64,000 nt of DNA from Methylobacterium organophilum (GTDB lineage Bacteria; Pseudomonadota; Alphaproteobacteria; Rhizobiales; Beijerinckiaceae): NCBI RefSeq assembly GCF_022179465.1, contig NZ_BPQV01000003.1, positions 248,001 through 312,000 of the forward strand, given 5' to 3'. The notes beneath the pieces are model-generated. The model was not told the DNA's origin. It did no database searches and saw only the letters and a list, made by a program, of their open reading frames with translations. Below are positions 1-64,000 of the stretch, one piece after another. A program made the translations under genes and the position numbers. Position 1 is the first letter of the stretch. The number at the start of each line of letters is the position of its first letter.

Positions 1-2
1 AC

Positions 3-410
3 GGCCGCCGCGCCGAGGCCCTGGCGGACCGGGCCGGCGCCCGCTGCGACCCGCTCGGCTGCACCCTTGCGGCCCAGGGCGGCCTCGTCGTCGCCTATGT
101 CTCGGACAAGCGCGCCTTCCGCGAGGATTGCGCCCGCGCCGACATCGTCATCAGCGGGCGCAGCGCACCGCCGACCTGCGCCGCGCGCCTCGTGGTCGAC
201 CGGGGGACGCTCGAACGGCTCGGCGCCGTCGCGATCGACCTCAAGGGCGGCGCACCGGCCCTGACCGGCACGCGCGAGCAGGGCCGCAGCGCCCCCTGGC
301 GCCCGCCCCCCAGGGAGGCGGCCGTTCCGGCAGCGTCTCCCGCCGCGAAACCCGAGGCGGAGGACGGCGCCGAAGAGGCGCCGCCCGCCCCGGAGGAGCG
401 GCTTCAGTAG
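3..410 (+). CDS. comEC: ComEC/Rec2-type DNA uptake channel, C-terminal end only
   Basis: An open frame enters from the left edge and stops at 408-410. The visible 135 residues begin [12 protein letters not shown] and contain a conserved C-terminal stretch with CARADIVIS and [12 protein letters not shown]-like text, typical of the end of ComEC/Rec2 competence proteins in Rhizobiales. The family forms the inner-membrane channel for single-stranded DNA uptake; the membrane part lies outside the window. The tail is rich in Pro, Ala and Glu and is probably disordered. It converges on lexA: the two stop codons overlap by a few bases (404-410). The call rests on remembered family text for the C-terminus only. 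Confidence 0.7.
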
Positions 411-1138
411 CGGCGCACGAGGCTGACGAGGCGGCCCTGGATGCGCACCCGGTCCGGGCCGAGCACCCGCGTCTCGTAGGCCGGGTTCGCCGCCTCCAGC
501 GCGATCGAGGAGCCGCGCTTGCGCAGGCGCTTCAGCGTCGCCTCCTCGTCGTCGATCAGCGCCACGATGATGTCGCCGGTATTGGCCGTGTCCTGCTTGC
601 GGATCACCACGAAGTCGCCGTCGAGGATGCCGGCCTCGATCATCGAGTCGCCGCGCACTTCGAGGGCGTAATGCTCGCCCCCCGAGAGGAAGTCCGGCGA
701 CATCACGAAGGAATGGCTCGGGTTCTGGATCGCGGTGATCGGCGTGCCGGCGGCAATCCGGCCCATCACGGGGATCGAGACCATGCGGTCGTCGATCTCG
801 GTGCTGACCGCCGCGGGCGGGCGGGCCGGGGGCTGCTTGGCGCGGCCGCCCTCGACCACGCTGGGGGTGAAGCGCCGCACCTCGGCGGGCGGGCCCGAAC
901 GCTCCGGCGGCCGGCCGCCCGCAACCTCGGGCACCCGCAGGATCTCGATGGCGCGGGCGCGGTTCGGCAGCCGGCGCAGGAAGCCCCGCTCCTCCAGCGC
1001 CGTGATCAGGCGGTGGATGCCGGATTTCGACTTGAGATCGAGGGCATCCTTCATCTCGTCGAACGAGGGCGGCACGCCGCTCTCGCTCATCCTGGCCTGG
1101 ATGAACTGGAGCAATTCCAGCTGCTTGCGCGTGAGCAT
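404..1138 (-). CDS. lexA: LexA repressor, SOS response regulator
   Basis: A 244-residue LexA. The N-terminal winged helix-turn-helix begins [14 protein letters not shown] and the C-terminal S24 peptidase half carries self-cleavage chemistry. The scissile Ala130-Gly131 bond sits in GRIAAGTP, the nucleophile Ser165 in RGDSMIEAG, and the general base Lys203 in TLKRL. The linker between halves (residues about 70-120) is long and Pro/Arg-rich, as in alphaproteobacteria. The frame is open upstream to 1189, but the ATG at 1138 matches the family start and follows a GAAGGG ribosome site. An SOS box 70 bp upstream implies autorepression. LexA represses DNA-repair genes until RecA filaments trigger its autocleavage. 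Confidence 0.97.
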
Positions 1139-1207
1139 GCGCGACCCTTCACGAAGCCGGGGCGCGGATCCCGCGCACCTCGGAAACAAAACGCGAACAC
1201 GTTAAAC

Positions 1208-1222
1208 GTTCCGCAAGTGTTC
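1208..1222 (-). promoter_or_regulatory. SOS box (LexA operator) upstream of lexA
   Basis: On the plus strand this reads GTTC, seven bases, GTTC (1208-1211 and 1219-1222), that is GAAC-N7-GAAC on the lexA strand. This direct-repeat form is the known alphaproteobacterial LexA operator. It lies 70 bp upstream of the lexA start, where autorepression is expected. Confidence 0.88.
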
Positions 1223-1442
1223 CGCAAGCAGCGGGCTTCCCCCGACCGCCTTCGACATGAAAGATTCTGCCCGGATCGCCCCGCGCGGCAGGAGCACGAC
1301 GTCGCGCGCCGTTACATCCCGCCCGCGACGACGCGGAGTCGGGTTTGACGCCGCCGCTTGTTGCGGTGCAAATCGCCATGGGCAGAATAGTGCGCCCCCC
1401 GGGCGAATCGATGCCGGCGGAAGGCGACTCTCAAAGGGTGGA

Positions 1443-2183
1443 ATGATGCGGAAGGTGCAACCAGATGCCGCGACCGCGCTGAGCGGCCTCCTGCATGACG
1501 GCATGACCATCATGGCCGGCGGCTTCGGGCTCTGCGGCATCCCCGACGAGCTGATCGCCGCGATCCAGGAATCCGGCGTCAAGGACCTCACTGTCGTCTC
1601 GAACAATGCCGGCATCGACAATGTCGGCCTCGGCAAGCTGCTCGCCACCCGCCAGATCAAGAAGATGATCTCGTCCTATGTCGGCGAGAACAAGGAATTC
1701 GCCCGCCAGTATCTCGGCGGCGAGCTCGAGATCGAGTTCAACCCCCAGGGCACGCTCGCCGAGCGCATCCGCGCCGGAGGCGCCGGCATCCCGGCCTTCT
1801 ACACCAAGACCGGCGTCGGCACCCTGGTGGCCGAGGGCAAGGACGTGCGCACGTTCGACGGCGAGGAATACGTGATGGAGCGCGGGCTCTTCGCGGATCT
1901 CGCCATCGTGCATGCCTGGAAGGGCGATACCGAAGGCAACCTCGTCTACCGGAAGACCGCGCGCAACTTCAATCCGATGATGGCGACCGCCGCCAAGGTG
2001 ACGGTGGCGCAGGTCGAGCACCTGGTCGAGGCCGGCGAGATCGACGGGGACCACATCCACACGCCGGGCATCTTCATCAAGCGCATCCTGCACGTGCCGA
2101 TCCGCGAGAAGCAGATCGAGCAGCGCACCGTGCGCAAGCGCAAGGATGCCGAGCCGGCCGCGGCCGGTGGCGGCCAGATCTGA
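1443..2183 (+). CDS. scoA: 3-oxoacid CoA-transferase, subunit A
   Basis: A 246-residue alpha subunit of succinyl-CoA:3-ketoacid CoA-transferase, which moves CoA from succinyl-CoA to acetoacetate during ketone-body or polyhydroxybutyrate turnover. The CoA-transferase family I signature is visible near the N-terminus ([17 protein letters not shown]). Length matches the family. The frame is open back to 1257, but AAAGGGTGGA precedes two adjacent ATGs at 1443 and 1446, and family proteins start here (MRKVQ). The beta subunit follows 20 bp downstream, so the two form an operon. The last 15 residues are a Lys/Ala/Gly-rich tail. Cytoplasmic. Confidence 0.95.
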
Positions 2184-2203
2184 TCGAGGGAGAGGAGAGT
2201 ATC

Positions 2204-2863
2204 ATGGCCTGGACCCGCGATCAGATGGCCGAGCGCGCCGCCAAGGAGCTGAGGGACGGTTACTACGTCAATCTCGGCATCGGCATCCCGACGCTCGTCT
2301 CGAACTACATCCCCGAGGGCATGACCGTGCAGCTCCAGTCGGAGAACGGGATGCTCGGCATGGGCCCCTTCCCCTACGAGGGCGAGGAGGACCCGGATCT
2401 CATCAACGCCGGCAAGCAGACCATCACGGCGCTGCCGACCACGAGCTATTTCTCCTCCGCCGATTCCTTCGGGATGATCCGCGGCGGCCACATCAACCTG
2501 TCCATCCTCGGCGCCATGCAGGTCGCCCAGAACGGCGACCTCGCCAACTGGATGATCCCGGGCAAGATGGTGAAGGGCATGGGCGGCGCCATGGATCTCG
2601 TGGCCGGCGTCAAGAAGGTCGTGGTGGTGATGGAGCATGTCGCCAAGAACAAGGACGGCTCGGAGAGCCCGAAGCTCCTGAAGAGCTGCGACCTGCCGCT
2701 CACCGGCACGCAGGTGGTCGACATGGTCATCACCGATCTCGGCGTCTTCACCATCGACAAGAAGGGCGATGGCGGCATGACCCTGGTCGAGCTCGCCGAG
2801 GGCGTCACCGAGGACGAGGTCCGCGCGAAGACCGAGGCCGCGTTCACGACGGCCCTGCGCTGA
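2204..2863 (+). CDS. scoB: 3-oxoacid CoA-transferase, subunit B
   Basis: A 219-residue beta subunit, partner of the preceding scoA product. It carries the family signature LQSENG; the Glu forms the covalent glutamyl-CoA intermediate. The glycine-rich stretch NLGIGIPTL near residue 25 is also typical. A GGGAGAGGAGAG ribosome site lies just upstream of the ATG. The scoAB pair is followed by a hairpin that probably ends the transcript. Cytoplasmic. Confidence 0.96.
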
Positions 2864-2883
2864 GGCGCCTCCCGGCAGGCGCC
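2864..2883 (+). terminator. Hairpin after scoAB
   Basis: Perfect 7-bp inverted arms GGCGCCT and AGGCGCC with a 6-base loop begin at the base after the scoB stop codon and are followed by CCGTTTCG. The position fits a transcription terminator. The T-run is short, as is common in very GC-rich genomes. Confidence 0.5.
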
Positions 2884-3023
2884 CCGTTTCGGGACGCCCG
2901 CCGGCCCGCAGCCCTTGCCATGGCTAAGCGGGCATTAAGCCGACTCGTCGAAAAGTCGCGATCGGAGATTCGGGCGCCATCGGTGCCCGGCTCCGATCAG
3001 CGGACGAGACGAGAGTGTTGCGT

Positions 3024-3443
3024 ATGCGTAGCGTTTCGACGGCGGACAACGTCATTCCCTTCCGTCGCCCGGCCGGCAAGCCGAACACGAGCTTCCAGGG
3101 CGGTTCCGCGGCCTTCGCGTTCCAGCCGAGCCCGGCCCATGTCCGGGCGCGCGCCGAGCAGCGCAGCCTGATGGAGGCGGTCTACGCCTCCGGCGGCCTG
3201 ACCCTCGCCGCCGAGGACCGGGACAACAAGCTCCTCGCCTCCCGTCTCCAGGTCTACGGCTTCCTCGTCATCGAGGAGGTCGGGGAGGACGGCAGCCTGC
3301 GCCGCCTGCGCCCGTCCGAGGCGGTGCGCGCCCGCCCGGAGCGGCCCTGGCGCCTCTCGAAGGCCGGCTACGGCAGCGACCTCTCCGTCACCATCCCCTC
3401 GACGGAAAGCTTCCTCTTCGAGCAGGCCGGCCTCCCGGCCTGA
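3024..3443 (+). CDS. Conserved hypothetical protein, 139 aa
   Basis: No function recognised. The 139-residue product is basic at the N-terminus (DNVIPFRRPAGK) and predicted cytoplasmic, with no membrane segment or signal peptide. The middle (residues about 45-80) looks like a compact helix-strand fold. A GTG at 3015 could also start it; the ATG at 3024 is chosen because GAGAG lies eight bases upstream. Codon use is like the neighbours, so it is probably a real core gene. It is monocistronic or read with the bestrophin-like gene 26 bp downstream. Confidence 0.7.
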   Translation: MRSVSTADNVIPFRRPAGKPNTSFQGGSAAFAFQPSPAHVRARAEQRSLMEAVYASGGLTLAAEDRDNKLLASRLQVYGFLVIEEVGEDGSLRRLRPSEAVRARPERPWRLSKAGYGSDLSVTIPSTESFLFEQAGLPA

Positions 3444-3469
3444 CGCGAGGCCCGGAAAGGCCGGAAACC

Positions 3470-4393
3470 ATGGTCGTCCGCCCCCGCCCCGGCCTGTTCG
3501 AGATCCTGTTCACCCTGCGCGGGTCGATCCTGCCGGAGGTGGCGCCCAAGGTGATCGGCATCGCGGCGGTGGCCTGCGGCGTGGTGGCGGTCGAGCGGCA
3601 CTGGCCCCATCCCTTCCCGGAAGCGGCGGGCATCGGCCCCTTCACCCTGATCGGGCTCGCCCTCTCGATCTTCCTGAGCTTCCGCAACAACGCCTGCTAC
3701 GACCGCTGGTGGGAGGCGCGCCGGGCCTGGGGCCAGCTCATCACCGAGACGCGCAACCTCGCCCGCACCCTGCCGGCCCTGCTCGCGGGCCCGGAGCAGG
3801 AGGCGCGGCGGCAGCGCTGCCTGCGCCGCGTCTGCGCCTTCACCCACGCCCTGCATGCCCGCCTGCGCGGCGGGGACGAAGCCGCGGCGGCAGGGCCCTG
3901 GCTGCCGCCGGCGGAGGCGGCGCTTCTGCCGGGCCGCCCGAGCCCGGCGGACGCGACCCTCACCGCTCTCATGGCCGATCTCGGCGAGGGCATGCGGGCC
4001 GGCGCCCATGGCGAGGTCGGCCTCGGCCTCCTCGAACGCCCGATCGCGGCCCTCGCGCAGGTCCAGGCGATCTGCGAGCGTATCCAGGGCACGCCGCTGC
4101 CCTTCGCCTACACCCTGCTGCTCTACCGCACGGCCTGGCTCTACTGCCTGCTCCTGCCCTTCGGCCTGGCGGCGACCCTCGGCTGGGCGACGCCCATCGC
4201 CGCGGCCCTCGTGGCCTATACCTTCTTCGGCCTCGACGCCCTCGGCGACCAGCTGGAAGAGCCCTTCGGAACGGACGCCAACGACCTTCCCCTCGACGCC
4301 CTGCTGCACGTGGTCGACGCCACGATCCTCGACGCCCTGGGCGAGCCCCTCCCGGCGCCCCCGGCGCGGGCCCATGCCCATATCCTTAACTGA
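3470..4393 (+). CDS. Bestrophin-like family (UPF0187) membrane protein
   Basis: A 307-residue integral membrane protein of the bestrophin-like family, whose members form pentameric anion or cation channels. Hydrophobic segments appear at about residues 25-43, 55-72, 205-230 and 230-250. Family landmarks are the FRNNACYDRWWEARRAWG stretch after the second segment and the C-terminal EEPFGTDANDLPLD motif. Length matches bacterial members. The transported ion cannot be read from sequence. A palindromic GC-rich stretch follows the stop but no clear T-run. Confidence 0.88.
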   Translation: MVVRPRPGLFEILFTLRGSILPEVAPKVIGIAAVACGVVAVERHWPHPFPEAAGIGPFTLIGLALSIFLSFRNNACYDRWWEARRAWGQLITETRNLARTLPALLAGPEQEARRQRCLRRVCAFTHALHARLRGGDEAAAAGPWLPPAEAALLPGRPSPADATLTALMADLGEGMRAGAHGEVGLGLLERPIAALAQVQAICERIQGTPLPFAYTLLLYRTAWLYCLLLPFGLAATLGWATPIAAALVAYTFFGLDALGDQLEEPFGTDANDLPLDALLHVVDATILDALGEPLPAPPARAHAHILN

Positions 4394-4619
4394 GGTCGCC
4401 CCCTGAGGGCGCCGCCCGCCGGTCGGAGCGGGCACGCTCCCGCGACCGGAAGGACCGGCCTTCGGCGCTCACGCGCGCAAGCTCCCACGAAACACCCTGG
4501 CCCGTGGCCCTCCGCGGGGGGATCACGGGGCCGCGAACCAGGGGCTTCGTGGGAGCAGACGGCCTCGAGCGGTCTTCAGCGACCGCCCTCGGCCATCGCG
4601 AAGGCCCGGAGGGCCAGCC

Positions 4620-4838
4620 TTACTTGCCGGTCACGCCGCCGAGGACGCCGCCCACGGCACCGAGCACCTTGTCGAGGAGCCCCCCGACCAAGCCGCCGAC
4701 CTGATCGACCGTCCCGGAAACCGCGCCGAGCTCCTGGCTGAGATCGACCCCGAGCCCGAGGCCGACACCGAGGCCACCCCCGACCTCGTCGAGCTCCGCA
4801 GCGTTCAGCTCGCGGACCGTATCGATGTTCTGCGACAT
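4620..4838 (-). CDS. Double-glycine leader peptide precursor 1 (bacteriocin/microcin-like)
   Basis: A 72-residue precursor. Residues 1-21 form a double-glycine leader (RELNAAELDEVGG) of the type cut by C39 peptidases. The rest is almost only Gly, Leu and Val with a few charges and ends in Lys, with GxxxG-like spacing (VGGLVGGLLDKVLGAVGG) as in glycine-zipper membrane-active peptides. It is a close paralogue of the peptide at 6973-7194: leader and cleavage positions coincide exactly. A TAGGAG ribosome site lies upstream. No cysteines, so unmodified class II-like. Export is expected through the HlyD/C39 system at 7407-10827. Bacteriocin or signal function is inferred; no immunity gene was recognised. 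Confidence 0.82.
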   Translation of the reverse strand: MSQNIDTVRELNAAELDEVGGGLGVGLGLGVDLSQELGAVSGTVDQVGGLVGGLLDKVLGAVGGVLGGVTGK

Positions 4839-5477
4839 AGTTTTTCTCCTAGATGATCAGACTATAGGACAAGACTATCCCATAGCCACAGAGAGAAGCG
4901 CTCTAAGAAACGCCTCTGCCCGATAAAGGAGCACGGCCGGCAGAGAGCATCAACCCACGCATTTTCGCGGAAATGCTGCGGCGAACAATTCGGTTGCGGA
5001 CGATTTATGCCGAGTTATCCTTGGAAATAGCCTCCATCTCCCTCGTAAATTTGCCCTTTCTCGATCCCGCGCCGGCTTGCCACGCTGGGTTGTGGGGAAT
5101 CTGCCCGCGGCGGGGCGTGGCGGGGGACGCGGGCGCTAAGGCTCTGTTCCCGGGTGAGAAACGAACCGAGGCTGCGGCGGCCTGCCGCAGGCGGGCTCGG
5201 GATGACCTGCGCGGCCGCGCCGCACAGCATCGCGCACCCCACAGAGACGACCTTAACCAATTGTATTGCAAAGATTTTTCCGGAAGGCTCCCGGATCGCG
5301 CGCCGCCTTCGCCGTCTCGCGGACGCGAAATCGGAAGCGTGACGGAAATGTGGCACCTCTCCCCCGGACGCGTCGTCCGGCCGCCCGATGGCCGCTTCGG
5401 CCGGCGCACGGCGCTCCGCGAACCCGAGAGCGGCGGCCGCGGCCGAAGGCGAACCGGGCCGTCTCCCCGGATTCGCC
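4839..5477. other. Intergenic, no gene seen
   Basis: About 640 bp between the peptide 1 start and the AraC-type gene end. The first 150 bp (to about 5000) are AT-richer than the surroundings and probably hold the peptide 1 promoter on the minus strand. Reading frames of 130-177 residues cross the remainder on both strands, but they are Arg/Pro-rich and match nothing recognisable. Confidence 0.6.
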
Positions 5478-6482
5478 TCAGATCCCCGCATCGAAGGCAG
5501 CGCTGACCCGGGCGGCGCGGGCGACCTCCCGCGGGGTCACGCCCAGGACGCGCCGGAAGGTCTTGGCCATCTGGCTGGCATCGGTGAAGCCCGCCTGGCT
5601 TGCCACCGCGCGCAGGCTCGGCGCCCCCGCTTCGATCAGATCGCGGGCCCGGTAGACCCGCTCGCGCAGGATGTACTGGTGCGGCGTCAGGCCGAACGAG
5701 GCCTTGAAGGCGCGCACGAGGTGGCCGACGCTCATGCCCGCGGCATCCGCGAGTTGCGGCAGGCCGAGGGGCTGCGTGAGATGCGCGCCGATCAGCGCGC
5801 GCAATTCCGCCGCCTTGGTCGAGTGCAGCCGGGGCGCCGCCCGCGGGACCGGCGCCGCCCGCTCCGAGAACATCCGGAGCAGGGCGGTGGCGATGCTCTC
5901 GACCAGCACCGGACCGCCGGGGCAGCCCGCCTGCAGGTCGGCGGAGACGGCCAGCAGGAGATGCGCCACGGCGGAGCGCGCCTCCGAAGGGAGGAACTGC
6001 GTCCGCACCCCGAGCTTCTGCACCGGCTCGTGCGAGAGCCGCTCCACCGCCTCCGGAGCCAGCTTCAGAGTGAGGTTCCGGAACGAGCCTTCCCAGGCCC
6101 CGACGACTTCGGAGCCGGGCTCCAGCACCGCGATGTTATCCCCTTGGAAATGATGGCTCTCGCCAGCGCAGGTGAAGGTCTGACGCCCCGGCGAAAGAGA
6201 AAGACCGAACTGCACCCCCTGCTGGGTCAGGGCGACGCGGCCGCGGGGGCCGAGCACCACGTCGGTGAAGCCGATGCCGCACCAACCCTGCTCGGCGCTG
6301 TTGCCGAGCACGGCATCGACATCCCCATCGAGATCCACCCTGCAACCGTAATCGTTGTAGTGGACCTTCATGGCCGGCATGCTCCCTCCCGCGTGGCCGG
6401 CCGCGTCCCAGACCTCGCGAAGCGCGGCCGAAGCAATCGTCTTCAACTTGGTTCCGGCGACGATCTTGTCGATATCGCGCAC
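5478..6482 (-). CDS. AraC-family transcriptional regulator
   Basis: A 334-residue regulator. The C-terminal AraC/XylS DNA-binding domain (about residues 232-330) has both helix-turn-helix units: LPQLADAAGMSVGHLVRAFKA and LRAVASQAGFTDASQMAKTFRR. The N-terminal 210 residues resemble the cupin-like sensing part of AraC proteins (LSPGRQTFTCAGESHHF). The gene lies between two paralogous bacteriocin-like peptide genes and next to their exporter, so it is the obvious candidate regulator of this locus. Its ligand is unknown. It is divergent from peptide 2 across a 490-bp AT-rich gap. Confidence 0.88.
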   Translation of the reverse strand: MRDIDKIVAGTKLKTIASAALREVWDAAGHAGGSMPAMKVHYNDYGCRVDLDGDVDAVLGNSAEQGWCGIGFTDVVLGPRGRVALTQQGVQFGLSLSPGRQTFTCAGESHHFQGDNIAVLEPGSEVVGAWEGSFRNLTLKLAPEAVERLSHEPVQKLGVRTQFLPSEARSAVAHLLLAVSADLQAGCPGGPVLVESIATALLRMFSERAAPVPRAAPRLHSTKAAELRALIGAHLTQPLGLPQLADAAGMSVGHLVRAFKASFGLTPHQYILRERVYRARDLIEAGAPSLRAVASQAGFTDASQMAKTFRRVLGVTPREVARAARVSAAFDAGI

Positions 6483-6972
6483 CGGCGAAAAGCCCCACCC
6501 TCGGCCCGACAGAAGATTCGCCGCGTGAGCTCGGCCATTTTCCCGGAGCGAGGAGAATTTGGTTCTTAATCAGCCCCATTCCGTGTGAGGATTTCTCATT
6601 TTATGCAAAAGACCACTCGGCCTACGACACTGCGACAATCTGTCAGCACCATCAAAATTTTTCTTGCAATCTCAGTATTTTAGCGAGGCTCCATCGACTT
6701 CGACGATCCGCGATCAATTTTCGACCAAACCAGACCGCCAGACACAACCAAGCCGAGAACTTGTCTAGGCGAGCCCGAACACGGCGCTTGCGATCAAAAA
6801 ACGCCGTTTCGCCACAATCCGGCATCGCGGGCTTCACAAAGGCTAATTTTCACCCTTGCTGACACAATCCACCGATGTACCTTGATCGACAGGAAGCAAC
6901 TCCAAGCAGCGCTTCCGTATCGTCTAGCGCGAGGCAAGACTAACGCGCCACAATCTTTCAGGAGATACACGC
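6483..6972. promoter_or_regulatory. AT-rich divergent control region, AraC-type gene and peptide 2
   Basis: 490 bp between divergent genes, clearly richer in A and T than the rest of the window. No conserved gene was seen; a 61-residue minus-strand frame (6652-6837) shows no supporting features. The region must hold both promoters and is the natural place for the AraC-type protein to bind. An AGGAG ribosome site precedes the peptide 2 start. Confidence 0.6.
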
Positions 6973-7194
6973 ATGACCGAGAAGTTCGACACCATCCGTG
7001 AGCTGGACGCGACCGAGCTCGACGCCGTGGGCGGTGGCCTGTCGCTGGGCCTGGGGCTCGATTTGGACCTCAGCAAGGAGCTGGGGGCTGTCTCCGGCGT
7101 GGTCGATCAGGTCGGCGGACTTGTGGGCGGGACCCTCGACAAGGTCCTCGGAGCCGTGGGCGGTCTCCTCGGAGGCCTGCTCGGCGGCAAGTAG
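6973..7194 (+). CDS. Double-glycine leader peptide precursor 2 (bacteriocin/microcin-like)
   Basis: A 73-residue precursor paralogous to peptide 1. The leader MTEKFDTIRELDATELDAVGG ends in Gly20-Gly21 at the same positions as peptide 1. The mature part begins with alternating Leu, Gly and Asp (GLGLDLDLSKELGAV) and continues as a Gly/Leu/Val glycine-zipper-like region (DKVLGAVGGLLGGLLGG) ending in Lys. CAGGAG lies nine bases upstream of the ATG. The exporter genes follow 212 bp downstream on the same strand past two hairpins, so peptide and exporter probably share a promoter with attenuated read-through. The killing or signalling role is inferred from architecture. Confidence 0.85.
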   Translation: MTEKFDTIRELDATELDAVGGGLSLGLGLDLDLSKELGAVSGVVDQVGGLVGGTLDKVLGAVGGLLGGLLGGK

Positions 7195-7213
7195 GCGCCC
7201 GCGCTCCCGAACG

Positions 7214-7255
7214 GCATCGGCCTGGCCGATGCGCGCGGCAGGCCCCCGGCCTGCC
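7214..7255 (+). terminator. Two tandem hairpins between peptide 2 and its exporter
   Basis: Two perfect 8-bp stems with 3-base loops: GCATCGGC/GCCGATGC (7214-7232) and GGCAGGCC/GGCCTGCC (7237-7255), the second followed by GCCTTTCG. Such a pair downstream of a small precursor gene suggests partial termination or mRNA stabilisation, keeping peptide output above exporter output. Function inferred. Confidence 0.6.
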
Positions 7256-7406
7256 GCCTTTCGTTCGTCCGCCGCGATGTCTTCCCGCAGGCCGGACGGG
7301 GCGTCGTTCCCTCCCCTTCACCCGCGGGCGCCCTGCGCCTATCAGGGGCACGCCAAGACGCCCGGGGCGCGGCCCGCCGCGCCCTCCACGCCAATCCCGA
7401 GGAGCG

Positions 7407-8684
7407 ATGCGGTCATCCCTGTTCCGCCGCGAGGTCGCCGAAGCCCGCAAGGAGGCATGGCTCGGCGAAGCCCAGATCGCGCAGCCGCTGCCGATCCGGC
7501 TGGTGACCGGAATCTGCCTCGCCCTCGTCCTCTGCGCGATCCTCTACGCGGCGCTCGGGACCTATACCCGCCGGATCCACGCCCAGGGCCTGCTCACGCC
7601 GAATATCGGCCTGATCACGGTGGCGAGCCCCGTCGCCGGCCGGGTGATCAGCTCCGGCGTGAAGGAGGGCGACCGGGTCGAGCGCGGACGCCTGCTCTAC
7701 ACCCTCGATCTCGACGCGGTCTCCTCCAACGGCCCGACGCAGGAGCGCGTCATCGACGAGCTCGGCCGGCAGAAGGAGAGCGTCCTGCGCCAGCGCAACG
7801 CGCGGGCCTCCATGGCCGAGACCGAGAAGAAGGCCCTGCAGGAGCAGCTCGCCAATCTCGAAGCGCAGTCGAGCCAGCTCGACGAGCAGATCAAGCTGCA
7901 GGAACAGCTCGTCGTCCCCCTCAAGGACCGGGTCGACGTGCTGGCCAAGGCGGTCTCCAACGGCCTCGCCCGGGCCGGCGACCTGCAGAGCCAGAACTAC
8001 CTCTACATGCAGGCGAGCTCGCAGCTCGCCACCTTCCGCCAGACGGCCCTGCAGCTCGTCGGCAAGATCGGGGACATCCGGGCCAACCTGGCCTCCTTCG
8101 ACGACAAGCTCACCCGCGACCTCGCCGAGATGGACCGCGCCGCCGCGCAGCTGGAGCAGCAGAAGGCCGAGAGCGAGGCCCGGCGCAGCATCGAGATCCG
8201 GGCGCCGGAAGCCGGCATCCTCACCTCGATCCGCGTGCAGGCCGGCCAGGGGGTCGCGGCCGGCGCGACGCTGCTGACGCTGCTGCCGAGCGAGGGCCGC
8301 CTCCAGGTGAACCTGTTCGTGGAATCCTCGGCGATCGGCTTCATCGACACCGGCGAGCCGGTGATGCTGCGCTACGCGGCCTTCCCGTTCCAGCGCTTCG
8401 GCCTCTACCGGGGCGTCGTCACCGAGGTGACCCGGGCGCCCCTCGATGCCGCCGACGCGCCGGACGACGCCGACACCAAGAAGCGGGCGGCCGACGGCCT
8501 CTACCGCATCGTGGTGCGCCCCGACGAGGACGGCGTGATCGCCTATGGCGAGAAGCGCCGGCTCGAAGCGGGCATGCGGGTGGAGGCCGACATCGCGCTG
8601 GAGAAGCGCCCCCTCTACCGCTGGCTGTTCGATCCCCTCTACCGGGTGAAGCGCAGCGTCGATCTCGTCACGCAGGGCGGCTGA
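7407..8684 (+). CDS. HlyD-family membrane fusion protein (peptide secretion adaptor)
   Basis: A 425-residue periplasmic adaptor. One N-terminal membrane helix (about residues 32-52, GICLALVLCAILYAAL) is followed by a biotinyl-lipoyl-like strand pair (VASPVAGRVISSGVKEGDRV), a long alpha-helical coiled coil (about 105-240, rich in Gln, Glu, Leu), the second half of the lipoyl fold (IRAPEAGILTSIRVQAGQGV) and a beta-barrel end. GAGGAG precedes the ATG. The stop is five bases before the GTG of the C39 ABC exporter, so the two are translationally coupled. With an outer-membrane channel (not seen here) they would form a type I secretion route for the double-glycine peptides. Confidence 0.93.
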   Translation: MRSSLFRREVAEARKEAWLGEAQIAQPLPIRLVTGICLALVLCAILYAALGTYTRRIHAQGLLTPNIGLITVASPVAGRVISSGVKEGDRVERGRLLYTLDLDAVSSNGPTQERVIDELGRQKESVLRQRNARASMAETEKKALQEQLANLEAQSSQLDEQIKLQEQLVVPLKDRVDVLAKAVSNGLARAGDLQSQNYLYMQASSQLATFRQTALQLVGKIGDIRANLASFDDKLTRDLAEMDRAAAQLEQQKAESEARRSIEIRAPEAGILTSIRVQAGQGVAAGATLLTLLPSEGRLQVNLFVESSAIGFIDTGEPVMLRYAAFPFQRFGLYRGVVTEVTRAPLDAADAPDDADTKKRAADGLYRIVVRPDEDGVIAYGEKRRLEAGMRVEADIALEKRPLYRWLFDPLYRVKRSVDLVTQGG

Positions 8685-8688
8685 TTTC

Positions 8689-10827
8689 GTGAGTCTTCTC
8701 GATTCCGTGCAGTTCGGTTTCGGCCGGCGGTTGCCGGTCGTCCTCCAGGCGGAGGCGGCCGAATGCGGCATGGCCTGCCTGACCATGGTGCTCGGCCATC
8801 ACGGCCGCCACGTCGATCTCGGCGCCCTGCGCCGCCGCCACGCCCTGTCCCTCAAGGGCATGACGCTGCGCAACCTGATCGACCTCGCCGGCAGCATGGG
8901 CCTCGCCACCCGGGCCCTGCGGGTGGAGCTGTCCGATCTCGGCCGGCTGAAGCGGCCCTGCATCCTGCATTGGGGCCTCAACCATTTCGTGGTGCTGGCC
9001 GAGGTGCGGCCGAAGGCCATCGTGATCCACGACCCGGCCCGCGGCCGCCGGACGCTGAGCCTCGCCGAAGCCTCCCGGGAATTCACCGGCGTCGCCCTCG
9101 AGGCCACCCCGACCGCGCAGTTCGTCAAGGAGAAGAAGAGCGCGGGCCTGGCCCTGCGCGACCTGTTCCGCAATGTCGGCGGCCTGCGCGGGGCGCTGGC
9201 CCAGATCTTCGTGCTTTCCTTCGGGATCGAGCTCGTCGCGATCCTGATGCCGATCGCCTCGCAGATCGTCATCGACGAGGTGATCGTGAACGCCGATCTC
9301 GACCTGCTGCTGGTCGTGGCGATCGGCCTCGCCCTGCTGCTCGTGGTGCAGCTCGTGCTCGCCGTGGCGCGGACCTGGGCGATCATGCTCACGGGCACCA
9401 AGCTCAACTACCAATGGTCGGGCTCGCTGTTCGACCACCTCTCCCGCCTGCCCCTCGACTATTTCGAGAAGCGGCATGTCGGCGACGTGATCTCCCGCTT
9501 CGGGTCCCTCGCCACGATTCAGAAGGGGCTGACCACCGACCTCGTCCAGGCGCTGCTCGACGGCATCATGTCGATCAGCATGCTGGTGATGCTGACCATC
9601 TATGGCGGCTGGCTCGCTGTGGTGGTGATCGCCTCCACGGTGCTGACCACGCTGCTGCGGGTCTTCGCCTACTCGGCCTATCGCGAGGGCACCGAGGAAT
9701 CGATCGTGGCGGAGGCGCGCCAGCAGACGCATTTCATCGAGACCGTGCGCGGCATGGCGAGCGTGAAGCTCCTCGACCTGCGCGAGCGCCGCCGCGGCAT
9801 CTGGATGAACCATTTCGTGGCCTCGCTGAACGCGCGGCTGCGGCTGCAGCGGCTCGACCTCGTGTTCGGGCGGGCCAACGAGTTCCTGTTCGGGGCCGAC
9901 CGGCTGATCCTGCTGGTGCTCGGCGCCCGGGCGGTGATCGACCAGTCGATGTCGCTGGGCATGCTGGTCGCCTTCCTGTCCTACCGCGACCAGTTCTCCA
10001 GTCGCATCGGCAACCTGATCGATGCGGGCTTCAAGCTGCGCATGCTCAACGTGCAGACCGACCGGCTCTCCGACATCGTGCTGGCCGAGCCGGAGGAGCG
10101 CCACGAGGCGGTTCCCGTCGAGCCGGCGAGCCCGGCCATCGCCGGCAGCCCGGCCGGGGCCATCGCCGTGCGCGACCTCGGCCTGCGCTACGGCGCGGAC
10201 GAGCCCTGGATCTTCCGCAACCTCGCCTTCGCCGTGCCGGCGGGCTCCTGCTTCGCCATCACCGGCCCCTCCGGCTGCGGCAAGACCACCATGATGAAGA
10301 TCATGATGGGCCTGCTGCCGGCGAGCGAGGGCAGCGTGCTGGTCGACGGGCGCGAGATCCGCAGCCTCGGCACCGCCGCCTATCGCCGCCGCATCGCCGG
10401 CGTGATGCAGAATGACGGCCTGTTCGCCGGCTCGATCGCCGAGAACATCTCCTGCTTCGACGAGCGCCCGGACCAGGGCTGGATCGAGGAATGCGCCGCC
10501 CGCGCCGCGATCCTGGAGGACATCCGGCGCACGCCGATGGGCTTCGAGACGCTGGTGGGCGACATGGGCTCGACGCTGTCGGGCGGCCAGAAGCAGCGGG
10601 TGATCCTGGCCCGCGCCCTCTACCGGCGCCCGGAGATCCTGTTCCTCGACGAGGCGACGAGCCATCTCGACGAGGCGACCGAGGCCGCCATCGCGGCCGC
10701 CCTGCGCGAGTTCCGCATGACCCGCGTCATCGTCGCCCACCGCCCGGCCACCATCGCCCATGCCGACCAGGTGATGAGCTTCGGCCAGCCGGCGACGCAG
10801 CCCAAGGCGCTCACCGCCGCGCAGTAG
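8689..10827 (+). CDS. C39-peptidase-containing ABC exporter (bacteriocin maturation and export)
   Basis: A 712-residue bifunctional transporter starting with GTG. The N-terminal C39 peptidase has Gln20, Cys26 (ECGMAC), His99 (HWGLNHFVV) and Asp115 (HDPARG), the catalytic set that cuts double-glycine leaders. Residues about 165-440 form the six-helix ABC membrane domain. The ATPase has Walker A GPSGCGKTT (about 525), signature LSGGQKQR (about 630) and Walker B ILFLDEATSHLD, all intact. Length is standard for this family. It directly follows the HlyD-type adaptor and two double-glycine peptide genes lie upstream, which defines its substrates by context. Confidence 0.94.
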   Translation: MSLLDSVQFGFGRRLPVVLQAEAAECGMACLTMVLGHHGRHVDLGALRRRHALSLKGMTLRNLIDLAGSMGLATRALRVELSDLGRLKRPCILHWGLNHFVVLAEVRPKAIVIHDPARGRRTLSLAEASREFTGVALEATPTAQFVKEKKSAGLALRDLFRNVGGLRGALAQIFVLSFGIELVAILMPIASQIVIDEVIVNADLDLLLVVAIGLALLLVVQLVLAVARTWAIMLTGTKLNYQWSGSLFDHLSRLPLDYFEKRHVGDVISRFGSLATIQKGLTTDLVQALLDGIMSISMLVMLTIYGGWLAVVVIASTVLTTLLRVFAYSAYREGTEESIVAEARQQTHFIETVRGMASVKLLDLRERRRGIWMNHFVASLNARLRLQRLDLVFGRANEFLFGADRLILLVLGARAVIDQSMSLGMLVAFLSYRDQFSSRIGNLIDAGFKLRMLNVQTDRLSDIVLAEPEERHEAVPVEPASPAIAGSPAGAIAVRDLGLRYGADEPWIFRNLAFAVPAGSCFAITGPSGCGKTTMMKIMMGLLPASEGSVLVDGREIRSLGTAAYRRRIAGVMQNDGLFAGSIAENISCFDERPDQGWIEECAARAAILEDIRRTPMGFETLVGDMGSTLSGGQKQRVILARALYRRPEILFLDEATSHLDEATEAAIAAALREFRMTRVIVAHRPATIAHADQVMSFGQPATQPKALTAAQ

Positions 10828-10842
10828 CGGGCCTCCCCGGGA

Positions 10843-12198
10843 TCAGGCGGCCTCCCGCGGGAGGCCGTTCGTCTCGACGCGGTTCCGCCCGCTGCGCTTG
10901 GCGCGATAGAGGGCCGCGTCGGCCCGGGCGACCAGCCCGTCCGCGGTCTCTCCGGGGCGGAGAGCGGCCACGCCGAAGGAGCAGGTGCGCAGGCCCACCA
11001 CCGGCAGCTGGGTCGTCTCGATGCGCCGGCGCAGGGTCTCGGCGACCGACGCCGCCTCGGCCAGCCCGGCCCCCGGGCAGACCAGCATGAATTCCTCCCC
11101 GCCCCAGCGGCCGACCGTGTCGTCCGGGCGCCGGTCCGCGCGCAGGATGTCGGCGAAGGCCGTCAGCACCGCATCGCCCACCTTGTGGCCGTGCTGGTCG
11201 TTGATCGCCTTGAACTGGTCGATGTCGCCCAGGATCACCGCCAGACCGGCGCCCTCCCCCGCCGCCCGGGACACGCCCGCCTCCAGGGCCTCGTCGAGCT
11301 TGCGCCGGTTGAACAGGCCGGTCAGCAGATCGGTGGTGGCGAGCACCTCCAGTTCCTGCGTCCGCTCGGCGACCTTGGCCTGCAGCGTCGCATTCATCTC
11401 CCGCAGGCTCCGCATCAGCAGCGCGTTGTCGTCGGAGGACTGGCGCAGACGGCGCATCATGGTGTTGAGGGCCTCGACCAGCGCGTGCAGCTCGTGGCGC
11501 CCCCCGGCCCGAAGCACGAGGGGACGGGTCTCGGGGCAGGCGCCGTCGAGCCGCGCCACGAAGGCGCCGATCTGCGCGAGCGGGCGGCCGACCATCCCGC
11601 GGATCACGGCGGCGAAGATGAACCACAGCATCACCGTCTTGATCAGCGAATTGATCAGGATGACGACCAGGGTGTGGCGCACCTGCTCGATGGCGATGCC
11701 GGTGTCGGAGAAGACCGTCCAGGAACCGACGCGGTGGCGCCGCCCGGTCTCGTCCGTATGGATCAGGTCGAAGCTGCGGCTGAAGGGCGTACCGAGACGC
11801 GCGAAGGCCCCCTCCGGCGCAATGGCATTCGTCCGGGTGTCGTCTCCGACAAGGCCGATCGTCTCGATCCGGACCCCGTGCTCGTCCCGCACCTCGACGC
11901 CGATCACGGCCGGGATCTCGCGGATGCCGCTCAGGATGCCGCGGAGCACTTCGGCGTTGAAGCGCCACATCGCGTCCTCCAGCCCCGGCCCGAAGGTCCG
12001 CTGCATCGCCGCGACATCCTCCCGAAGGTGCTCCCGCGCATGGGCGTATTCCAGGGCGAGCTGGATGCCGGTGAGCAGCACCGCCACGAGGAAGTAACAG
12101 CCGAAGATCACGCGGATCAGGCGGCCGGCCAGGGCGGTGGGACCGGCGCCGTCCGCCTCCGGCGCAGCGGGCGCCGCGTGTCTGCGCAGAAGCGCCAT
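10843..12198 (-). CDS. Membrane-anchored diguanylate cyclase (GGEEF)
   Basis: A 451-residue cyclase that makes cyclic di-GMP from two GTP. A membrane helix at about residues 27-47, a periplasmic region of about 130 residues and a second helix (about 178-200) precede a HAMP-like linker and the GGDEF domain. The active-site loop reads GRWGGEEF near residue 366, so it should be active. RPDD five residues before it is an RxxD inhibitory site, implying product feedback. The start codon follows the solute-binding gene stop by only 8 bp, so the two are co-translated; the binding protein may supply the signal. A GTG one codon upstream (12201) is an alternative start. Confidence 0.93.
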   Translation of the reverse strand: MALLRRHAAPAAPEADGAGPTALAGRLIRVIFGCYFLVAVLLTGIQLALEYAHAREHLREDVAAMQRTFGPGLEDAMWRFNAEVLRGILSGIREIPAVIGVEVRDEHGVRIETIGLVGDDTRTNAIAPEGAFARLGTPFSRSFDLIHTDETGRRHRVGSWTVFSDTGIAIEQVRHTLVVILINSLIKTVMLWFIFAAVIRGMVGRPLAQIGAFVARLDGACPETRPLVLRAGGRHELHALVEALNTMMRRLRQSSDDNALLMRSLREMNATLQAKVAERTQELEVLATTDLLTGLFNRRKLDEALEAGVSRAAGEGAGLAVILGDIDQFKAINDQHGHKVGDAVLTAFADILRADRRPDDTVGRWGGEEFMLVCPGAGLAEAASVAETLRRRIETTQLPVVGLRTCSFGVAALRPGETADGLVARADAALYRAKRSGRNRVETNGLPREAA

Positions 12199-12205
12199 CA
12201 CCGTC

Positions 12206-13147
12206 TCACTCGCCCGTCAGGAAACGTGTGTCGTAGACGGCGCGGATCTTTTGCAGATCGGCGGGCTCGGACCAGGACTCGACGATCTCCCGCCAGGCCG
12301 CGCCCGGACGCTCCTCGCGCAGGACGGCGTTGACCCGGGCGACGACCTCCTGCCCGTTCGGCGTGTTCGCGCACATGACCCGGGAGAAGACCGGCTCCGG
12401 GGTCTCGGCGAAGGGCAGCCCGACGAAAGCCTCCTCCGCACCGAGCCGGCGGGCACCGTAGCGGGCGATGGTCGGATACTCGACGAGATAGTCGAGACGG
12501 TCGTTGAGCAGCATCCGGAAGGCTTCCGAGAACTCGGAATGGGTCGGCAGGGGCGCGTTCGCGCGCAGGAGCGCATCGATCTCGAGGCCGAGGGAGCGGT
12601 CGCGCAGGACGCTGGTACGCAGGTCGCGCCGATCCTTGAGGAGCCCGTTCAGGGAGAGCGGCCCCAGGGCGTCGAAGGTCGCCCGCCGGGGGGCGTGGAC
12701 CATGATGCGCAGGGGATAGAACATCGACACCGGCAGGGAGAAGACCGCGAAGGTCTCCCGCTCCGGGGTCTTCACCCCGCCCACGAAGCACCAGTCGGCG
12801 CCCTTGCGGATCTCGTGGAGCACCCGGGGAAACGGCACGGTCACCATCCGGTGCCGGTAGCCGTCGAGCCGCTCGATCAGGCGCTGCCGGATCCGGTCGA
12901 AGATGCCCCGGTCCCGATCCGGCCCGTCGGTGATCATGAAGGGCGCGGCGTCGTAGATCGTCCAGCCGATCTCCTTGTCCTGGGCCTTAGCCGTCCCCGG
13001 CAGAAGCGCGGCGAGGAGAAGGGCGAGGACGGCGAAGGCGCCGCGGCCACGGTCGACGACGAAGCGGGAGGGCTTCGAGAACAGCCGCCGCTCCCGCCGA
13101 TCCGGGGCCGGGGAGGCCACCACGTCGAGGCACGGGGCAGATCTCAT
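12206..13147 (-). CDS. Periplasmic solute-binding protein, family 3-like (TIGR02285-type)
   Basis: A 313-residue exported protein. A positively charged stretch and hydrophobic segment (AFAVLALLLAALLPGTAKA) form a signal peptide, followed by a bilobed binding-protein fold beginning IGWTIYDAAPFMITDG. Residues such as CFVGGVKTPERE resemble the TIGR02285 family, a subset of amino-acid-type binding proteins often found without a transporter. The downstream diguanylate cyclase overlaps its translation signals, suggesting a sensor pair: ligand capture in the periplasm, cyclic di-GMP synthesis inside. The N-terminal ~30 residues before the hydrophobic core are unusually long, so the start could lie further in. 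Ligand unknown. Confidence 0.8.
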   Translation of the reverse strand: MRSAPCLDVVASPAPDRRERRLFSKPSRFVVDRGRGAFAVLALLLAALLPGTAKAQDKEIGWTIYDAAPFMITDGPDRDRGIFDRIRQRLIERLDGYRHRMVTVPFPRVLHEIRKGADWCFVGGVKTPERETFAVFSLPVSMFYPLRIMVHAPRRATFDALGPLSLNGLLKDRRDLRTSVLRDRSLGLEIDALLRANAPLPTHSEFSEAFRMLLNDRLDYLVEYPTIARYGARRLGAEEAFVGLPFAETPEPVFSRVMCANTPNGQEVVARVNAVLREERPGAAWREIVESWSEPADLQKIRAVYDTRFLTGE

Positions 13148-13269
13148 TCGCCGGACGGATCCCACAACACGAACATGTGGTGGGCCTAGTCGCAGAAGAT
13201 GCAGAATCCCCTAAGACGCGCGACACAACTGCATACAATCAAATTACATGCAGAGATTGCAGTCCTGAC

Positions 13270-13295
13270 GCGAGGGGCGGGACATTTCCCCTCGC
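13270..13295 (-). terminator. Hairpin downstream of cysA
   Basis: Perfect 8-bp arms GCGAGGGG (13270-13277) and CCCCTCGC (13288-13295) with a 10-base loop, ten bases past the cysA stop codon. Good position for termination of the sulfate operon; no strong T-run follows. Confidence 0.5.
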
Positions 13296-13304
13296 GGGCA
13301 TTGA

Positions 13305-14486
<1,182 letters not shown>

Positions 14487-15241
14487 TGTAGAGGATCTCC
14501 ACGTGGAGCGGGATCGTGTTGGTCAGTCCGCGGATATGCCCGGACACCACCGAGACGGCCCCGAATTCGCCCATCGCCCGGGCGTTGCAGAGCAGGACGC
14601 TGTAGAGCAGGCCCCAACGGATGTTGGGCAGCGTCACCGTGAGGAAGGCGTGCAGGCCGGAGGCCCCCAGCGTCAACGCCGCTTCCTCCTCCGTGGTGCC
14701 CTGCTCCTGCATCAGCGGGATCAGCTCGCGGGCGACGAAGGGGAAGGTGACGAAGATCGTCGCGAGCACGATGCCCGGCAGCGCGAACAGGATCTGGATG
14801 CCGTGGCTCGCGAAGAAGGTGCCGAACAGGCCCTGCGCGCCGAACAGCAGCACGTAGATCAGGCCCGAGACCACCGGCGAGACCGAGAAGGGCAGGTCGA
14901 TCAGGGTGATGAGCAGGCTCTTGCCCGGGAACTCGAACTTGGCGATCGCCCAGGCGGCCGCCACGCCGAAGACCAGGTTGAAGGGCACGGCGATGGCCGC
15001 GACGATGAGGGTCAGGCGGATCGCCGAGAGCGCGTCCGGCTCCCGGAAGGTCGCGAGATAGGTCTCGAGGCCCTTCGACAGGGCCTGGGCGAAGACCGTG
15101 ACCAGCGGCAGCACCAGGAACAGCGCCAGGAACACGACCGCGATCCCGATCAACAGCCAGCGGATGCCGGCCCCTTCCGTGACGGCGCTGCGCGGCGTGG
15201 CCGGGGCCGGCGTCACGGCGAAGGTGGAGGCGGGCACGGCC

Positions 15242-16111
15242 TCAGACATAACCGAATCTCCGCCGGCTCCAGGCCTGGATCAGGTTGATCGCGAGCAGCG
15301 TCAGGAACGAGATCCCGAGCATGATCGTGGCGATGGCAGCGGCGCCCCCGTAATCGAACTCGGAGAGCTTGATGACGATGAGGAGCGGCGCGATCTCCGA
15401 GACGTAGGGCAGGTTGCCCGCGATGAAGATGATCGAGCCGTACTCGCCGACGCCCCGGGCGAAGGCCAGGGCGAAGCCGGTCAGCACCGCCGGCACCAGC
15501 GGCGGCAGCACGACCTTGGTCAGGGTGGCCAGGCGGGTCGCGCCGAGGGTGGCGGAGGCTTCCTCCACCTCCTTGTCGATCTCGGCGATGAGCGGCTGCA
15601 CCGTGCGCACGGCGAAGGGCAGCCCGATGAAGACCATGGCGATGAAGATGCCCACCGGGGTGTAGGCCGCCTGGATGCCGAGCTTGGCGAGCTGCGCGCC
15701 GACGAGGCCGGTCGGCGCGTAGAGCGAGGCGAGGGCGATGCCGGCCACCGCGGTCGGCAGGGCAAAGGGCAGATCCACCACCGCGTCGACCACCTTGCGG
15801 CCGGGGAAGCGGTAGCGCGTCAGCACCCAGGCCACGAGGAAGCCGAAGACCGAGGAGACGAGCGCCGCCACCAGCGACACGCCGAAGCTGATCCTGAGCG
15901 CGCTCGCCACCCGCGGATCGCGGGCCACCTCGACGATGCCGGAGAGGCCGATGCCCGAGGCCTTGGCCACGAGGGCCGCGAGCGGCAGCAGCACGATCAG
16001 CGTCAGGCAGGTCAGGGCGTAGCCGAAGGTGAGCCCGAAGCCCGGGATCACGCTCGGCCGGCGGAAGCGCCGGGCGGGGCGCTGCGTGGGAGGGGCGGAA
16101 GCAGCAGCCAT
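15242..16111 (-). CDS. cysT: Sulfate ABC transporter permease CysT (CysU)
   Basis: A 289-residue permease, paralogous to CysW. Six membrane helices, with the EAA-loop signature [21 protein letters not shown] and the characteristic [12 protein letters not shown] motif. The N-terminus is Arg/Pro-rich before the first helix. The sulfate-binding gene ends seven bp upstream; cysW overlaps downstream. Confidence 0.94.
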
Positions 16112-16118
16112 GGGCGCC

Positions 16119-17171
16119 TCAGCGGCCGGCCTTGCTCAGCTGGTCGAACAGGCCGCCATTGTCGAAATTCTTCTTCTGGATATCGTCCCAGCCGCCCTGC
16201 AGATCCTCGATCTTGAACAGCTTGATCTCGGGCAGGAGGGCGAGGTCCTTCTTGTCGGCGGCCTCGCGCTTGATCGGCCGGTAATGGTGTTTGGCGAAGA
16301 TCGCCTGGGCCGCATCCGTGTAGAGGAACTGCAGATAGGCCTCGGCCTGCTTGCGGGTGCCCTTGGCGTCGACATTGGCGTCGACGATGGCGACCGGCGG
16401 CTCGGCGTAGATCGAGGAGGGCGGCACCACCACGTCGAACTTGTCGGCGCCGAATTCCTGCAGGACGAGGAAGGCCTCGTTCTCCCAGGTCGGCAGCACG
16501 TCGCCGAGGCCGCGCTGGGCGAAGGTCACGGTCGAGCCGCGGGCGCCGGTATCGAGAACCGGCACGTTCTTGTAGACCTGACCGACGAAGGCGTTGGCCT
16601 TCTCAGCGTTCTTGCCTTCCTTCTCGTAGGCGTAGCCCCAGGCGGCGAGGAAGTTCCAGCGCCCGCCGGCGGAGGTCTTCGGGTTGGGGGTGATGACCTT
16701 GATGTCGGGATTGACGAGGTCGGCCCAGTCCTTGACGCCCTTCGGGTTGCCCTTGCGCACCAGGAACACGACCGTCGAGGTATAGGGCAGGCCCTCGTTC
16801 GGCAGCTTGCTGCGCCAGTCGGGAGAGATCTTCTTCGAGATCTTGGAGATGGCGTCGATGTCGGAGGGGATGCCGAGGGTCACGACGTCGGCCGGCACGC
16901 CGTCGATGACGGTGCGGGCCTGGGCGCCGGAGCCGCCATGGGAGGCACGCACGGTGATCTCCTCGCCGGTCTTGGCCTTCCAGTCGGCGGCGAAGGCGGC
17001 GTTGATGTCGCGGTAGAGCTCGCGGGTCGGATCGTAGGAGACGTTGAGCAGCTCCGCCGCGCGGGCCGAGGCCGGCATCCCGAAACAGGCGATGGCGGCG
17101 AGGCCGGCCATGGCGAGGAAGCCGCTGCGGCGGGTCGCGGAACGGGCGATCTTCGAGGCGTGGGCGGTCAA
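16119..17171 (-). CDS. sbp: Sulfate-binding periplasmic protein
   Basis: A 350-residue sulfate-binding protein. The signal peptide (FLAMAGLAAIACFGMPASARA) is followed by the family opening LLNVSYDPTRELYRDINAAF; SHGGSGAQARTVIDG and the DVVTLGIPSDID segment match Sbp/CysP ligand-loop regions. The frame is open to 17444 with an ATG there, but that extension has no homology. TTG at 17171 with GGAG eight bases upstream gives a normal signal peptide. First gene of the sulfate operon. Two copies of a palindrome upstream (17243-17258 and 17396-17411) suggest regulation by sulfur status. Confidence 0.92.
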   Translation of the reverse strand: MTAHASKIARSATRRSGFLAMAGLAAIACFGMPASARAAELLNVSYDPTRELYRDINAAFAADWKAKTGEEITVRASHGGSGAQARTVIDGVPADVVTLGIPSDIDAISKISKKISPDWRSKLPNEGLPYTSTVVFLVRKGNPKGVKDWADLVNPDIKVITPNPKTSAGGRWNFLAAWGYAYEKEGKNAEKANAFVGQVYKNVPVLDTGARGSTVTFAQRGLGDVLPTWENEAFLVLQEFGADKFDVVVPPSSIYAEPPVAIVDANVDAKGTRKQAEAYLQFLYTDAAQAIFAKHHYRPIKREAADKKDLALLPEIKLFKIEDLQGGWDDIQKKNFDNGGLFDQLSKAGR

Positions 17172-17242
17172 GACGAGCTCCGGAAGCCGGACAGCCCTCC
17201 CGATCCGAGGGGCCGTTCGTTGCGTGAATGCCCGGATGTGTT

Positions 17243-17258
17243 GTTCTTTTAAAAGAAC
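17243..17258. promoter_or_regulatory. Palindrome GTTC-N8-GAAC, copy 1 (sulfate operon)
   Basis: Perfect 16-bp palindrome GTTCTTTTAAAAGAAC, 72 bp upstream of the sbp start. On the minus strand it starts three bases after TTGACAAC, so it would lie between the -35 and -10 of a promoter reading into sbp. This is where a repressor would act. The regulator is not known. Confidence 0.65.
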
Positions 17259-17395
17259 GTTGTCAAGGCAAAGCCTCCCGTCACCCCCTCGCCGATCCGG
17301 GCCTTCCTCCTCTCGGAACGGCTCATTTTCGGCAAAAATAAAACAAAGTTCTATTATTTGATGCATAAACGACAAGAACCCTCTCCACATCTGCC

Positions 17396-17411
17396 GTTCT
17401 AAAGAAAGAAC
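17396..17411. promoter_or_regulatory. Palindrome GTTC-N8-GAAC, copy 2 (sulfate operon)
   Basis: GTTCT, six bases, AGAAC: same arms and spacing as the site at 17243-17258, 153 bp away. Two copies in one promoter region argue for a real dimeric regulator site. Confidence 0.6.
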
Positions 17412-17596
17412 GTCCGCCTTGGGAGACCCAAGGGGATTGTTCATATCCGGGGCTCAAAATGATGCCCGGAGCCGGCGCTGCGCGCCCTCGCCACGGACGC
17501 ATCAGGGGCGGATACGAGGCCGTTCGGGCCTGTGCCGCGCCGGCGCGCCCTGCGGCGGTCGACCGCCGCAGGGCTCCGGAGCCGAAAGACGGTCGC

Positions 17597-19533
17597 GTGT
17601 CCAAACGCCGAAAGACACCCCAGAGCCCGCGCGCGGCGGCGGTCGGCCTGCAAGCCCTGCTCGCGGCGGTGTTCGCGCTCATCATCGTCACGGTCGTCGG
17701 CGGCCTGGTTTGGACCACCTATCGCGAGACGGCCGCCCTATCCTCGGAAGAAGCGACGGCCCGGTTCGATGCCCTGGCCTCGACCGTCGCGCAACGCCTG
17801 CGCGCGACCTTCGATCCGGGCTTGATCATGCTGGACGCGCTCGCGGCCATGCCGCTCGGGCGGATGGAGCCGCTCGCCGCAGGCCGGGTGATTCTCGCCA
17901 TCATGCAATCGGATGCGCGCCGCTCGCCCGCAGTGGCCGCCGTGCAGATCGGACGCGACGACGGCACCGCCCTCATCGTCGGGCGCCTCGACGACGACAA
18001 CCGGGAGGTCGCCGGTGCCGTCTACGTCTTCAAGGTGGTCACCGCCGCACCGGACGGCCTCGTCCAGCGCACGTACCACCTCGACGAGCAGGGCCGCGAA
18101 CTTGCCCAGACGGACACCACCCCTTCCGATTTCGATGCCCGGAACCGGCCCTGGTACACCGCCTCCGTCGTCACCCCGGAGACGATCACGACGCCGCCCT
18201 ACCGCTATATCGGCCAGCGCAACATCATCGGCGTCACCCTCGCCCGGCGTGCCACCTCCGAACCCGGCATCGTCTACGGTATCGACATCACCCTCAAGCG
18301 CCTGTCCGGGACGCTGACCGCTCTCAAGCGGTCGAGCGGTCGAGCGGCGCGGATCTGGCGCTGTTCCATCCGGGCGGCCAGCTCGTCGCCGCCACCGAAG
18401 AGGCTGCGGAGGCCGCGCCCGACCGCCCCCTCATCGACGGCCTGCCCTCCATCACCGAGGCGGGCAACCCGCTGCTGTCGGCCCTGTTCCGCGCCTATGC
18501 CGCAGGGGGCGCCGTTCGGGACAAGATCCTGTCCATCGACGAGGAAGATTACTTCGTCCGCTTCGACCGGCCGGGCGCGGAAACGGGCCTCGTCACCGCC
18601 ATCAGCATGCCGGAGAGCGTCGTCCTCGGCCCCGCAGCGGCCCTGCGCGACCGGCAGCTCATCATCGGGCTCGCGGCGATGGTGGCGGCGGCCCTCGTTT
18701 CGCTCCTGGCGGCCCGGCAGCTCACCCGCCCGCTCGGGGCCGTGACCCGGGCGATTTCCGGCATCTCCCGCTTCGAATTCGAGGCGAGCCGGGCGCGGCC
18801 CTCCCACATCCGGGAGATCGACGAGCTCTGGACCATGGTGCTGATGCTCGAACGCACCCTGCGCACCTTCACCTGCTACGTCCCGGCCCACCTCGTCCGC
18901 TCCATCGCCCGCGACCGGAAGGTGCCGATGGTCGGCGGCATCCGGCAGGAAGTGACGGTGCTGTTCACGGATGTGGAGGGATTCACGTCGATGTCGGAGC
19001 GGGCCGACCCGCACGCCCTGATGACCCAGATGTCGCGCTATTTCGGCACGATCGCCGCGGGGGTGACGGCGTCGGGCGGCTTCGTGGACAAGTATATCGG
19101 CGACAGCGTCATGGCAGTCTGGGTCTCCTCGCCCGCCTGCCAGGACCACGCCGCCCGCGCCTGCGCCGCGACGCTGGACATCGTGGCGCGCCTCGAGGCG
19201 CTCAACGCCGCCTTCCGCCGCGAGGGCCTGCCGGGCATCCGGACGCGCTACGGCCTGAACACCGGCGCGGGCATCGTCGGCCATGTCGGATCGATCGACC
19301 GGCTGAGCTACACCGTGATCGGCCACACCGTGAACGTGGCGAGCCGGCTGGAGCAGCACAACAAGCAGCTCGGAACCACGATCCTCGTCAGCGAGGACGT
19401 GGTGAAGGCCGCCGGAGCCGGCTTCGCCTTCGCGCCGGCGGGGCTTGCCGCCATCAAGGGGCTGTCCTCCGGCATCCGGGTCTACGAGCTGCGGTCCGCA
19501 GCCTCCGCCGATCAGACCGAGACCCAATTATAG
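17597..19533 (+). pseudogene. Class III adenylate/guanylate cyclase with sensor domain, frameshifted
   Basis: Two overlapping frames together give one protein of about 640 residues. The first frame holds the start (GTG at 17597; an ATG at 17459 is less likely), a membrane helix (VGLQALLAAVFALIIVTVV) and most of a periplasmic Cache-like domain. The second frame, from about 18330, has the Cache end, a second helix, a HAMP-like segment and the cyclase catalytic domain with both metal-binding aspartates (LFTDVEGFTSM and DKYIGDSVMAVW). The break coincides with a tandem copy of the 8-mer CGGTCGAG (18329-18344). Removing one copy restores a continuous frame (LKRSSGADLALF). So it is a broken or switchable class III cyclase. 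Confidence 0.88.
18328..18347 (+). repeat. 8-bp tandem duplication that shifts the cyclase frame
   Basis: CGGTCGAG occurs at 18329-18336 and again at 18337-18344, followed by a third partial CGG. Eight extra bases move the frame by two; deleting one unit joins the two halves of the cyclase exactly. Confidence 0.9.
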
Positions 19534-19646
19534 GCCAGCCACAGCCCGTGGGCGACGAGGGCCCACCAGGCCACGGTAATGCCGACCGCGCCGATCAGGC
19601 CGGCGGTCGGGATGTGCTTGCGCAGCGTCTCGGGGACCCTTCGCAT
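19512..19646 (-). CDS. Small membrane protein, 44 aa
   Basis: A 44-residue ORF directly after the WecB-type gene (5 bp gap) on the same strand. It has a basic N-terminus (MRRVPETLRKH) and one hydrophobic helix (AGLIGAVGITVAWWALVAHGLWLAY). Its end overlaps the tail of the convergent cyclase gene by 22 bp. Position in the polysaccharide operon and a clean single-span layout support a real gene; function unknown. Confidence 0.6.
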   Translation of the reverse strand: MRRVPETLRKHIPTAGLIGAVGITVAWWALVAHGLWLAYNWVSV

Positions 19647-19651
19647 CGAAC

Positions 19652-20533
19652 CTACTCTCCGTTCTGGGCAAGGGCGCGCGGCGAGTTGCCGGCGCCGCGT
19701 CCGGCCTGCATCCGCGCCGCGACGCGGACGGCCTGGGCCCGCAGGCCGCTCCCCACTAGGAGGGCGACGGCGTGCGGATTGGTGAGGGTGTAACGGATCG
19801 TCAGCCGGGCCGGCTCCTGGCCGAGACGCCAGGCCCATTCGAAGCCGACTCGCTGGATCCAGGCCGGGGCGCGGGAGCGCGTGCCCGACAGGAAGTTGAA
19901 CAGGCCACCCGAGGTCTTGATCATGCCGACGCGGGAGAGCCGGGCCCCGTGCTCCTGCACGAAACGCTGCTCCCGCGGCACCCCGAGGCCGAGCCAGAGG
20001 ATGTCCGGGGCGAGGGCATCGATCTCGGCGAGCTTGGCCTCCAGCGCCGCGCCGCGGTGGAAACCGTGGCTGCCTCCCAGCAGGCGCAGGTCCGGATAGA
20101 GCTTCCGGACATTCGCGAGCGCGCGCCGGTTCTCCTCCTCGGTGGCCCCGTAGAGATAGAAGCTGACGCCATGCGGGATCGCGGCGCGGGCGACGTGGTG
20201 AAACAGGTCGGTGGTCGCCACCCGCTCGGGCAGCCGCCGGCTCCCGAACCAGCGGGACAGCACCACCATCGGCTGCCCGTCGGGATTGATCAGGTCGGCC
20301 GCCTCGACGAGCTGCGCGAAATCCGGATCGCGGGCGCAGCGCGAGAGCACCTCGCCGTTGACGGAGGTGAGGAAGAGGGGCCGCTCCCCGCGCGGCAGGC
20401 GCGCCGCCTCGATCATCAGCGCCACCGTCTCCGCCATGTCCGCGGCGGCGATCGCGACTCCGCCGAGGCGGGTCGCCGGTACGGCGCGCATCAGGGCCGC
20501 GCCCGGCGCGGCTGCGGATTCCATCGGGCTCAT
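19652..20533 (-). CDS. WecB/TagA/CpsF family glycosyltransferase (GT26)
   Basis: A 293-residue transferase of the WecG/TagA/CpsF family, which adds N-acetylmannosaminuronic acid, glucose or similar to lipid-linked sugar. It has the hallmark order: FLTSVNGEVL near residue 50, INPDGQPMV with the catalytic Asp, FYLYGATEE, and the C-terminal GMIKTSGGLFNFLSGTRSRAPAW(I) block. Its ATG overlaps the stop of the GumC-type gene (ATGA junction), so both are made from one message. Peripheral membrane protein acting on exopolysaccharide repeat-unit assembly. Confidence 0.92.
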   Translation of the reverse strand: MSPMESAAAPGAALMRAVPATRLGGVAIAAADMAETVALMIEAARLPRGERPLFLTSVNGEVLSRCARDPDFAQLVEAADLINPDGQPMVVLSRWFGSRRLPERVATTDLFHHVARAAIPHGVSFYLYGATEEENRRALANVRKLYPDLRLLGGSHGFHRGAALEAKLAEIDALAPDILWLGLGVPREQRFVQEHGARLSRVGMIKTSGGLFNFLSGTRSRAPAWIQRVGFEWAWRLGQEPARLTIRYTLTNPHAVALLVGSGLRAQAVRVAARMQAGRGAGNSPRALAQNGE

Positions 20534-22095
20534 CGCGCGCCTCCATAGGTGCCGACACCACGGCCCGCGGTGGTGGAGACGGCCGTCAGCAGGGGCGGGC
20601 GAGGGGGATCGTCGGGAAAGGGGGCGGCGCTCCGGCGCAGCGCCTGGGCGCCGGAGGCGCCCATCTCCCGGCGGAGGCGGTCTTCGCCGAAGGCCAGGAC
20701 GAGCCCGAGCAGCAGGCCCGCGCCGAAGCCCAGCATCGCCAGGGTCTTGGCCGGCGGCGGGTAGCTGCGCTGTAGCGGCCGCACCGCCGGGGTGATGACG
20801 CGGGCATTGCCGATGTCGAGGCGCGCCTGCTCGCTGGTCTCGCGGGCGCGGACGAGGAACGCCTCGTAGACCGCGCGGCTCGCCTCGGCCTCCCGCTCCA
20901 GTTCGCGCAGGCGGATCGAGGCCTGGGCGACGTCGACGGTGCGGCCCTTGGCCTGCTCGAAGCTCTGCTCCAGCGCCTTCACCGTCGCCTGGGCACGGGC
21001 GAGATCGGTGCGGGCCGCCTGGGCGAAGCGGCCGATCTCCTGGTCGATCAGGCGGCGGACCTGCTGGACCTGTGACTGGATCGAGCTGACGAGGGGATGG
21101 CGCGGCCCGAGATCGTGCATCAGCTCCGCCTGCCGGCGGCTGAGCTCGCTGTACTGGCCGCGCAGGGTCGTGATGGCCTGGGAGGCGAGCACGTCCTCGT
21201 TGCCGCCGGCATCGAGCCCGTCCTTGCGCATGCGCTCGATCTGGTCGACGCGGGCCTTGGCGTCGGTGGCCCGGGCGCGGGCGGTGGCGAGCTGAGCGGT
21301 GAGCTGGGTGAGCTGCTGATCGGTGACGAGGCTGTCGCGGGTGCCGACGAGGCCGTTCGCGGCCCGGTAGAGCTGGACCTTGCTCTCGGCGGCGTTCACC
21401 GCGTCGCGCAATTCGCCCAGCCGCGCGGCGAGCCCGGCGCTGGCGCGGTTGGCAGCGTCCGCGCGGTTGGCCGCCTCCTCCGCGAGATAGGCGGCGACCA
21501 CGGCATTGGCGAGGCGGGCGGCCTTCTCCGCCTCCCGCGACCAGACCGAGACCTCGACGATGAAGGTGCGCCCGCTCCGGCTGACGCCGATGCGCCGCTG
21601 CAGGGCGTCGAGGGCGATGGCGGCGTCCCCGCCCGGATCGGCGACCGGCGGCTGCGACAGGCCGAGGGCGAGGCCGATCTTCCCGAGCAGGCCCGGATCG
21701 CCGGTGCCCACGAATTCCGGATCCCGGGCGAGGTTCTGGCTCGCCACCACCCGGGCGAGGACGTTGCTGGAGGTGATGACCTGCGCCTGGCTCTCGACGA
21801 TGGTCATGTAGCCGGTGGAATCCTGATTGCCCGGCGTCAGCTCCTTGTCCATCAGCCGCAGGTCGCGCGGGTCGAGATAGAGCTGGACGCCGGCGGCGTA
21901 GCGCGGCGTCAGGGACTTGCCGACGAGGAAGGCGATACCCGTGCAGGCGAGCGCGCAGGCGAGGATCACGAGGGCGCGCCGCCGGAGAATCTGGAACACG
22001 CCGCGCAGAGACAGTCCCCAGGCGGAAGGGGCCCGCCCCGCCTCGGCGGCGGGCGGCGGACTCGTCCGGGGCAGACTGTCTTCGTACAGCAGCAT
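20530..22095 (-). CDS. Wzz/GumC-type polysaccharide chain-length and export protein
   Basis: A 521-residue polysaccharide co-polymerase. The Wzz domain with a first membrane helix (ALVILACALACTGIAFLVG) is followed by a periplasmic coiled-coil region (about 200-430, rich in Ala, Arg, Glu, Gln), the GNVR-like segment and a second helix (LAMLGFGAGLLLGLVLAFGEDRLRR). No C-terminal tyrosine kinase is attached. The frame extends to 22266, but the ATG at 22095 follows GGGAGCGATCC and fits the family. First gene of the GumC-WecB-44aa operon. Confidence 0.9.
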   Translation of the reverse strand: MLLYEDSLPRTSPPPAAEAGRAPSAWGLSLRGVFQILRRRALVILACALACTGIAFLVGKSLTPRYAAGVQLYLDPRDLRLMDKELTPGNQDSTGYMTIVESQAQVITSSNVLARVVASQNLARDPEFVGTGDPGLLGKIGLALGLSQPPVADPGGDAAIALDALQRRIGVSRSGRTFIVEVSVWSREAEKAARLANAVVAAYLAEEAANRADAANRASAGLAARLGELRDAVNAAESKVQLYRAANGLVGTRDSLVTDQQLTQLTAQLATARARATDAKARVDQIERMRKDGLDAGGNEDVLASQAITTLRGQYSELSRRQAELMHDLGPRHPLVSSIQSQVQQVRRLIDQEIGRFAQAARTDLARAQATVKALEQSFEQAKGRTVDVAQASIRLRELEREAEASRAVYEAFLVRARETSEQARLDIGNARVITPAVRPLQRSYPPPAKTLAMLGFGAGLLLGLVLAFGEDRLRREMGASGAQALRRSAAPFPDDPPRPPLLTAVSTTAGRGVGTYGGAR

Positions 22096-22377
22096 GGATC
22101 GCTCCCGTGGGCCGCGACGCGGGCCGCGCGTCCCAAACCCGGATCCGCGAGACCGCTTCGAGAAGCGGATGCGCCCTTTCGGGACATCCGCCGCCGCCGC
22201 GGGCCGCGATGCCGTCCAGGTCGCAATCGCCTTGCCGCCGAAGCGCCTCGGCGGTGGTGCGCGCAACGCTGGGTTTGGAGAAGGGAAGGCTCTCTCGCCG
22301 CGCGGCCCGGCCGCCGGCGGAACGCCCGATCGTGCCGAACGCCGGCTTGCGACGTTGCGGCGAAAGCGCGTGACCGA

Positions 22378-23148
22378 TCAGAAGGCGCGGCGTCGGGCCT
22401 CGTCCATGGTCACGCAGGCGATGCCCCGCGCGGAGGCCGCGCGCAGCACGGCCTCCAGAAGCTCAGGCCGGCAGCCATAGGGACTCGGCGCGGGCGTGAC
22501 GTCGTGCCCGTAGAAGATCAGCCAGCCCCGCTTCGCCAGGGCCTCGTCCATCAGGCGGTCGATCTCCCCCGCGTCGAGCGCCCCGTCGATCAGCGGATTG
22601 GCGCGCAGGAAGCAGCGGTCGACCCGGCCCGCATTGACGCCGGGGATGATGCTGCGGCCGGTCGCGAAGACGTCCCGCACCACCCGCTTGGCGCTCACCG
22701 AGCCATAGCCGTAGGGGAAGGCGAAGCTCCGCGGCTCGAGGCCGACTCCGAAGCTCCGAAGCGTTGCGCGGTTCCGGCTCACCTCCCCGGCGAAGCCCCG
22801 CCCGCCCAGCATCGGCACGAAGGCGTGGGATTCCGTGTGGCAGCCGATCTCGTGGCCGGCCCGGTGCAGCGCGGCGAGGCGGTCCGCCCCCGCGTTGCGC
22901 CAATGCTCCGAGGGCGTGTCGACGAGCTTTCCGGCGATGTAGAACGTGCCCTTCGCCCCGTAGGCCTCGAGCAGGTTCACCCCCGTGGTGCAGGCGGAAT
23001 CCGGCACGTCGTCGAAGGTGAGGCTGACCAGGGGCTCCCGGCCCTTCAGCAGCACGGTCGAGCCGGCGACATGCATCGCGACGCGATGGGCGAGACGTGC
23101 GCGCAGCTGGGACGGCCAGTGCCGGGCCTCGCGGGGCAGCGGACCCAC
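22378..23148 (-). CDS. Polysaccharide deacetylase (NodB homology, CE4)
   Basis: A 256-residue CE4 enzyme that removes N- or O-acetyl groups from polysaccharide. Metal-binding residues are visible: Asp46-Asp47 in TFDDVPD, and His104 and His108 in GCHTESH. RSFAFPYGYGS and IFYGHDVTP match later CE4 motifs. No signal peptide was seen. GTG start at 23148, just after the methyltransferase stop, with GGGAGCC upstream. Part of the exopolysaccharide cluster. Confidence 0.9.
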   Translation of the reverse strand: MGPLPREARHWPSQLRARLAHRVAMHVAGSTVLLKGREPLVSLTFDDVPDSACTTGVNLLEAYGAKGTFYIAGKLVDTPSEHWRNAGADRLAALHRAGHEIGCHTESHAFVPMLGGRGFAGEVSRNRATLRSFGVGLEPRSFAFPYGYGSVSAKRVVRDVFATGRSIIPGVNAGRVDRCFLRANPLIDGALDAGEIDRLMDEALAKRGWLIFYGHDVTPAPSPYGCRPELLEAVLRAASARGIACVTMDEARRRAF

Positions 23149-23151
23149 GGC

Positions 23152-23964
23152 TCAGGCTCCCTGGTCGGCCGAGGGCGCGCGCTTGCGCAGGATCAGGTGG
23201 TAGTCGCCGTGGCGCACGTTCACCTTGCCGAGGAGGGCGAGGTTCATCAGGTCGGTTGCCGCGTCCATGAGGCTCGCGAGCAGCGGAAGGCGCTGGCGCA
23301 TCTCGGCGTAGCGCGGGCTCTCGTAGACCCGCTCGTAGAGCGTCTCGAAGCCGAGGGGCTCGAGATAGGCCTTGAGGCGCCGCGGCAGCACCAGCGGATG
23401 GTAATGCACCGGGAAGGGCGGCTCTCCGGGATGGCCGGCCCGGGCATGGCCGCGGATGCGCCGGTAGTACCAGACGTGGAACCAGTGCGGCGAGACGCGC
23501 GTCACGAACCCCGACAGGGACCGGGGATTGGGCGCGCCGACGAGGAGGAGGCCGCCCGGCTTCAGAGCCTCCGCGAAGCGCTGCAGGGCGGCCGCCACGT
23601 CCGGAAGGTGCTCGATGACGTTGTAGGTCGTCACGAGGTCGAAGCTGCCCGCCGCGAAGCGCTGAACCTGAATATCGCCCTCGACCCGGGTCGAGGCGTA
23701 GCCGTTGTTGGCGAGTTGGACGGGATCGATGTCGACCACGGTGACGCGACCGCGCCGGATCAGCTGGGCGGGCAGATAGGAATCCGCCCCCCCGCCGGCT
23801 TCGTAGATCGCGACCTCGCCGGTAGGCAGATGCTGCTGGAGCACGGCATGGACCCGCGCCAGGCTCGCGCCGGCCTCGCCGGCGGGAAGGGGCGTGCCCT
23901 CATGCAGCCCAACGGGCTCGAGCGGGATCGCGTCCATGCCTGCGAACGTTGCGCTCATGGCCAT
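23152..23964 (-). CDS. Class I SAM-dependent methyltransferase
   Basis: A 270-residue methyltransferase. Motif I reads IYEAGGGADSYLP, the acidic end of strand 2 VTVVDIDPVQL, and the post-motif FDLVTTYNVIEHLPD is typical of type 11 methyltransferases. The C-terminal ~90 residues resemble lipid- or sugar-acting members (WFHVWYYRRIRGHA). Its stop is three bases before the deacetylase start, so they are co-expressed. Target, probably a glycan or glycolipid, is inferred from context. Confidence 0.88.
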   Translation of the reverse strand: MAMSATFAGMDAIPLEPVGLHEGTPLPAGEAGASLARVHAVLQQHLPTGEVAIYEAGGGADSYLPAQLIRRGRVTVVDIDPVQLANNGYASTRVEGDIQVQRFAAGSFDLVTTYNVIEHLPDVAAALQRFAEALKPGGLLLVGAPNPRSLSGFVTRVSPHWFHVWYYRRIRGHARAGHPGEPPFPVHYHPLVLPRRLKAYLEPLGFETLYERVYESPRYAEMRQRLPLLASLMDAATDLMNLALLGKVNVRHGDYHLILRKRAPSADQGA

Positions 23965-24165
23965 CGCCTTCCTCCAAAATCTTTACAGGAAATCATCGGC
24001 CCAGCCCAGCCAAACAGTTGCACACCGCAACGATGACAATGTCTTGAACGACCGAACCAGTTATGCGTCAGAAGTATTTCTGCATTTTTCTCGTTAGAAA
24101 GAAAGTATCACGTCCGCGTGATCCGTCGATATCGTTAAAATTGGCTCTTAGATTTGCTACATCCC

Positions 24166-25125
24166 TCACGCGGCCCGCGAAGAAGCCTCCGAAATCGACG
24201 GTTGTGTCTCCGAATAGTATCGGGCGAGGCTCGCACGGATCGTCGCCATGGGCGTCGCGCCGAAGGACTGGATGCAGAAGGCCCGCTCCCAGGGCTCCGC
24301 GGCCCGCAGCATCGCGAGGATGTCGGGCACCTCCAGGGGAGCGGCGTCCCAATGCGTCCGTGTGAAACTGCGGGCCGTCGGGCTGTGGCGGGCGAGCAGG
24401 GCCGGCGTGTTCGCGACGAAGGCACCGTAGGTCATGTATTCCGAGAAATCCCGGTCCCGGCACATCGCCGCGACCCAGTTGCGGCCGCTCAGGAGCTCCA
24501 TCCGGGCGGTCATCGCCCGCACGCTCGCCTGATCCCAGACGATGATCTGGTCGATGTAGTCGTCGGCGGGCAGGACGGGCGCCGGCGTGCCCACGAGGCG
24601 GCTCGCGGTGGCGACCCAGAGCTTGTGGCGGACGGCCCCCTCCGTGACGCCGCCAGCATGGATGTGGAACGGCGCCGGGTTCGGCTCGGCCAGGGTCGCG
24701 AAATCGAAGTCGCGGAAGAAATAGATGTCGGAATCGATCAGGCAGAACCGCTTCTCCCGCAGGGCGCGCGCCGCCTCGATCTTCACGATCTGCTGGATGT
24801 GCCAGCCGCTCACCGGCTTGCCGTGGAAGGACCACCAGTAGCGGCGGCGGCGCCAGCGCAGAAGCGGGACCGGGCGCAGCCAGCGCGGCAGGAAGCGCGA
24901 GAGCGGCAGGATCTCGCGGTCGGGACGCGCATGGGGCGCGAACAGCGCCACGTCCTCGTCGTCGACGATGACGTAGTGTCGGCCGCGCCGGGGCACGTGC
25001 CGGTCGATGCTCTCGAACAGCAGCCGGCAGCGCTCGAGATCGCCGCGATGGCTCAAGGTGATGATGCCGACGGTCTCGGGACGCGGCTGCGGGCCGGGGC
25101 CGGTCTCTTCGGGACTTCCGCTCAT
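24166..25125 (-). CDS. DUF6492-like glycosyltransferase-fold protein
   Basis: A 319-residue protein resembling the DUF6492 family found in polysaccharide clusters. It begins with a nucleotide-sugar-binding-like strand (VGIITLSHRGDLERCRLLFESID) and has an Asp-x-Asp motif (FCLIDSDIYFFRDF) near residue 127, plus conserved FHIHAGG and NWVAAMCRD stretches. The start ATG overlaps the upstream flippase stop (ATGA). Transferase activity is inferred; acceptor unknown. An AT-rich gap of about 200 bp separates it from the methyltransferase downstream. Confidence 0.75.
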   Translation of the reverse strand: MSGSPEETGPGPQPRPETVGIITLSHRGDLERCRLLFESIDRHVPRRGRHYVIVDDEDVALFAPHARPDREILPLSRFLPRWLRPVPLLRWRRRRYWWSFHGKPVSGWHIQQIVKIEAARALREKRFCLIDSDIYFFRDFDFATLAEPNPAPFHIHAGGVTEGAVRHKLWVATASRLVGTPAPVLPADDYIDQIIVWDQASVRAMTARMELLSGRNWVAAMCRDRDFSEYMTYGAFVANTPALLARHSPTARSFTRTHWDAAPLEVPDILAMLRAAEPWERAFCIQSFGATPMATIRASLARYYSETQPSISEASSRAA

Positions 25126-26465
25126 GATGCCGCACTCCGAACGAGCAGCCGGTAAACCACGGTGAAGGAGATCGCGTAGATCGCCAGGTAGACGGCGTTC
25201 AGCCAGACGCCCCAGGATTCCGAGCCGGGGGCGGCCAGGAGGATGAGGGCGACGGCGAGGGCCTTGAGGAGGACGAAGCTCGCCGTGAGGCCGGCGCGCA
25301 GGGTCATGCTGCCGAAGGCGAAGAACAGCTCGCCGTGGAATTCGAGCAGGTTGCGCACCGCCGGCACGGCGATGATGGCCGCGAGCATGCCGTAGGCCGC
25401 CGAGACGTTCGGCCCGAGGATGCCCGGGCGCAGATGGAGCATGGCGAGGAGGGCGAGCAGCAGGCCGGTCGAGACGAGGGCCACCGTCCCTTCGAGCTTC
25501 AGGCATTGCCGGATCCGCTCCCAGCTCGCCCGGCGGGCGCGGATCAGCTCGCGCGAATACATCATGAAGATCGGCCGCAGCGGCACGCCGGTCAGGTCGA
25601 TGAGCCGCATCGAGATCGCGTAGATGCCGGCCATGCGCTCGCCCGCGAGCGTCAGGATGACGAGCTTGTCGACCTCGGTCTGGGCCGTGAACAGCAGGTA
25701 GGAGAAGGCGAAGAGCAGCCCGTCCCGCAGGCGGCCCTTGAGCAGGGCCGTCCGGTGGCGCAGCCGGATCCGGGGATGGAAGGCGATGCTGAGCGCGACC
25801 GCCGCGGCGAGGTTGCCCGCGAGGTAATACAGGCTCCAGGTCTCGGCATGCCCCCCGCCCCCGGCCCAGAAGGCGACCGCCGCGACCGCGCGGAAGCCGA
25901 CCGGCAGGGAGACGAGGGTCGAGGCGGCGGCGAAGCGGCCGAGCCCGTTATTCACCTGGACGAGAAGCTCGATCTGCCGCCACAGCACGATCTCGACGAG
26001 CATGATCGCGAGATAGGCCGGCAGCTCGATCACGTTCCGGAACAGGACGAGGTAGACGAGGCCCGCGATGGCGAAGAGAAGCGGCAGCGCCAGCACGGCG
26101 CAGAGGTAATAGGCGGCGAGATAGCCCGACAGCGACGCGCGCCGGCCCGCCGCCGCCCGCATCACGTAGGACTGGAACCCGAACCCGGCGAAGCAGCCGA
26201 TCAGCATGCCCGCGCCCGAGACCGAGGCGAAGACGCCCATCTCGGCGAGGCTGAGGGTGTTGGCCAGGACGAAGAAGTAGATCACCTGCAGCGCGAGGCG
26301 GCCGCCGGAGCCCGCCAGGAGCTGCGCGTAACTCGTGAGCAGACCGCGATGGCGGGCGAGCAGGGCGCCCAGCCGGCCCGAAGCGGGACGCCGTCCCGGA
26401 ACGGTCCGGGCCGGCAGGACGCGCGGCCAGCGCAGCGTCGGAAATCGGGACGAGTGAACGGTCAT
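25122..26465 (-). CDS. Oligosaccharide flippase (Wzx/MOP superfamily)
   Basis: A 447-residue membrane protein with about 12-14 hydrophobic helices and no nucleotide-binding motif, typical of the polysaccharide-transport MOP flippases that move lipid-linked repeat units to the periplasm. The first helices (LALQVIYFFVLANTLSLAEMGVFASVSGAG) match family architecture. Two starts are possible (26465 and 26489); the ribosome site is weak for both. It is divergent from the GT2 gene and translationally coupled to the DUF6492 gene. Confidence 0.88.
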   Translation of the reverse strand: MTVHSSRFPTLRWPRVLPARTVPGRRPASGRLGALLARHRGLLTSYAQLLAGSGGRLALQVIYFFVLANTLSLAEMGVFASVSGAGMLIGCFAGFGFQSYVMRAAAGRRASLSGYLAAYYLCAVLALPLLFAIAGLVYLVLFRNVIELPAYLAIMLVEIVLWRQIELLVQVNNGLGRFAAASTLVSLPVGFRAVAAVAFWAGGGGHAETWSLYYLAGNLAAAVALSIAFHPRIRLRHRTALLKGRLRDGLLFAFSYLLFTAQTEVDKLVILTLAGERMAGIYAISMRLIDLTGVPLRPIFMMYSRELIRARRASWERIRQCLKLEGTVALVSTGLLLALLAMLHLRPGILGPNVSAAYGMLAAIIAVPAVRNLLEFHGELFFAFGSMTLRAGLTASFVLLKALAVALILLAAPGSESWGVWLNAVYLAIYAISFTVVYRLLVRSAAS

Positions 26466-26604
26466 GGGCCGGTGCCGAGCAGACCGCATGCCAGTGTCGC
26501 GGTCCCGGATCGGCCCCGCCGGCGCGGCGGCCACGCGGGCCGTCGATCGGCGACCGGACCTCTTCTTGCAGGGTGGGGGGCGACGGATCCACCGAGGTTC
26601 CAGA

Positions 26605-27543
26605 ATGAGACATCCCGATCCCGCCGGCATCGACATCGTCGTCTGCGTGCCGACCTTCCGCCGGCCCGCCCATCTCCGGCTGACGCTCGACTCGCTGCTG
26701 ACCCAGACCATCGCCCGGCCCTTCGCCGTGGTCGTGGTCGAGAACGACGCCTCGGCCCGGGAAGGCAAGGCCGTCGCGGACGGCTACTTCGCGGCGGGAC
26801 GCCTGAACGGCACCAGCGTGGTGGAGCCGAACCAGGGCAATTGCCATGCGATCAACACGGCCTTCGGCACGGCCCTCGCGAACTACCCGGCCGCGCGCTT
26901 CATCCTGATGTTCGACGACGACGAGATCGCCACGCCGCACTGGCTGGAGCGCATGGTCGAGACCGCCGAGCGCACCGGGGCGGGCATCGTCGGCGGCCCG
27001 GTACATCCGGCCCTCGCCGAGGGCCGGCGGGCGCTCGCCGCACATCCGGCCTTCGCCCCGGCCTACGACACCAGCGGACCGGTCCCGGTGATCTACGGCA
27101 GCGGCAACTGCCTCATCACCCGCGCGACCTTCCAGCGGCTCGGCCTGCCGCCCTTCGATCCCGGCTACAACTTCCTCGGCGGCGGCGACACCGACTACTT
27201 CGTGCGGGCCCAGGCGGCCGGCATCGCCTTCCACTGGAGTGCGGAGGCCGTCATCACCGAGACGGTGCCCCCCGAGCGGCTCCGGCTGCGCTGGCTGATG
27301 AGCCGCGGCCTGCGCATCGGCGCGATCAACCACCGCATCGACACGAAGCGGGCGCACGGCGTCGCCGGCCGGTCGCGCCTCCTGGCCAAGACCGCCCTGC
27401 TGCTGCCGGTCTCCGCCGTCCGGGCCCTGCGTCTCTACGCCCGCACCCGCGAACCGAGCATCGCCCTGCACCCGGTCCTCGTCGCCTTGGGCCGCCTGCT
27501 CGCCGCGCTCCGGATCGAGCCGCAGCCCTATCGCGCGGTGTGA
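26605..27543 (+). CDS. Family 2 glycosyltransferase
   Basis: A 312-residue GT-A fold transferase. It opens with IDIVVCVPTFRRPAHLRLTL, has ENDAS for the nucleotide part, and FDDDEIATPHWLE as the metal-binding Asp-x-Asp region near residue 105. GGGDTDYFVRAQ is the later acidic ED-like motif. GAGG lies nine bases before the ATG. No N-terminal signal peptide or membrane helix, so it acts at the cytoplasmic face. Followed immediately by the ligase gene. Confidence 0.9.
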   Translation: MRHPDPAGIDIVVCVPTFRRPAHLRLTLDSLLTQTIARPFAVVVVENDASAREGKAVADGYFAAGRLNGTSVVEPNQGNCHAINTAFGTALANYPAARFILMFDDDEIATPHWLERMVETAERTGAGIVGGPVHPALAEGRRALAAHPAFAPAYDTSGPVPVIYGSGNCLITRATFQRLGLPPFDPGYNFLGGGDTDYFVRAQAAGIAFHWSAEAVITETVPPERLRLRWLMSRGLRIGAINHRIDTKRAHGVAGRSRLLAKTALLLPVSAVRALRLYARTREPSIALHPVLVALGRLLAALRIEPQPYRAV

Positions 27544-27548
27544 GCCCC

Positions 27549-28892
27549 GTGGCGACCACGCGGGCGGCCGCTCCGGGCACCCGGACCCATCCCCCGTCCC
27601 TGCTCGGCTATCTCGCCGAGCAGGTGGCGGAGTTGCGCGTGCCGTGGCTCGCCCGCTGCCTCGTCTTCCTCGCCGGTCTCCTCGTCTCCTGGATCACCCT
27701 CAAGCCCTTCCCGAGCCTGTCGAACCTCGATGCGGGCGACATCACCACCGGCCAGGAGGGCGCGACCTACGTCACCTTCGGCCTGCTCGCCCTCGCCGCC
27801 ATCGGCTTCGCCCTGCGCGAGCACGCGCCGGCGCTACGCTCCCTGCTGACGCGCAGCCTCGTCGCCCTGGTGGTCTGGCTCGGCCTCTCGGTCCTGTTGT
27901 CACAGGATCCTTCGACCTCCGCCAAGCGGCTGGCCCTCACCGGGGCGGTCTCGGTCTTCGCGGCCTGCCTGCCGCTGCTCGCCGGCTCCCGGCGGGAGCT
28001 GAGCAACCTGCTGGCCCTGGCCGCGGGCACGCTGCTCGCCCTGTGCTATCTCGGGATGCTGCTCGTCCCGCATCTCGCGATCCACCAGCCCAACGACTTC
28101 GTGGAACCCGCGCTCGCGGGGGCCTGGCGCGGCGTGTTCGGCCACAAGAACTACGCCGCCGCGGTGATCGCCCTGGTCGCCTTCATCGGCGTCGGCCTGT
28201 TCGGCATGGGCGCGCGCCTGGCCGGAAGCGCGATCGTGGCCGCGTCCCTGATCTTCCTCGCCGGCTCGGGCGGCAAGAGCGCCACGGCGCTGCTCGTGGT
28301 CACCTTCGCCCTGACCGGGGCCTTCCACCTGTTCCGCGGCTTCGCCGCCCGCGCGGCGATGACGCTCGGCCTGGTCTTCGCCCTCAACCTGTTCAGCGTC
28401 GGCACGGTGATCAGCGAGCCGCTGGGCAAGGTGGTGCGGATGCTGCCGATCGACGCGACCTTCACCGGCCGCACCGACGTGTGGCGCTTCGCGGTCGACG
28501 CCGTGGCGGTGAAGCCCCTCACCGGCTACGGCTTCTCCGCCTTCTGGGGCACGGCCAAGGTGCGCGACAGTTCCGACGAGGGCGCGACCTGGGCGGGCTA
28601 CGCCGCCCACAGCCACAACGGTTATCTCGACAGCGCGGTCAATCTCGGCCTGGTCGGGCTCGTCCTCACCGTGCTGGTCTTCCTGATCGCGCCCCTGCGC
28701 CACTTTCAGAGCCTGCAGGAGGGGGAGGGCCGGAGCGATCCCCTCGCCTGGATGTTCCTGCGGATCTGGCTCTTCGGGATCCTGCTCTCGTCCATGGAGA
28801 GCTTCTTCTACGACCGGGCCGATCCGCTTTGGATGACCTTCCTGTTCGCGGTGTTCGGCCTCCACTACCTCGCCCGGTTCAGGACGCGCTGA
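27549..28892 (+). CDS. O-antigen ligase/polymerase family membrane protein (Wzy_C)
   Basis: A 447-residue protein with about 10-11 hydrophobic helices. The Wzy_C family hallmark HSHNGYLDSAVNLGLVG lies in the long periplasmic region, with the preceding LTGYGFSAFWG also conserved. It polymerises or transfers glycan chains in the periplasm. GTG start six bases after the GT2 stop; the open frame extends far upstream but is a shadow of the flippase and GT2 genes. Its end overlaps the convergent glycosyltransferase gene by 14 bp. Confidence 0.9.
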   Translation: MATTRAAAPGTRTHPPSLLGYLAEQVAELRVPWLARCLVFLAGLLVSWITLKPFPSLSNLDAGDITTGQEGATYVTFGLLALAAIGFALREHAPALRSLLTRSLVALVVWLGLSVLLSQDPSTSAKRLALTGAVSVFAACLPLLAGSRRELSNLLALAAGTLLALCYLGMLLVPHLAIHQPNDFVEPALAGAWRGVFGHKNYAAAVIALVAFIGVGLFGMGARLAGSAIVAASLIFLAGSGGKSATALLVVTFALTGAFHLFRGFAARAAMTLGLVFALNLFSVGTVISEPLGKVVRMLPIDATFTGRTDVWRFAVDAVAVKPLTGYGFSAFWGTAKVRDSSDEGATWAGYAAHSHNGYLDSAVNLGLVGLVLTVLVFLIAPLRHFQSLQEGEGRSDPLAWMFLRIWLFGILLSSMESFFYDRADPLWMTFLFAVFGLHYLARFRTR

Positions 28893-30027
28893 GCGCCGCC
28901 CCCGCCCGGGCCGGCGCCGCCGGCGGGATCAGCCTCTCCAGCACGGCGGCGGCGTCGCGGAACCAGAGATCGGCGTCGATCTCCGGCAGCCGGGTCGGGC
29001 GCGCGGCGGCGGCGAGGACCAGCGCGGCATAGGCCTCGGCCTCCGCTCCGGGCGGAGCGAGCACGATGGCGCCCTCCTCCAGCAGCGCCCGGAAGCGGGG
29101 ATGGTGATCGAACTCGTCCGCCCGCAGCGGCGCCGTCACTACGACCGGCCGCCCGGCCTGGACGCTGGCGAGGATGCTCGCCCGCCGCGCGGTCAGCCCC
29201 TCGGGCAGGACATAGGCGAAGGCGTCGACGGTCTCGAACAGGCCGTAGAGCTCCTCCGCCGTCGCGACGTAGCCCGACACCACGACATGCTCCGACAGGC
29301 CGAGCGCCGCGACCTTGCGGTGGAAGATGTCCTCGATCCCGTCCGAAGCCTTGATGAAGGAGCCGATGAAGACGGTGAGGACGTCGACGCCCCGCGCCCG
29401 CAGGGCGGCGGCGATGGCGAGCACCGCCTCCGGCTGCTTGCCCGGATAGATCGAGCCGAAATGGCCGAGCACCAGGCGCCCCGCCTGCCGCGCCGCGGCG
29501 AGGCGGGTGCGCAGGGGGCTGTCCGCGGTCTCGGCCGGCCGCATCATGTTGGGCGGCACCGGCATCAGCACGGCGCGTTTGGCGAGGAATCCGACGATCG
29601 AATCCGCGGCGAGCTCGTCGCGCACCTGGGGCGAGACCAGAACCACGTGATCGGACAGGAGCAGGATCGGCCGCAGCACGGCCCGGCGCAGGCGGTGCAT
29701 GCCGCCCCATTCGTGCAGCACGGCGATGCGCCCGCGCCGGCGCAGGGCGGCGAGGGCGAAGGCGAGGACGGGGCCGGCGAGGGCCCGCTTCCAGGCCACC
29801 ACCGGCATGTTGGCGACGAGGCTGCGCGAGCGGCCGATCACCCGCCACAGCCGGCCGACGGGAAGCGTCTTCGGCTCCAGCAGGAGGGCTTCGTGCCGCC
29901 CGGGCTCCATCGCCTGCAGGGTGGCGAGCAGCCGGGCGGAGAAATCCCCGATGCCGCAGGGCGGACGGCCGCTGCCCAGGAGGTGCAGGGCGGCGAGCGG
30001 CGTCTCGGAGGGGTCTGCGGGCGGCAT
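28879..30027 (-). CDS. GT4-type (GT-B fold) glycosyltransferase
   Basis: A 382-residue transferase with a two-domain GT-B layout. The N-terminal domain starts LHLLGSGRPPCGIGDFSARLL, a donor-side glycine loop seen in GT4 proteins. The C-terminal domain has LGHFGSIYPGKQPE, VFIGSFI and the SGYVATAEELYGLFETVDAFAYVLPEGLTARRAS(IL) block, where the family usually carries an E-x7-E motif. The ATG at 30027 follows GGAAGATCC. Completes the exopolysaccharide cluster on its right side. Confidence 0.85.
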   Translation of the reverse strand: MPPADPSETPLAALHLLGSGRPPCGIGDFSARLLATLQAMEPGRHEALLLEPKTLPVGRLWRVIGRSRSLVANMPVVAWKRALAGPVLAFALAALRRRGRIAVLHEWGGMHRLRRAVLRPILLLSDHVVLVSPQVRDELAADSIVGFLAKRAVLMPVPPNMMRPAETADSPLRTRLAAARQAGRLVLGHFGSIYPGKQPEAVLAIAAALRARGVDVLTVFIGSFIKASDGIEDIFHRKVAALGLSEHVVVSGYVATAEELYGLFETVDAFAYVLPEGLTARRASILASVQAGRPVVVTAPLRADEFDHHPRFRALLEEGAIVLAPPGAEAEAYAALVLAAAARPTRLPEIDADLWFRDAAAVLERLIPPAAPARAGAALSAS

Positions 30028-30190
30028 GGTGGATCTTCCGGGGCTCGCGGCGAGCCCGGCCCACTCTGTCGCCTGCCCCTTAAGAGACCGCTTCACCGAG
30101 CGCGGACGGCCCTCCACCCCCTCCCAAGGGGATCGGCGCCTCGCCCGGAAGGCCCTTCCGTCACGCCGGCCCAGGGCCTAACCTTCCCGG

Positions 30191-30301
30191 ATGAACGACG
30201 ATCTGCGCGAGTCCCGTGCGGCCCTGATCCTGATCGCGGGCGCGGTCTTCTCCGTGCTCGCCTTCGGAGCGGTGACGCTCCTGTCGCAATTCGGCGGCTG
30301 A
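30191..30301 (+). CDS. Small membrane protein, 36 aa
   Basis: A short frame, MNDDLRESRAALILIAGAVF followed by a hydrophobic run and LSQFGG. One membrane helix. No strong ribosome site. It looks like the small single-span proteins common in these genomes; real status uncertain. Confidence 0.4.
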   Translation: MNDDLRESRAALILIAGAVFSVLAFGAVTLLSQFGG

Positions 30302-30329
30302 CCGCGCCGGCCCTCCGGCACGGCGCGCT

Positions 30330-30533
30330 CTACTCGGCGATCTCCTTGAGGTGCCGGTCGATGGCCGCCAGCGCCTTGGCCTGCTCGGGGTCGGGATGCG
30401 GGCCGCTGACATAGGCGAGCGTCACCCGGGCGATGCGCAGGGCCGTCGCGAGATCGCGCCCCTCGCGGCGCGCCTCGTCGATCACGGCGGCCACGTCCAC
30501 CATGATCTGTGCTTTGGCCGCATAGCCTCTCAT
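30330..30533 (-). CDS. Hypothetical protein, 67 aa
   Basis: A small acidic helical protein (VDVAAVIDEARREGRDLATALRIARVTLAYVSG) with a Pro-rich turn (GPHPDPEQ) and a final helix (IDRHLKEIAE). No known motif. ATG at 30533; a GTG four codons upstream (30545) is an alternative. The balanced, non-Arg-rich composition supports a real gene. Confidence 0.55.
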   Translation of the reverse strand: MRGYAAKAQIMVDVAAVIDEARREGRDLATALRIARVTLAYVSGPHPDPEQAKALAAIDRHLKEIAE

Positions 30534-30953
30534 GGCAGCGGACACCCCACGGGAACCTGCAACGCGCCGTATCCGGTCTCGGCCGCCCGAGCGGAGGCCG
30601 CGTTCATGGCCTTACCATAACCCGCCGCCGAATTGAGCCCGGCCCGGGATGCGACCCCCTGCCCGTAGGGAGGGGACCCGGGACGAAGCGCCCCCTTCGG
30701 CCGGGCGCGCAGGGAATTCTTCTGCATCCGCCCCCTGACGACGAACAAAGCTTCCCCTGCCGATCTTCAATAAAAAACCGGCTTTCATTGACATTTCCTT
30801 CGTCCAGAGGAACATTTTTACCCGCAGACGATCCCATATGATCCGAGAAAGCGCCGATATCGGCACGGCGAATACTTTCATTTCGCCTTGGATCCGAGCC
30901 CACGCCCGCCCCTGGGATGAACGTCTCCGAATTTCTCTTGACGGAAGCCGCGC
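30534..30953. promoter_or_regulatory. Control region upstream of metY
   Basis: 420 bp with no gene seen. The stretch 30740-30900 is AT-rich and contains CTTTCATTGACA at 30782-30793, followed 17 bp later by AACATT, a plausible -35/-10 pair for metY. Confidence 0.55.
30783..30792 (+). promoter_or_regulatory. TTTCATTGAC element upstream of metY
   Basis: TTTCATTGAC, with GC before it (GCTTTCATTGAC), identical over 12 bases to the element before the porin gene at 43781-43792. The TTGAC(A) could be a -35 box. Confidence 0.55.
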
Positions 30954-32276
30954 ATGCCGAACGCTGACCTGCCCTCGTCCCATCCGGAAACGCTCGCCCT
31001 CCATGCCGGCTGGCGGGCCGACCCGCAGACCGGGTCGGTGGCGGTGCCGATCCACCAGACCACCTCCTACCAGTTCCGCGACACCGACCACGCCGAGAGC
31101 CTGTTCGCGCTGAAGGAGCTCGGCAACATCTACACCCGCGTCACCAACCCCACGGTGGACGTGCTGGAGCAGCGCCTGGCCGCCCTCGAAGGGGGCGCCG
31201 CGGCGCTCGCGGTCGCCTCCGGCCAGGCCGCCTCGGCGCTGGCGATCCAGAACCTCGCCCGGGCCGGCGACAACATCGTGTCCTCGACCGATCTCTACGG
31301 CGGCACCTGGAACCTGTTCGCCAACACCCTGTCCGAGCAGGGCATCGAGGTCCGCTTCGTCGATCCCGCCGATCCGGAGAATTTCCGCCGGGCGACCGAC
31401 GCGCGGACGCGGGCCTATTACGCCGAGACCCTCCCCAACCCGAAGCTGACGGTCTTCCCGATCGCCGAGGTCGCGGCGATCGGCCGGCCGGAGGGCATCC
31501 CGCTCATCGTCGACAACACCGCGGCGCCGCTGCTCGCCCGCCCCCTCGAACACGGGGCGGCCGTCGTCGTCTATTCGACCACGAAATATCTCGGCGGCCA
31601 CGGCATCGCCATCGGCGGGGCCATCGTCGACGGCGGCACCTTCGACTGGGCGGCCCATCCCGAGCGCCAGCCGGCGCTCAACACGCCGGATGCGAGCTAT
31701 CACGGCGCGGTCTGGACGGAGGCCGCGGCGCCCCTGGGTCCCATCGCCTACGTGCTGCGCGCCCGGGTACGGCTCCTGCGCGACCTCGGCCCCGCCGTCT
31801 CGCCGCTCAACGCCTTCCTGACGCTCCAGGGACTGGAGACGCTGCCCCTGCGCATCGAGCGCCACAGCCGCAACGCGCAGGGCGTGGCCGACTGGCTGAA
31901 GACCCGGCCCGAGGTGGTGCGGGTGATCCATCCCTCCGTCCAGACCGGCGCGGCCCGGGAGCGGGCCGACCGCTACCTCCGCAACGGCTATGGCGGCCTC
32001 GTCGGCTTCGAGCTCGCGGCGGGCCGGGCGGCCGGGCGCCGCTTCATCGACGCGCTCAAGCTGTTCTACCACGTCGCCAATATCGGCGACGCGCGCAGCC
32101 TCGCGATCCATCCGGCCTCGACCACGCATTCGCAGCTCAATGCGCAGGACCAGCGCGCCACGGGCGTCTCGGACGGCTATGTGCGGCTCGCGGTGGGGCT
32201 GGAGCATCTCGACGACATCCTGGCCGATCTCGACCAGGCGCTCGCCGCTGCAGGCACCCTCGCACAGGCGGCCTGA
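30954..32276 (+). CDS. metY: O-acetylhomoserine aminocarboxypropyltransferase (MetY-type sulfhydrylase)
   Basis: A 440-residue Cys/Met-metabolism PLP enzyme. The start LALHAGWRADPQTGSVAVPIHQTTSYQF and the PLP-lysine block VYSTTKYLGGHG (Lys about residue 211) match O-acetylhomoserine sulfhydrylases, which make homocysteine from O-acetylhomoserine and sulfide. Its length (about 430-440) favours MetY over cystathionine gamma-synthase (about 385). It stands first in an operon with an oxygenase, a 58-aa ORF and a carbonic-anhydrase homologue, suggesting capture of sulfide released from organosulfur compounds. The promoter carries the shared TTTCATTGAC element. Confidence 0.92.
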   Translation: MPNADLPSSHPETLALHAGWRADPQTGSVAVPIHQTTSYQFRDTDHAESLFALKELGNIYTRVTNPTVDVLEQRLAALEGGAAALAVASGQAASALAIQNLARAGDNIVSSTDLYGGTWNLFANTLSEQGIEVRFVDPADPENFRRATDARTRAYYAETLPNPKLTVFPIAEVAAIGRPEGIPLIVDNTAAPLLARPLEHGAAVVVYSTTKYLGGHGIAIGGAIVDGGTFDWAAHPERQPALNTPDASYHGAVWTEAAAPLGPIAYVLRARVRLLRDLGPAVSPLNAFLTLQGLETLPLRIERHSRNAQGVADWLKTRPEVVRVIHPSVQTGAARERADRYLRNGYGGLVGFELAAGRAAGRRFIDALKLFYHVANIGDARSLAIHPASTTHSQLNAQDQRATGVSDGYVRLAVGLEHLDDILADLDQALAAAGTLAQAA

Positions 32277-32279
32277 GCC

Positions 32280-33293
32280 ATGGCGACCACCCTCCCCCTC
32301 CTCGACCTGCGCCGCCTCGACGGCGCGCCGGACGACCGCGCCGCCTTCCTCGCCGAACTGCGCGAGGCCGCGCGCCAGGTCGGCTTCTTCTATCTCACCG
32401 GCCACGGCATCCCGGCCTCCGAGATCGCCGGCGTGCAGGCCCTGGCGCGGCGCTTCTTCGCCCTGCCGCTCGCCGAGAAGCGGGCGGTCGCCATGGTGAA
32501 TTCGCCGCATTTCCGCGGCTATACCGAGGCCGGCCGCGAGATCACCCGCGGCCGCCCGGACTGGCGCGAGCAGTTCGACATCGGCGCCGAGCGGGAGGCG
32601 CTGCCCCGAGAGCCGGGCCTGCCCGCCTGGACCCGGCTCCAGGGCCCCAATCTCTGGCCGGCCTCCCTGCCCGGCCTGCGGGTGGGGCTCCTCGCCTGGC
32701 AGGAGGCGGTGACGCAGGTCGGCATCCGCCTGCTCCGGGCCTTCGCCCTGGCTCTGGGCCAGGAGACGGAGGCCTTCGCGCCGATCTATGCCGGCGCGCC
32801 CAACCAGCACATCAAGATCATCCGCTATCCCGGGCGCGAGGCGACGCAGGACGAGCAGGGCGTGGGCGCCCACAAGGACAGCGGCTTCCTCACGCTGCTG
32901 GTCCAGGACGGCGAGGGCGGCCTCGAAGTCGAGACCGAGGGCGGCTGGATCGCCGCGGCGCCGGTCGAGGGGGCCTTCGTGGTCAATGTCGGCGAACTCC
33001 TGGAGCTCGCCTCCAACGGCTACCTGCGGGCCACCGTGCACCGGGTGGTCACGCCCAAGGCCGGCCGCGACCGCCTCTCGGTCGCCTTCTTCCTCGGCGC
33101 CCGCCACGACGCCACGGTGCCGCTCCTCGACCTGCCGCCGGACCTCGCCGCCGCGGCGCCGGGGCCGGCGAGCGACCCGGACAATCCCCTCTTCCGCGAG
33201 GTCGGGCGCAACTACCTGAAGGGGCGCCTGCGCTCGCATCCGGACGTGGCGGCCCGCCACTACGCGGATCTCACGGAGGCGCGCGCAGCATGA
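32280..33293 (+). CDS. 2-oxoglutarate/Fe(II) oxygenase, isopenicillin-N-synthase-like family
   Basis: A 337-residue non-haem iron dioxygenase. The iron triad is visible: His198 and Asp200 in GAHKDSG, His254 in ATVHRVV, and the co-substrate Arg265-x-Ser267 in RDRLSVAF. The N-terminal DIOX_N part is typical (PLLDLRRLDG, VGFFYLTGHGI). Starts four bases after metY. Substrate unknown. Because it sits between MetY and sulfonate-uptake genes, a role in opening a carbon-sulfur compound is a reasonable guess. Confidence 0.9.
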   Translation: MATTLPLLDLRRLDGAPDDRAAFLAELREAARQVGFFYLTGHGIPASEIAGVQALARRFFALPLAEKRAVAMVNSPHFRGYTEAGREITRGRPDWREQFDIGAEREALPREPGLPAWTRLQGPNLWPASLPGLRVGLLAWQEAVTQVGIRLLRAFALALGQETEAFAPIYAGAPNQHIKIIRYPGREATQDEQGVGAHKDSGFLTLLVQDGEGGLEVETEGGWIAAAPVEGAFVVNVGELLELASNGYLRATVHRVVTPKAGRDRLSVAFFLGARHDATVPLLDLPPDLAAAAPGPASDPDNPLFREVGRNYLKGRLRSHPDVAARHYADLTEARAA

Positions 33294-33466
33294 GACGCCT
33301 CCTCGACAATCTCAGGACCATCCTGCGCCGCGCGGAGCTTCCCGCCGGCCCGATCCCCCTCGCCTCCGGTGCGATGCTGAGCCACGAATGGCTCGCCCCC
33401 CACCTCATCCGCCTGCCGGCCGGCATGCCGGCTCCCGGGACGGCCAGCGGAGCCTCCGATGCCTGA
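33290..33466 (+). CDS. Small hypothetical protein, 58 aa, coupled to the oxygenase
   Basis: ATG at 33290 overlaps the oxygenase stop (ATGA) and the frame ends at 33464-33466, eight bases into the carbonic-anhydrase gene. The product starts [20 protein letters not shown] and contains [19 protein letters not shown]. It has no membrane segment. The exact coupling on both sides argues for real translation, at least as a coupling peptide. Function unknown. Confidence 0.6.
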
Positions 33467-34070
33467 CCCCGCGACTCCGCCCGTCTACGAGGAGGTTCTC
33501 GCCGCCAACGCGGCCTATGCGGCGGGCTTCGACAAGGGCGATCTCGCCCTGCCCCCGGCCCGGCGCTTCGCGATCCTCACCTGCATGGATGCCCGCCTCG
33601 ACCCCGCGAAATATGCGGGCCTGTCCGAGGGGGACGCCCATGTCATCCGGAACGCGGGCGGACGGGCGAGCGACGACGCGATCCGCTCGCTCGTGATCTC
33701 GCACAAGCTGCTCGGCACGCGGGCCTGGTTCGTGGTCCACCATTCCGATTGCGGCATGGAGTTCTTCACGAACGCGATCATCGGCGACCTCCTGGAGGAC
33801 AGCCTGGAGACTGCGGCCCTGGAGGACGGCGCCTGGGTCAATCCCCATCACGGCGGCGGCTCGGCGGCGGGGAAGGCCATCGACTGGCTGACGATCTCCG
33901 ACCGGCTCGGCAGCGTGGCGGCGGATGTGCGCCGCATCCGGGCGCATCCCCTGGTGCCGGGGCACATCCCGATCTTCGGCTTCGTCTACGACGTCGCCAC
34001 CGGCCGCCTCCTCGAGGTCGCCGCCGCCAGCGAAGCCGGCCGGCCGACGGCGGAGCCCCCCGGCGCCTGA
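33459..34070 (+). CDS. Beta-class carbonic anhydrase family protein (clade D-like)
   Basis: A 203-residue zinc enzyme of the beta-carbonic-anhydrase fold. Zinc ligands are visible: Cys42 in CMDAR (with the Asp44-Arg46 dyad) and His95 and Cys98 in HHSDCGM. Short members of this clade include carbonyl sulfide hydrolases. Its place at the end of the MetY-oxygenase operon, beside sulfonate transporters, makes hydrolysis of a sulfur analogue of CO2 (COS or CS2) possible; carbon dioxide hydration is the default. No signal peptide, so cytoplasmic. Confidence 0.85.
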
Positions 34071-34097
34071 CGCCGCCGGGGCGGGTCGCGGCCGTCC

Positions 34098-34867
<770 letters not shown>

Positions 34868-34874
<7 letters not shown>

Positions 34875-35872
34875 TGCACCAACCCCTTCTGCCAGGAGAG
34901 CACCCGATCGCGCAGGCGGAACAGCAGGGTGATCAGCCCGGAGCACATCAGCGCCATCACGATGAGCGCGGCATACATGTTGGCATAGGCCGCCCAGCCC
35001 TGGGCCCATTGCAGGTACCAGCCGAGCCCCGCCTTCACGCCCAGCATCTCGGCCACGACCAGCACCGCGAAGGAGGCGCCGAGCCCCATGAACAAGCCGA
35101 CGAAGACATGCGGCAGGGCCGCCGGGATCGCGACCCGCAGCACGAGGAAGGCCGGCGAGGCGCCGAGCGTGCGGGCGACGTCGAAATAGGCCTTGTTGAC
35201 CCCGGCCACGCCCGACCAGGTCAGCACCGTGACCGGGAAGCCCGTGGCCAGCGCCACCAGGAAGGTGCTCGCCGACCAGGAGGACGGAAACACGAAGAAG
35301 GCGAGCGGCAGCCAGGCGGTCGCCGGCAGCGGCCCCACGAAGCGCAGGACCGGATGCGCCCAGTAGCCGACGGCCCGCGACCAGCCGATGGCGACGCCGA
35401 GGCCGAAGCCGGCCAAGGCCCCGATCAGGTAGCCGCCCGCGAGCAGCAGGAGGGAGGCGAGCGTGCTGGTGCCGAGCCGGGCGTAATCCTCGAGGAAGAC
35501 TTCGAGGATGGCCTGGGGCGGCGGGAAGAACGGCATCGGCAGCAGCGCGAGCTTGGCCGTGACGACTTCCCAGGCCGTGAGCCCGAGCCCGGCGACCGCG
35601 AGCCAGGGCGCCCCATGGCGCAGGCGCTCGCCCGGGCGACCGAGGCGGCCGGCGAACCCCAGGGATGCGGCCAGCACGAGGCCGAGGCCGGCGGCGGCGA
35701 GGCCGAACTCGCGGGTATAGGCGAAGTCGCCGTCCTCGTGCAGGGCGAGGGTGACGGCGGCGAGGAGGAGCCAGGCGGGTCCCGCGGCGAGGCGCCCCCA
35801 GGGCAGGCGCGGCAGGGCCGCCCGGGCGGCTCGCGGCAGGGCGCCCGCGACGGCGCCGGTGGTCGCGCTCAT
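34868..35872 (-). CDS. ssuC: Sulfonate-type ABC transporter permease
   Basis: A 334-residue permease. The C-terminal 250 residues match SsuC/TauC: VARTLGASPAFLVLRVAIPAALPHVFVGLFMGLGASFAVLVVAEM is the EAA loop and following helices. The N-terminal ~85 residues add extra hydrophobic segments (LLLAAVTLALHED, LAAAGLGLVLAAS), making it longer than the usual 260. Overlaps the ATPase start; the binding protein lies 10 bp upstream. Confidence 0.9.
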
Positions 35873-35882
35873 GGGGCGCTCC

Positions 35883-36965
35883 TCAGCTCAGCACGTCGGC
35901 GTAGATGCGCTCGGCGAACTTGGCCGTGTCGGTCGTCCGCTTGAGCACCTTCACGCGCTTCAATTCGTCCCCGTAGAGCGCGAGCTGCTCCTTGAGGTCG
36001 CCCCCGACCGGGCGGTCGCCATGCGCCTGGGACCTGAGCATCGCGGCCAGATCCTCGACCGAGCCCTTGCCGCCATAGCCGGAGAAGGCCTTGGCCGCCG
36101 CGACCGGGTCCGCGTGGACATGGTGCCCCGCCTCCAGCACGGCCCGGGTCAGGGCGCTCGCCGCCGCGCGGTCGTTGCGGATGAGGCTGCCGCGCAAAGC
36201 CACCACGCAGCAGGTGCGGGTGGCGTATTCGCCCGAGAGGTTGGTGGCGAGCTCGGCGAAGCGCGGATCCTTGAGCCAGAGCCAGGTGCGGGGATCGGAA
36301 TCGGCGAGCGCCTGGGCCTCGCCCTTCTCGACCGCGAGGTTCAGGAGATCGGCCGGGTACTGGCGCCACTCCACCTCCGTCTCGGGATCGATGCCGGCCT
36401 TGGCCAGCAGCAGCCCGAAGAAGTTCTTGGCGGGCGAGGCCTGATCGCTGATCGCGATGGTCTTGCCCTTGAGCGCCGCGATCTCCGTGATGCCGGCCGC
36501 CTTCGCGGTGAGCAGGCGCAGGCAACCGCCATGCAGCCCGGCGGTGATCTTCACGTCGAAGCCCTGCTCCAGGGGCTTCAGCCAGCGCAATGCCATGCCG
36601 ATGCCGGCATCCGCCTTGCCCGTGGCGATGGCCTCCAGCAGCGCCTCGGTCGAGCCGCCGAAATTGACGAATTCCACGTCGAGGCCATGGCGGGCGAAGA
36701 GGCCGCTCTCCTTGGCCAGCGGCGCGGCGGCGGTGCAGATCGCCGTGGCGTTCCAGGCGAGCTTGATCGGCTTCAGCGGCCCCGTGGCCTCGGCCGCGAC
36801 CGGCCGGCAGAGCGGGCCGGGATCGAAGCCGCCGCCCGGGCCGGGCCCGAAGGCGCGGCCGGTGCCGAGCCCGAGGCCGAACGGCAAGGCCGCCGCCGCG
36901 GCGGCCCCACGCAGCAGGAACCGGCGCGACGGCGAGCGGCCGTGACGCGCGAACGCATCGGTCAT
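35883..36965 (-). CDS. ssuA: ABC-type sulfonate substrate-binding protein, Tat-exported
   Basis: A 360-residue periplasmic binding protein of the SsuA/NMT1 family. The N-terminus has a twin-arginine-like signal ([20 protein letters not shown]), then a Gly/Pro-rich linker (GPGPGGGFDPG) and a binding fold starting PIKLAWNATAI. AQALADSDPRTWLWLKDPRF and the glycine-rich FGGSTEALLEAI loop fit the family. ATG at 36965 with GGAG upstream. Promoter elements (37051-37094) lie about 90 bp upstream. Ligand (an alkyl or aryl sulfonate) is inferred. Confidence 0.87.
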   Translation of the reverse strand: MTDAFARHGRSPSRRFLLRGAAAAAALPFGLGLGTGRAFGPGPGGGFDPGPLCRPVAAEATGPLKPIKLAWNATAICTAAAPLAKESGLFARHGLDVEFVNFGGSTEALLEAIATGKADAGIGMALRWLKPLEQGFDVKITAGLHGGCLRLLTAKAAGITEIAALKGKTIAISDQASPAKNFFGLLLAKAGIDPETEVEWRQYPADLLNLAVEKGEAQALADSDPRTWLWLKDPRFAELATNLSGEYATRTCCVVALRGSLIRNDRAAASALTRAVLEAGHHVHADPVAAAKAFSGYGGKGSVEDLAAMLRSQAHGDRPVGGDLKEQLALYGDELKRVKVLKRTTDTAKFAERIYADVLS

Positions 36966-37061
36966 GGGGGTCGTCTCCAGGGCGCGTGAGCGCGACAGAT
37001 GAGGAGCAGGCGGCAACGCGCGCCTCCTACCGAGTCCTCAAATGAATAATGACTTCACCAG

Positions 37062-37094
37062 TGTTCATTCGCGAAATCTTGAAGTCAATGAACA
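37062..37094. promoter_or_regulatory. Interleaved inverted repeats upstream of ssuA
   Basis: TGTTCATT (37062-37069) and AATGAACA (37087-37094) form perfect 8-bp arms with a 17-base spacer. A second pair, GACTTCA (37051-37057) and TGAAGTC (37080-37086), interleaves with it. The right arms overlap the TTCATTGAC element on the minus strand, so a regulator here would contact the -35 of ssuA. Confidence 0.6.
37084..37093 (-). promoter_or_regulatory. GTTCATTGAC element upstream of ssuA
   Basis: On the minus strand, GTTCATTGAC, nine of ten matching TTTCATTGAC. TTGACT is followed after 17 bases by AACACT, a possible -10 in the direction of ssuA. Confidence 0.5.
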
Positions 37095-37228
37095 GTCATT
37101 CTCAATATTTATGAAAAGAGAAGAGATTGTTCCAGCAAGCCGGCCGGCACGGGAACGTCCTGCCAAGGACGCGAACCCCTCCGACCCGCGAGGCGGAGGG
37201 GGTTCGAAAGACCTGGGGCGGGACGCCC

Positions 37229-38194
37229 TCAGCGGGTCGGCGGCTGCCAGAGGCCGAGGGCGGCCGCGTCGACCGGGCGGGGCAGCAGGCCCTCGGCCTT
37301 GAAGGCGTCGGCGATCTTCTGCTGCTCGGAGAGGCCCTCGCGCGTCACCGGCTCGACCTTGTAGCTGCGCCGGTCGTTCGCCTGGCGCACGATGGCCGGC
37401 TCGATCTTCCAGAGGGCGCCGAGCCTTGTCGCCGCCTCCTCCGGATTCGCCTTCACCCAAGCGCCGGCCTGGGCGAGCTTGGCGAAGAGCACGCCCAGCA
37501 CCGCGCCGTTCTGCGCCACATAGGCGTCGGAGGCGAGGTAGTAGCGCTTGTAGAGGGACAGGCCGGTGCCGTCCCGCAGGATCCGGGCACCGGACTGCGC
37601 CTGGGCCGCCGACAGGAACGGGTCCCAGGCGACCCAGGCATCGACGCTGCCGCTGGTGAGCGCGCCGCGGCCATCGGCCGGGGTGAGATAGGCCGGCGTG
37701 ATGCTGGTGAAGGGCAAGCTCTCGGCGCCGAGGGCCGCGAGCAGCAGGTAATGGCTCCCGGCGCCCTTGGTGACCGCGACCTTCCGGCCCTTCAGGTCGG
37801 CCACCGTCTTGATCGGGGAATCCGCGGCGACCAGGATCGCCTGGGCACTCGGCGACGGCGCCTCCTGCGCCACGTAGGTGATGAGGGCGCCCGCGGCCTG
37901 GGCGAAGACGGGAACCGTGTCGGCCACGTCCGCGGAGACGTCGATCTGCCCGACATTCAGGGCTTCCATGATCGGCAGCCCGCTCGTGAATTCGTGCCAG
38001 GAGACGGTGACGCCGAGGGGCTTCAGCGCATCCTCCAGGGCCCCCTCCTGCCGCAGCAGCGCGATCAGGGTCGAGGAGCGCTGGTAGCCGATGCGCAGAC
38101 TCGCGGACGCAGCCGAGGCGCCCTCCGTCTGCCAGGCCAGGGCCAGCAGCATCAGGGCGCCCGTCGCGAGCAGGGCGCGAAGACCGTGACGCAT
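37229..38194 (-). CDS. ssuA: Second sulfonate-type ABC substrate-binding protein
   Basis: A 321-residue aliphatic-sulfonate-type binding protein. The signal peptide (LRALLATGALMLLALAWQTEGASA) is followed by SLRIGYQRSSTLIALLRQEGALE; VSWHEFTSGLPIMEALNVGQIDVS and VTKGAGSHYLLLAAL are typical SsuA blocks. The ATG at 38194 replaces an upstream frame that has no homology. No ATPase or permease accompanies it, so it probably shares the adjacent SsuBC. A GTTC-N8-GAAC palindrome and a TTTCATTGAC element lie about 55-80 bp upstream. Confidence 0.9.
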   Translation of the reverse strand: MRHGLRALLATGALMLLALAWQTEGASAASASLRIGYQRSSTLIALLRQEGALEDALKPLGVTVSWHEFTSGLPIMEALNVGQIDVSADVADTVPVFAQAAGALITYVAQEAPSPSAQAILVAADSPIKTVADLKGRKVAVTKGAGSHYLLLAALGAESLPFTSITPAYLTPADGRGALTSGSVDAWVAWDPFLSAAQAQSGARILRDGTGLSLYKRYYLASDAYVAQNGAVLGVLFAKLAQAGAWVKANPEEAATRLGALWKIEPAIVRQANDRRSYKVEPVTREGLSEQQKIADAFKAEGLLPRPVDAAALGLWQPPTR

Positions 38195-38247
38195 CGTTGA
38201 AAGACCTCGTTTGAGCCGATGAGGACAGCTCGCCTCGCAGGACTCAT

Positions 38248-38269
38248 GACGTTCGGAAAATCGAACGTC
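38248..38269. promoter_or_regulatory. Palindrome GTTC-N8-GAAC, copy 3 (ssuA copy 2)
   Basis: GACGTTCG, six bases, CGAACGTC: perfect 8-bp arms. The core has the same arms and spacing as the two sites before the sulfate operon. On the minus strand it directly adjoins TTTCATTGAC, so it occupies the interval between -35 and -10. Confidence 0.65.
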
Positions 38270-38276
38270 AATGAAA
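38267..38276 (-). promoter_or_regulatory. TTTCATTGAC element upstream of ssuA copy 2
   Basis: Exact TTTCATTGAC on the minus strand, overlapping the palindrome's last arm, 73-82 bp before the start codon. TTGACG would be the -35 box. Confidence 0.55.
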
Positions 38277-38692
38277 CGGAACGGCAAATACTTGGCGCTC
38301 AACGATAGGATCTTTCATCGAACGCCAGCGGAAGAGTAGAAAAATCCCATCGCCTCCGCCAGGCCGGTTTTCTTAAGGTCCGGATTCGAGAGGCCGGAAC
38401 GCCGCCCGGCGCCGTCAGCCGGGCCTGCGGGGACGCCGCGGGCGGCATCGAGGGCAAAAACCAAAACCACCTCGCGGCACGGCCCGCCCGCGGAACGATC
38501 TTCGCGCGCGCCACCGAAATAAGAACGAATGTACTTTTGACTTTTCGGCCCTCCTCAATCCAAAAATAGACAAGGAAAGACATCGGCGGGTCCACGCAAG
38601 GATCCGCCATGGTCTCGCGCCCACCTTAATCGCATTCGGATGCCGCCGCGTCTTGCCGACGCGGCAGGCGTGCCATGGACGGATCCTAGATC

Positions 38693-39598
38693 ATGCAGCC
38701 TGCGCTGCGCCTCGTCCGGTCGGCCCCGGACGGGGACGCCCCCCTCCGGCCCGCGGCCCGCCCCAGCGCCGTGCCCGTCCCACGTGCCGCGCCGGGCTTC
38801 GGCCGGGCGCAGACGATCCTGTCCGTGGAGGGCCTGTCCCTGTCCTTCGGCGGCACGGTGGCCTTCGCGGAGATCGACCTCACCGTCGGCGCGGGGGAGA
38901 TCCACGCGGTGATCGGCCCGAACGGGGCCGGCAAATCCTCCCTCATCAACGCCGTCACCGGCCTCTACGCCCCGCAGGCCGGGCGTGTGCGGATCGGAAC
39001 GGCCGCCTTCACCCGCGTGCCGGCCGGGCGCCTCGCCGGGCTCGGCGTCGCCCGCACCTTCCAGAACCTCGCCCTGTTCAAGGGCCTGAGCGTCCTCGAG
39101 AACGTGCTGTCCGGGCTGTCCGCGGCACGGGAAGCGGGGCTCGCCGCCCAGCTCCTCGGACTGCCGGCCGCCCGGCGGGAGGCGCGGCGCCACCGCTTCG
39201 AGGCCGAGGCGGTGATCGCGCATCTGGAGCTCGACGCCCATCGCGACCGGCCGGCGGGCAGCCTGCCCTACGGCCTGCAGAAGCGGGTGGAACTGGCCCG
39301 CGCCCTGGTCGCCCGCCCGAAACTCCTCCTCCTCGACGAGCCGATGGCCGGCATGACCGCCACCGAGAAGGCCGAGATGAGCGGCTTCATCCGGGCCGCG
39401 CGGGAGCGCACCGGCGCGGGCATCGTGCTGATCGAGCACGATATCGGCGTGGTGATGCGGCTCTCCGACCGGGTCAGCGTGCTCGACCATGGCCGGCGCA
39501 TCGCCACCGGCAGCCCCGCCGAGGTGCAGGCGGATCCCGCCGTCATCGCCGCCTATCTCGGGCTCGAGGACGGCGACGCGGCGGAGGACGCGGCATGA
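38693..39598 (+). CDS. Branched-chain-type ABC transporter ATPase (LivG-like), cassette 1
   Basis: A 301-residue ATPase. Walker A IGPNGAGKSSLIN, Q-loop RTFQNLALFKGLSVLENV, a signature region LPYGLQKRVELARAL (degenerate from LSGGQ, as in many LivG paralogues) and Walker B LLLLDEPMAGM. The N-terminal ~40 residues are a Pro/Arg/Ala-rich extension absent from cassette 2. Overlaps the permease start (ATGA). First gene of a five-gene importer of the branched-chain amino acid/urea superfamily; the setting suggests an organosulfur substrate. Confidence 0.9.
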   Translation: MQPALRLVRSAPDGDAPLRPAARPSAVPVPRAAPGFGRAQTILSVEGLSLSFGGTVAFAEIDLTVGAGEIHAVIGPNGAGKSSLINAVTGLYAPQAGRVRIGTAAFTRVPAGRLAGLGVARTFQNLALFKGLSVLENVLSGLSAAREAGLAAQLLGLPAARREARRHRFEAEAVIAHLELDAHRDRPAGSLPYGLQKRVELARALVARPKLLLLDEPMAGMTATEKAEMSGFIRAARERTGAGIVLIEHDIGVVMRLSDRVSVLDHGRRIATGSPAEVQADPAVIAAYLGLEDGDAAEDAA

Positions 39599-40488
39599 GT
39601 CCCGATCTCGCCTTCCTCGTCGAGGTCGTCGTCGGCGGCCTGCTGTCGGGCGTGATGTACGCTCTCGTCGCGATCGGCTTCGTGCTGATCTACAAGACCT
39701 CCGGCGTGCTGAACTTCGCCCAAGGGGCGATGGTGCTGTTCGCCGCCCTCACCTTCGTCAGCCTGGTCGAGCGCGGCCTGCCCTTCCCCGCGGCGCTGGC
39801 CGCGACGCTCGCGGTGATGGTGGCCGTCGGGCTTTCCATCGAGCGGACCGTGCTGCGGCCCCTCGTCAACCAGCCGCCGATCACCCTGTTCATGGCCACC
39901 CTCGGGGTCGCCTACGTCATCGAGGGCGCGGCCCAGCTGGCCTGGGGCACGCAGGTGCACGGGCTCGACCTCGGCATCGACGACACGCCGCTCGACATCG
40001 CCGGCGTGCTGGTGAGCCGGTTCGATCTCTTCGCGGCCACCGTCGCGGGCCTGATGGTCGCGCTGCTGACCGCCTTCTTCCGCTTCACCCGCACCGGCCT
40101 CGCCTTCCGGGCCGTGGCCGACGACCCGCTCGCCGCCCTCAACACGGGCCTGCGCCTGCCCCGGATCTGGTCCGCGGTCTGGATCGCCGCCGGCATCGTC
40201 GCCCTGGTGGCGGGCCTGCTCTGGGGCGCGCGCCTCGGCGTGCAGTTCTCCCTGTCGCTCGTGGTGCTGAAGGCCCTGCCGGTGCTGGTGCTGGGCGGCT
40301 TCGATTCCATCGCCGGGGCCATCGTCGCCGGGCTGATCGTGGGCGCGGTCGAGAAGCTGTCGGAGGTCTATCTCGGGCCGCTCATCGGCGGCGGCATCGA
40401 AGGCTGGATCGCCTATGTCGCGGCGCTCGGCTTCCTGCTGGTCCGCCCCTCCGGCCTGTTCGGCCTGCGCGGCGTCGAGCGGGTCTGA
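39595..40488 (+). CDS. Branched-chain-type ABC transporter permease (LivH-like), cassette 1
   Basis: A 297-residue inner-membrane permease with about eight helices. Opens LVEVVVGGLLSGVMYALVAIGFVLIYKTSGVLNFAQGAM, the LivH hallmark. Nearly the same text recurs in cassette 2. ATG overlaps the ATPase stop. Forms a heterodimer with the next gene product. Confidence 0.92.
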   Translation: MSPDLAFLVEVVVGGLLSGVMYALVAIGFVLIYKTSGVLNFAQGAMVLFAALTFVSLVERGLPFPAALAATLAVMVAVGLSIERTVLRPLVNQPPITLFMATLGVAYVIEGAAQLAWGTQVHGLDLGIDDTPLDIAGVLVSRFDLFAATVAGLMVALLTAFFRFTRTGLAFRAVADDPLAALNTGLRLPRIWSAVWIAAGIVALVAGLLWGARLGVQFSLSLVVLKALPVLVLGGFDSIAGAIVAGLIVGAVEKLSEVYLGPLIGGGIEGWIAYVAALGFLLVRPSGLFGLRGVERV

Positions 40489-40494
40489 CCAGCC

Positions 40495-41529
40495 ATGACC
40501 AGCCTCCCCCTCTCCGCCGCTCGCCCCCCTCTCCCGGCCCGGGCCTTCGGCCTCGCCGCCCTGCTGGCGCTCGCCTACGGGGTCGTGCCCCTGATCGGCA
40601 GCAGCTACCTGTTCGAGGCGATCCTGACGCCGTTCCTGGCGCTGTCGCTGGCCGGGCTCGGGCTCAACCTGCTCACCGGCTATGCCGGGCTGCTCTCGCT
40701 CGGCTCGGCCGCCTTCATGGCGGTCGGTGCCTATGCCGCCTTCAACCTGTCCCTGCGGCTGCCCCTCCTGCCGCTGCCGGTCTCGATCCTGCTGGCCGGG
40801 CTGGTGGCGGCCCTGGCCGGGCTCGTCGCCGGGTTGCCGGCGCTGCGGCTGCGCGGCTTCTACCTCGCGGTCTCGACGCTGGCGGTGCAGTTCTTCGTCG
40901 CCTGGGCGCTGAACCGCTTCGGCTGGTTCTCCAACGACAGCCCGTCCGGCGTCATCAACGCCCCCCGGCTGGTGGTGGCGGGCCTGTCCTTCGAGGATGC
41001 CCGCGGGCGCTACCTGTTCTCGCTCACCGTCGTCGCGCTGCTCACCCTCGCCGCATGGCGCCTGGTGCGCTCCCCCACGGGCCGCGACCTCGTGGCGATC
41101 CGGGACAACGAGACCGCGGCCCGGGTGGTCGGGGTGAAGGTCGCCCGCACCAAGCTCCTGGCCTTCGCCCTCTCCTCCTTCGTGGTCGGGGTGGCGGGCG
41201 TGCTCTGGGCCTTCGCCTATCTGCGCACGGTCGAGCCGGCCGGGTTCAACCTCGACCGCTCCTTCCAGATCCTCTTCATCGTCATCATCGGCGGCCTTGG
41301 CACCCTGCGCGGCGCCTTCCTCGGGGCGGGCTTCATCGTGGTGCTGCCCCTGCTGCTCTCGCGCCTCGGCGCGGCCCTCCTCGGCGACGGCTTCGATTCC
41401 GGCACCCTGGAGATGGTCCAGCGCATCGTGCTCGGCGCCCTGATCGTGGCCGTGCTGATCCGCGAGCCCGCGGGCCTCGCCGCCCTGCTCGACCGGGCCG
41501 GCCGCCGCCTCGCCCGCGGATCCGCCTGA
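40495..41529 (+). CDS. Branched-chain-type ABC transporter permease (LivM-like), cassette 1
   Basis: A 344-residue permease. [36 protein letters not shown] and [11 protein letters not shown]-like text ([29 protein letters not shown]) are LivM landmarks. Follows LivH-like by six bp. Cytoplasmic-membrane component. Confidence 0.92.
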
Positions 41530-41561
41530 GCCTCCCCCCTCATCAAACCCGAAGGACGACC

Positions 41562-42911
41562 ATGCCCCTGAGATCCCGCAGCCGCGCCGCCCTGCTCGCC
41601 GGCGCCGCCCTCCTCGCCCTCGCCGGCGCGGCCGGCGCCGACGAGCAGCATTTCCCGCTCCAGAGCTACCGCGTCGGCCCCTACGCCGCCGGCGGCACCG
41701 GCTTCTTCGGCGGCTTCATCGACTACCTGAACCTCATCAACACCCGCGACGGCGGCGTGAACGGGGTGAAGCTCACCTGGAGCGAGGGCGAGACCCAGTA
41801 CGAGGTCGAGCGCGGCGTCGAGGTCTACGAGCGGCTGAAGTCGCGGCCCGGCATCGCCGCCTGGAACCCGCTCTCGGTGGGCATCGCCTACGCGATGATC
41901 GACCGCATCACCGCCGACAAGGTGCCGCTGATCACGATCAACCATGGCCGCACCGATTCCACCGACGGCCGCGTCTTCCCCTACGTCTTCCCGCTGCTGC
42001 TCAACCCCTACAGCGAGACCAGCGGCATCATCGAGTATCTCGGCACCCGGGAGGGCGGCCTCGAGAAGCTCAAGGGCAAGACCATCGCCGTGCTCTATCA
42101 CGGCTCGCCCTACGGCAAGGAAACGATCCCGATCTACGAGCTGCTCGCCAAGAAGTACGGCTTCAAGGTCGAGCAGATCGAGGTGCCCCATCCCGGCAAC
42201 GAGCAGCAATCGCAGTGGCTCGCCATCCGCCGCCTGCGGCCGGATTACGTGGTGCTGCGCGGCTGGGGCGTGATGAACCCGGTGGCGCTCAAGACCGCGC
42301 AGAAGACCGGCTTCCCCGCCGACCGCATCGTCGGCAATGTCTGGTCGAATTCGGAGGAGGACGTGATCCCGGCGGGCGAGGCCGCCAAGGGCTACGTGGC
42401 CATCACCACCCAGGCCTCGGGCACCGAATATCCGGTGATCCAGGAGGTGGTGCACAACGTCTACGAGAAGGGCGCCGGCAACCTCGCCGACAAGAAGCGC
42501 ATCGGCAGCGTCTATCACAATCTCGGCGTGCTCAACGGCATCCTCAACGTCGAGGCCGTGCGGATCGCGCAGGGCAAGTTCGGCAAGCGGACGCTCACCG
42601 GCGACGAGGTCCGCTGGGGCTTCGAGCATCTGCGCCTGGACGAGGCCCGCGTCGCCGCGCTCGGCGCCAAGGGGCTGTTCCACTCGATCAACGTCACCTG
42701 CGCCAACCACGAGGGCGAGGGCCGCGTCACCTTCCAGCAATGGGACGGGGCGAAGTGGAAGGTCGTCTCCGACTGGATCAAGCCCGACTGGGCGAGCCTG
42801 CGCCCGATCATCGAGGCCTCCTCGGCGGTCTATGCCAAGGAGCACGGCATCACCCCGCGCGATTGCGGCGCGGAAGAGAGCGGCAAGCAGGCCTCGGCGG
42901 AAGGCCGGTGA
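41562..42911 (+). CDS. Branched-chain-type periplasmic substrate-binding protein, cassette 1
   Basis: A 449-residue exported binding protein of the LivK/type I fold. The signal peptide ([20 protein letters not shown]) precedes [30 protein letters not shown]. It shares motifs with the cassette 2 protein: [38 protein letters not shown] and [11 protein letters not shown]. At about 450 residues it is longer than LivK (about 370). The ligand is unknown; its neighbours suggest a sulfonate or sulfone. Stop overlaps the GTG of the second ATPase. Confidence 0.9.
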
Positions 42912-43699
42912 CGGGCGGCGCCGATCCGGCCCTCCTGCGCGTCGAGGCGCTGGAGGTCGTCTATGGCGGCGCGGTCCGGGCGCTGGGCGGCGTGGACCTG
43001 ACCGTGCGCGCGGGCGAGATCGTCGCCCTCGTCGGCGCCAACGGCGCCGGCAAGACCACCCTGCTGCGGGCGGTGTCGAACCTCCTGCCCGCCACCCGCG
43101 GGCAAGTCGTGGGCGGCCGCCTCGCCTATGCCGGGCAGGACATCGCCCGCACCCGCACCGACCGGCTCGTCCGCGACGGGCTGGTCGGCGTGCTCGAAGG
43201 GCGCCATTGCTTCCGCGCGCTGACCGTCGAGGAGAACCTGGTGGCCGGCGGCCTCGGGCGCGGCTCGGACCGGAACGCGGTCCGCGCCGATCTCGACCGG
43301 GTCTACGGCCTCTTCCCCCGCCTCGCCCAGAAGCGGGGCGTGGCCGCCGGCCTGCTCTCGGGCGGCGAGCAGCAGATGGCGGCGATCGGCCGGGCCCTGA
43401 TGGGGCGTCCCCGCCTGCTCGTCCTCGACGAGCCCTCGATGGGGCTCGCCCCCCGGGTGGTCGAGGAGATCTACCGCGTTCTGTCCGGCCTGAACCGGGC
43501 GGAGGGCCTGACCCTGCTGGTCGCCGAGCAGAATGTCCGCCTCGCGCTGCGCCACGCCCATCACGCCGTCGTGCTGGAGAACGGCCGCAGCGTGCTCGCG
43601 GGCGCCGCCGCAGCCCTGCGGGCGCGCGACGACATCAAGGCGTTCTATCTCGGCCTCGCCGAGGTTCCGCCGGAGCCGCGCGCCGTCGCGCGGGCCTGA
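42908..43699 (+). CDS. Branched-chain-type ABC transporter ATPase (LivF-like), cassette 1
   Basis: A 263-residue ATPase with Walker [18 protein letters not shown], signature [17 protein letters not shown], Walker [14 protein letters not shown] and H-loop VAEQN. The SGGEQQM signature is diagnostic for LivF. GTG start overlaps the binding-protein stop by four bases. Completes cassette 1. Confidence 0.92.
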
Positions 43700-44045
43700 A
43701 AGCGCGGGAGGACGACCTCCTCCCCCAGGGACCACCAGAGGCGGAAGCATCTTCCGCAGGTCGCACCAAATAAAGTATGCGCTTTCATTGACTGAATAGC
43801 TTCCATACACGAAAACAATATCACACAAGAGCTGGCCGACCCAAGGAATACGCCATGTATTCTTGGATCGAGCGGGGCGTCGCGCCCGATCCGACCGGAC
43901 GGCGCAAGACCCCTCCGGCCTCGGTGCAGGCGCCGCGCGCCGGCCTGCACCCGGCGTCCCCGATGCCCCGCCCCGTCCGACCTCACGAACCTGCGGTGCC
44001 GCCGGTCGCTCGACCCTGCGCGGAGCCGCGAGAAAACGAGCCTTG
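43700..44045. promoter_or_regulatory. Control region before the porin gene
   Basis: 346 bp. The first 40 bp contain GGAGG/CCTCC inverted repeats that may terminate cassette 1. An AT-rich promoter-like segment (43765-43850) holds GCTTTCATTGAC. A short frame at 43855-44046 (63 residues, no signal) looks like a shadow. Confidence 0.55.
43783..43792 (+). promoter_or_regulatory. TTTCATTGAC element upstream of the porin-monooxygenase genes
   Basis: Exact TTTCATTGAC inside GCTTTCATTGAC, identical over 12 bases to the metY element. It lies 253 bp before the porin start. Confidence 0.55.
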
Positions 44046-45536
44046 ATGACGAACGACGTGCCTTCCCCCGCCTCTCGATCGGCCGTGGTGCCCTCCGCGG
44101 CGCTCCTGCGCCGCCTGCTCCTCGGGACCTGCCTCGCCGGCGCCCTGCCGGTCATGGCCTCGCCCGTCCATGCGCAATCCGCGAGCGCGGTCGAAACCTT
44201 CACCCAGGAGGCCGGCCCGGCCACCGATTCCAGCGCGATCGGCGTCGCCCCGGACGGCACGGTGAAGTGGCACGGGCCGCTCGCCCCCTACGCGGCCTCC
44301 CTCGCTGCCGCGGGCCTGAGCTTCGACGTCAACGTCTACAACTTCTTCTTCGCGAACCCGAGCGCGGGCCTGCGCCCGGGCCAGCTCTCGAACTCCGCCT
44401 ATTACCTGCTCAGCCTCGATGCCGATCTCGACCGGCTCGCCGGGATCAAGGGCGGCTGGTTCCACTACACGCAGAGCTTCTTCGGCCTGCGCTGGAACAA
44501 CCGCAACATGGGCGGCGACATCGGCGACTCCACGGTCGGGTACCAGCCGACCTTCAACCGCGACTTCGCCCGGCTCTCGATCCTCACCTACGAGCAGCGG
44601 CTGCTCGACGACCGCCTCGCCATCGAGGTCGGGCGCACCCATCCCAATCGCTACTACGCCCTGCCCCCCTGCCAATCGAGCGTGAGCTGCTTCCAGGACA
44701 TCCTGCAGATCAATGCCGGCCTGAGCTCGCCGCTCTACTCGGTCTGGGGCGCCAACGTCGCCTACAAGCTCTCGCCGAACGACTACGTCCAGGCCGGCGC
44801 CTTCAGCGTGACCAGCGGCGCCAACTTCCTGTCGGGCTACGACTGGGGCTACGAGCCGCTCAACGGCGCCCTGGTCCTGGCGGAGGCCGGCCATTCGACC
44901 ACCTTCGCCAATGACCGCTATCCCGGCCGCGTGGCGCTGACCGGCTTCTACAACACCGCCGACCACGACGATAATTACCGCACGGTCTTCGGCACCTCGA
45001 AGGGGCTGAACCCGGGCACCCCGGTGCTCCAGCGCTCGGGCACCTCCGGCCTCATCCTCACCGCGAGCCAGGTGATCTGGCGGGCCGATGGCGGCGCGGA
45101 CGCGGCCAACCTGAACCCGACCTCGATCCAGGCCTATACCAGCCTCGCCTACGCCCCCGACCCGACGATCCCGATCCGCTGGAACGCCTTTGCCGGCCTC
45201 ACCCTGCAGGCCCCGGACCAGAGCCGGCCGCTCGACCGCTACGGCGTCAAGGTCAACTGGCAGCGCATCGCCGCCGACTACGCCCAGTTCCTGGCGGATG
45301 CGAACTTCCTCTCCGGCGGCTCCGGCGCCCTGTATTCGCGCGACAAGTTCGTCTTCGAGGCGAACGCCCATCTGGCCCTCGGCAAGGGCGTCTTCTTCGA
45401 GCCGGTCGTCCAGTACCTCGTGAACGGCAATTCCTACTGGAACCCCTTCACGGCCAACCGCCCGAAGGACGGCTTCTATGTCGGCGCCACGCTGATCGTG
45501 CCGCTCGGCGCGATCCTCGGCCTCGCCCCGGGCTGA
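44046..45536 (+). CDS. OprB-family outer-membrane porin
   Basis: A 496-residue beta-barrel protein of the carbohydrate-selective porin OprB family. The signal peptide (LLLGTCLAGALPVMASPVHA) is followed by about 60 residues, then alternating strands rich in aromatic residues (DVNVYNFFFANPSAG, GGWFHYTQSFFGLRWNN, VGRTHPNRYYALPPC) and a C-terminal strand near FYVGATLIVPLGA. Two cysteines in PPCQSSVSC may form a loop disulfide. It lies between two Liv-type importers and before a flavin monooxygenase, so it probably admits their substrate through the outer membrane. Confidence 0.82.
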   Translation: MTNDVPSPASRSAVVPSAALLRRLLLGTCLAGALPVMASPVHAQSASAVETFTQEAGPATDSSAIGVAPDGTVKWHGPLAPYAASLAAAGLSFDVNVYNFFFANPSAGLRPGQLSNSAYYLLSLDADLDRLAGIKGGWFHYTQSFFGLRWNNRNMGGDIGDSTVGYQPTFNRDFARLSILTYEQRLLDDRLAIEVGRTHPNRYYALPPCQSSVSCFQDILQINAGLSSPLYSVWGANVAYKLSPNDYVQAGAFSVTSGANFLSGYDWGYEPLNGALVLAEAGHSTTFANDRYPGRVALTGFYNTADHDDNYRTVFGTSKGLNPGTPVLQRSGTSGLILTASQVIWRADGGADAANLNPTSIQAYTSLAYAPDPTIPIRWNAFAGLTLQAPDQSRPLDRYGVKVNWQRIAADYAQFLADANFLSGGSGALYSRDKFVFEANAHLALGKGVFFEPVVQYLVNGNSYWNPFTANRPKDGFYVGATLIVPLGAILGLAPG

Positions 45537-45592
45537 GCGGCCCCGGCCGCCAGCCCCGCCGCCCGCCGGATCCCCAGAACGGACGAAGCCCC

Positions 45593-46996
45593 ATGACGCG
45601 CCCGATACGTTTCAACGCCTTCGACATGAACTGTGTCGGCCACCAGTCGCCGGGGCTCTGGGCCCATCCCCGCGACCGGTCCTGGCAGTACAAGGACCTC
45701 GCATACTGGCAGGACCTCGCCCGCACGCTGGAGCGGGGCATCTTCGACGGGATCTTCATCGCCGACGTCGTGGGCTATTACGACGTCTACAAGGGCTCGA
45801 ACTGGCACGCCCTGCACCAGGCGGCGCAGATCCCGGTCAACGATCCGCTCCAGCTCGCCGCCCCGATCGCGCTCGCCACCGAGCATCTCGGCATCGGCAT
45901 CACCGCCTCGACCTCGTTCGAGCACCCCTACACCTTCGCCCGCCGCCTCTCGACCGCCGACCACCACACCAAGGGCCGCGTCGGCTGGAACATCGTCACC
46001 TCGTATCTGGAGAGCGGGGCGAAGAATCTCGGCCAGGCCGGGCTGAAGCGCCACGACAACCGCTACGAGGTCGCGGCCGAATATGTCGAAGTGCTCTACA
46101 AGCTGTTCGAGGGCAGCTGGGAGGACGGCGCGGTCCTGCGCGACCGCGAGCGGCGCATCTTCACCGACCCCTCCAAGGTCCACGAGATCGGCCATCGCGG
46201 CCGGCATTTCGAGGTGCCGGGCTACCATCTCTGCGAGCCCTCGCCCCAGCGCACCCCGGTGCTCTACCAGGCGGGCGCCTCGGGGCCGGGCAAGGCCTTC
46301 GCGGCGGCCCATGCCGAATGCGTCTTCGTCGGCGCGCCCCTGAAATCCATGCTGAAGGCCTATGTGGCCGACGTGCGCGCCAAGGCCGTCGCCGCCGGCC
46401 GCTCGGCCCGCGACGTGCTGATCTACAACCTCACCACCGTCATCGTCGCCGAGACCGACGAGGCCGCGCAGAAGAAGTTCGAGGAGTACCAGTCCTACAC
46501 GTCCTATGACGGGGCGCTGGTCTTCATGTCCGGCTGGAGCGGGATCGATTTCGGCCAATACGCGCCGACCGACCTGGTCAAGAAGGTCGAGACCAACGCC
46601 ATCGTCTCGATGGTCGAGCATTTCTCCTCCGGCGAGAAGCCGTGGTCGATTGCGGAGCTCGCCCGCTGGGGCGGGATCGGCGGCATCGGCCCGGTCTTCG
46701 TCGGCTCGCCCTCGACCGTCGCCGACATCCTGCAGGAATGGGTCGAGGAGACCGATGTCGACGGCTTCAACCTGGCCTATGCGGTCACGCCCGAGACCTT
46801 CGAGGACACGGTCAACCTGCTGGTGCCCGAGCTCCAGCGCCGCGGCGTCTACCCGAAGGCATACCGCCCCGGCACCCTGCGGGACAAACTGTTCGGGCGC
46901 GGCCCGCTCCTGCCCGAGACCCATCCCGCCCACGGCTACCGGGACATCGAGGCGGTGAAGGCCCGCGAGGCCTCCCGCCTCGCCGCGGCGGAGTGA
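45593..46996 (+). CDS. NtaA/SnaA/DszA-family FMN-dependent monooxygenase
   Basis: A 467-residue flavin monooxygenase of the bacterial luciferase-like superfamily, NtaA/DszA subgroup. The start FNAFDMNCVGHQSPGLWAHP and TLERGIFDGIFIADVVGYYDVY, FARRLSTADHHTKGRVGWNIVTSYL and the P-loop-like GASGPGKAFAA are family blocks. DszA cleaves the carbon-sulfur bond of a sulfone using FMNH2 supplied by a separate reductase; no reductase gene is in the window. Its setting between two importers and a porin suggests oxidation of an imported organosulfur compound. Confidence 0.92.
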   Translation: MTRPIRFNAFDMNCVGHQSPGLWAHPRDRSWQYKDLAYWQDLARTLERGIFDGIFIADVVGYYDVYKGSNWHALHQAAQIPVNDPLQLAAPIALATEHLGIGITASTSFEHPYTFARRLSTADHHTKGRVGWNIVTSYLESGAKNLGQAGLKRHDNRYEVAAEYVEVLYKLFEGSWEDGAVLRDRERRIFTDPSKVHEIGHRGRHFEVPGYHLCEPSPQRTPVLYQAGASGPGKAFAAAHAECVFVGAPLKSMLKAYVADVRAKAVAAGRSARDVLIYNLTTVIVAETDEAAQKKFEEYQSYTSYDGALVFMSGWSGIDFGQYAPTDLVKKVETNAIVSMVEHFSSGEKPWSIAELARWGGIGGIGPVFVGSPSTVADILQEWVEETDVDGFNLAYAVTPETFEDTVNLLVPELQRRGVYPKAYRPGTLRDKLFGRGPLLPETHPAHGYRDIEAVKAREASRLAAAE

Positions 46997-47006
46997 GGCC
47001 GGGCCG

Positions 47007-47777
47007 ATGGCGGATCCGATCCTCGAACTCTCCGACGTCTCCCTCTCCTTCAAGGGCATCAAGGCGATCAGCGCCCTCAGCTTCGCCGTGGCCCGCGGCG
47101 AGATCTGCGCGCTGATCGGCCCGAACGGCGCCGGCAAGAGCTCCCTCCTTAACATCCTGAACGGCGTCTACCGGGCCGATTCCGGCACGCTCACCTTCGA
47201 CGGAGAGCGCTTCGGCCGCATCAGCCCCGGCCGGGCGGCGTGGCTCGGCATCGGGCGCACCTTCCAGCACGCAGCCCTGTTCGGGCCCCTCACTGTGCGC
47301 GACAACGTGCTGGCGGGGCTTGCCCGCCACAGCCGCACGACCATCGCCGAGCACGCCTTCGGCCTGCCCCGGGACGCGGCCGAGACGCGTCGCTTCCACG
47401 CCCTCGCCGAGGAGACCCTGAGCTTCCTCGAACTCTCCGCCCATCGCGACCGCATCGTCGCGACCCTGCCCTACGGCGTGCAGAAGCGGGTCGACCTCGC
47501 CCGCGCCCTGGTCGCTCGGCCGAAGCTGCTCCTGCTCGACGAGCCCATGGCCGGCATGAACGGCGACGAGAAGCGGGCGATGGCCCGCTTCATCGCCCGA
47601 ACGCGGGAGGCCTTCGGCACCACGGTGGTGCTGATCGAGCACGATATCGGCGTGGTGATGAGCCTGTCCGACCACGTCGTCGCCCTCGATTACGGGCGCA
47701 AGATCGGGGACGGCGCGCCCGAGGCCGTGCGCAACGATCCGGCGGTGATCGCCGCCTATCTCGGCAAGCCGCATTGA
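47007..47777 (+). CDS. Branched-chain-type ABC transporter ATPase (LivG-like), cassette 2
   Basis: A 256-residue ATPase paralogous to the one at 38693-39598 but without its N-terminal extension. Walker A IGPNGAGKSSLLN, RTFQHAALFGPLTVRDNVLAG and the same degenerate signature LPYGVQKRVDLARAL, then Walker B LLLLDEPMAGM. Begins 10 bp after the monooxygenase stop, so importer and enzyme share a transcript. Confidence 0.92.
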   Translation: MADPILELSDVSLSFKGIKAISALSFAVARGEICALIGPNGAGKSSLLNILNGVYRADSGTLTFDGERFGRISPGRAAWLGIGRTFQHAALFGPLTVRDNVLAGLARHSRTTIAEHAFGLPRDAAETRRFHALAEETLSFLELSAHRDRIVATLPYGVQKRVDLARALVARPKLLLLDEPMAGMNGDEKRAMARFIARTREAFGTTVVLIEHDIGVVMSLSDHVVALDYGRKIGDGAPEAVRNDPAVIAAYLGKPH

Positions 47778-47787
47778 GGGCGTCCCG

Positions 47788-48669
47788 ATGAGCTTCTTCC
47801 TGGAAACGCTCGCGGGCGGCCTGCTCGCCGGCGTGATGTACGCCCTCGTCGCGATCGGCTTCGTGCTGATCTACAAGGCCTCGGGCGTGTTCAACTTCGC
47901 CCAGGGGGCGATGGTGCTCTGCGCCGCGCTCACCTTCGTGACGCTGACCGAGAAGGGCCTGCCCTTCTGGCTCGCCGGCCTGCTGACGCTGGCGATCATG
48001 GTCGCCCTCGGCGTCGCGGTGGAGCGGGTGGTGCTGCGGCCCCTCGTGAACCGCTCCCAGATCACCCTGTTCATGGCGACGCTGGGCCTGTCCTACGTCA
48101 TCGAGGGCACGGCGCAGTTCCTGATGGGCGCCAGCGTGCACGAGCTCGATCTCGGCATCGTCGACCTGCCGATCGAGGTCGGCCCGATCCAGCTCAGCCG
48201 CTTCGACCTCGTCGCCGCGGCGAGCGCCGGGGCGCTGGTGATCGCCCTGTCCCTGTTCTTCGACCGCACCCGCATCGGCGTGGCCCTGCGGGCGGTGGCG
48301 GACGATCCCCAGGCGGCCCTCTCCATCGGCATCCGGCTGCAGACCCTCTGGGCCGCGGTCTGGGCGGTGGCCGGCTTCGTGGCCCTGGTCGCCGGCCTGC
48401 TCTGGGGCGCCCGCCAGGGGGTGCAGTTCTCCCTCACCTTCGTGGTGCTGAAGGCCCTGCCCGTCCTGATCATCGGCGGCTTCACCTCGATCGCCGGGGC
48501 GATCGTCGGCGGCCTCATCGTCGGCGCCGCCGACAGCCTCGCCGAGATCTACCTGGCGCCGCTCCTCGGCGGCTCCGTCTCCACCTGGTTCGCCTACCTG
48601 CTCGCCGTCGCCTTCCTGCTGGTGCGTCCCGCAGGGCTCTACGGCGAGCGCGCCATCGAGAGAGTCTGA
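47788..48669 (+). CDS. Branched-chain-type ABC transporter permease (LivH-like), cassette 2
   Basis: A 293-residue permease with LAGGLLAGVMYALVAIGFVLIYKASGVFNFAQGAM at the start, nearly the same as cassette 1. About eight helices; ends LVRPAGLYGERAIERV. Ten bp after the ATPase. Confidence 0.92.
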   Translation: MSFFLETLAGGLLAGVMYALVAIGFVLIYKASGVFNFAQGAMVLCAALTFVTLTEKGLPFWLAGLLTLAIMVALGVAVERVVLRPLVNRSQITLFMATLGLSYVIEGTAQFLMGASVHELDLGIVDLPIEVGPIQLSRFDLVAAASAGALVIALSLFFDRTRIGVALRAVADDPQAALSIGIRLQTLWAAVWAVAGFVALVAGLLWGARQGVQFSLTFVVLKALPVLIIGGFTSIAGAIVGGLIVGAADSLAEIYLAPLLGGSVSTWFAYLLAVAFLLVRPAGLYGERAIERV

Positions 48670-48675
48670 TCCGAC

Positions 48676-49716
48676 GTGAACACCGCCGCCTCCTCCCTCG
48701 CCGCCCCGGGCCGGCGCCTCGCCCTGCCCGCGCCGCCCCTGCGCGCCGCCGGCCTCGCCGCCCTGCTCGCCGTCGCCGCCGTCGCGGTGCCGCTCCTCGC
48801 CACCGATTACTGGTACAACGCCATCCTGATCCCGTTCCTGATCATGGCGCTGGCCGGGCTCGGGCTGAACCTGACCATGGGCTATGCCGGCCAGGCTTCC
48901 CTCGGCACCGGCGCCTTCATGGCGGTGGGGGCCTACGCCACCTACAACCTGCTGCTGCGCCTGCCCGCATTGCCCCTGCCGGCGAGCCTCGCCCTCGGGG
49001 CGCTGATCACCGGCGCCGTCGGCCTCGTGGTCGGCCTGCCGTCCCTGCGCATCAAGGGCTTCTACCTCGTCGCGACGACGCTCGCCGCGCAGTTCCTGCT
49101 CGAATGGGTCTTCACCCAGGTCGGCTGGTTCTCGAACTACGCCACCTCGAGCGCCATCTCCGCCCCCCGCCTCGCCCTGTTCGGCCACGACCTGTCGAGC
49201 CCGGCCGGCCGCTACGGCCTGACGCTCGCGAGCGTCGTGGTGACGACGCTGATCGCGGGCAAGCTGGTGCGCAGCCAGACCGGCCGGAACTGGAAGGCCG
49301 TGCGCGACATGGAGACCGCCGCGGCGGTGATCGGCGTACCGGTGGCCCGCGCCAAGCTCTCCGCCTTCTTCGCCGGGGCCGCCGTGTGCGGGCTCTCGGG
49401 CGCGCTCTGGGCCTTCGCCTATCTCGGCACGGTCGATGCCCGCAGCTTCGACCTCGACCGCTCCTTCCAGGCGATGTTCATCATCATCATCGGCGGGCTC
49501 GGCAGCCTCTCGGGCAGCTTCATCGGCGCGGCCTTCATCGTGCTCACCCCGATCCTGCTGACCCATCTCTCCGGCGCCCTGCTCGGCAGCGCGCTCGACG
49601 GCGGCCAGATCTCGAACCTGCAGCGGATCATCTTCGGCGCGCTGATCATCGGCTTCCTGATCAAGGAGCCCAACGGCCTCGCCGCCCTCCTCGGCCGCCT
49701 GCGCCCCGGCCGCTGA
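48676..49716 (+). CDS. Branched-chain-type ABC transporter permease (LivM-like), cassette 2
   Basis: A 346-residue permease with GTG start six bp after the LivH-like stop. Shares with cassette 1 the blocks [44 protein letters not shown] and VRDMETAAAVIGVPVARAKLSAFF. Forms the membrane channel with the LivH-like partner. Confidence 0.92.
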   Translation: MNTAASSLAAPGRRLALPAPPLRAAGLAALLAVAAVAVPLLATDYWYNAILIPFLIMALAGLGLNLTMGYAGQASLGTGAFMAVGAYATYNLLLRLPALPLPASLALGALITGAVGLVVGLPSLRIKGFYLVATTLAAQFLLEWVFTQVGWFSNYATSSAISAPRLALFGHDLSSPAGRYGLTLASVVVTTLIAGKLVRSQTGRNWKAVRDMETAAAVIGVPVARAKLSAFFAGAAVCGLSGALWAFAYLGTVDARSFDLDRSFQAMFIIIIGGLGSLSGSFIGAAFIVLTPILLTHLSGALLGSALDGGQISNLQRIIFGALIIGFLIKEPNGLAALLGRLRPGR

Positions 49717-49752
49717 CCCCTTCTCTTCACATTGCCTTCCCGGAGACCAACC

Positions 49753-51111
49753 ATGCCCCGCCTCACGCGTGCCCTGCGCGCCGCCCTCCTCGCCACCGCT
49801 TTGGCCGCCCCCTTCGCGGCGGCGCCCGCCTCAGCGCAGGACAAGGGGCGCCAGTACTTCCCCCTGGCCACCTTCCGGGTCGGCGCCTACGCCTCCTCCG
49901 GCATCCCGAGCTGGGCCGGCGTCATCGACTATTTCCGCTACATCAACGAGGTCGAGGGCGGCATCAACGGCGTGAAGCTGGTCTGGGACGAGTGCGAGAC
50001 CGAATGGGCGGTCGAGAAGGGCGTCGAGTGCTACGAGCGGGTCAAGGGCGGCAAGGACGGCTCGCCGGTGCCGATCTTCCTGCCGCATGGCGACCCGGTC
50101 TCGAAGGCGCTCACCGAGAAGTCGGTGGCCGACAGGATCCCCCTCGTCACCACCGGCTACGGCCGCACCGAGGCCATCGACGGCCGCGTCTTCCCCTACA
50201 GCTTCACGGTGCTGTTCAGCTTCTGGAGCGAGGCCTCCTCCGCGATCAACTACATCGCCGAACAGGTCGGCGGGAAGGACAAGCTCAAGGGCCTCAAGAT
50301 CGCGACCGTCTATCACGACAGCCCCTACGGCAAGGAGACCCAGGTCCCCCTCGCCCTGCTCGCCAAAACCTACGGCTTCGAGGACATCCAGATCCCGGTG
50401 CCGCATCCGGGCAACGACCAGTCGGCGCAATGGGCGCGCATCCGCCAGATCAAGCCGGACTGGGTCTTCCTGCGCGGCTGGGGCGTGATGACCCCGGTGG
50501 CGATCAAGACCGCGGCCAAGACGGGCTTCCCCGTCGACCGCATCATCGGCGGCATCTGGTCGGGCTCGGAGGAGGACGTGCGCCCGGCGGGCAGCGTCGC
50601 CAAGGGCTACCGCACGATCACGCCCTTCCCCGCCGGCCAGGACTTCGAGATCCTGAAGAAGATCAAGGCCGAGATCGTCGACAAGGGCAAGAGCGACCTC
50701 AAGGATCCGAAGAGCTTCGGCTCGGTCTACTACAATTCCGGGCTGATCGAGGCGATCATCTCCGTCGAGGCGATCCGCACCGCGCAAGCCCGCTTCGGCC
50801 ACCGCCCGATCAACGGCGAGGAAGGCCAGTGGGGCCTGGAGCACCTCGTGCTCGACGAGGCCCGCCTGAAGCAGATCGGCGCCGACGGCCTGGTGCAGCC
50901 CCTGCGCCTCTCGGCGAAGGACCACGAGGGTGGCGGCGCCGGCAAGATCCTGCAATGGGACGGCGCCCAGTGGGCCATCGCCAGCAACGGCTGGGTGAAG
51001 GCCGACCGCGACTTGCTCCTGCCGCTGATCTACGAGCGGGCCGCGGCCTACGCCAAGGAGAAGGGCATCACGCCCCGCACCACCGACTCCGCCGACGCCG
51101 GCGCGAAGTGA
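49753..51111 (+). CDS. Branched-chain-type periplasmic substrate-binding protein, cassette 2
   Basis: A 452-residue paralogue of the protein at 41562-42911. Signal peptide MPRLTRALRAALLATALAAP followed by AAAPASAQDKG; then FPLATFRVGAYASSGIPSWAGVIDYFRYIN. It shares GINGVKLVWDE, VFPYSFTVLF, YHDSPYGKET and LRGWGVMTPVAIKTA with cassette 1, but pocket regions differ, so the two probably bind related but different ligands. ATG at 49753; a TTG at 49732 is less likely. Confidence 0.9.
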   Translation: MPRLTRALRAALLATALAAPFAAAPASAQDKGRQYFPLATFRVGAYASSGIPSWAGVIDYFRYINEVEGGINGVKLVWDECETEWAVEKGVECYERVKGGKDGSPVPIFLPHGDPVSKALTEKSVADRIPLVTTGYGRTEAIDGRVFPYSFTVLFSFWSEASSAINYIAEQVGGKDKLKGLKIATVYHDSPYGKETQVPLALLAKTYGFEDIQIPVPHPGNDQSAQWARIRQIKPDWVFLRGWGVMTPVAIKTAAKTGFPVDRIIGGIWSGSEEDVRPAGSVAKGYRTITPFPAGQDFEILKKIKAEIVDKGKSDLKDPKSFGSVYYNSGLIEAIISVEAIRTAQARFGHRPINGEEGQWGLEHLVLDEARLKQIGADGLVQPLRLSAKDHEGGGAGKILQWDGAQWAIASNGWVKADRDLLLPLIYERAAAYAKEKGITPRTTDSADAGAK

Positions 51112-51121
51112 GGGCGGCCGC

Positions 51122-51907
51122 ATGAGCACGCCCCTCCCCTCCGCGGCCTTCCTGGAGGTGCAGGCCATCGAGGCGGTCTACGGCGCCTCGATCCTGGCCC
51201 TGCGCGACGTGTCCCTCGCCGTGGCGCGGGGCGAGATCGTCGCCCTGCTCGGCCCCAACGGGGCCGGCAAGACCACGACCCTCCGGGCGATCTCGAACTT
51301 GCTCGGGGCCCAGCGCGGCGCCCTGCGCCGGGGGGCGATCCGCTGGCAGGGGGCGCCCACGGCGCCCCTCGATCCGGCCGATCTCGTCCGGCGCGGCGTC
51401 GTGCAGGTGCTGGAGGGCCGCCACGTCTTCGGGCAGCTCACCGTGGAGGAGAACCTGCTCACCGGCGGCTACCTGCGCCGGCCGAGCCGCCGGCAGCTCG
51501 CCGAGGATCTGGAGCGGGTCTATGCTTGGTTCCCGCGCCTGAAGGCGCGGCGCCACGCCAAGGCCGGCCTCACCTCCGGCGGCGAGCAGCAGATGGTCGC
51601 GATCGGCCGCGCCCTGATGACCCGTCCGACCCTGGTGCTCCTCGACGAGCCCTCGATGGGGCTCGCCCCGATCGTCGTCGCCGAGATCTTCTCCATCATC
51701 GCCCGGCTCAACCGCGAGGAGGGGGTGAGCTTCCTCGTCGCCGAGCAGAGCGCCAACCTCGTCCTCGACCACGCCGACCGCGCCTACGTGCTGGAGAGCG
51801 GGCGCATCGTCGCCTCGGGCTCGGCGGCCGAGCTCGCCGCGAGCGGCCGGCTCGCCTCCCTCTATCTCGGCGGCGCCGAGTCCCCGGATGCCGCGACGCG
51901 GCACTGA
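51122..51907 (+). CDS. Branched-chain-type ABC transporter ATPase (LivF-like), cassette 2
   Basis: A 261-residue ATPase with Walker A LLGPNGAGKTTTLRAIS, signature TSGGEQQMVAIGRALM, Walker [14 protein letters not shown] and FLVAEQSAN in the H-loop region. Completes cassette 2; the truncated flavin oxygenase gene follows 30 bp downstream in the same operon. Confidence 0.92.
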   Translation: MSTPLPSAAFLEVQAIEAVYGASILALRDVSLAVARGEIVALLGPNGAGKTTTLRAISNLLGAQRGALRRGAIRWQGAPTAPLDPADLVRRGVVQVLEGRHVFGQLTVEENLLTGGYLRRPSRRQLAEDLERVYAWFPRLKARRHAKAGLTSGGEQQMVAIGRALMTRPTLVLLDEPSMGLAPIVVAEIFSIIARLNREEGVSFLVAEQSANLVLDHADRAYVLESGRIVASGSAAELAASGRLASLYLGGAESPDAATRH

Positions 51908-51936
51908 TCCCCGATCGAGCCAGGAACAGAGCCACG

Positions 51937-53010
51937 ATGAGCCAGTCCGCATCCCCGTCCCCGGCCGCCTGGGGCGAGGCCCCGAGCCCGCGCTACGCCG
52001 CGCTCGCCGCCCGCTTCCGCCCGGTCTTCGCCCGCATCCGCGAGGGCGCCGTCGCCCGCGAGCAGGAGCGCCACCTGCCCCACGAGGCGGTGGGCTGGCT
52101 GCGCGAGGCCCGCTTCGGCGCCCTGCGGGTGCCGGAGGCCGAGGGCGGCTTCGGGGCGAGCCTGCCCGACCTGTTCGAGCTCCTCGCCGAGCTCGCCGAG
52201 GCCGATTCCAACCTGCCCCAGGCCCTGCGCAACCATTTCGGCTTCGCCGAGGACACGGTCGGCAGCCCGCAGGATCCGCGCCGGGCGCATTGGGTCGCGC
52301 GGCTCGCCGCGGGCGACCTCTTCGGCGGCGCCTGGTCCGAGACGGGCGCGGCGGCGGTCGGCCGCTTCGAGACCCGCATCCATCGCCTCGGCGAGGGCTG
52401 GGGGCTGACCGGGCGCAAATACTACACGACGGGCTCGCTCTTCGCCGACTGGATCGACGTCGTCGGCACCGGCGAGGCGGGGGAGGAGACCTCGGTGGTG
52501 GTGCCGGCCCGCGGGCCGGGGGTCGAGGTGATCGACGATTGGGACGGCTTCGGCCAGCGGCTCACCGCCAGCGGCACGGCCCTGTTCGAGAACGCGCCGG
52601 CCGTGGGCGAACCGCTGCCGACGGCCATCCGCTTCGCCTACGGCCCGGGCTTCTTCCAGGCGGTGCATCTCGCCACCCTGACCGGCATCGCCCGGGCCGC
52701 GGCGGGCGAGGTGGCGCAGGCCGTGAGGCGTCGCGAGCGCACCTATTCCCACGCCTCGGGGCCCCGCGCGAGCGCCGACCCGCAGATCTTGCAGGTGGTG
52801 GGCCGCGCCCACAGCCTCGCCTACGCCGCCGGCGCCCTCAACCGGCACGCCGCCTGTAATTCCTCAACGAAGTTTGTCCTGATTTCGGGGGCCGCCCGAG
52901 GGACCTCCTCAATCGAATTTAACTCGACTCTCTTAGAACATTGCCCTTGCGTGCTGCTGCTCTCAAAGAACTTTGACTTTGATGACAATCGGCCTCTGCA
53001 GCCCTCCTAG
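51937..53010 (+). pseudogene. DszC/SfnB-type acyl-CoA-dehydrogenase-fold flavoprotein, truncated by an island
   Basis: The first ~307 residues match flavin monooxygenases with the acyl-CoA-dehydrogenase fold (DszC/SfnB group): LREARFGALRVPEAEGGFG, DSNLPQALRNHFGFAED, WSETGAAAVGRF, LTGRKYYTTGSLFADW and FGQRLTASGTALFENA. These enzymes oxidise organosulfur substrates with FMNH2. Homology stops near residue 307 (52,855), where about 90 C-terminal residues should follow. The frame runs on to 53010 as an unrelated tail (SSTKFVLISGAARG...). The break coincides with a repeat found twice more in the island, so an insertion removed the C-terminal helical domain. It would have acted with the NtaA/DszA-type enzyme. 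Confidence 0.85.
52863..52886 (+). repeat. Short repeat at island left boundary
   Basis: Core TCAACGAAGTTTGTCCTGAT, recurring with changes near 53503 and 57816. A weaker second match (CTCAATCGAATTT) follows at about 52909. It begins about eight bases after the point where flavoprotein homology ends. Confidence 0.6.
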
Positions 53011-53991
53011 TCGCGCGCTCATGCGTTCGGCACGATAGCACAACGTAGGGCTCTCCTGCGCTCCGATGAGGGGCGGAGCTTGGGGAGTTGGCGGGCTCCC
53101 ATGAGGCTGCACTCACGCCAGCGTAAGGCCATCTGAGTGCAAGGGGACGCCAGGGACGGATTGCGGCACCCAGGGCGACCGGTTTCGACACCGCCACGGC
53201 CCGAACTTGCTCGCTGCGCCGGATCGATCGGGGCCTCGACATCTCCCGACGAGCTGGGTCGGCTTCAACCACAACGTCGAACCTTGTCGCGCATCCGCGG
53301 CGGGACCGCAGGCTCCGCGACGTCGTCCGGGACGCGGCCCCATGACAATTCGTTCGCACTTCGCCGGCCTGGTTGAGCAACCCAACCGCCGGGATGGGGG
53401 CCGCGCAAGAATGATCGGAGAAGCCGGGCGTGCCCCCCACCCTCCGGCGGGATAAATTCTCTAGAAAGCCTGTCCTGATTTTGGCGTGCGCTGAAGGCGC
53501 GCTCTCAACAAAGTTTGTCTCGATTGCCAGAGAAGGCTGAACTTCGTGGGGTTTGTCGCGATCAGGCCAGCGCGTCGCGGCTGCACGGAGGGCGTGAACG
53601 GGGCCTTCCGAACGCCTCTGGCAGCCCCCGTCTGGCCCGCCTCCGGTGACGGACGGGATGCGCTGGGTCGAACGCGCCTCCACGAGCGTCCGCGAGCCCA
53701 GGAGCCAGGCGCGGAAGCGATCTGTCGGCCGCGCTCGGTCGGGACAGGAGCCGTGACTGACCCCGCTTCACGAACCCGAAAAGGCCGTCGTGCCTGCGCC
53801 TGCGGGGGCGGGAACCGGAACTGGGGCCAGAATCGACCGGCGGGCGGGATCGACTTCGGGTGAAGCTGCCATCCCGATGGCTCTCGCGGGCCCGCCCTAT
53901 CGGTCCGCCCCACTTTGCTTTCGGCAAGGCTGCAAGGACAATGCCGACGTGGCGGATTCGCGACGGCCGGAGCCGCAGAGGAAGACAGCAC
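53011..53991. other. Island left flank, no gene seen
   Basis: About 980 bp with no recognisable gene. Frames of 80-280 residues on both strands are Arg/Pro/Ser-rich and include translated repeat sequence. It contains the longer repeat copy at 53464-53560. Confidence 0.6.
53464..53560 (+). repeat. 85-bp island repeat, copy 1
   Basis: Aligns without gaps to 57778-57862, about three quarters identical by eye; shared strings include GAAAGC, CTGAAGG/CCGAAGG and CGCTCTCAACA. Each copy holds TGTC-starting subunits: here at 53471, 53516 and 53554 (spacing 45 and 38). Regularly spaced subunits resemble transposase-binding sites at element ends; identity unknown. Confidence 0.65.
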
Positions 53992-55404
53992 GTGCGCGTA
54001 CAACCTCTTGACCTGACGACCGACGGTGACCCGCACCCGATCAAGAGGCTTGCCCGCCTTGCGCTGCCCGAACCGCTCCGTGAGGCGGATGTCGCAGAGG
54101 ATTTCGACCGTTGGATACGCGACAACGTCCCGAGCGAGAGGGACCGGATCGGCATGTTCGACCGGTTCGGAACACCGCCGCTGACGCAGCGCGAGCACGC
54201 CTTGTTCACGCTGCTGTCGATCCTGGCGATCGAGCACGGCGCCTGGCCGCTGGAAGAAGGATGCGGTCGGGCAATCCGGTGCCTGGAGGAGATCCAACGC
54301 CACTGGGCGCCCTCCGACCCAGTATCCTCATACCTTCGAGGGAAGGCCGCCGCGTTCGTCGCCCAAGGCTTTCGATGCGCGCGCGGCGAACCCGGGCGCC
54401 TGTTGTCGTTCCTGAACGGCGCGCCGCTCCGGGTCTGCGGGGACGGTACGGCGGCGCTGGCCTTCGGCGTGACCGCGCCGGTCAGCGACCTCATCTTCGA
54501 TTTCAGGGACGACGCCTTTGCGCTCCACAGCCTGCGTTCCATGGTCGAAGGCGACCGAACCGCGTTCGACGCCGCCGTCCTCGCTCAAGCGGAAATCCTT
54601 GCTCCCGCGATCGAACGGGGGGTAGCCCGCCTCTTCGAGCGCTGCGCACCGCCCCCGGGAGACTACCTCGCCGCCTTCCGGGACGTTCTGTCCGACGAGA
54701 GGTGGCTCCCAACGCTGCTCGGGAAGCTTGAGGGCCGTGCCGACCTGCGGGACAGGGTTGGCGGCATGCCAGCCGCTGCGGAATGGCTGCGGGCCATCGC
54801 CGGCGCACGCGCCTGGAAAGCCAACGACATCCGGCGTCTCGTTCGGCTCGAACCGCTCTTCGAGGACGATCCAGAGGCCTTCATGGCGGCAATCGTCTCG
54901 GGTGTCCGCGCCTTGGAGGGCTCGGAGCCGGCAAGCGCGGTGTTCGCTGCCTTGAGCCTCCTGCACCTCGCGCGCCGGCGTCGCGCGGTCCGCTCGGAGT
55001 TGGCCGACGCCGAGCGAGAGGAGGCCTTCGTCTTGGCGCTACGGGATCTTCCGTCAGGGGAAATGATCGTCCGTTTGCACGCCCAGCTTGCCGACCTGCC
55101 CATGGATATCCCAGGCGCCCGCGCCGTGTGGCGCCATTTGGGCAACGCGGAGAAGGGCCTGTGGCAGTGGCGGATCCGAGCGGTCGTCGGCGACGACCGA
55201 GCCCTGCGGCGCGGCTTGGCCGAGTTCCTTCTCGCCTGGATGTCGCAGGACGTCTACCGCGACGTCGAGCGCCTGGTCGTCGATCTCTTGCCGCCCGCGC
55301 AGGAACTGGACGTCCTCCGCACGCTGGCCCAATCGTGCGACCGGCTCACCTCGCTGCGCGCGGGTTGCCTCGCCCGAGAGATGACCTTCGGCCTGCCGGA
55401 CTGA
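53992..55404 (+). CDS. Unknown island protein, 470 aa, mostly helical
   Basis: Family not recognised. A 470-residue soluble protein, rich in Leu, Ala, Arg and Asp, predicted all-helical with no membrane segment or signal. GTG at 53992 follows AGAGGAAGA at good spacing; ATGs at 53860 and 53941 extend the frame by 44 and 17 residues. The region FRDDAFALHSLRSMVEGDRTAFD and the second half with repeated LRDLPSGEM/RLHAQLADLP-type helices look like alpha-solenoid units. It is convergent with the nuclease-like gene, six bp apart. Context suggests an accessory or defence role; no function can be assigned. Confidence 0.7.
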   Translation: MRVQPLDLTTDGDPHPIKRLARLALPEPLREADVAEDFDRWIRDNVPSERDRIGMFDRFGTPPLTQREHALFTLLSILAIEHGAWPLEEGCGRAIRCLEEIQRHWAPSDPVSSYLRGKAAAFVAQGFRCARGEPGRLLSFLNGAPLRVCGDGTAALAFGVTAPVSDLIFDFRDDAFALHSLRSMVEGDRTAFDAAVLAQAEILAPAIERGVARLFERCAPPPGDYLAAFRDVLSDERWLPTLLGKLEGRADLRDRVGGMPAAAEWLRAIAGARAWKANDIRRLVRLEPLFEDDPEAFMAAIVSGVRALEGSEPASAVFAALSLLHLARRRRAVRSELADAEREEAFVLALRDLPSGEMIVRLHAQLADLPMDIPGARAVWRHLGNAEKGLWQWRIRAVVGDDRALRRGLAEFLLAWMSQDVYRDVERLVVDLLPPAQELDVLRTLAQSCDRLTSLRAGCLAREMTFGLPD

Positions 55405-55410
55405 ACGGTC

Positions 55411-56655
55411 TCACCAACCGGGCGCAAACGGGTCGCCCGGACTTCCCGCCTCGTCGCGGCGGTGCGCGGCATGACGCCTGGACGGAAAGGACGAGACCCG
55501 TCCGTCCCCGTACCCCAGGCTGGCGGTCGCATCGATGAAGTCGCGGAGCGCGAGCCTTCCCGTCCGGTCGATGGCGATGATGTCGGCCGCCAAGGGTTGC
55601 CTGCGGTCGTCCGAGAGAGCCTCGGCGGCGGTCTCGGCGTCCGGGAAGAGACGCCCCAACGACAGGTCGCGGCCGGAGGACATGGCGATGCTGACGAACG
55701 ACGCGAAATCCCACCCGGGCGAGCGCTCGCCGCCATAGGCGTCGACCTGCCCGAAGGCCGGCGCCTGACCGTGGGCCCAGACATCGTGGAACACCTCGGT
55801 CGCCGGCATGACGGTCGTGATGAAGGCCCCCTTCCTCGCCCAGGCCGGGTAGAAGAGGTACCAGCCCATCCCGGTCGAGAGGAACGTGTCGAGCTGCCGT
55901 CCCTCGTTCCTCCCGACGTCGGTCAAGCCCGTCGCGGTCGCGTTCTTGGCTTGGAAGAGGACGATCCGGTACATCGGGCGCCCGAGGACGTGCACGCCGG
56001 CGACGACCGCGAGGTCCGCCGCGAGAAGATCCCGGCCCTCCAGCATGGAGGCGGTGCCGAGGTCGAGCGTGTATGTTTCCGGCAGGCCGGCTCCCGCCTC
56101 GTCCATGGCCGGGATCACACGGTGCTCGACCGCGCTTTGGATGTAATGGAGCACCGCTTCCGTCTTGAGCGGCTCGGGCTTGCAGCGTCCGCGACGGAGG
56201 GCGACTTCCAAGCCGTACTGCAGGGCCGTGAACAGAATGGCCTGAACCGGGTCGGCCCAGTATCTGGGCGACATCGCGAGCAGCTGTGCGACGAGATGGT
56301 GCCGCCCTTCCTCCGCGGCTCGATCCGGATCGAACGCTCCCGCCCCGAGGCCGAGCGTCGGGGCAAGTTGACGCCAGCCGACGCCACGCGACGTCACTTC
56401 GCCGGTCGATGCCATCGCTCCCAGGCCTCGCCGGGTGTCCTCGGCCAGGCTCGGCCGGACGCCACCGGCGTACAACCGCTCCAGGGCTGCCAGGAGGACG
56501 CCCCGCTGCCGCGGGCTCAACCTCGCGGGTAGGGATGCGATGCCGGCGAGCTTCCCAAGGGCGACCGTGGTGCGCAGGCGGCCGAATGCCCGGATGACCG
56601 GGTGGTCGGTTTGCCATGCGTCTGATTTGTCCCAGTCGTGGAAATCGGCAGCCAT
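55411..56655 (-). CDS. Unknown island protein with PD-(D/E)xK-like nuclease motif, 414 aa
   Basis: No family recognised. In the 414-residue product, residues 206-237 contain Glu206, Asp214 in AADLAVVAG, and Gln235-Ala-Lys237 at the end of a strand (YRIVLFQAKNA). The order acidic-Asp-strand-(E/Q)-x-K is the core of PD-(D/E)xK restriction-like nucleases, where QxK variants are common. The rest is helical. ATG at 56655 has GAGAGCGA upstream; the frame extends further but is Arg/Gly-rich. Faces the 470-aa gene. Nuclease activity is an inference from motif order. Confidence 0.65.
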   Translation of the reverse strand: MAADFHDWDKSDAWQTDHPVIRAFGRLRTTVALGKLAGIASLPARLSPRQRGVLLAALERLYAGGVRPSLAEDTRRGLGAMASTGEVTSRGVGWRQLAPTLGLGAGAFDPDRAAEEGRHHLVAQLLAMSPRYWADPVQAILFTALQYGLEVALRRGRCKPEPLKTEAVLHYIQSAVEHRVIPAMDEAGAGLPETYTLDLGTASMLEGRDLLAADLAVVAGVHVLGRPMYRIVLFQAKNATATGLTDVGRNEGRQLDTFLSTGMGWYLFYPAWARKGAFITTVMPATEVFHDVWAHGQAPAFGQVDAYGGERSPGWDFASFVSIAMSSGRDLSLGRLFPDAETAAEALSDDRRQPLAADIIAIDRTGRLALRDFIDATASLGYGDGRVSSFPSRRHAAHRRDEAGSPGDPFAPGW

Positions 56656-57152
56656 CGCGTCGCTCTCAGTGAGGCGCGAGGGGATAGCCGACCCGGTCCC
56701 TGCGGGCCAGGGATTGCCGCGCAACTTCCCCGAGGGATGCCCCGAGGCGTCGGCTCCCAAGGGCGGGCATCCCGTCGGTCCGCGGTGACCATCAAGCCCT
56801 GCGCGGGCTCCATGGCGGCGCGCTCGCACGATGGAGTGCGCCCTGTTTGGATAGGTGACGAGCCGGTGCACGTGGCCATCCTCGCCCGGCACTCGACAGC
56901 GAGAGAAGCTCGACGCCGTCCCGTTCGCCGAACCGGGTCACCTCGGCTGGCACATCAGCGTCGCGCAGCTCACCCCTGAAAGTGCGCGCGTGCCGATGCC
57001 GCAACCGGCCGATCGGGCGGTCGTCGCGGAAAGGGCTCATGCCCGCACTCGACCCACCTCATCGGGCGGTGTCAGGCGCCGGCGTCGCCGCCCGGATGCC
57101 CGACCATGCACCCGGCGCACCAGACCGAATTCCTCTCGGCAAGCGAGCCTCG
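56656..57152. other. Intergenic, no gene seen
   Basis: About 500 bp upstream of the nuclease-like gene. Frames here have shadow-like composition. Holds the promoter for the nuclease-like gene; no motif recognised. Confidence 0.5.
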
Positions 57153-57425
57153 CTATGCGCATCCACGGCGCGCCAACTCGCCGCGGTAGCCGCCGGCATA
57201 TTGGCCCTTGCCATCCGGCCTGCAGCGGCTCCGAACATCGCTCCTTCGCTGTGTCGGCAGAAGGCTCCCGGTCGGGGTGCTGACCGACACTCCCAGACGC
57301 CGCTCCATCCCCGCACGCGGGCCCCCTGCCTGTTGCCCACTGGCATTGTACGGGGCACCCCCTTGCGCGAGGGCCGACGCGTAAAGAGCGGCGCTCGCAG
57401 CAGCGGCAAACAGGATCGTTTTCAT
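57153..57425 (-). CDS. Small secreted protein, 90 aa
   Basis: The ATG at 57425 is preceded by a near-perfect GGAGGTGAAT ribosome site. The product begins with a clean signal peptide, MKTILFAAAASAALYASALA, then QGGAPYNASGQQAGGP. Such small exported Gly/Gln/Ser-rich proteins are common in this group. The last third (CRPDGKGQYAGGYRGELARRGCA) reads less naturally, so the end may be frameshifted. Function unknown. Confidence 0.6.
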   Translation of the reverse strand: MKTILFAAAASAALYASALAQGGAPYNASGQQAGGPRAGMERRLGVSVSTPTGSLLPTQRRSDVRSRCRPDGKGQYAGGYRGELARRGCA

Positions 57426-58222
57426 ATTCACCTCCGCAATCGACGATGGGGCGCGTACGTCTCGCCGTTTTCTTTGGATTTCGTCCCGCGGATCGCGGTG
57501 GTTACACGTCCGCGGATGTCCATGGCTTGTGACCGCGCGTGGCGTCCGATACCGTGGGCGTTCCGCCGCTCCCGAGCGAGGCGGAGCGATGATGCCGGAC
57601 GAAGCGACGGTAGCGGTCGATCAGCCCGGCCCTTGGCTTCGCCCCCCGTCCGCGCCTTCGCCACCACGGTGGCGGCTCTACGATCGCCAGGCCAGCGCTC
57701 TCGCCCACTGGGCGGGGCTCGCCGCCCGGGGCTTGGAACGGCCGATCCGGCGTGGGCCGGCGGGCCAAGCTATCGCGAAAGCTTGTCCCGATTTCCGGCC
57801 TCGCCGAAGGAACGCTCTCAACACAATTTGTCCTGACTTCCCGGGAAGCCTGTCCTTCGAGCGAGCCCGGCTGCCGGACCATGTCTGGGCGTGGCCCGCG
57901 GACGGGCGACGCTCGATGGGCGTGGACGTCCTATCAGCTCCGGCGCCGCCCCTTCCCGGGAGGGCCGACCCGGACGGCCTGCCGTGACCGGCCCCGCTCG
58001 GCGCCCGCCCCGAGGTCCGCCCCGGAGCCCGGCGAAGGGCCCGCCTGCCGTCGGCTCTTCCGCCTCATCCGCCGGCGTCGCGGCACTTCGCGCCGTGCCG
58101 CCGAGATCGGCCTCGACACCACCTCGCTCAGGGGCCGCCCGACGCTCCGGGCGCCTCGCCGCCCGGAGCGCGCCGCCCCGGAAAACGGTCCCGCGGGCCC
58201 GAGCGATCACGGCGTCGGCAGG
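57426..58222. other. Intergenic, holds island repeat copy 2
   Basis: About 800 bp downstream of the ubiquitin-like operon. The repeat at 57778-57862 lies here. Other frames on both strands are Arg/Pro/Ala-rich with no recognisable homology. Confidence 0.55.
57778..57862 (+). repeat. 85-bp island repeat, copy 2
   Basis: Gap-free partner of 53464-53548 in the same orientation, with TGTC subunits at 57784, 57829 and 57851; the first two have the same 45-bp spacing as copy 1. The two copies flank the 4.2-kb stretch with the helical, nuclease-like and secreted-protein genes as direct repeats. Confidence 0.65.
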
Positions 58223-59590
58223 TCACCCCGCCGCGTTCCGGCCCCAGAGGTGCTCGGCCGCCGCGTCCGATTCGGGCTTGGAGCAGAACTCGCAGTGCGG
58301 ATCGCGCGCCCGCCGCAGCCGGCGCCGCCCGATGGGGGCCTTCCAGGGATCGACGGCCCAATAGTTGGTCGCCGCCGCCCCCGCGTTCGAGCGCAGAAGT
58401 TCGACCACCAGCAAGGCGCCGGCCATGCTCGACACGAACGCGAACGGGGCGAGCACCTGCCTGCCTTCCGGTGTCAGCAGTGTCTGTGCGGCGCAGAGCT
58501 GCTTGAAGAGGCTGTCATAGGCCGTGCCCACGATCCCCGCGGGATCGATCTGGGGATGGGCCCGATGGATCCGCCCGGCGGCCTCGGCCGAGATGAAACC
58601 CTCCCTGACCGCGGCGAGGTCGACGCCCAGCCCATCCGCGATCGAGCGCTCCCGCGCGTGCTCGTCGGGAACGTGACGGTAGATGCAGGCCATGCAGGCA
58701 TCCTGCGTGGGCTGCCGGTGCGAGTGCACGACGACGCCGCGCACGTCGGTCGTGGACGCGTCGAGGACCCGGCCCGGAAGCTCCTTCTGGATCCCGCGCC
58801 GCGCGCGCCTGCTGTCGACCGTGACGATGGCCGTGGCGGGCGGCCCCGCGGATTTGCAATAGGCCGAGAAGTCCTGGACGAGTGGTTCGAACGCGAGCTC
58901 GGGGAAGTCGGCCGCGGCGCGCTCGGCGAGCGCGACGGCCTTGTCGCGGCCGACATCCTCGTCGCCCAGGTAGAGGCAGCGGTTGGGATTGCCTGAGCCT
59001 ACCGTTTTCGGGTCGACGATGCGGAGGCGGCCGACGGCGCGCAGGTGGCGCAGGGCGCGAACGAAGCCGTGGGCCACGGCGCCGGCGCCGACGAGCACGG
59101 CGTCCGAGAGATCGACGGTCGTCGCGAGCGCCGCGTCCGGCACGCCGAGCTGGTCGAAGTCCAGCCGGAGCGGGTAGGCGACGGCCGGAAGTGCCGGGTC
59201 GTCGAGCAGCATCCGCAGGGTCGCGGCGGCCGCCGGGCATGCGGCGACGGCGGCCAGCAGGGGATGGGGCGGCGGGCCGCCCGTCCGCCCGACGGGGCGG
59301 ACATCGACGGTGGCGCCGCCGGCGTCGATGGCGGCGTGCAGCCGGGGCAGGTCCGTCCGCGCGGCCGCCTCGCCGATGACGAGTTCGAGCTGCGCCTCCT
59401 CGGCCGGCGAGGTCACCACGCCGACGGTCCGCGCGAGCAGGGCCGCCACTTCCGCCGCCCAGGCGGCGTCCGCGCCGCCGGGAGGAGCGGTGACCAGAAC
59501 CGCCCGGTTGAGGCGCTCGGACGCGTCGTCCTCGTCGCTTCCGAGGATGGCGGCCAGCATCCGGGCGTTCTCTTGGGCGGGCGTGATCAT
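58223..59590 (-). CDS. E1-like (ThiF/UBA) adenylating enzyme of a bacterial ubiquitin-like system
   Basis: A 455-residue E1-like enzyme. The Rossmann ATP site has VLVGAGAVAHGF (168-171), Asp193 in RIVDPKTVG, Asn201 and Arg204 in NPNRCLY, and Lys217 in GRDKA: the ThiF/MoeB/UBA set for adenylating a ubiquitin-like C-terminus. Two CxxC pairs (Cys299/Cys302 CMAC; Cys433/Cys436 CEFC) form the usual zinc site. The N-terminal ~150 residues are a separate alpha/beta domain seen in E1 proteins of multi-ubiquitin operons. The thioester cysteine is not obvious; Cys245 is one candidate. ATG overlaps the JAMM stop (ATGA). Last gene of the operon. Confidence 0.9.
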   Translation of the reverse strand: MITPAQENARMLAAILGSDEDDASERLNRAVLVTAPPGGADAAWAAEVAALLARTVGVVTSPAEEAQLELVIGEAAARTDLPRLHAAIDAGGATVDVRPVGRTGGPPPHPLLAAVAACPAAAATLRMLLDDPALPAVAYPLRLDFDQLGVPDAALATTVDLSDAVLVGAGAVAHGFVRALRHLRAVGRLRIVDPKTVGSGNPNRCLYLGDEDVGRDKAVALAERAAADFPELAFEPLVQDFSAYCKSAGPPATAIVTVDSRRARRGIQKELPGRVLDASTTDVRGVVVHSHRQPTQDACMACIYRHVPDEHARERSIADGLGVDLAAVREGFISAEAAGRIHRAHPQIDPAGIVGTAYDSLFKQLCAAQTLLTPEGRQVLAPFAFVSSMAGALLVVELLRSNAGAAATNYWAVDPWKAPIGRRRLRRARDPHCEFCSKPESDAAAEHLWGRNAAG

Positions 59591-60057
59591 GGCGTCACCT
59601 CGATGCGGATGCGCTCGCCCGGCCGGCGCACATGCTCCCACAGTCCAGCGTCCGAGAGCTCGTAGACCATCGCCTCCTCCAGGAAGGTCCCGGGCGTCGC
59701 CGTCGCGGCGAAGCGCGGCAGCACCAGGGAGAGGGCCCCGCGATGCCGGACGATGGCCCAGGCGTCGTCCGCCTCGGAATGGAACGCCCTGCCCGGATGG
59801 GTATGGACCTGGGCGACGATCTTGAGACGGTGGGCGCGAAGGTGCCCCATCAGCGCGCGCATGCTCGCGGGCGGCAGGTGGAAGTAGTCCTCGGCGGTGG
59901 CCTGCTCGGGTTCGTAGACCTCCTGCACGGGCGTCGGCGCCGCCGAGGCCGAGCGCGCGAGCCAGAGCACGGCGCGCTCCTCGCCGCGCCGCCCCCCGAC
60001 GCGGAGGCGGTCGAGGGTTTCCGCGAGGATGGCGGCGGTGCAAGCGACGGCTGTCAT
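59587..60057 (-). CDS. JAMM/MPN-family metallopeptidase (Prok-JAB, deubiquitinase-like)
   Basis: A 156-residue JAB1/MPN metalloprotease. The zinc motif is complete: Glu26 or Glu27 in GEERAVLWL, then His85-x-His87-Pro in QVHTHPGRAF, Ser94 and Asp97 in HSEADDAW (HxHP-x6-Sxx-D). Such enzymes trim the C-terminus of ubiquitin-like precursors or remove them from targets. Here the precursor ends in GGGG followed by Ala-Arg-Ala, so trimming is the expected job. It overlaps the E2-like stop (60054-60057) and the E1-like start. Cytoplasmic. Confidence 0.9.
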   Translation of the reverse strand: MTAVACTAAILAETLDRLRVGGRRGEERAVLWLARSASAAPTPVQEVYEPEQATAEDYFHLPPASMRALMGHLRAHRLKIVAQVHTHPGRAFHSEADDAWAIVRHRGALSLVLPRFAATATPGTFLEEAMVYELSDAGLWEHVRRPGERIRIEVTP

Positions 60058-60491
60058 CCGACCGCCCTCTTCCAGCAGCGCCAGATCTGGTCGAGGATGC
60101 CGAGCAGATCCAGGCCGGACTGGCCGCGGTAACCGTCCCACCGCTCGCCGACATGGCTGAAGTGGGTGTGGTACTCGCGCGTTCCGCGCATGCAGACGAA
60201 CATGCGGCCGGTCACGGGATGGGGACTGGGGTGGAAGATGCCGCCGGCCCCGGGGGGAGCCTGCGAGAGGTGTTGCCCGGCGGCGTCGAGCAGTTCGACC
60301 GACGGGGGGAGGTCGTCCCAATCGACGCAGGTGAAACGGAGCCTCAGGGGCGCGGCGGTCGGATGCCCGAGGATCACGTCGAGCACGGGATACTCCGCCT
60401 GAAGGACCGTCCAGTTGCGGTGGGCCGCGGTTCGGGAATCGAGGCGGCGCACGTCGCGCTCGAACGCGGCCCGGGAGAGCAGCTCAAGCAC
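60054..60491 (-). CDS. E2-like protein of a multi-ubiquitin operon (Prok-E2 family)
   Basis: A 145-residue protein with GTG start at 60491, overlapping the polyubiquitin-like stop by eight bases. The fold pattern, helix then strands with FTCVDWDDLPPSVELLD and a following GGIFHPSPHPVTGRMFVCMRGTREYHTHFSHVG, resembles the prokaryotic E2 family that accompanies multi-ubiquitin genes. Cys100 in MFVCMRG, near His108 and His110, is the candidate conjugating cysteine. The family lacks classic E2 HPN text, so the assignment leans on gene order. The frame extends further but its upstream part is a shadow of the polyprotein gene. Confidence 0.78.
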   Translation of the reverse strand: MLELLSRAAFERDVRRLDSRTAAHRNWTVLQAEYPVLDVILGHPTAAPLRLRFTCVDWDDLPPSVELLDAAGQHLSQAPPGAGGIFHPSPHPVTGRMFVCMRGTREYHTHFSHVGERWDGYRGQSGLDLLGILDQIWRCWKRAVG

Positions 60492-61200
60492 GGGCGCCCC
60501 CACCGCCCTCGCGGGGCCCCCACTCGATCTCGACCTCGCCGGAGAGCCCGTTCCCGGCAAAGGAGGCGGACGGATCGATGTCGCGGTTGCCGACGGTCGT
60601 GATCCACGTCGCGGTGTCGCCGAGCTCCAGCTTGCGCGCGGCGCGGACCAGCACGTCCGCGACCGGCGTCGTCGCGGGAACCCGCACCGCCCCCTCGGCC
60701 GGGAAAACGCCGCTCGTGGTGAACACGGTCACCAGCACGAAGTCCGGCCGTTGCGCGCGCCGCGAGACGATGTGCTCGACGCCGCGAGTCTCGAACGACA
60801 CCGCGCCGCCGGGCCGCAGGATCTTGTCGGGCTCGTCCTCGCGCTCCAGCACGAGGTCGTGGCCTGCCGGGACGTGCAGGATGGCGAGGAGCTCGTCGAC
60901 CTCGATCCGGCCGTCACCCCAGACCTGGCCGACCTCGTCCACCGTGAAGGAGAAGCTGCGGTCGCTGCGGAAGCCGCGAAACGCGCCGCCTTCCTCGGCG
61001 ACGAGGTCGACCTTGTCGTCCGTGCCCACGAGGTGGGTGCGGCCGCCCCGGACCAGGATGAGCTGGTGCTCGCTCGCGGGCAAGAGGCCGGCCCTGGTGA
61101 GGACCTCACGCCCGGTGACCTCGCCGTCGTCGAAGCGAACCGGGGTGCCGTTCACCGGGAACACGAAGCTGCGGGCCCGCGCGTTATCCATAACCTTCAT
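60484..61200 (-). CDS. Multi-ubiquitin-like protein with three beta-grasp repeats
   Basis: A 238-residue polyprotein of the Multi_ubiq type. Three ubiquitin-like units follow one another: about residues 10-79 (SFVFPVNGTPVRFDDGEVTG, strand-strand-helix), 81-150 (SFSFTVDEVGQVWGDGRIEV) and 151-230 (FVLVTVFTTSGVFPAEGAVR). The C-terminus is WGPREGGGGARA: a glycine run with three extra residues, so the active Gly end needs processing, presumably by the JAMM peptidase. ATG at 61200 follows GGAGACGAGG. Three units rather than one suggest a prebuilt chain or conjugation as a block. First gene of the operon, divergent from the Xre/RES pair. Confidence 0.88.
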   Translation of the reverse strand: MKVMDNARARSFVFPVNGTPVRFDDGEVTGREVLTRAGLLPASEHQLILVRGGRTHLVGTDDKVDLVAEEGGAFRGFRSDRSFSFTVDEVGQVWGDGRIEVDELLAILHVPAGHDLVLEREDEPDKILRPGGAVSFETRGVEHIVSRRAQRPDFVLVTVFTTSGVFPAEGAVRVPATTPVADVLVRAARKLELGDTATWITTVGNRDIDPSASFAGNGLSGEVEIEWGPREGGGGARA

Positions 61201-61316
61201 CCTCGTCTCCACCTGCTGGCGCGCGCCGACGTTCCCGTACACACTCTTGACGGATGACGGCCTTGGACTAAAAGACGCTTTCAGTCTCGGCTGGGACTGT
61301 ATGTATCTGGACTAGG

Positions 61317-61333
61317 TCGGACGTCAAGTCCGA
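61317..61333. promoter_or_regulatory. Inverted repeat in the divergent toxin-antitoxin/ubiquitin-like promoter
   Basis: TCGGAC, GTCAA, GTCCGA: perfect 6-bp arms, 22 bp before the antitoxin start. Nearby direct repeats of TGGAC (61308 and 61337) share the half-site. The 154-bp gap also holds the promoter of the ubiquitin-like operon, so an antitoxin bound here might control both. Confidence 0.6.
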
Positions 61334-61354
61334 TTCTGGACCAGGGAGGGGTTG

Positions 61355-61744
61355 ATGACGAATTCTGCCCACGGCGCCCGGAACGAGGCTGGGTCGTCGC
61401 GGCTCCCTGTGGAGCTCGAAGCGTTCTTCGCGATGGCCGACAGGTGGCACCTGAGCGCCGACGAGCAGATCGCGCTTCTCGGTTCGCCGGCGCGGTCGAC
61501 GTTTTTCAAGTGGAAGAAGGAAGGGGGCAGCATCCCGCCGGACACGACGGAGCGGGTGTCTCACCTTCTCTCGATCTGGAAGGCGCTGCGCATCCTGTTT
61601 ACCGTAGACGAGCGTGGGGACGAGTGGATCAGGGCGCCGAACGAGTATTTCGATGGGGCGAGCGCGCTCGACGTCATGCTCTCGGGGAAATTCGCGGACT
61701 TGTACAAGGTCCGCATCTACCTGGATGCTCAGCGTGGCGGCTGA
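61355..61744 (+). CDS. Xre/MbcA/ParS-family antitoxin (DUF2384 domain)
   Basis: A 129-residue antitoxin. The N-terminal helical Xre-like DNA-binding part covers about residues 20-60 (ADEQIALLGSPARSTFFKWK). The C-terminal toxin-binding domain is near diagnostic: RAPNEYFDGASALDVMLSGK followed by DLYKVRIYLDAQRGG. GGGAGGGG precedes the ATG. It overlaps the RES gene start by 20 bp, the usual antitoxin-first order. Neutralises the RES toxin and represses the operon in known pairs. Confidence 0.93.
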   Translation: MTNSAHGARNEAGSSRLPVELEAFFAMADRWHLSADEQIALLGSPARSTFFKWKKEGGSIPPDTTERVSHLLSIWKALRILFTVDERGDEWIRAPNEYFDGASALDVMLSGKFADLYKVRIYLDAQRGG

Positions 61745-62447
61745 AGATTTTTCCCTGACGACGTGGAAGGGTGACGCGTTCCGCTTGATCCCGTCCCGGT
61801 TTCCGCCCGTGTCCGTCTATGACGGGCTCGTGGCCGACGGCAGGGTCGAGGCCCTCGTCGCGGTCGAGGACATCACGAACCCGCGCCTCCGCTCGATTGA
61901 CCGCCTCGCGCGGCTCCGACCCGGGGTCCCGGCCGATGCCCCGAGGCTGCAGAACTGGAACCACGCGCCCTTCGCCTACGGCAACCCGGAGGGCAGCCGC
62001 TTCTTCGATCACCTGAGGCCGTGCCTGGAACTGGCTGCGGACCGCCAGACCGCGCTCGCCGTGTCGGTGGCGCGTCGCGAGAGGTTTCTCGCCCGGACCC
62101 GTGAGGCGCCCATCGGCCTCGACATGCGCATGCTGCGGACGCCGGCCGAGGGACGCTTCGTGGACCTTCGCCACGTCCCGGCCGATCTCGACGCGAAGGC
62201 GTGCCGCGAGATCGGCGCCCGCGTATCCTCCGAGGCCGACGGGGTTCTCTACCACCCTCCCGAGCGCTCAAGCGCGACGTGCCTGGCCGTGCTCAGGGCA
62301 AGCGTGCTCGGCCGCTCGATCCAGACGGTGCACTACCGGTACGTCTGGACCGGCCGCCGCATCGCCCTCCTCTACGCGTTCGACGACGAGGGGCGCGAGG
62401 TCAGGCCAGAGACCCTGGGCGGCGAGGAGGACGTGCTCGCCGCCTGA
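61725..62447 (+). CDS. RES-domain toxin (NAD+ phosphorylase-type)
   Basis: A 240-residue RES protein of the larger class, with the typical opening FRLIPSRFPPVSVYD (residues 19-33) and LVAVEDITNPRLR. The later FVDLRHVP, VSSEADGVLYHPPERSSATCLAVLRASV and VHYRYVWTGRRIALLYAF segments match RES core strands. Known RES toxins degrade NAD+ by phosphorolysis or hydrolysis and halt growth. ATG overlaps the antitoxin gene by 20 bp. Paired with an adjacent ubiquitin-like operon it may act as an abortive effector; that link is an inference. Confidence 0.85.
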   Translation: MLSVAAEDFSLTTWKGDAFRLIPSRFPPVSVYDGLVADGRVEALVAVEDITNPRLRSIDRLARLRPGVPADAPRLQNWNHAPFAYGNPEGSRFFDHLRPCLELAADRQTALAVSVARRERFLARTREAPIGLDMRMLRTPAEGRFVDLRHVPADLDAKACREIGARVSSEADGVLYHPPERSSATCLAVLRASVLGRSIQTVHYRYVWTGRRIALLYAFDDEGREVRPETLGGEEDVLAA

Positions 62448-62460
62448 GCTCCGCCGCGCC

Positions 62461-62805
62461 TCAGCGCAGCTCGCCTGCCGCCCAACCGTCCAGGCGGACG
62501 AACTCGTGGAACGTGCAGCCGCGAGCCTGGCAGACGACGCTCGGCAGGACCCGGCCCTCCGCCGTGACCGTGTGGTCCTTCAGCACGAGCGCGTGACCCT
62601 GCGAGCAGGTCATCTCGGCCTTGAAGCGCCTCACCGTCGACGGGTGGCAGGCCTTCCAGTGCAGCGGCGGCGGCCTGTCCCCACCGCCGTAGCGGCGGAT
62701 CGTGACCTGTCGGTGCCGCGGTTCAACGGGACGTTCGGTTCGAGGCGCGTCGCCCGAACGGCCAAGCCAGAGACGGCGCAGGAGGGATCGGAGCCAGTCA
62801 AACAT
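62461..62805 (-). CDS. Small zinc-ribbon-like protein, 114 aa
   Basis: No family recognised. The basic N-terminal half (MFDWLRSLLRRLWLGRSG, RQVTIRRYGGG) precedes a Cys/His cluster, MTCSQGHALVLKDHTV then VVCQARGCTFHEF. C-x3-H followed by C-x4-C resembles a zinc-binding treble-clef or ribbon. Convergent with the RES gene (13 bp apart). Zinc ribbons and RING-like treble clefs often accompany bacterial ubiquitin-like systems, so it may belong with the conjugation genes, but nothing proves it. Confidence 0.65.
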   Translation of the reverse strand: MFDWLRSLLRRLWLGRSGDAPRTERPVEPRHRQVTIRRYGGGDRPPPLHWKACHPSTVRRFKAEMTCSQGHALVLKDHTVTAEGRVLPSVVCQARGCTFHEFVRLDGWAAGELR

Positions 62806-63289
62806 GCGGTGTCACCAACATCCACAAGGGCCGTGATTTCGCGAGCGTATGCCGTGCCCTGAGACCGGCCGAACGGTCGGGCACGCCGTCATTACACCAT
62901 GCCGGCGCCCCCGACATCGTGAGGAGCCTGAACGCGGCGCAAGCTGGGGGCCATCGGTCCATCGCCGACAAGCAGGAGAGCCGGCGCTGGGGGGCCGAGC
63001 CCGTTCCCCGGCTGTAGGAGCACAATGGGACGGACTTCGGCGCAGGACGCTTCCCGCGACGAGACCTCAAGCACGGGAGGGCTTCGGCGAGTATTGGGCC
63101 GGTCCCGCGATCTTGCAGCACGCTGCTGCGAAATTGCCTTGGGCCGCCATCCTCTTGCGTCTCTCGGGTTCCCGGGCGGCGGCCGCCGCGTCGCAGGACC
63201 CGGGCGCCCGGTGCGCCCGCCGCGGGCTCTCGGATGGGGCAGCCCCGCACGGTCCGCTCACGTATCCCGCCGCCGAGGCGCAACCTCCG
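62806..63289. other. Intergenic, no gene seen
   Basis: About 480 bp. Minus-strand frames of 146-161 residues cross it but look like shadows (Arg/Pro/Ala/Ser-rich). No repeat copy was noticed here. Confidence 0.5.
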
Positions 63290-64000
63290 TTAGAGCGGGC
63301 GCGCATGCGTCCTGGGAATGCGGCGCCGGAGGTCCCGCGGTACATCCTCCCGGGACCACACCGTCGTGACCTTACGGCCGGCGGTCGCGAAAACCGGCTT
63401 GATGCCGGCCCGGTCGAGGGCTTCCCGCACCCACCGAATGCCGGATCCGATGTCCCTGGCGAGGGCCCCCGTGGTTGCGTACTCGCTCTCGAAGGCCGCC
63501 AACGCATCCTCCGGGACGAGGATCTCCCCGCATGCGGTCGCGGTCCCGGTCAGCAGGCCTTGCCGGACGATCAGGCCGACGACGTCGGACGGCACCGTGA
63601 TGCGCCGGCCGACCTCTGCGAGGGTGAGGCCGCCGCCCCCGCGGGACCGGCGCGCGGCCCTGATGTCCTCCGGGTCGAGGAGGAACCCCGCGAGGCCGGG
63701 CGCGTCCCGCAGGACCGCCCTGACCCGGAGCTGTCCGGCCAAGATCATGGCGCAGGTGCCGCGCACGCCGTCGACCTTGCCGTGCTGGCTGGCGCGCGCG
63801 AGCGGCAGGAGGCCGGCGGGAGCGGCCTCGACGGTCGGCGCTGGGCCGCGGAGTCGGGCCAGCACGGCGTCGATGGCACCCCGGTCGAATACCTCGGCCT
63901 TGATGCCGGCGCGACGATGGATCTCGGCTGGCGGGACGATGCGGGCGGCCACCAGCATCCTGGCCTGTCGCTTGGCCAGCCCGAGCGCGGCGGGCAGGTC
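63290..64000 (-). CDS. DNA-binding protein, C-terminal part (possible TniQ-family), cut by window edge
   Basis: The frame has no stop up to base 64000, so the 236 visible residues are the C-terminal part of a longer protein. Two or three helix-turn-helix-like units are visible: ALGLAKRQARMLVAARIVPP, LTLAEVGRRITVPSDVVGLIVRQGLL, and GALARDIGSGIRWVREALDRAGIKPVFA near the end. The last unit, F-x3-YATTGALAR...GIKPV...W-x2-EDV, resembles the repeated domain at the C-terminus of TniQ-type proteins, which guide Tn7/Tn5053-like transposition. If correct, the island is, or was, a mobile element. The family call is tentative; DNA binding is more secure. Confidence 0.55.
   Translation of the reverse strand, partial: DLPAALGLAKRQARMLVAARIVPPAEIHRRAGIKAEVFDRGAIDAVLARLRGPAPTVEAAPAGLLPLARASQHGKVDGVRGTCAMILAGQLRVRAVLRDAPGLAGFLLDPEDIRAARRSRGGGGLTLAEVGRRITVPSDVVGLIVRQGLLTGTATACGEILVPEDALAAFESEYATTGALARDIGSGIRWVREALDRAGIKPVFATAGRKVTTVWSREDVPRDLRRRIPRTHARPL

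What the first reader, a model, noticed from the sequence alone, without database searches (positions are those of the whole stretch)
58223..61200. Compact four-gene bacterial ubiquitin-like conjugation operon (triple Ubl, E2-like, JAMM, E1-like)
All four genes overlap. The Ubl polyprotein has three beta-grasp repeats ending in GGGG-Ala-Arg-Ala; the E2-like protein has candidate Cys100; the JAMM motif is complete; the E1-like enzyme has ATP-site residues and two CxxC pairs. Such multi-ubiquitin operons are known from comparative genomics, and related bacterial Ubl operons act in phage defence. Here the Ubl units, C-terminal tail and E1 N-terminal domain look distinctive, and the E1 thioester cysteine is not obvious, so chemistry may differ from the canonical route.
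Basis: partly seen in the sequence, partly recalled or inferred. Interest (0 to 1): 0.9.

Follow-up and report, generated by a model that had tools for sequence, protein, structure and literature searches.

The report
Ubiquitin-like operon under disarmed-toxin control
A bacterial ubiquitin-like tagging system sits back-to-back with a toxin-antitoxin pair whose toxin seems to have lost its enzyme activity, and the same pair is found beside several kinds of bacterial immune operons, which suggests a new family of immune switches.

Summary
The four-gene operon is real: triple beta-grasp Ubl ending EGGGG plus a short tail, E2, JAMM, E1, closest to BilABCD. Its chemistry looks canonical: E1 Cys366 aligns with catalytic Cys417 of BilD, E2 Cys100/Glu106/His108/His113 with the BilB CEHH motif; these cysteines and the JAMM residues are conserved.

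The new part lies outside the given coordinates. A divergent Xre-RES pair (61355-62447) accompanies the operon in 14 of 14 relatives with E1 at least 55% identical and upstream sequence, five of them near-copies. RES proteins of this clade also adjoin BilABCD, Bub-like, E1/E2-JAMM and CBASS operons. They lack the NAD+-site Tyr, Glu and Arg in 23 of 23 rows; unlinked RES keep them in 19 of 19. A GTCC/GGAC array overlies both promoters: three or more half-sites in 23 of 23 linked loci, 2 of 19 unlinked. Four more distant operon relatives carry CapH/CapP-like or WYL genes there.

Best reading: a disarmed toxin-antitoxin pair is the switch of a Bil-like system on a Tn7-like element. No function was tested.

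The parts
60484..61200 (-). Ubl: three beta-grasp repeats, ends REGGGG-ARA
   Evidence: Multi_ubiq 2.6e-13; phmmer 9d59 1.7e-7, 9cd2 1.6e-4; Foldseek 9cd2, 9d5a, 8u38, 9d59, 9d5b; EGGGG plus a short variable tail in relatives
60054..60491 (-). E2 (Metal_CEHH/BilB type), predicted catalytic Cys100, CEHH = C100/E106/H108/H113
   Evidence: phmmer 8tyz_C BilB 3.3e-6 with residue alignment; Pfam 3.8e-11; C100, H108, H113 in 14 of 14 rows, E106 in 12 of 14
59587..60057 (-). JAMM/MPN peptidase (BilC-like): E27, H85, H87, S94, D97
   Evidence: 8tyx BilC 4e-12; PADLOC BilC 5.6e-16; five residues in 15 of 15 rows
58223..59590 (-). E1 (E1-N + ThiF), predicted thioester Cys366, CxxC pairs 299/302 and 433/436
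   Evidence: E1-N 3e-41 and ThiF 2.2e-13; 8tyz_A BilD 1.1e-13 with C366 opposite C417; C366 in 15 of 15 rows
61201..61354 (.). divergent promoter region with the AGTCC/GGACT operator array
   Evidence: 5 half-sites in the near-identical copy L008, 0.85 expected by shuffling; array aligned across 17 loci
61328..61341 (.). operator GTCC-N6-GGAC beside the Ubl-side -35 box
   Evidence: sequence
61300..61327 (-). Ubl-operon promoter TTGACG-N16-TACATA
   Evidence: my reading of the sequence and of alignment A5; inferred
61247..61274 (+). Xre-RES promoter TTGACG-N16-TAAAAG
   Evidence: my reading of the sequence and of alignment A5; inferred
61355..61744 (+). Xre/MbcA/ParS antitoxin-type DNA-binding protein
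   Evidence: Xre-like-HTH 1.8e-10, Xre_MbcA_ParS_C 5.5e-10
61725..62447 (+). RES-fold protein, catalytic residues degenerate (pseudo-RES)
   Evidence: Pfam RES 1.4e-11; Foldseek NatT 8qnl 9.3e-7; active-site columns
62461..62805 (-). small Cys/His protein (TC-x2-GH ... C-x4-C-x2-H), probable zinc binder kept with this operon type
   Evidence: homologues beside the operon with Xre-RES and with CapH/CapP-like genes; no Pfam match above its cut-off
52855..52882 (+). left end of the carrying Tn7-like element
   Evidence: same first base against unrelated flanks in four other loci; repeats like TnsB sites; TniQ, TniB, rve-like and TnsA-like genes to the right

Best explanation
The locus is a Bil-like ubiquitin-like conjugation cassette with its own switch. 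Xre, in complex with a RES-fold partner that has probably lost NAD+-cleaving activity, binds GTCC-N6-GGAC sites over the two face-to-face promoters and represses both itself and the Ubl operon. An infection or stress signal, sensed by the RES pocket or by loss of the complex, releases it. JAMM trims the Ubl to the glycines, E1 adenylates it and takes it on Cys366, E2 takes it on Cys100 and joins it to targets, and JAMM can reverse this. Shown by sequence: genes, catalytic residues, conserved linkage, operator array, loss of RES residues. Inferred: repression, release signal, conjugation, targets, defence role.
For: E1/E2/JAMM homology to solved BilD/BilB/BilC with aligned catalytic residues. 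Conserved EGGGG end with variable tail. Xre-RES beside the operon in 14 of 14 relatives with E1 at least 55% identical and upstream sequence: L008-L019, L053, L117; L008-L012 are near-copies of the window element. The RES clade (23 rows) separates from 19 unlinked RES at one branch, support 99/97, 0 of 500 shuffles as low. It adjoins six neighbour types: triple-Ubl operon 10 rows, E1/E2-JAMM 4, multi-Ubl+ThiF+DUF6527 5, multi-Ubl+ThiF 2, CBASS 1, BilABCD 1. Active site: Tyr, Glu and Arg absent in 23 of 23, present in 19 of 19 unlinked, mapped to NatT Y93, E104, R186. Operator array: at least 3 half-sites in 23 of 23 linked (mean 4.2, shuffled 0.36) against 2 of 19. The same operon with other controllers has 0-1 half-sites in that gap, 4 of 4 loci. 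The slot holds CapH/CapP-like or WYL genes in those four. A related Xre-RES complex is a shown palindrome-binding repressor (PMC12204516: abstract and one section).
Against: No expression, binding, conjugation or phage data. The RES clade is one branch, so loss of the active site counts as one event, not 23. Loss of activity is inferred from alignment columns; both models are of modest confidence (mean pLDDT 62.5 and 61.7). R82 is kept in 7 of 23 rows, the window's among them; S184 in 3 of 23; the column taken for R23 in 18 of 23. Active-site N193 of NatT is opposite Cys in the unlinked profile too, so it does not separate the groups. L060 is frameshifted near its end, so its Arg column is unreliable. 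Two unlinked loci (L133, L134) also have 3 half-sites and three have a perfect palindrome, so the motif is partly ancestral to this Xre type. Groups were labelled from neighbours before the profile check, and the profiles were built partly from linked loci.
Confidence: 0.68

Rival explanations
1. The RES protein is still a live toxin, with other residues in the pocket, and is the killing arm: conjugation or stress removes Xre and RES arrests the cell.
For: RES fold kept; the pair is present in all 23 linked rows (22 with an unbroken RES); NAD+ depletion is a common immune effector (general knowledge); a conserved Glu stands where Tyr was in 22 of 23 rows; R82 kept in 7 of 23.
Against: Tyr, Glu and Arg lost in 23 of 23 rows, kept in 19 of 19 unlinked RES. 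R82A in the active NatT E29D abolished NAD+ depletion in print (PMC11535050 passages), and that Arg is lost in 16 of 23 rows.
Confidence: 0.17
2. The Xre-RES pair is an ordinary addiction module that only stabilises mobile DNA and sits beside the operon because both travel on plasmids and transposons.
For: Carriers are mobile: the Tn7-like element here, plasmids elsewhere. Unlinked RES-Xre pairs do occur on plasmids.
Against: Kept in the divergent slot at about 57-70% protein identity across genera (L013-L019), while four other operon relatives have other controllers there; partner operons switch but the pair stays; active-site residues lost; shared operators cover the operon promoter.
Confidence: 0.1
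3. The conjugation chemistry is non-canonical, for instance through an oxyester or without an E1 thioester.
For: The Ubl is closest in structure to multi-ubiquitin proteins, among them those of Bub pathways.
Against: E1 Cys366 opposite BilD Cys417, 15 of 15; E2 Cys100 opposite BilB Cys138, 14 of 14.
Confidence: 0.05

Closest known systems
BilABCD (bacterial ISG15-like), PDB 8tyx/8tyz/8tz0
   Same: Ubl, E2, JAMM and E1 as four genes; catalytic residues align; PADLOC BilC 5.6e-16
   Different: three beta-grasp units, not two; no PADLOC BilA match; BilB (7.6e-5) and BilD (2.3e-6) models only weak; Pfam Metal_CEHH rather than DUF7665, the family of the L123 BilB
Polyubiquitin operon type 6e and related types of Iyer 2006 (PMC1779556)
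   Same: multi-Ubl gene; E1 with a distinct N-terminal domain in some members; proteobacterial, sporadic and mobile
   Different: the E2 has its cysteine, whereas 6e is described with an inactive E2/RWD; no regulator next to the operon is mentioned in section 14 or the passages read
Bub operons; multi-ubiquitin structures 9cd2, 9d59, 9d5a, 9d5b, 9ea8
   Same: multi-repeat Multi_ubiq protein; controllers in the divergent slot
   Different: the five DUF6527-type loci analysed here gave no JAMM profile match; the window has a JAMM and a CEHH E2. The defining papers were not held
Cap controllers CapW, CapH+CapP, CapK+CapS (PMC13373217, passages)
   Same: regulator genes at the promoter of CBASS, Bil and Bub operons
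   Different: here an Xre antitoxin with a pseudo-RES; 'Xre' and 'RES domain' do not occur in that paper's main text
RES-Xre toxin-antitoxins: NatRT, P. putida RES-Xre, GndRX
   Same: fold, gene pair, DNA-binding antitoxin; GndRX is already proposed to be a domesticated, non-canonical pair (PMC12457610: abstract and part of one section)
   Different: active-site residues lost; constant neighbour of immune operons

Membership tests
BilABCD | four genes Ubl, E2, JAMM, E1 | tested here: met
BilABCD | E2 CEHH with catalytic Cys and E1 catalytic Cys | tested here: met
BilABCD | BilA with two Ubl domains | tested here: not met
   237-residue-type Ubl with three repeats; no PADLOC BilA match; so filed as Bil-like, not as BilABCD
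BilABCD | conjugation to phage structural protein and protection | not testable with these tools
   needs experiment
Iyer type 6e | one to three Multi_ubiq repeats with E1 and JAB | tested here: met
   definition
Iyer type 6e | E2-like domain without the cysteine | tested here: not met
   Cys100 in 14 of 14 rows
Bub | DUF6791-ThiF E1 and DUF6527 beside multi-ubiquitin (as annotated in loci opened here; the defining papers were not held) | tested here: not met
   window E1 is E1-N+ThiF and none of the six operon and pair proteins scored DUF6527
Cap-type controller | regulator genes at the promoter of diverse immune operons | tested here: met
Cap-type controller | transcriptional control of the adjacent operon, e.g. 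by DNA damage | not testable with these tools
   operator array only
RES-Xre toxin-antitoxin | RES and Xre folds as a gene pair | tested here: met
RES-Xre toxin-antitoxin | conserved NAD+-site residues (NatT R82, Y93, E104, S184, R186) | tested here: not met
   window keeps only the R82 column
Tn7-like element | TnsA/B/C/TniQ-type genes and end repeats | tested here: inconclusive
   genes and left end found, rve and Mu-transpos_C just under their Pfam cut-offs; right end not found

The most novel reading that the evidence does not exclude
A toxin-antitoxin pair was disarmed and became a portable sensor-repressor: one pseudo-RES/Xre family with one operator code controls Bil, triple-Ubl Bil-like, Bub, E1/E2-JAMM and CBASS operons, the dead toxin pocket having become the receptor for an infection or stress metabolite.
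Probability: 0.55. Interest if true: 0.86.

Novelty: new variant of a known kind. Interest (0 to 1): 0.74.

Why it matters
How bacteria keep dangerous immune operons silent until needed is an open question; [quoted passage not shown] A further one, built from a disarmed toxin-antitoxin pair, would show a new route by which a toxin becomes a regulator. It is quickly testable, because one protein pair and one DNA motif can be tried against several immune operons. It also gives RES proteins, whose role in immunity is called unresolved in PMC11535050 (passages), a place beside immune systems.

Tried and rejected
Non-canonical E1 chemistry: rejected after the BilD alignment. Plain metal-binding protein for the second gene (Pfam name Metal_CEHH): rejected after the BilB alignment. 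Direct PDB search with the linked RES profile: no match at E up to 1; the NatT link came from the unlinked RES profile and from Foldseek. Right end of the mobile element: not found; a flank comparison gave no match beyond the break. E1-N censuses gave few genomes: 6 of 150, 2 of 397, 4 of 385, the own genome included in each tally. Papers looked for and not held. Of 30 RES plasmid hits listed (of 126 records), H8-H24 were opened (H10 as L053); 96 weaker records were never listed. Of 41 non-own RES places regions were fetched. Three unlinked loci (L127, L128, L130) had under 1.5 kb on the divergent side and are uninformative for linkage. Of 7 plasmid E1 hits, H1, H2, H4, H5, H7 were opened; H7 is a 14% match without the operon. 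One paper that held both 'RES domain' and 'ubiquitin-like' (PMC9503650, passages) describes no such linkage.
Full report
OBSERVATION. Four overlapping minus-strand genes lie at 58223-61200. Pfam gives Multi_ubiq (2.6e-13), Metal_CEHH (3.8e-11), Prok-JAB (1.2e-5) and E1-N (3e-41) with ThiF (2.2e-13). A search of the own genome with the E1 gave one match at E up to 0.001, this copy. NCBIfam matches of the E1, mostly ThiF/MoeB-like, all stayed far under their cut-offs.

CHEMISTRY. phmmer against the PDB matches E1 to BilD 8tyz_A (1.1e-13), E2 to BilB 8tyz_C (3.3e-6) and JAMM to BilC 8tyx (4e-12). In the printed alignments window E1 Cys366 stands opposite BilD residue 417, and E2 C100/E106/H108/H113 opposite BilB 138/144/146/151. 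A review (PMC11354881, passages) names BilD Cys417 and the BilB CEHH motif with Cys138 as catalytic. In the relatives aligned E1 C366 is kept in 15 of 15 rows, E2 C100, H108 and H113 in 14 of 14 (E106 in 12 of 14), and JAMM E27, H85, H87, S94, D97 in 15 of 15. The Ubl ends EGGGG and then a tail that varies (ARA, TRA, A, NA, AF, ASGAR); the residue before is Arg except in L021 (His). L055 could not be read at its end because of the frame chosen, and L020 is truncated. The simplest model is JAMM trimming followed by E1-Cys and E2-Cys transfer.

UBL FOLD. The AlphaFold model is weak overall (mean pLDDT 62.5), with residues 11-80 good. Foldseek places it with multi-ubiquitin proteins 9cd2, 9d5a, 8u38, 9d59 and 9d5b, E 3e-8 to 2e-6; 9d5b is a Methylobacterium brachiatum filament. 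Whether this Ubl forms filaments was not tested; calcium-dependent filaments of such proteins are recalled from Gong 2025, which was not held.

THE NEIGHBOURING PAIR. Divergent to the operon lie an Xre/MbcA/ParS protein and a RES protein. Among E1-related loci the pair is present in L008-L019, in R. leguminosarum pRLN3 (L053) and in G188 (L117): 14 of 14 with E1 at least 55% identical and upstream sequence. L008-L012 are near-copies of the window element. Four more distant relatives carry other genes in the slot: an HTH protein with an ImmA/IrrE protease in L054, L021 and L055 (in L055 with two more genes nearer the operon, one of them CopG-like) (the L021 protease scores PADLOC capP 4.7e-33), and a WYL protein in L056. 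These are the domain types of CapH+CapP and CapW, controllers described in PMC13373217 (passages). L007 (E1 30%) and L020 (truncated) say nothing here.

RES-SEEDED SEARCH. tblastn of the RES in plasmids gave 126 records, 30 listed. H8-H19 lie divergent to an immune-type operon in 12 of 12: ThiF with JAMM (H8, H9, H11, H12; in H8 and H9 the JAMM was seen only by profile), multi-ubiquitin with ThiF-type genes and DUF6527 (H14-H17), multi-ubiquitin with ThiF (H19, and H18 by tblastn), the same four-gene operon (H10 = H1), and a CD-NTase with SLATT and Tle1-like genes (H13; Pfam SMODS, AGS_C, SLATT_4; PADLOC cyclase). H20-H24 do not, 5 of 5; H22 lies downstream of a methyltransferase and a restriction endonuclease on the same strand. 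Two genome censuses (385 and 397 genomes) gave 21 genomes each, own included. Of 20 regions fetched, four are linked: G746, G188, G365 and G472. G472 (L123) holds a plain BilABCD (PADLOC BilA 5.7e-40, BilB 6.2e-63, BilC 6.3e-66, BilD 1.4e-158). Profiles run on six-frame translations found E1, Ubl, JAMM or CD-NTase in 23 of 23 linked loci and in 0 of 19 unlinked ones, 16 of which have over 2 kb on the divergent side. The labels were set from neighbours beforehand and the profiles were built partly from linked loci (the CD-NTase profile from L061 alone), so those positives are by construction; L123 was not among the sources and was found (JAMM 6e-10, E1 4e-4). In L064 only E1 was found, though the record annotates a multi-ubiquitin gene.

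TREE AND ACTIVE SITE. In a tree of 42 RES proteins linked (23) and unlinked (19) rows fall on the two sides of one branch (99/97; 98% of bootstrap trees), with the BilABCD-linked L123 next to the unlinked side on a long branch. Within the linked side partner types are mixed (the CBASS row pairs with a Bub row; E1/E2-JAMM rows lie among Bil-like rows), so the pair has changed partners. The unlinked profile aligns with NatT (8qnq), which maps R87/Y97/E108/S181/R183 of L069 to NatT R82/Y93/E104/S184/R186 (numbering offset mine). PMC11535050 (passages) lists R23, R82, Y93, N193, S184 as active-site residues and R186 as phosphate-binding; E104 is from the alignment, and N193 is opposite Cys in the unlinked profile, so it is no test. 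PMC12457610 (part of section 10) names an R-E-S triad for RES toxins. All 19 unlinked rows keep the five. Among 23 linked rows Tyr is Glu in 22 and Ile in 1, Glu is V/I/M/K/A in 23, Arg186 is replaced in 23 (L060 is frameshifted there), Ser is kept in 3, R82 in 7 (Fisher for the Glu 2e-12, but the rows are not independent). The RES model (mean pLDDT 61.7) still matches NatT (9.3e-7); other matches are at E 0.49 or worse. I conclude that the linked RES is probably a pseudo-enzyme.

OPERATORS. Between Ubl and Xre lie 154 bases. Alignment of 17 such regions, across the six partner types, gives GTCCAAATTTGGACTTGAC...AGTCC..GATATAGAC.GTCCA.ATCGGGACT...TTTAGTCCA...CGTCAAGAGTC. I read this as two face-to-face promoters (TTGAC-N16-TATAGA and its divergent partner) inside an array of AGTCC/GGACT half-sites. 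Half-sites within 150 bases of Xre: at least 3 in 23 of 23 linked loci (mean 4.2, shuffled 0.36) and in 2 of 19 unlinked (mean 0.8, shuffled 0.17); a perfect GTCC-N6-GGAC in 17 of 23 and 3 of 19. The same operon with other controllers has 0-1 half-sites in the gap, 4 of 4 loci, so the array goes with Xre-RES. P. putida Xre-RES represses through a palindrome (PMC12204516, abstract and one section).

A SEVENTH GENE. The 114-aa product at 62461-62805 has homologues beside the operon in L008, L013-L019, L053, L117 and in L021, L054, L055 (CapH/CapP-type); tblastn at E up to 1e-4 found none in the Bub, E1/E2-JAMM, CBASS and BilABCD loci nor in L056. Its Cys/His pattern suggests zinc binding.

MOBILITY. 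From 52854/52855 the window is 99.9% identical in four Methylobacterium/Methylorubrum species (L008-L011) and, from 57504 (a contig edge), 99.4-99.8% in M. rhodesianum; in four loci the flanks differ from the same base on. Left of it the chromosome is 85% identical in the nearest of five genomes compared and only in pieces of 66-70% at best in the rest. TniQ, TniB, rve-like (just under its cut-off) and TnsA-like genes follow. The operon is thus recent cargo of what looks like a Tn7-like element, whose right end I did not find.

KNOWN OR NEW. The operon is a new subtype of a known kind. For the pseudo-RES/Xre controller I found no report in the listings (20 of 444 papers listed; 12 of 34; 7 of 7), nor in passages of PMC13373217, PMC1779556 and PMC9503650. 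Only open-licence papers are searched and the main Bub and Bil papers could not be read, so novelty is provisional. Iyer 2006 mentions 'two conserved uncharacterized proteins' at the NGR234 operon, one a predicted metal-binding protein; the other could be one of the genes described here.

Noticed in passing
52855-64000 and on to about 101 kb in own-contig coordinates: Tn7-like element with nested end-like repeats (52863, 53459, 53504, 57772, 57817), nearly identical in several Methylobacterium-group species.
   Followed up: partly
L033:1589-11819 (own contig beyond the window): Metal-efflux-type genes (OEP, ACR_tran, HlyD_D23/CusB) on the shared stretch.
   Followed up: no
53860-55404 (+) and 55411-56892 (-): Two long ORFs between the element end and the operon without Pfam, NCBIfam or PADLOC match; among the loci compared found only in the near-copy L008.
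   Followed up: partly
L053:1-3801, L013, L015, L016, L018, L064, L068; also annotated in L055 and L062: PD-(D/E)XK nuclease genes, several with a UvrD-type helicase gene beside them, recur near Xre-RES/Ubl loci; perhaps a shared integration site or a partner defence system.
   Followed up: partly
L066:8814-12362: The Bosea multi-ubiquitin/Xre-RES locus also lies next to Mu-transposase-C, TniB and TniQ genes, so Tn7-like carriage may be common.
   Followed up: no
L118 and L062: G365 and the R. etli plasmid carry identical multi-ubiquitin, ThiF and DUF6527 proteins.
   Followed up: no
L060:6971-7618: The Sphingobium herbicidovorans RES gene looks frameshifted near its end.
   Followed up: no
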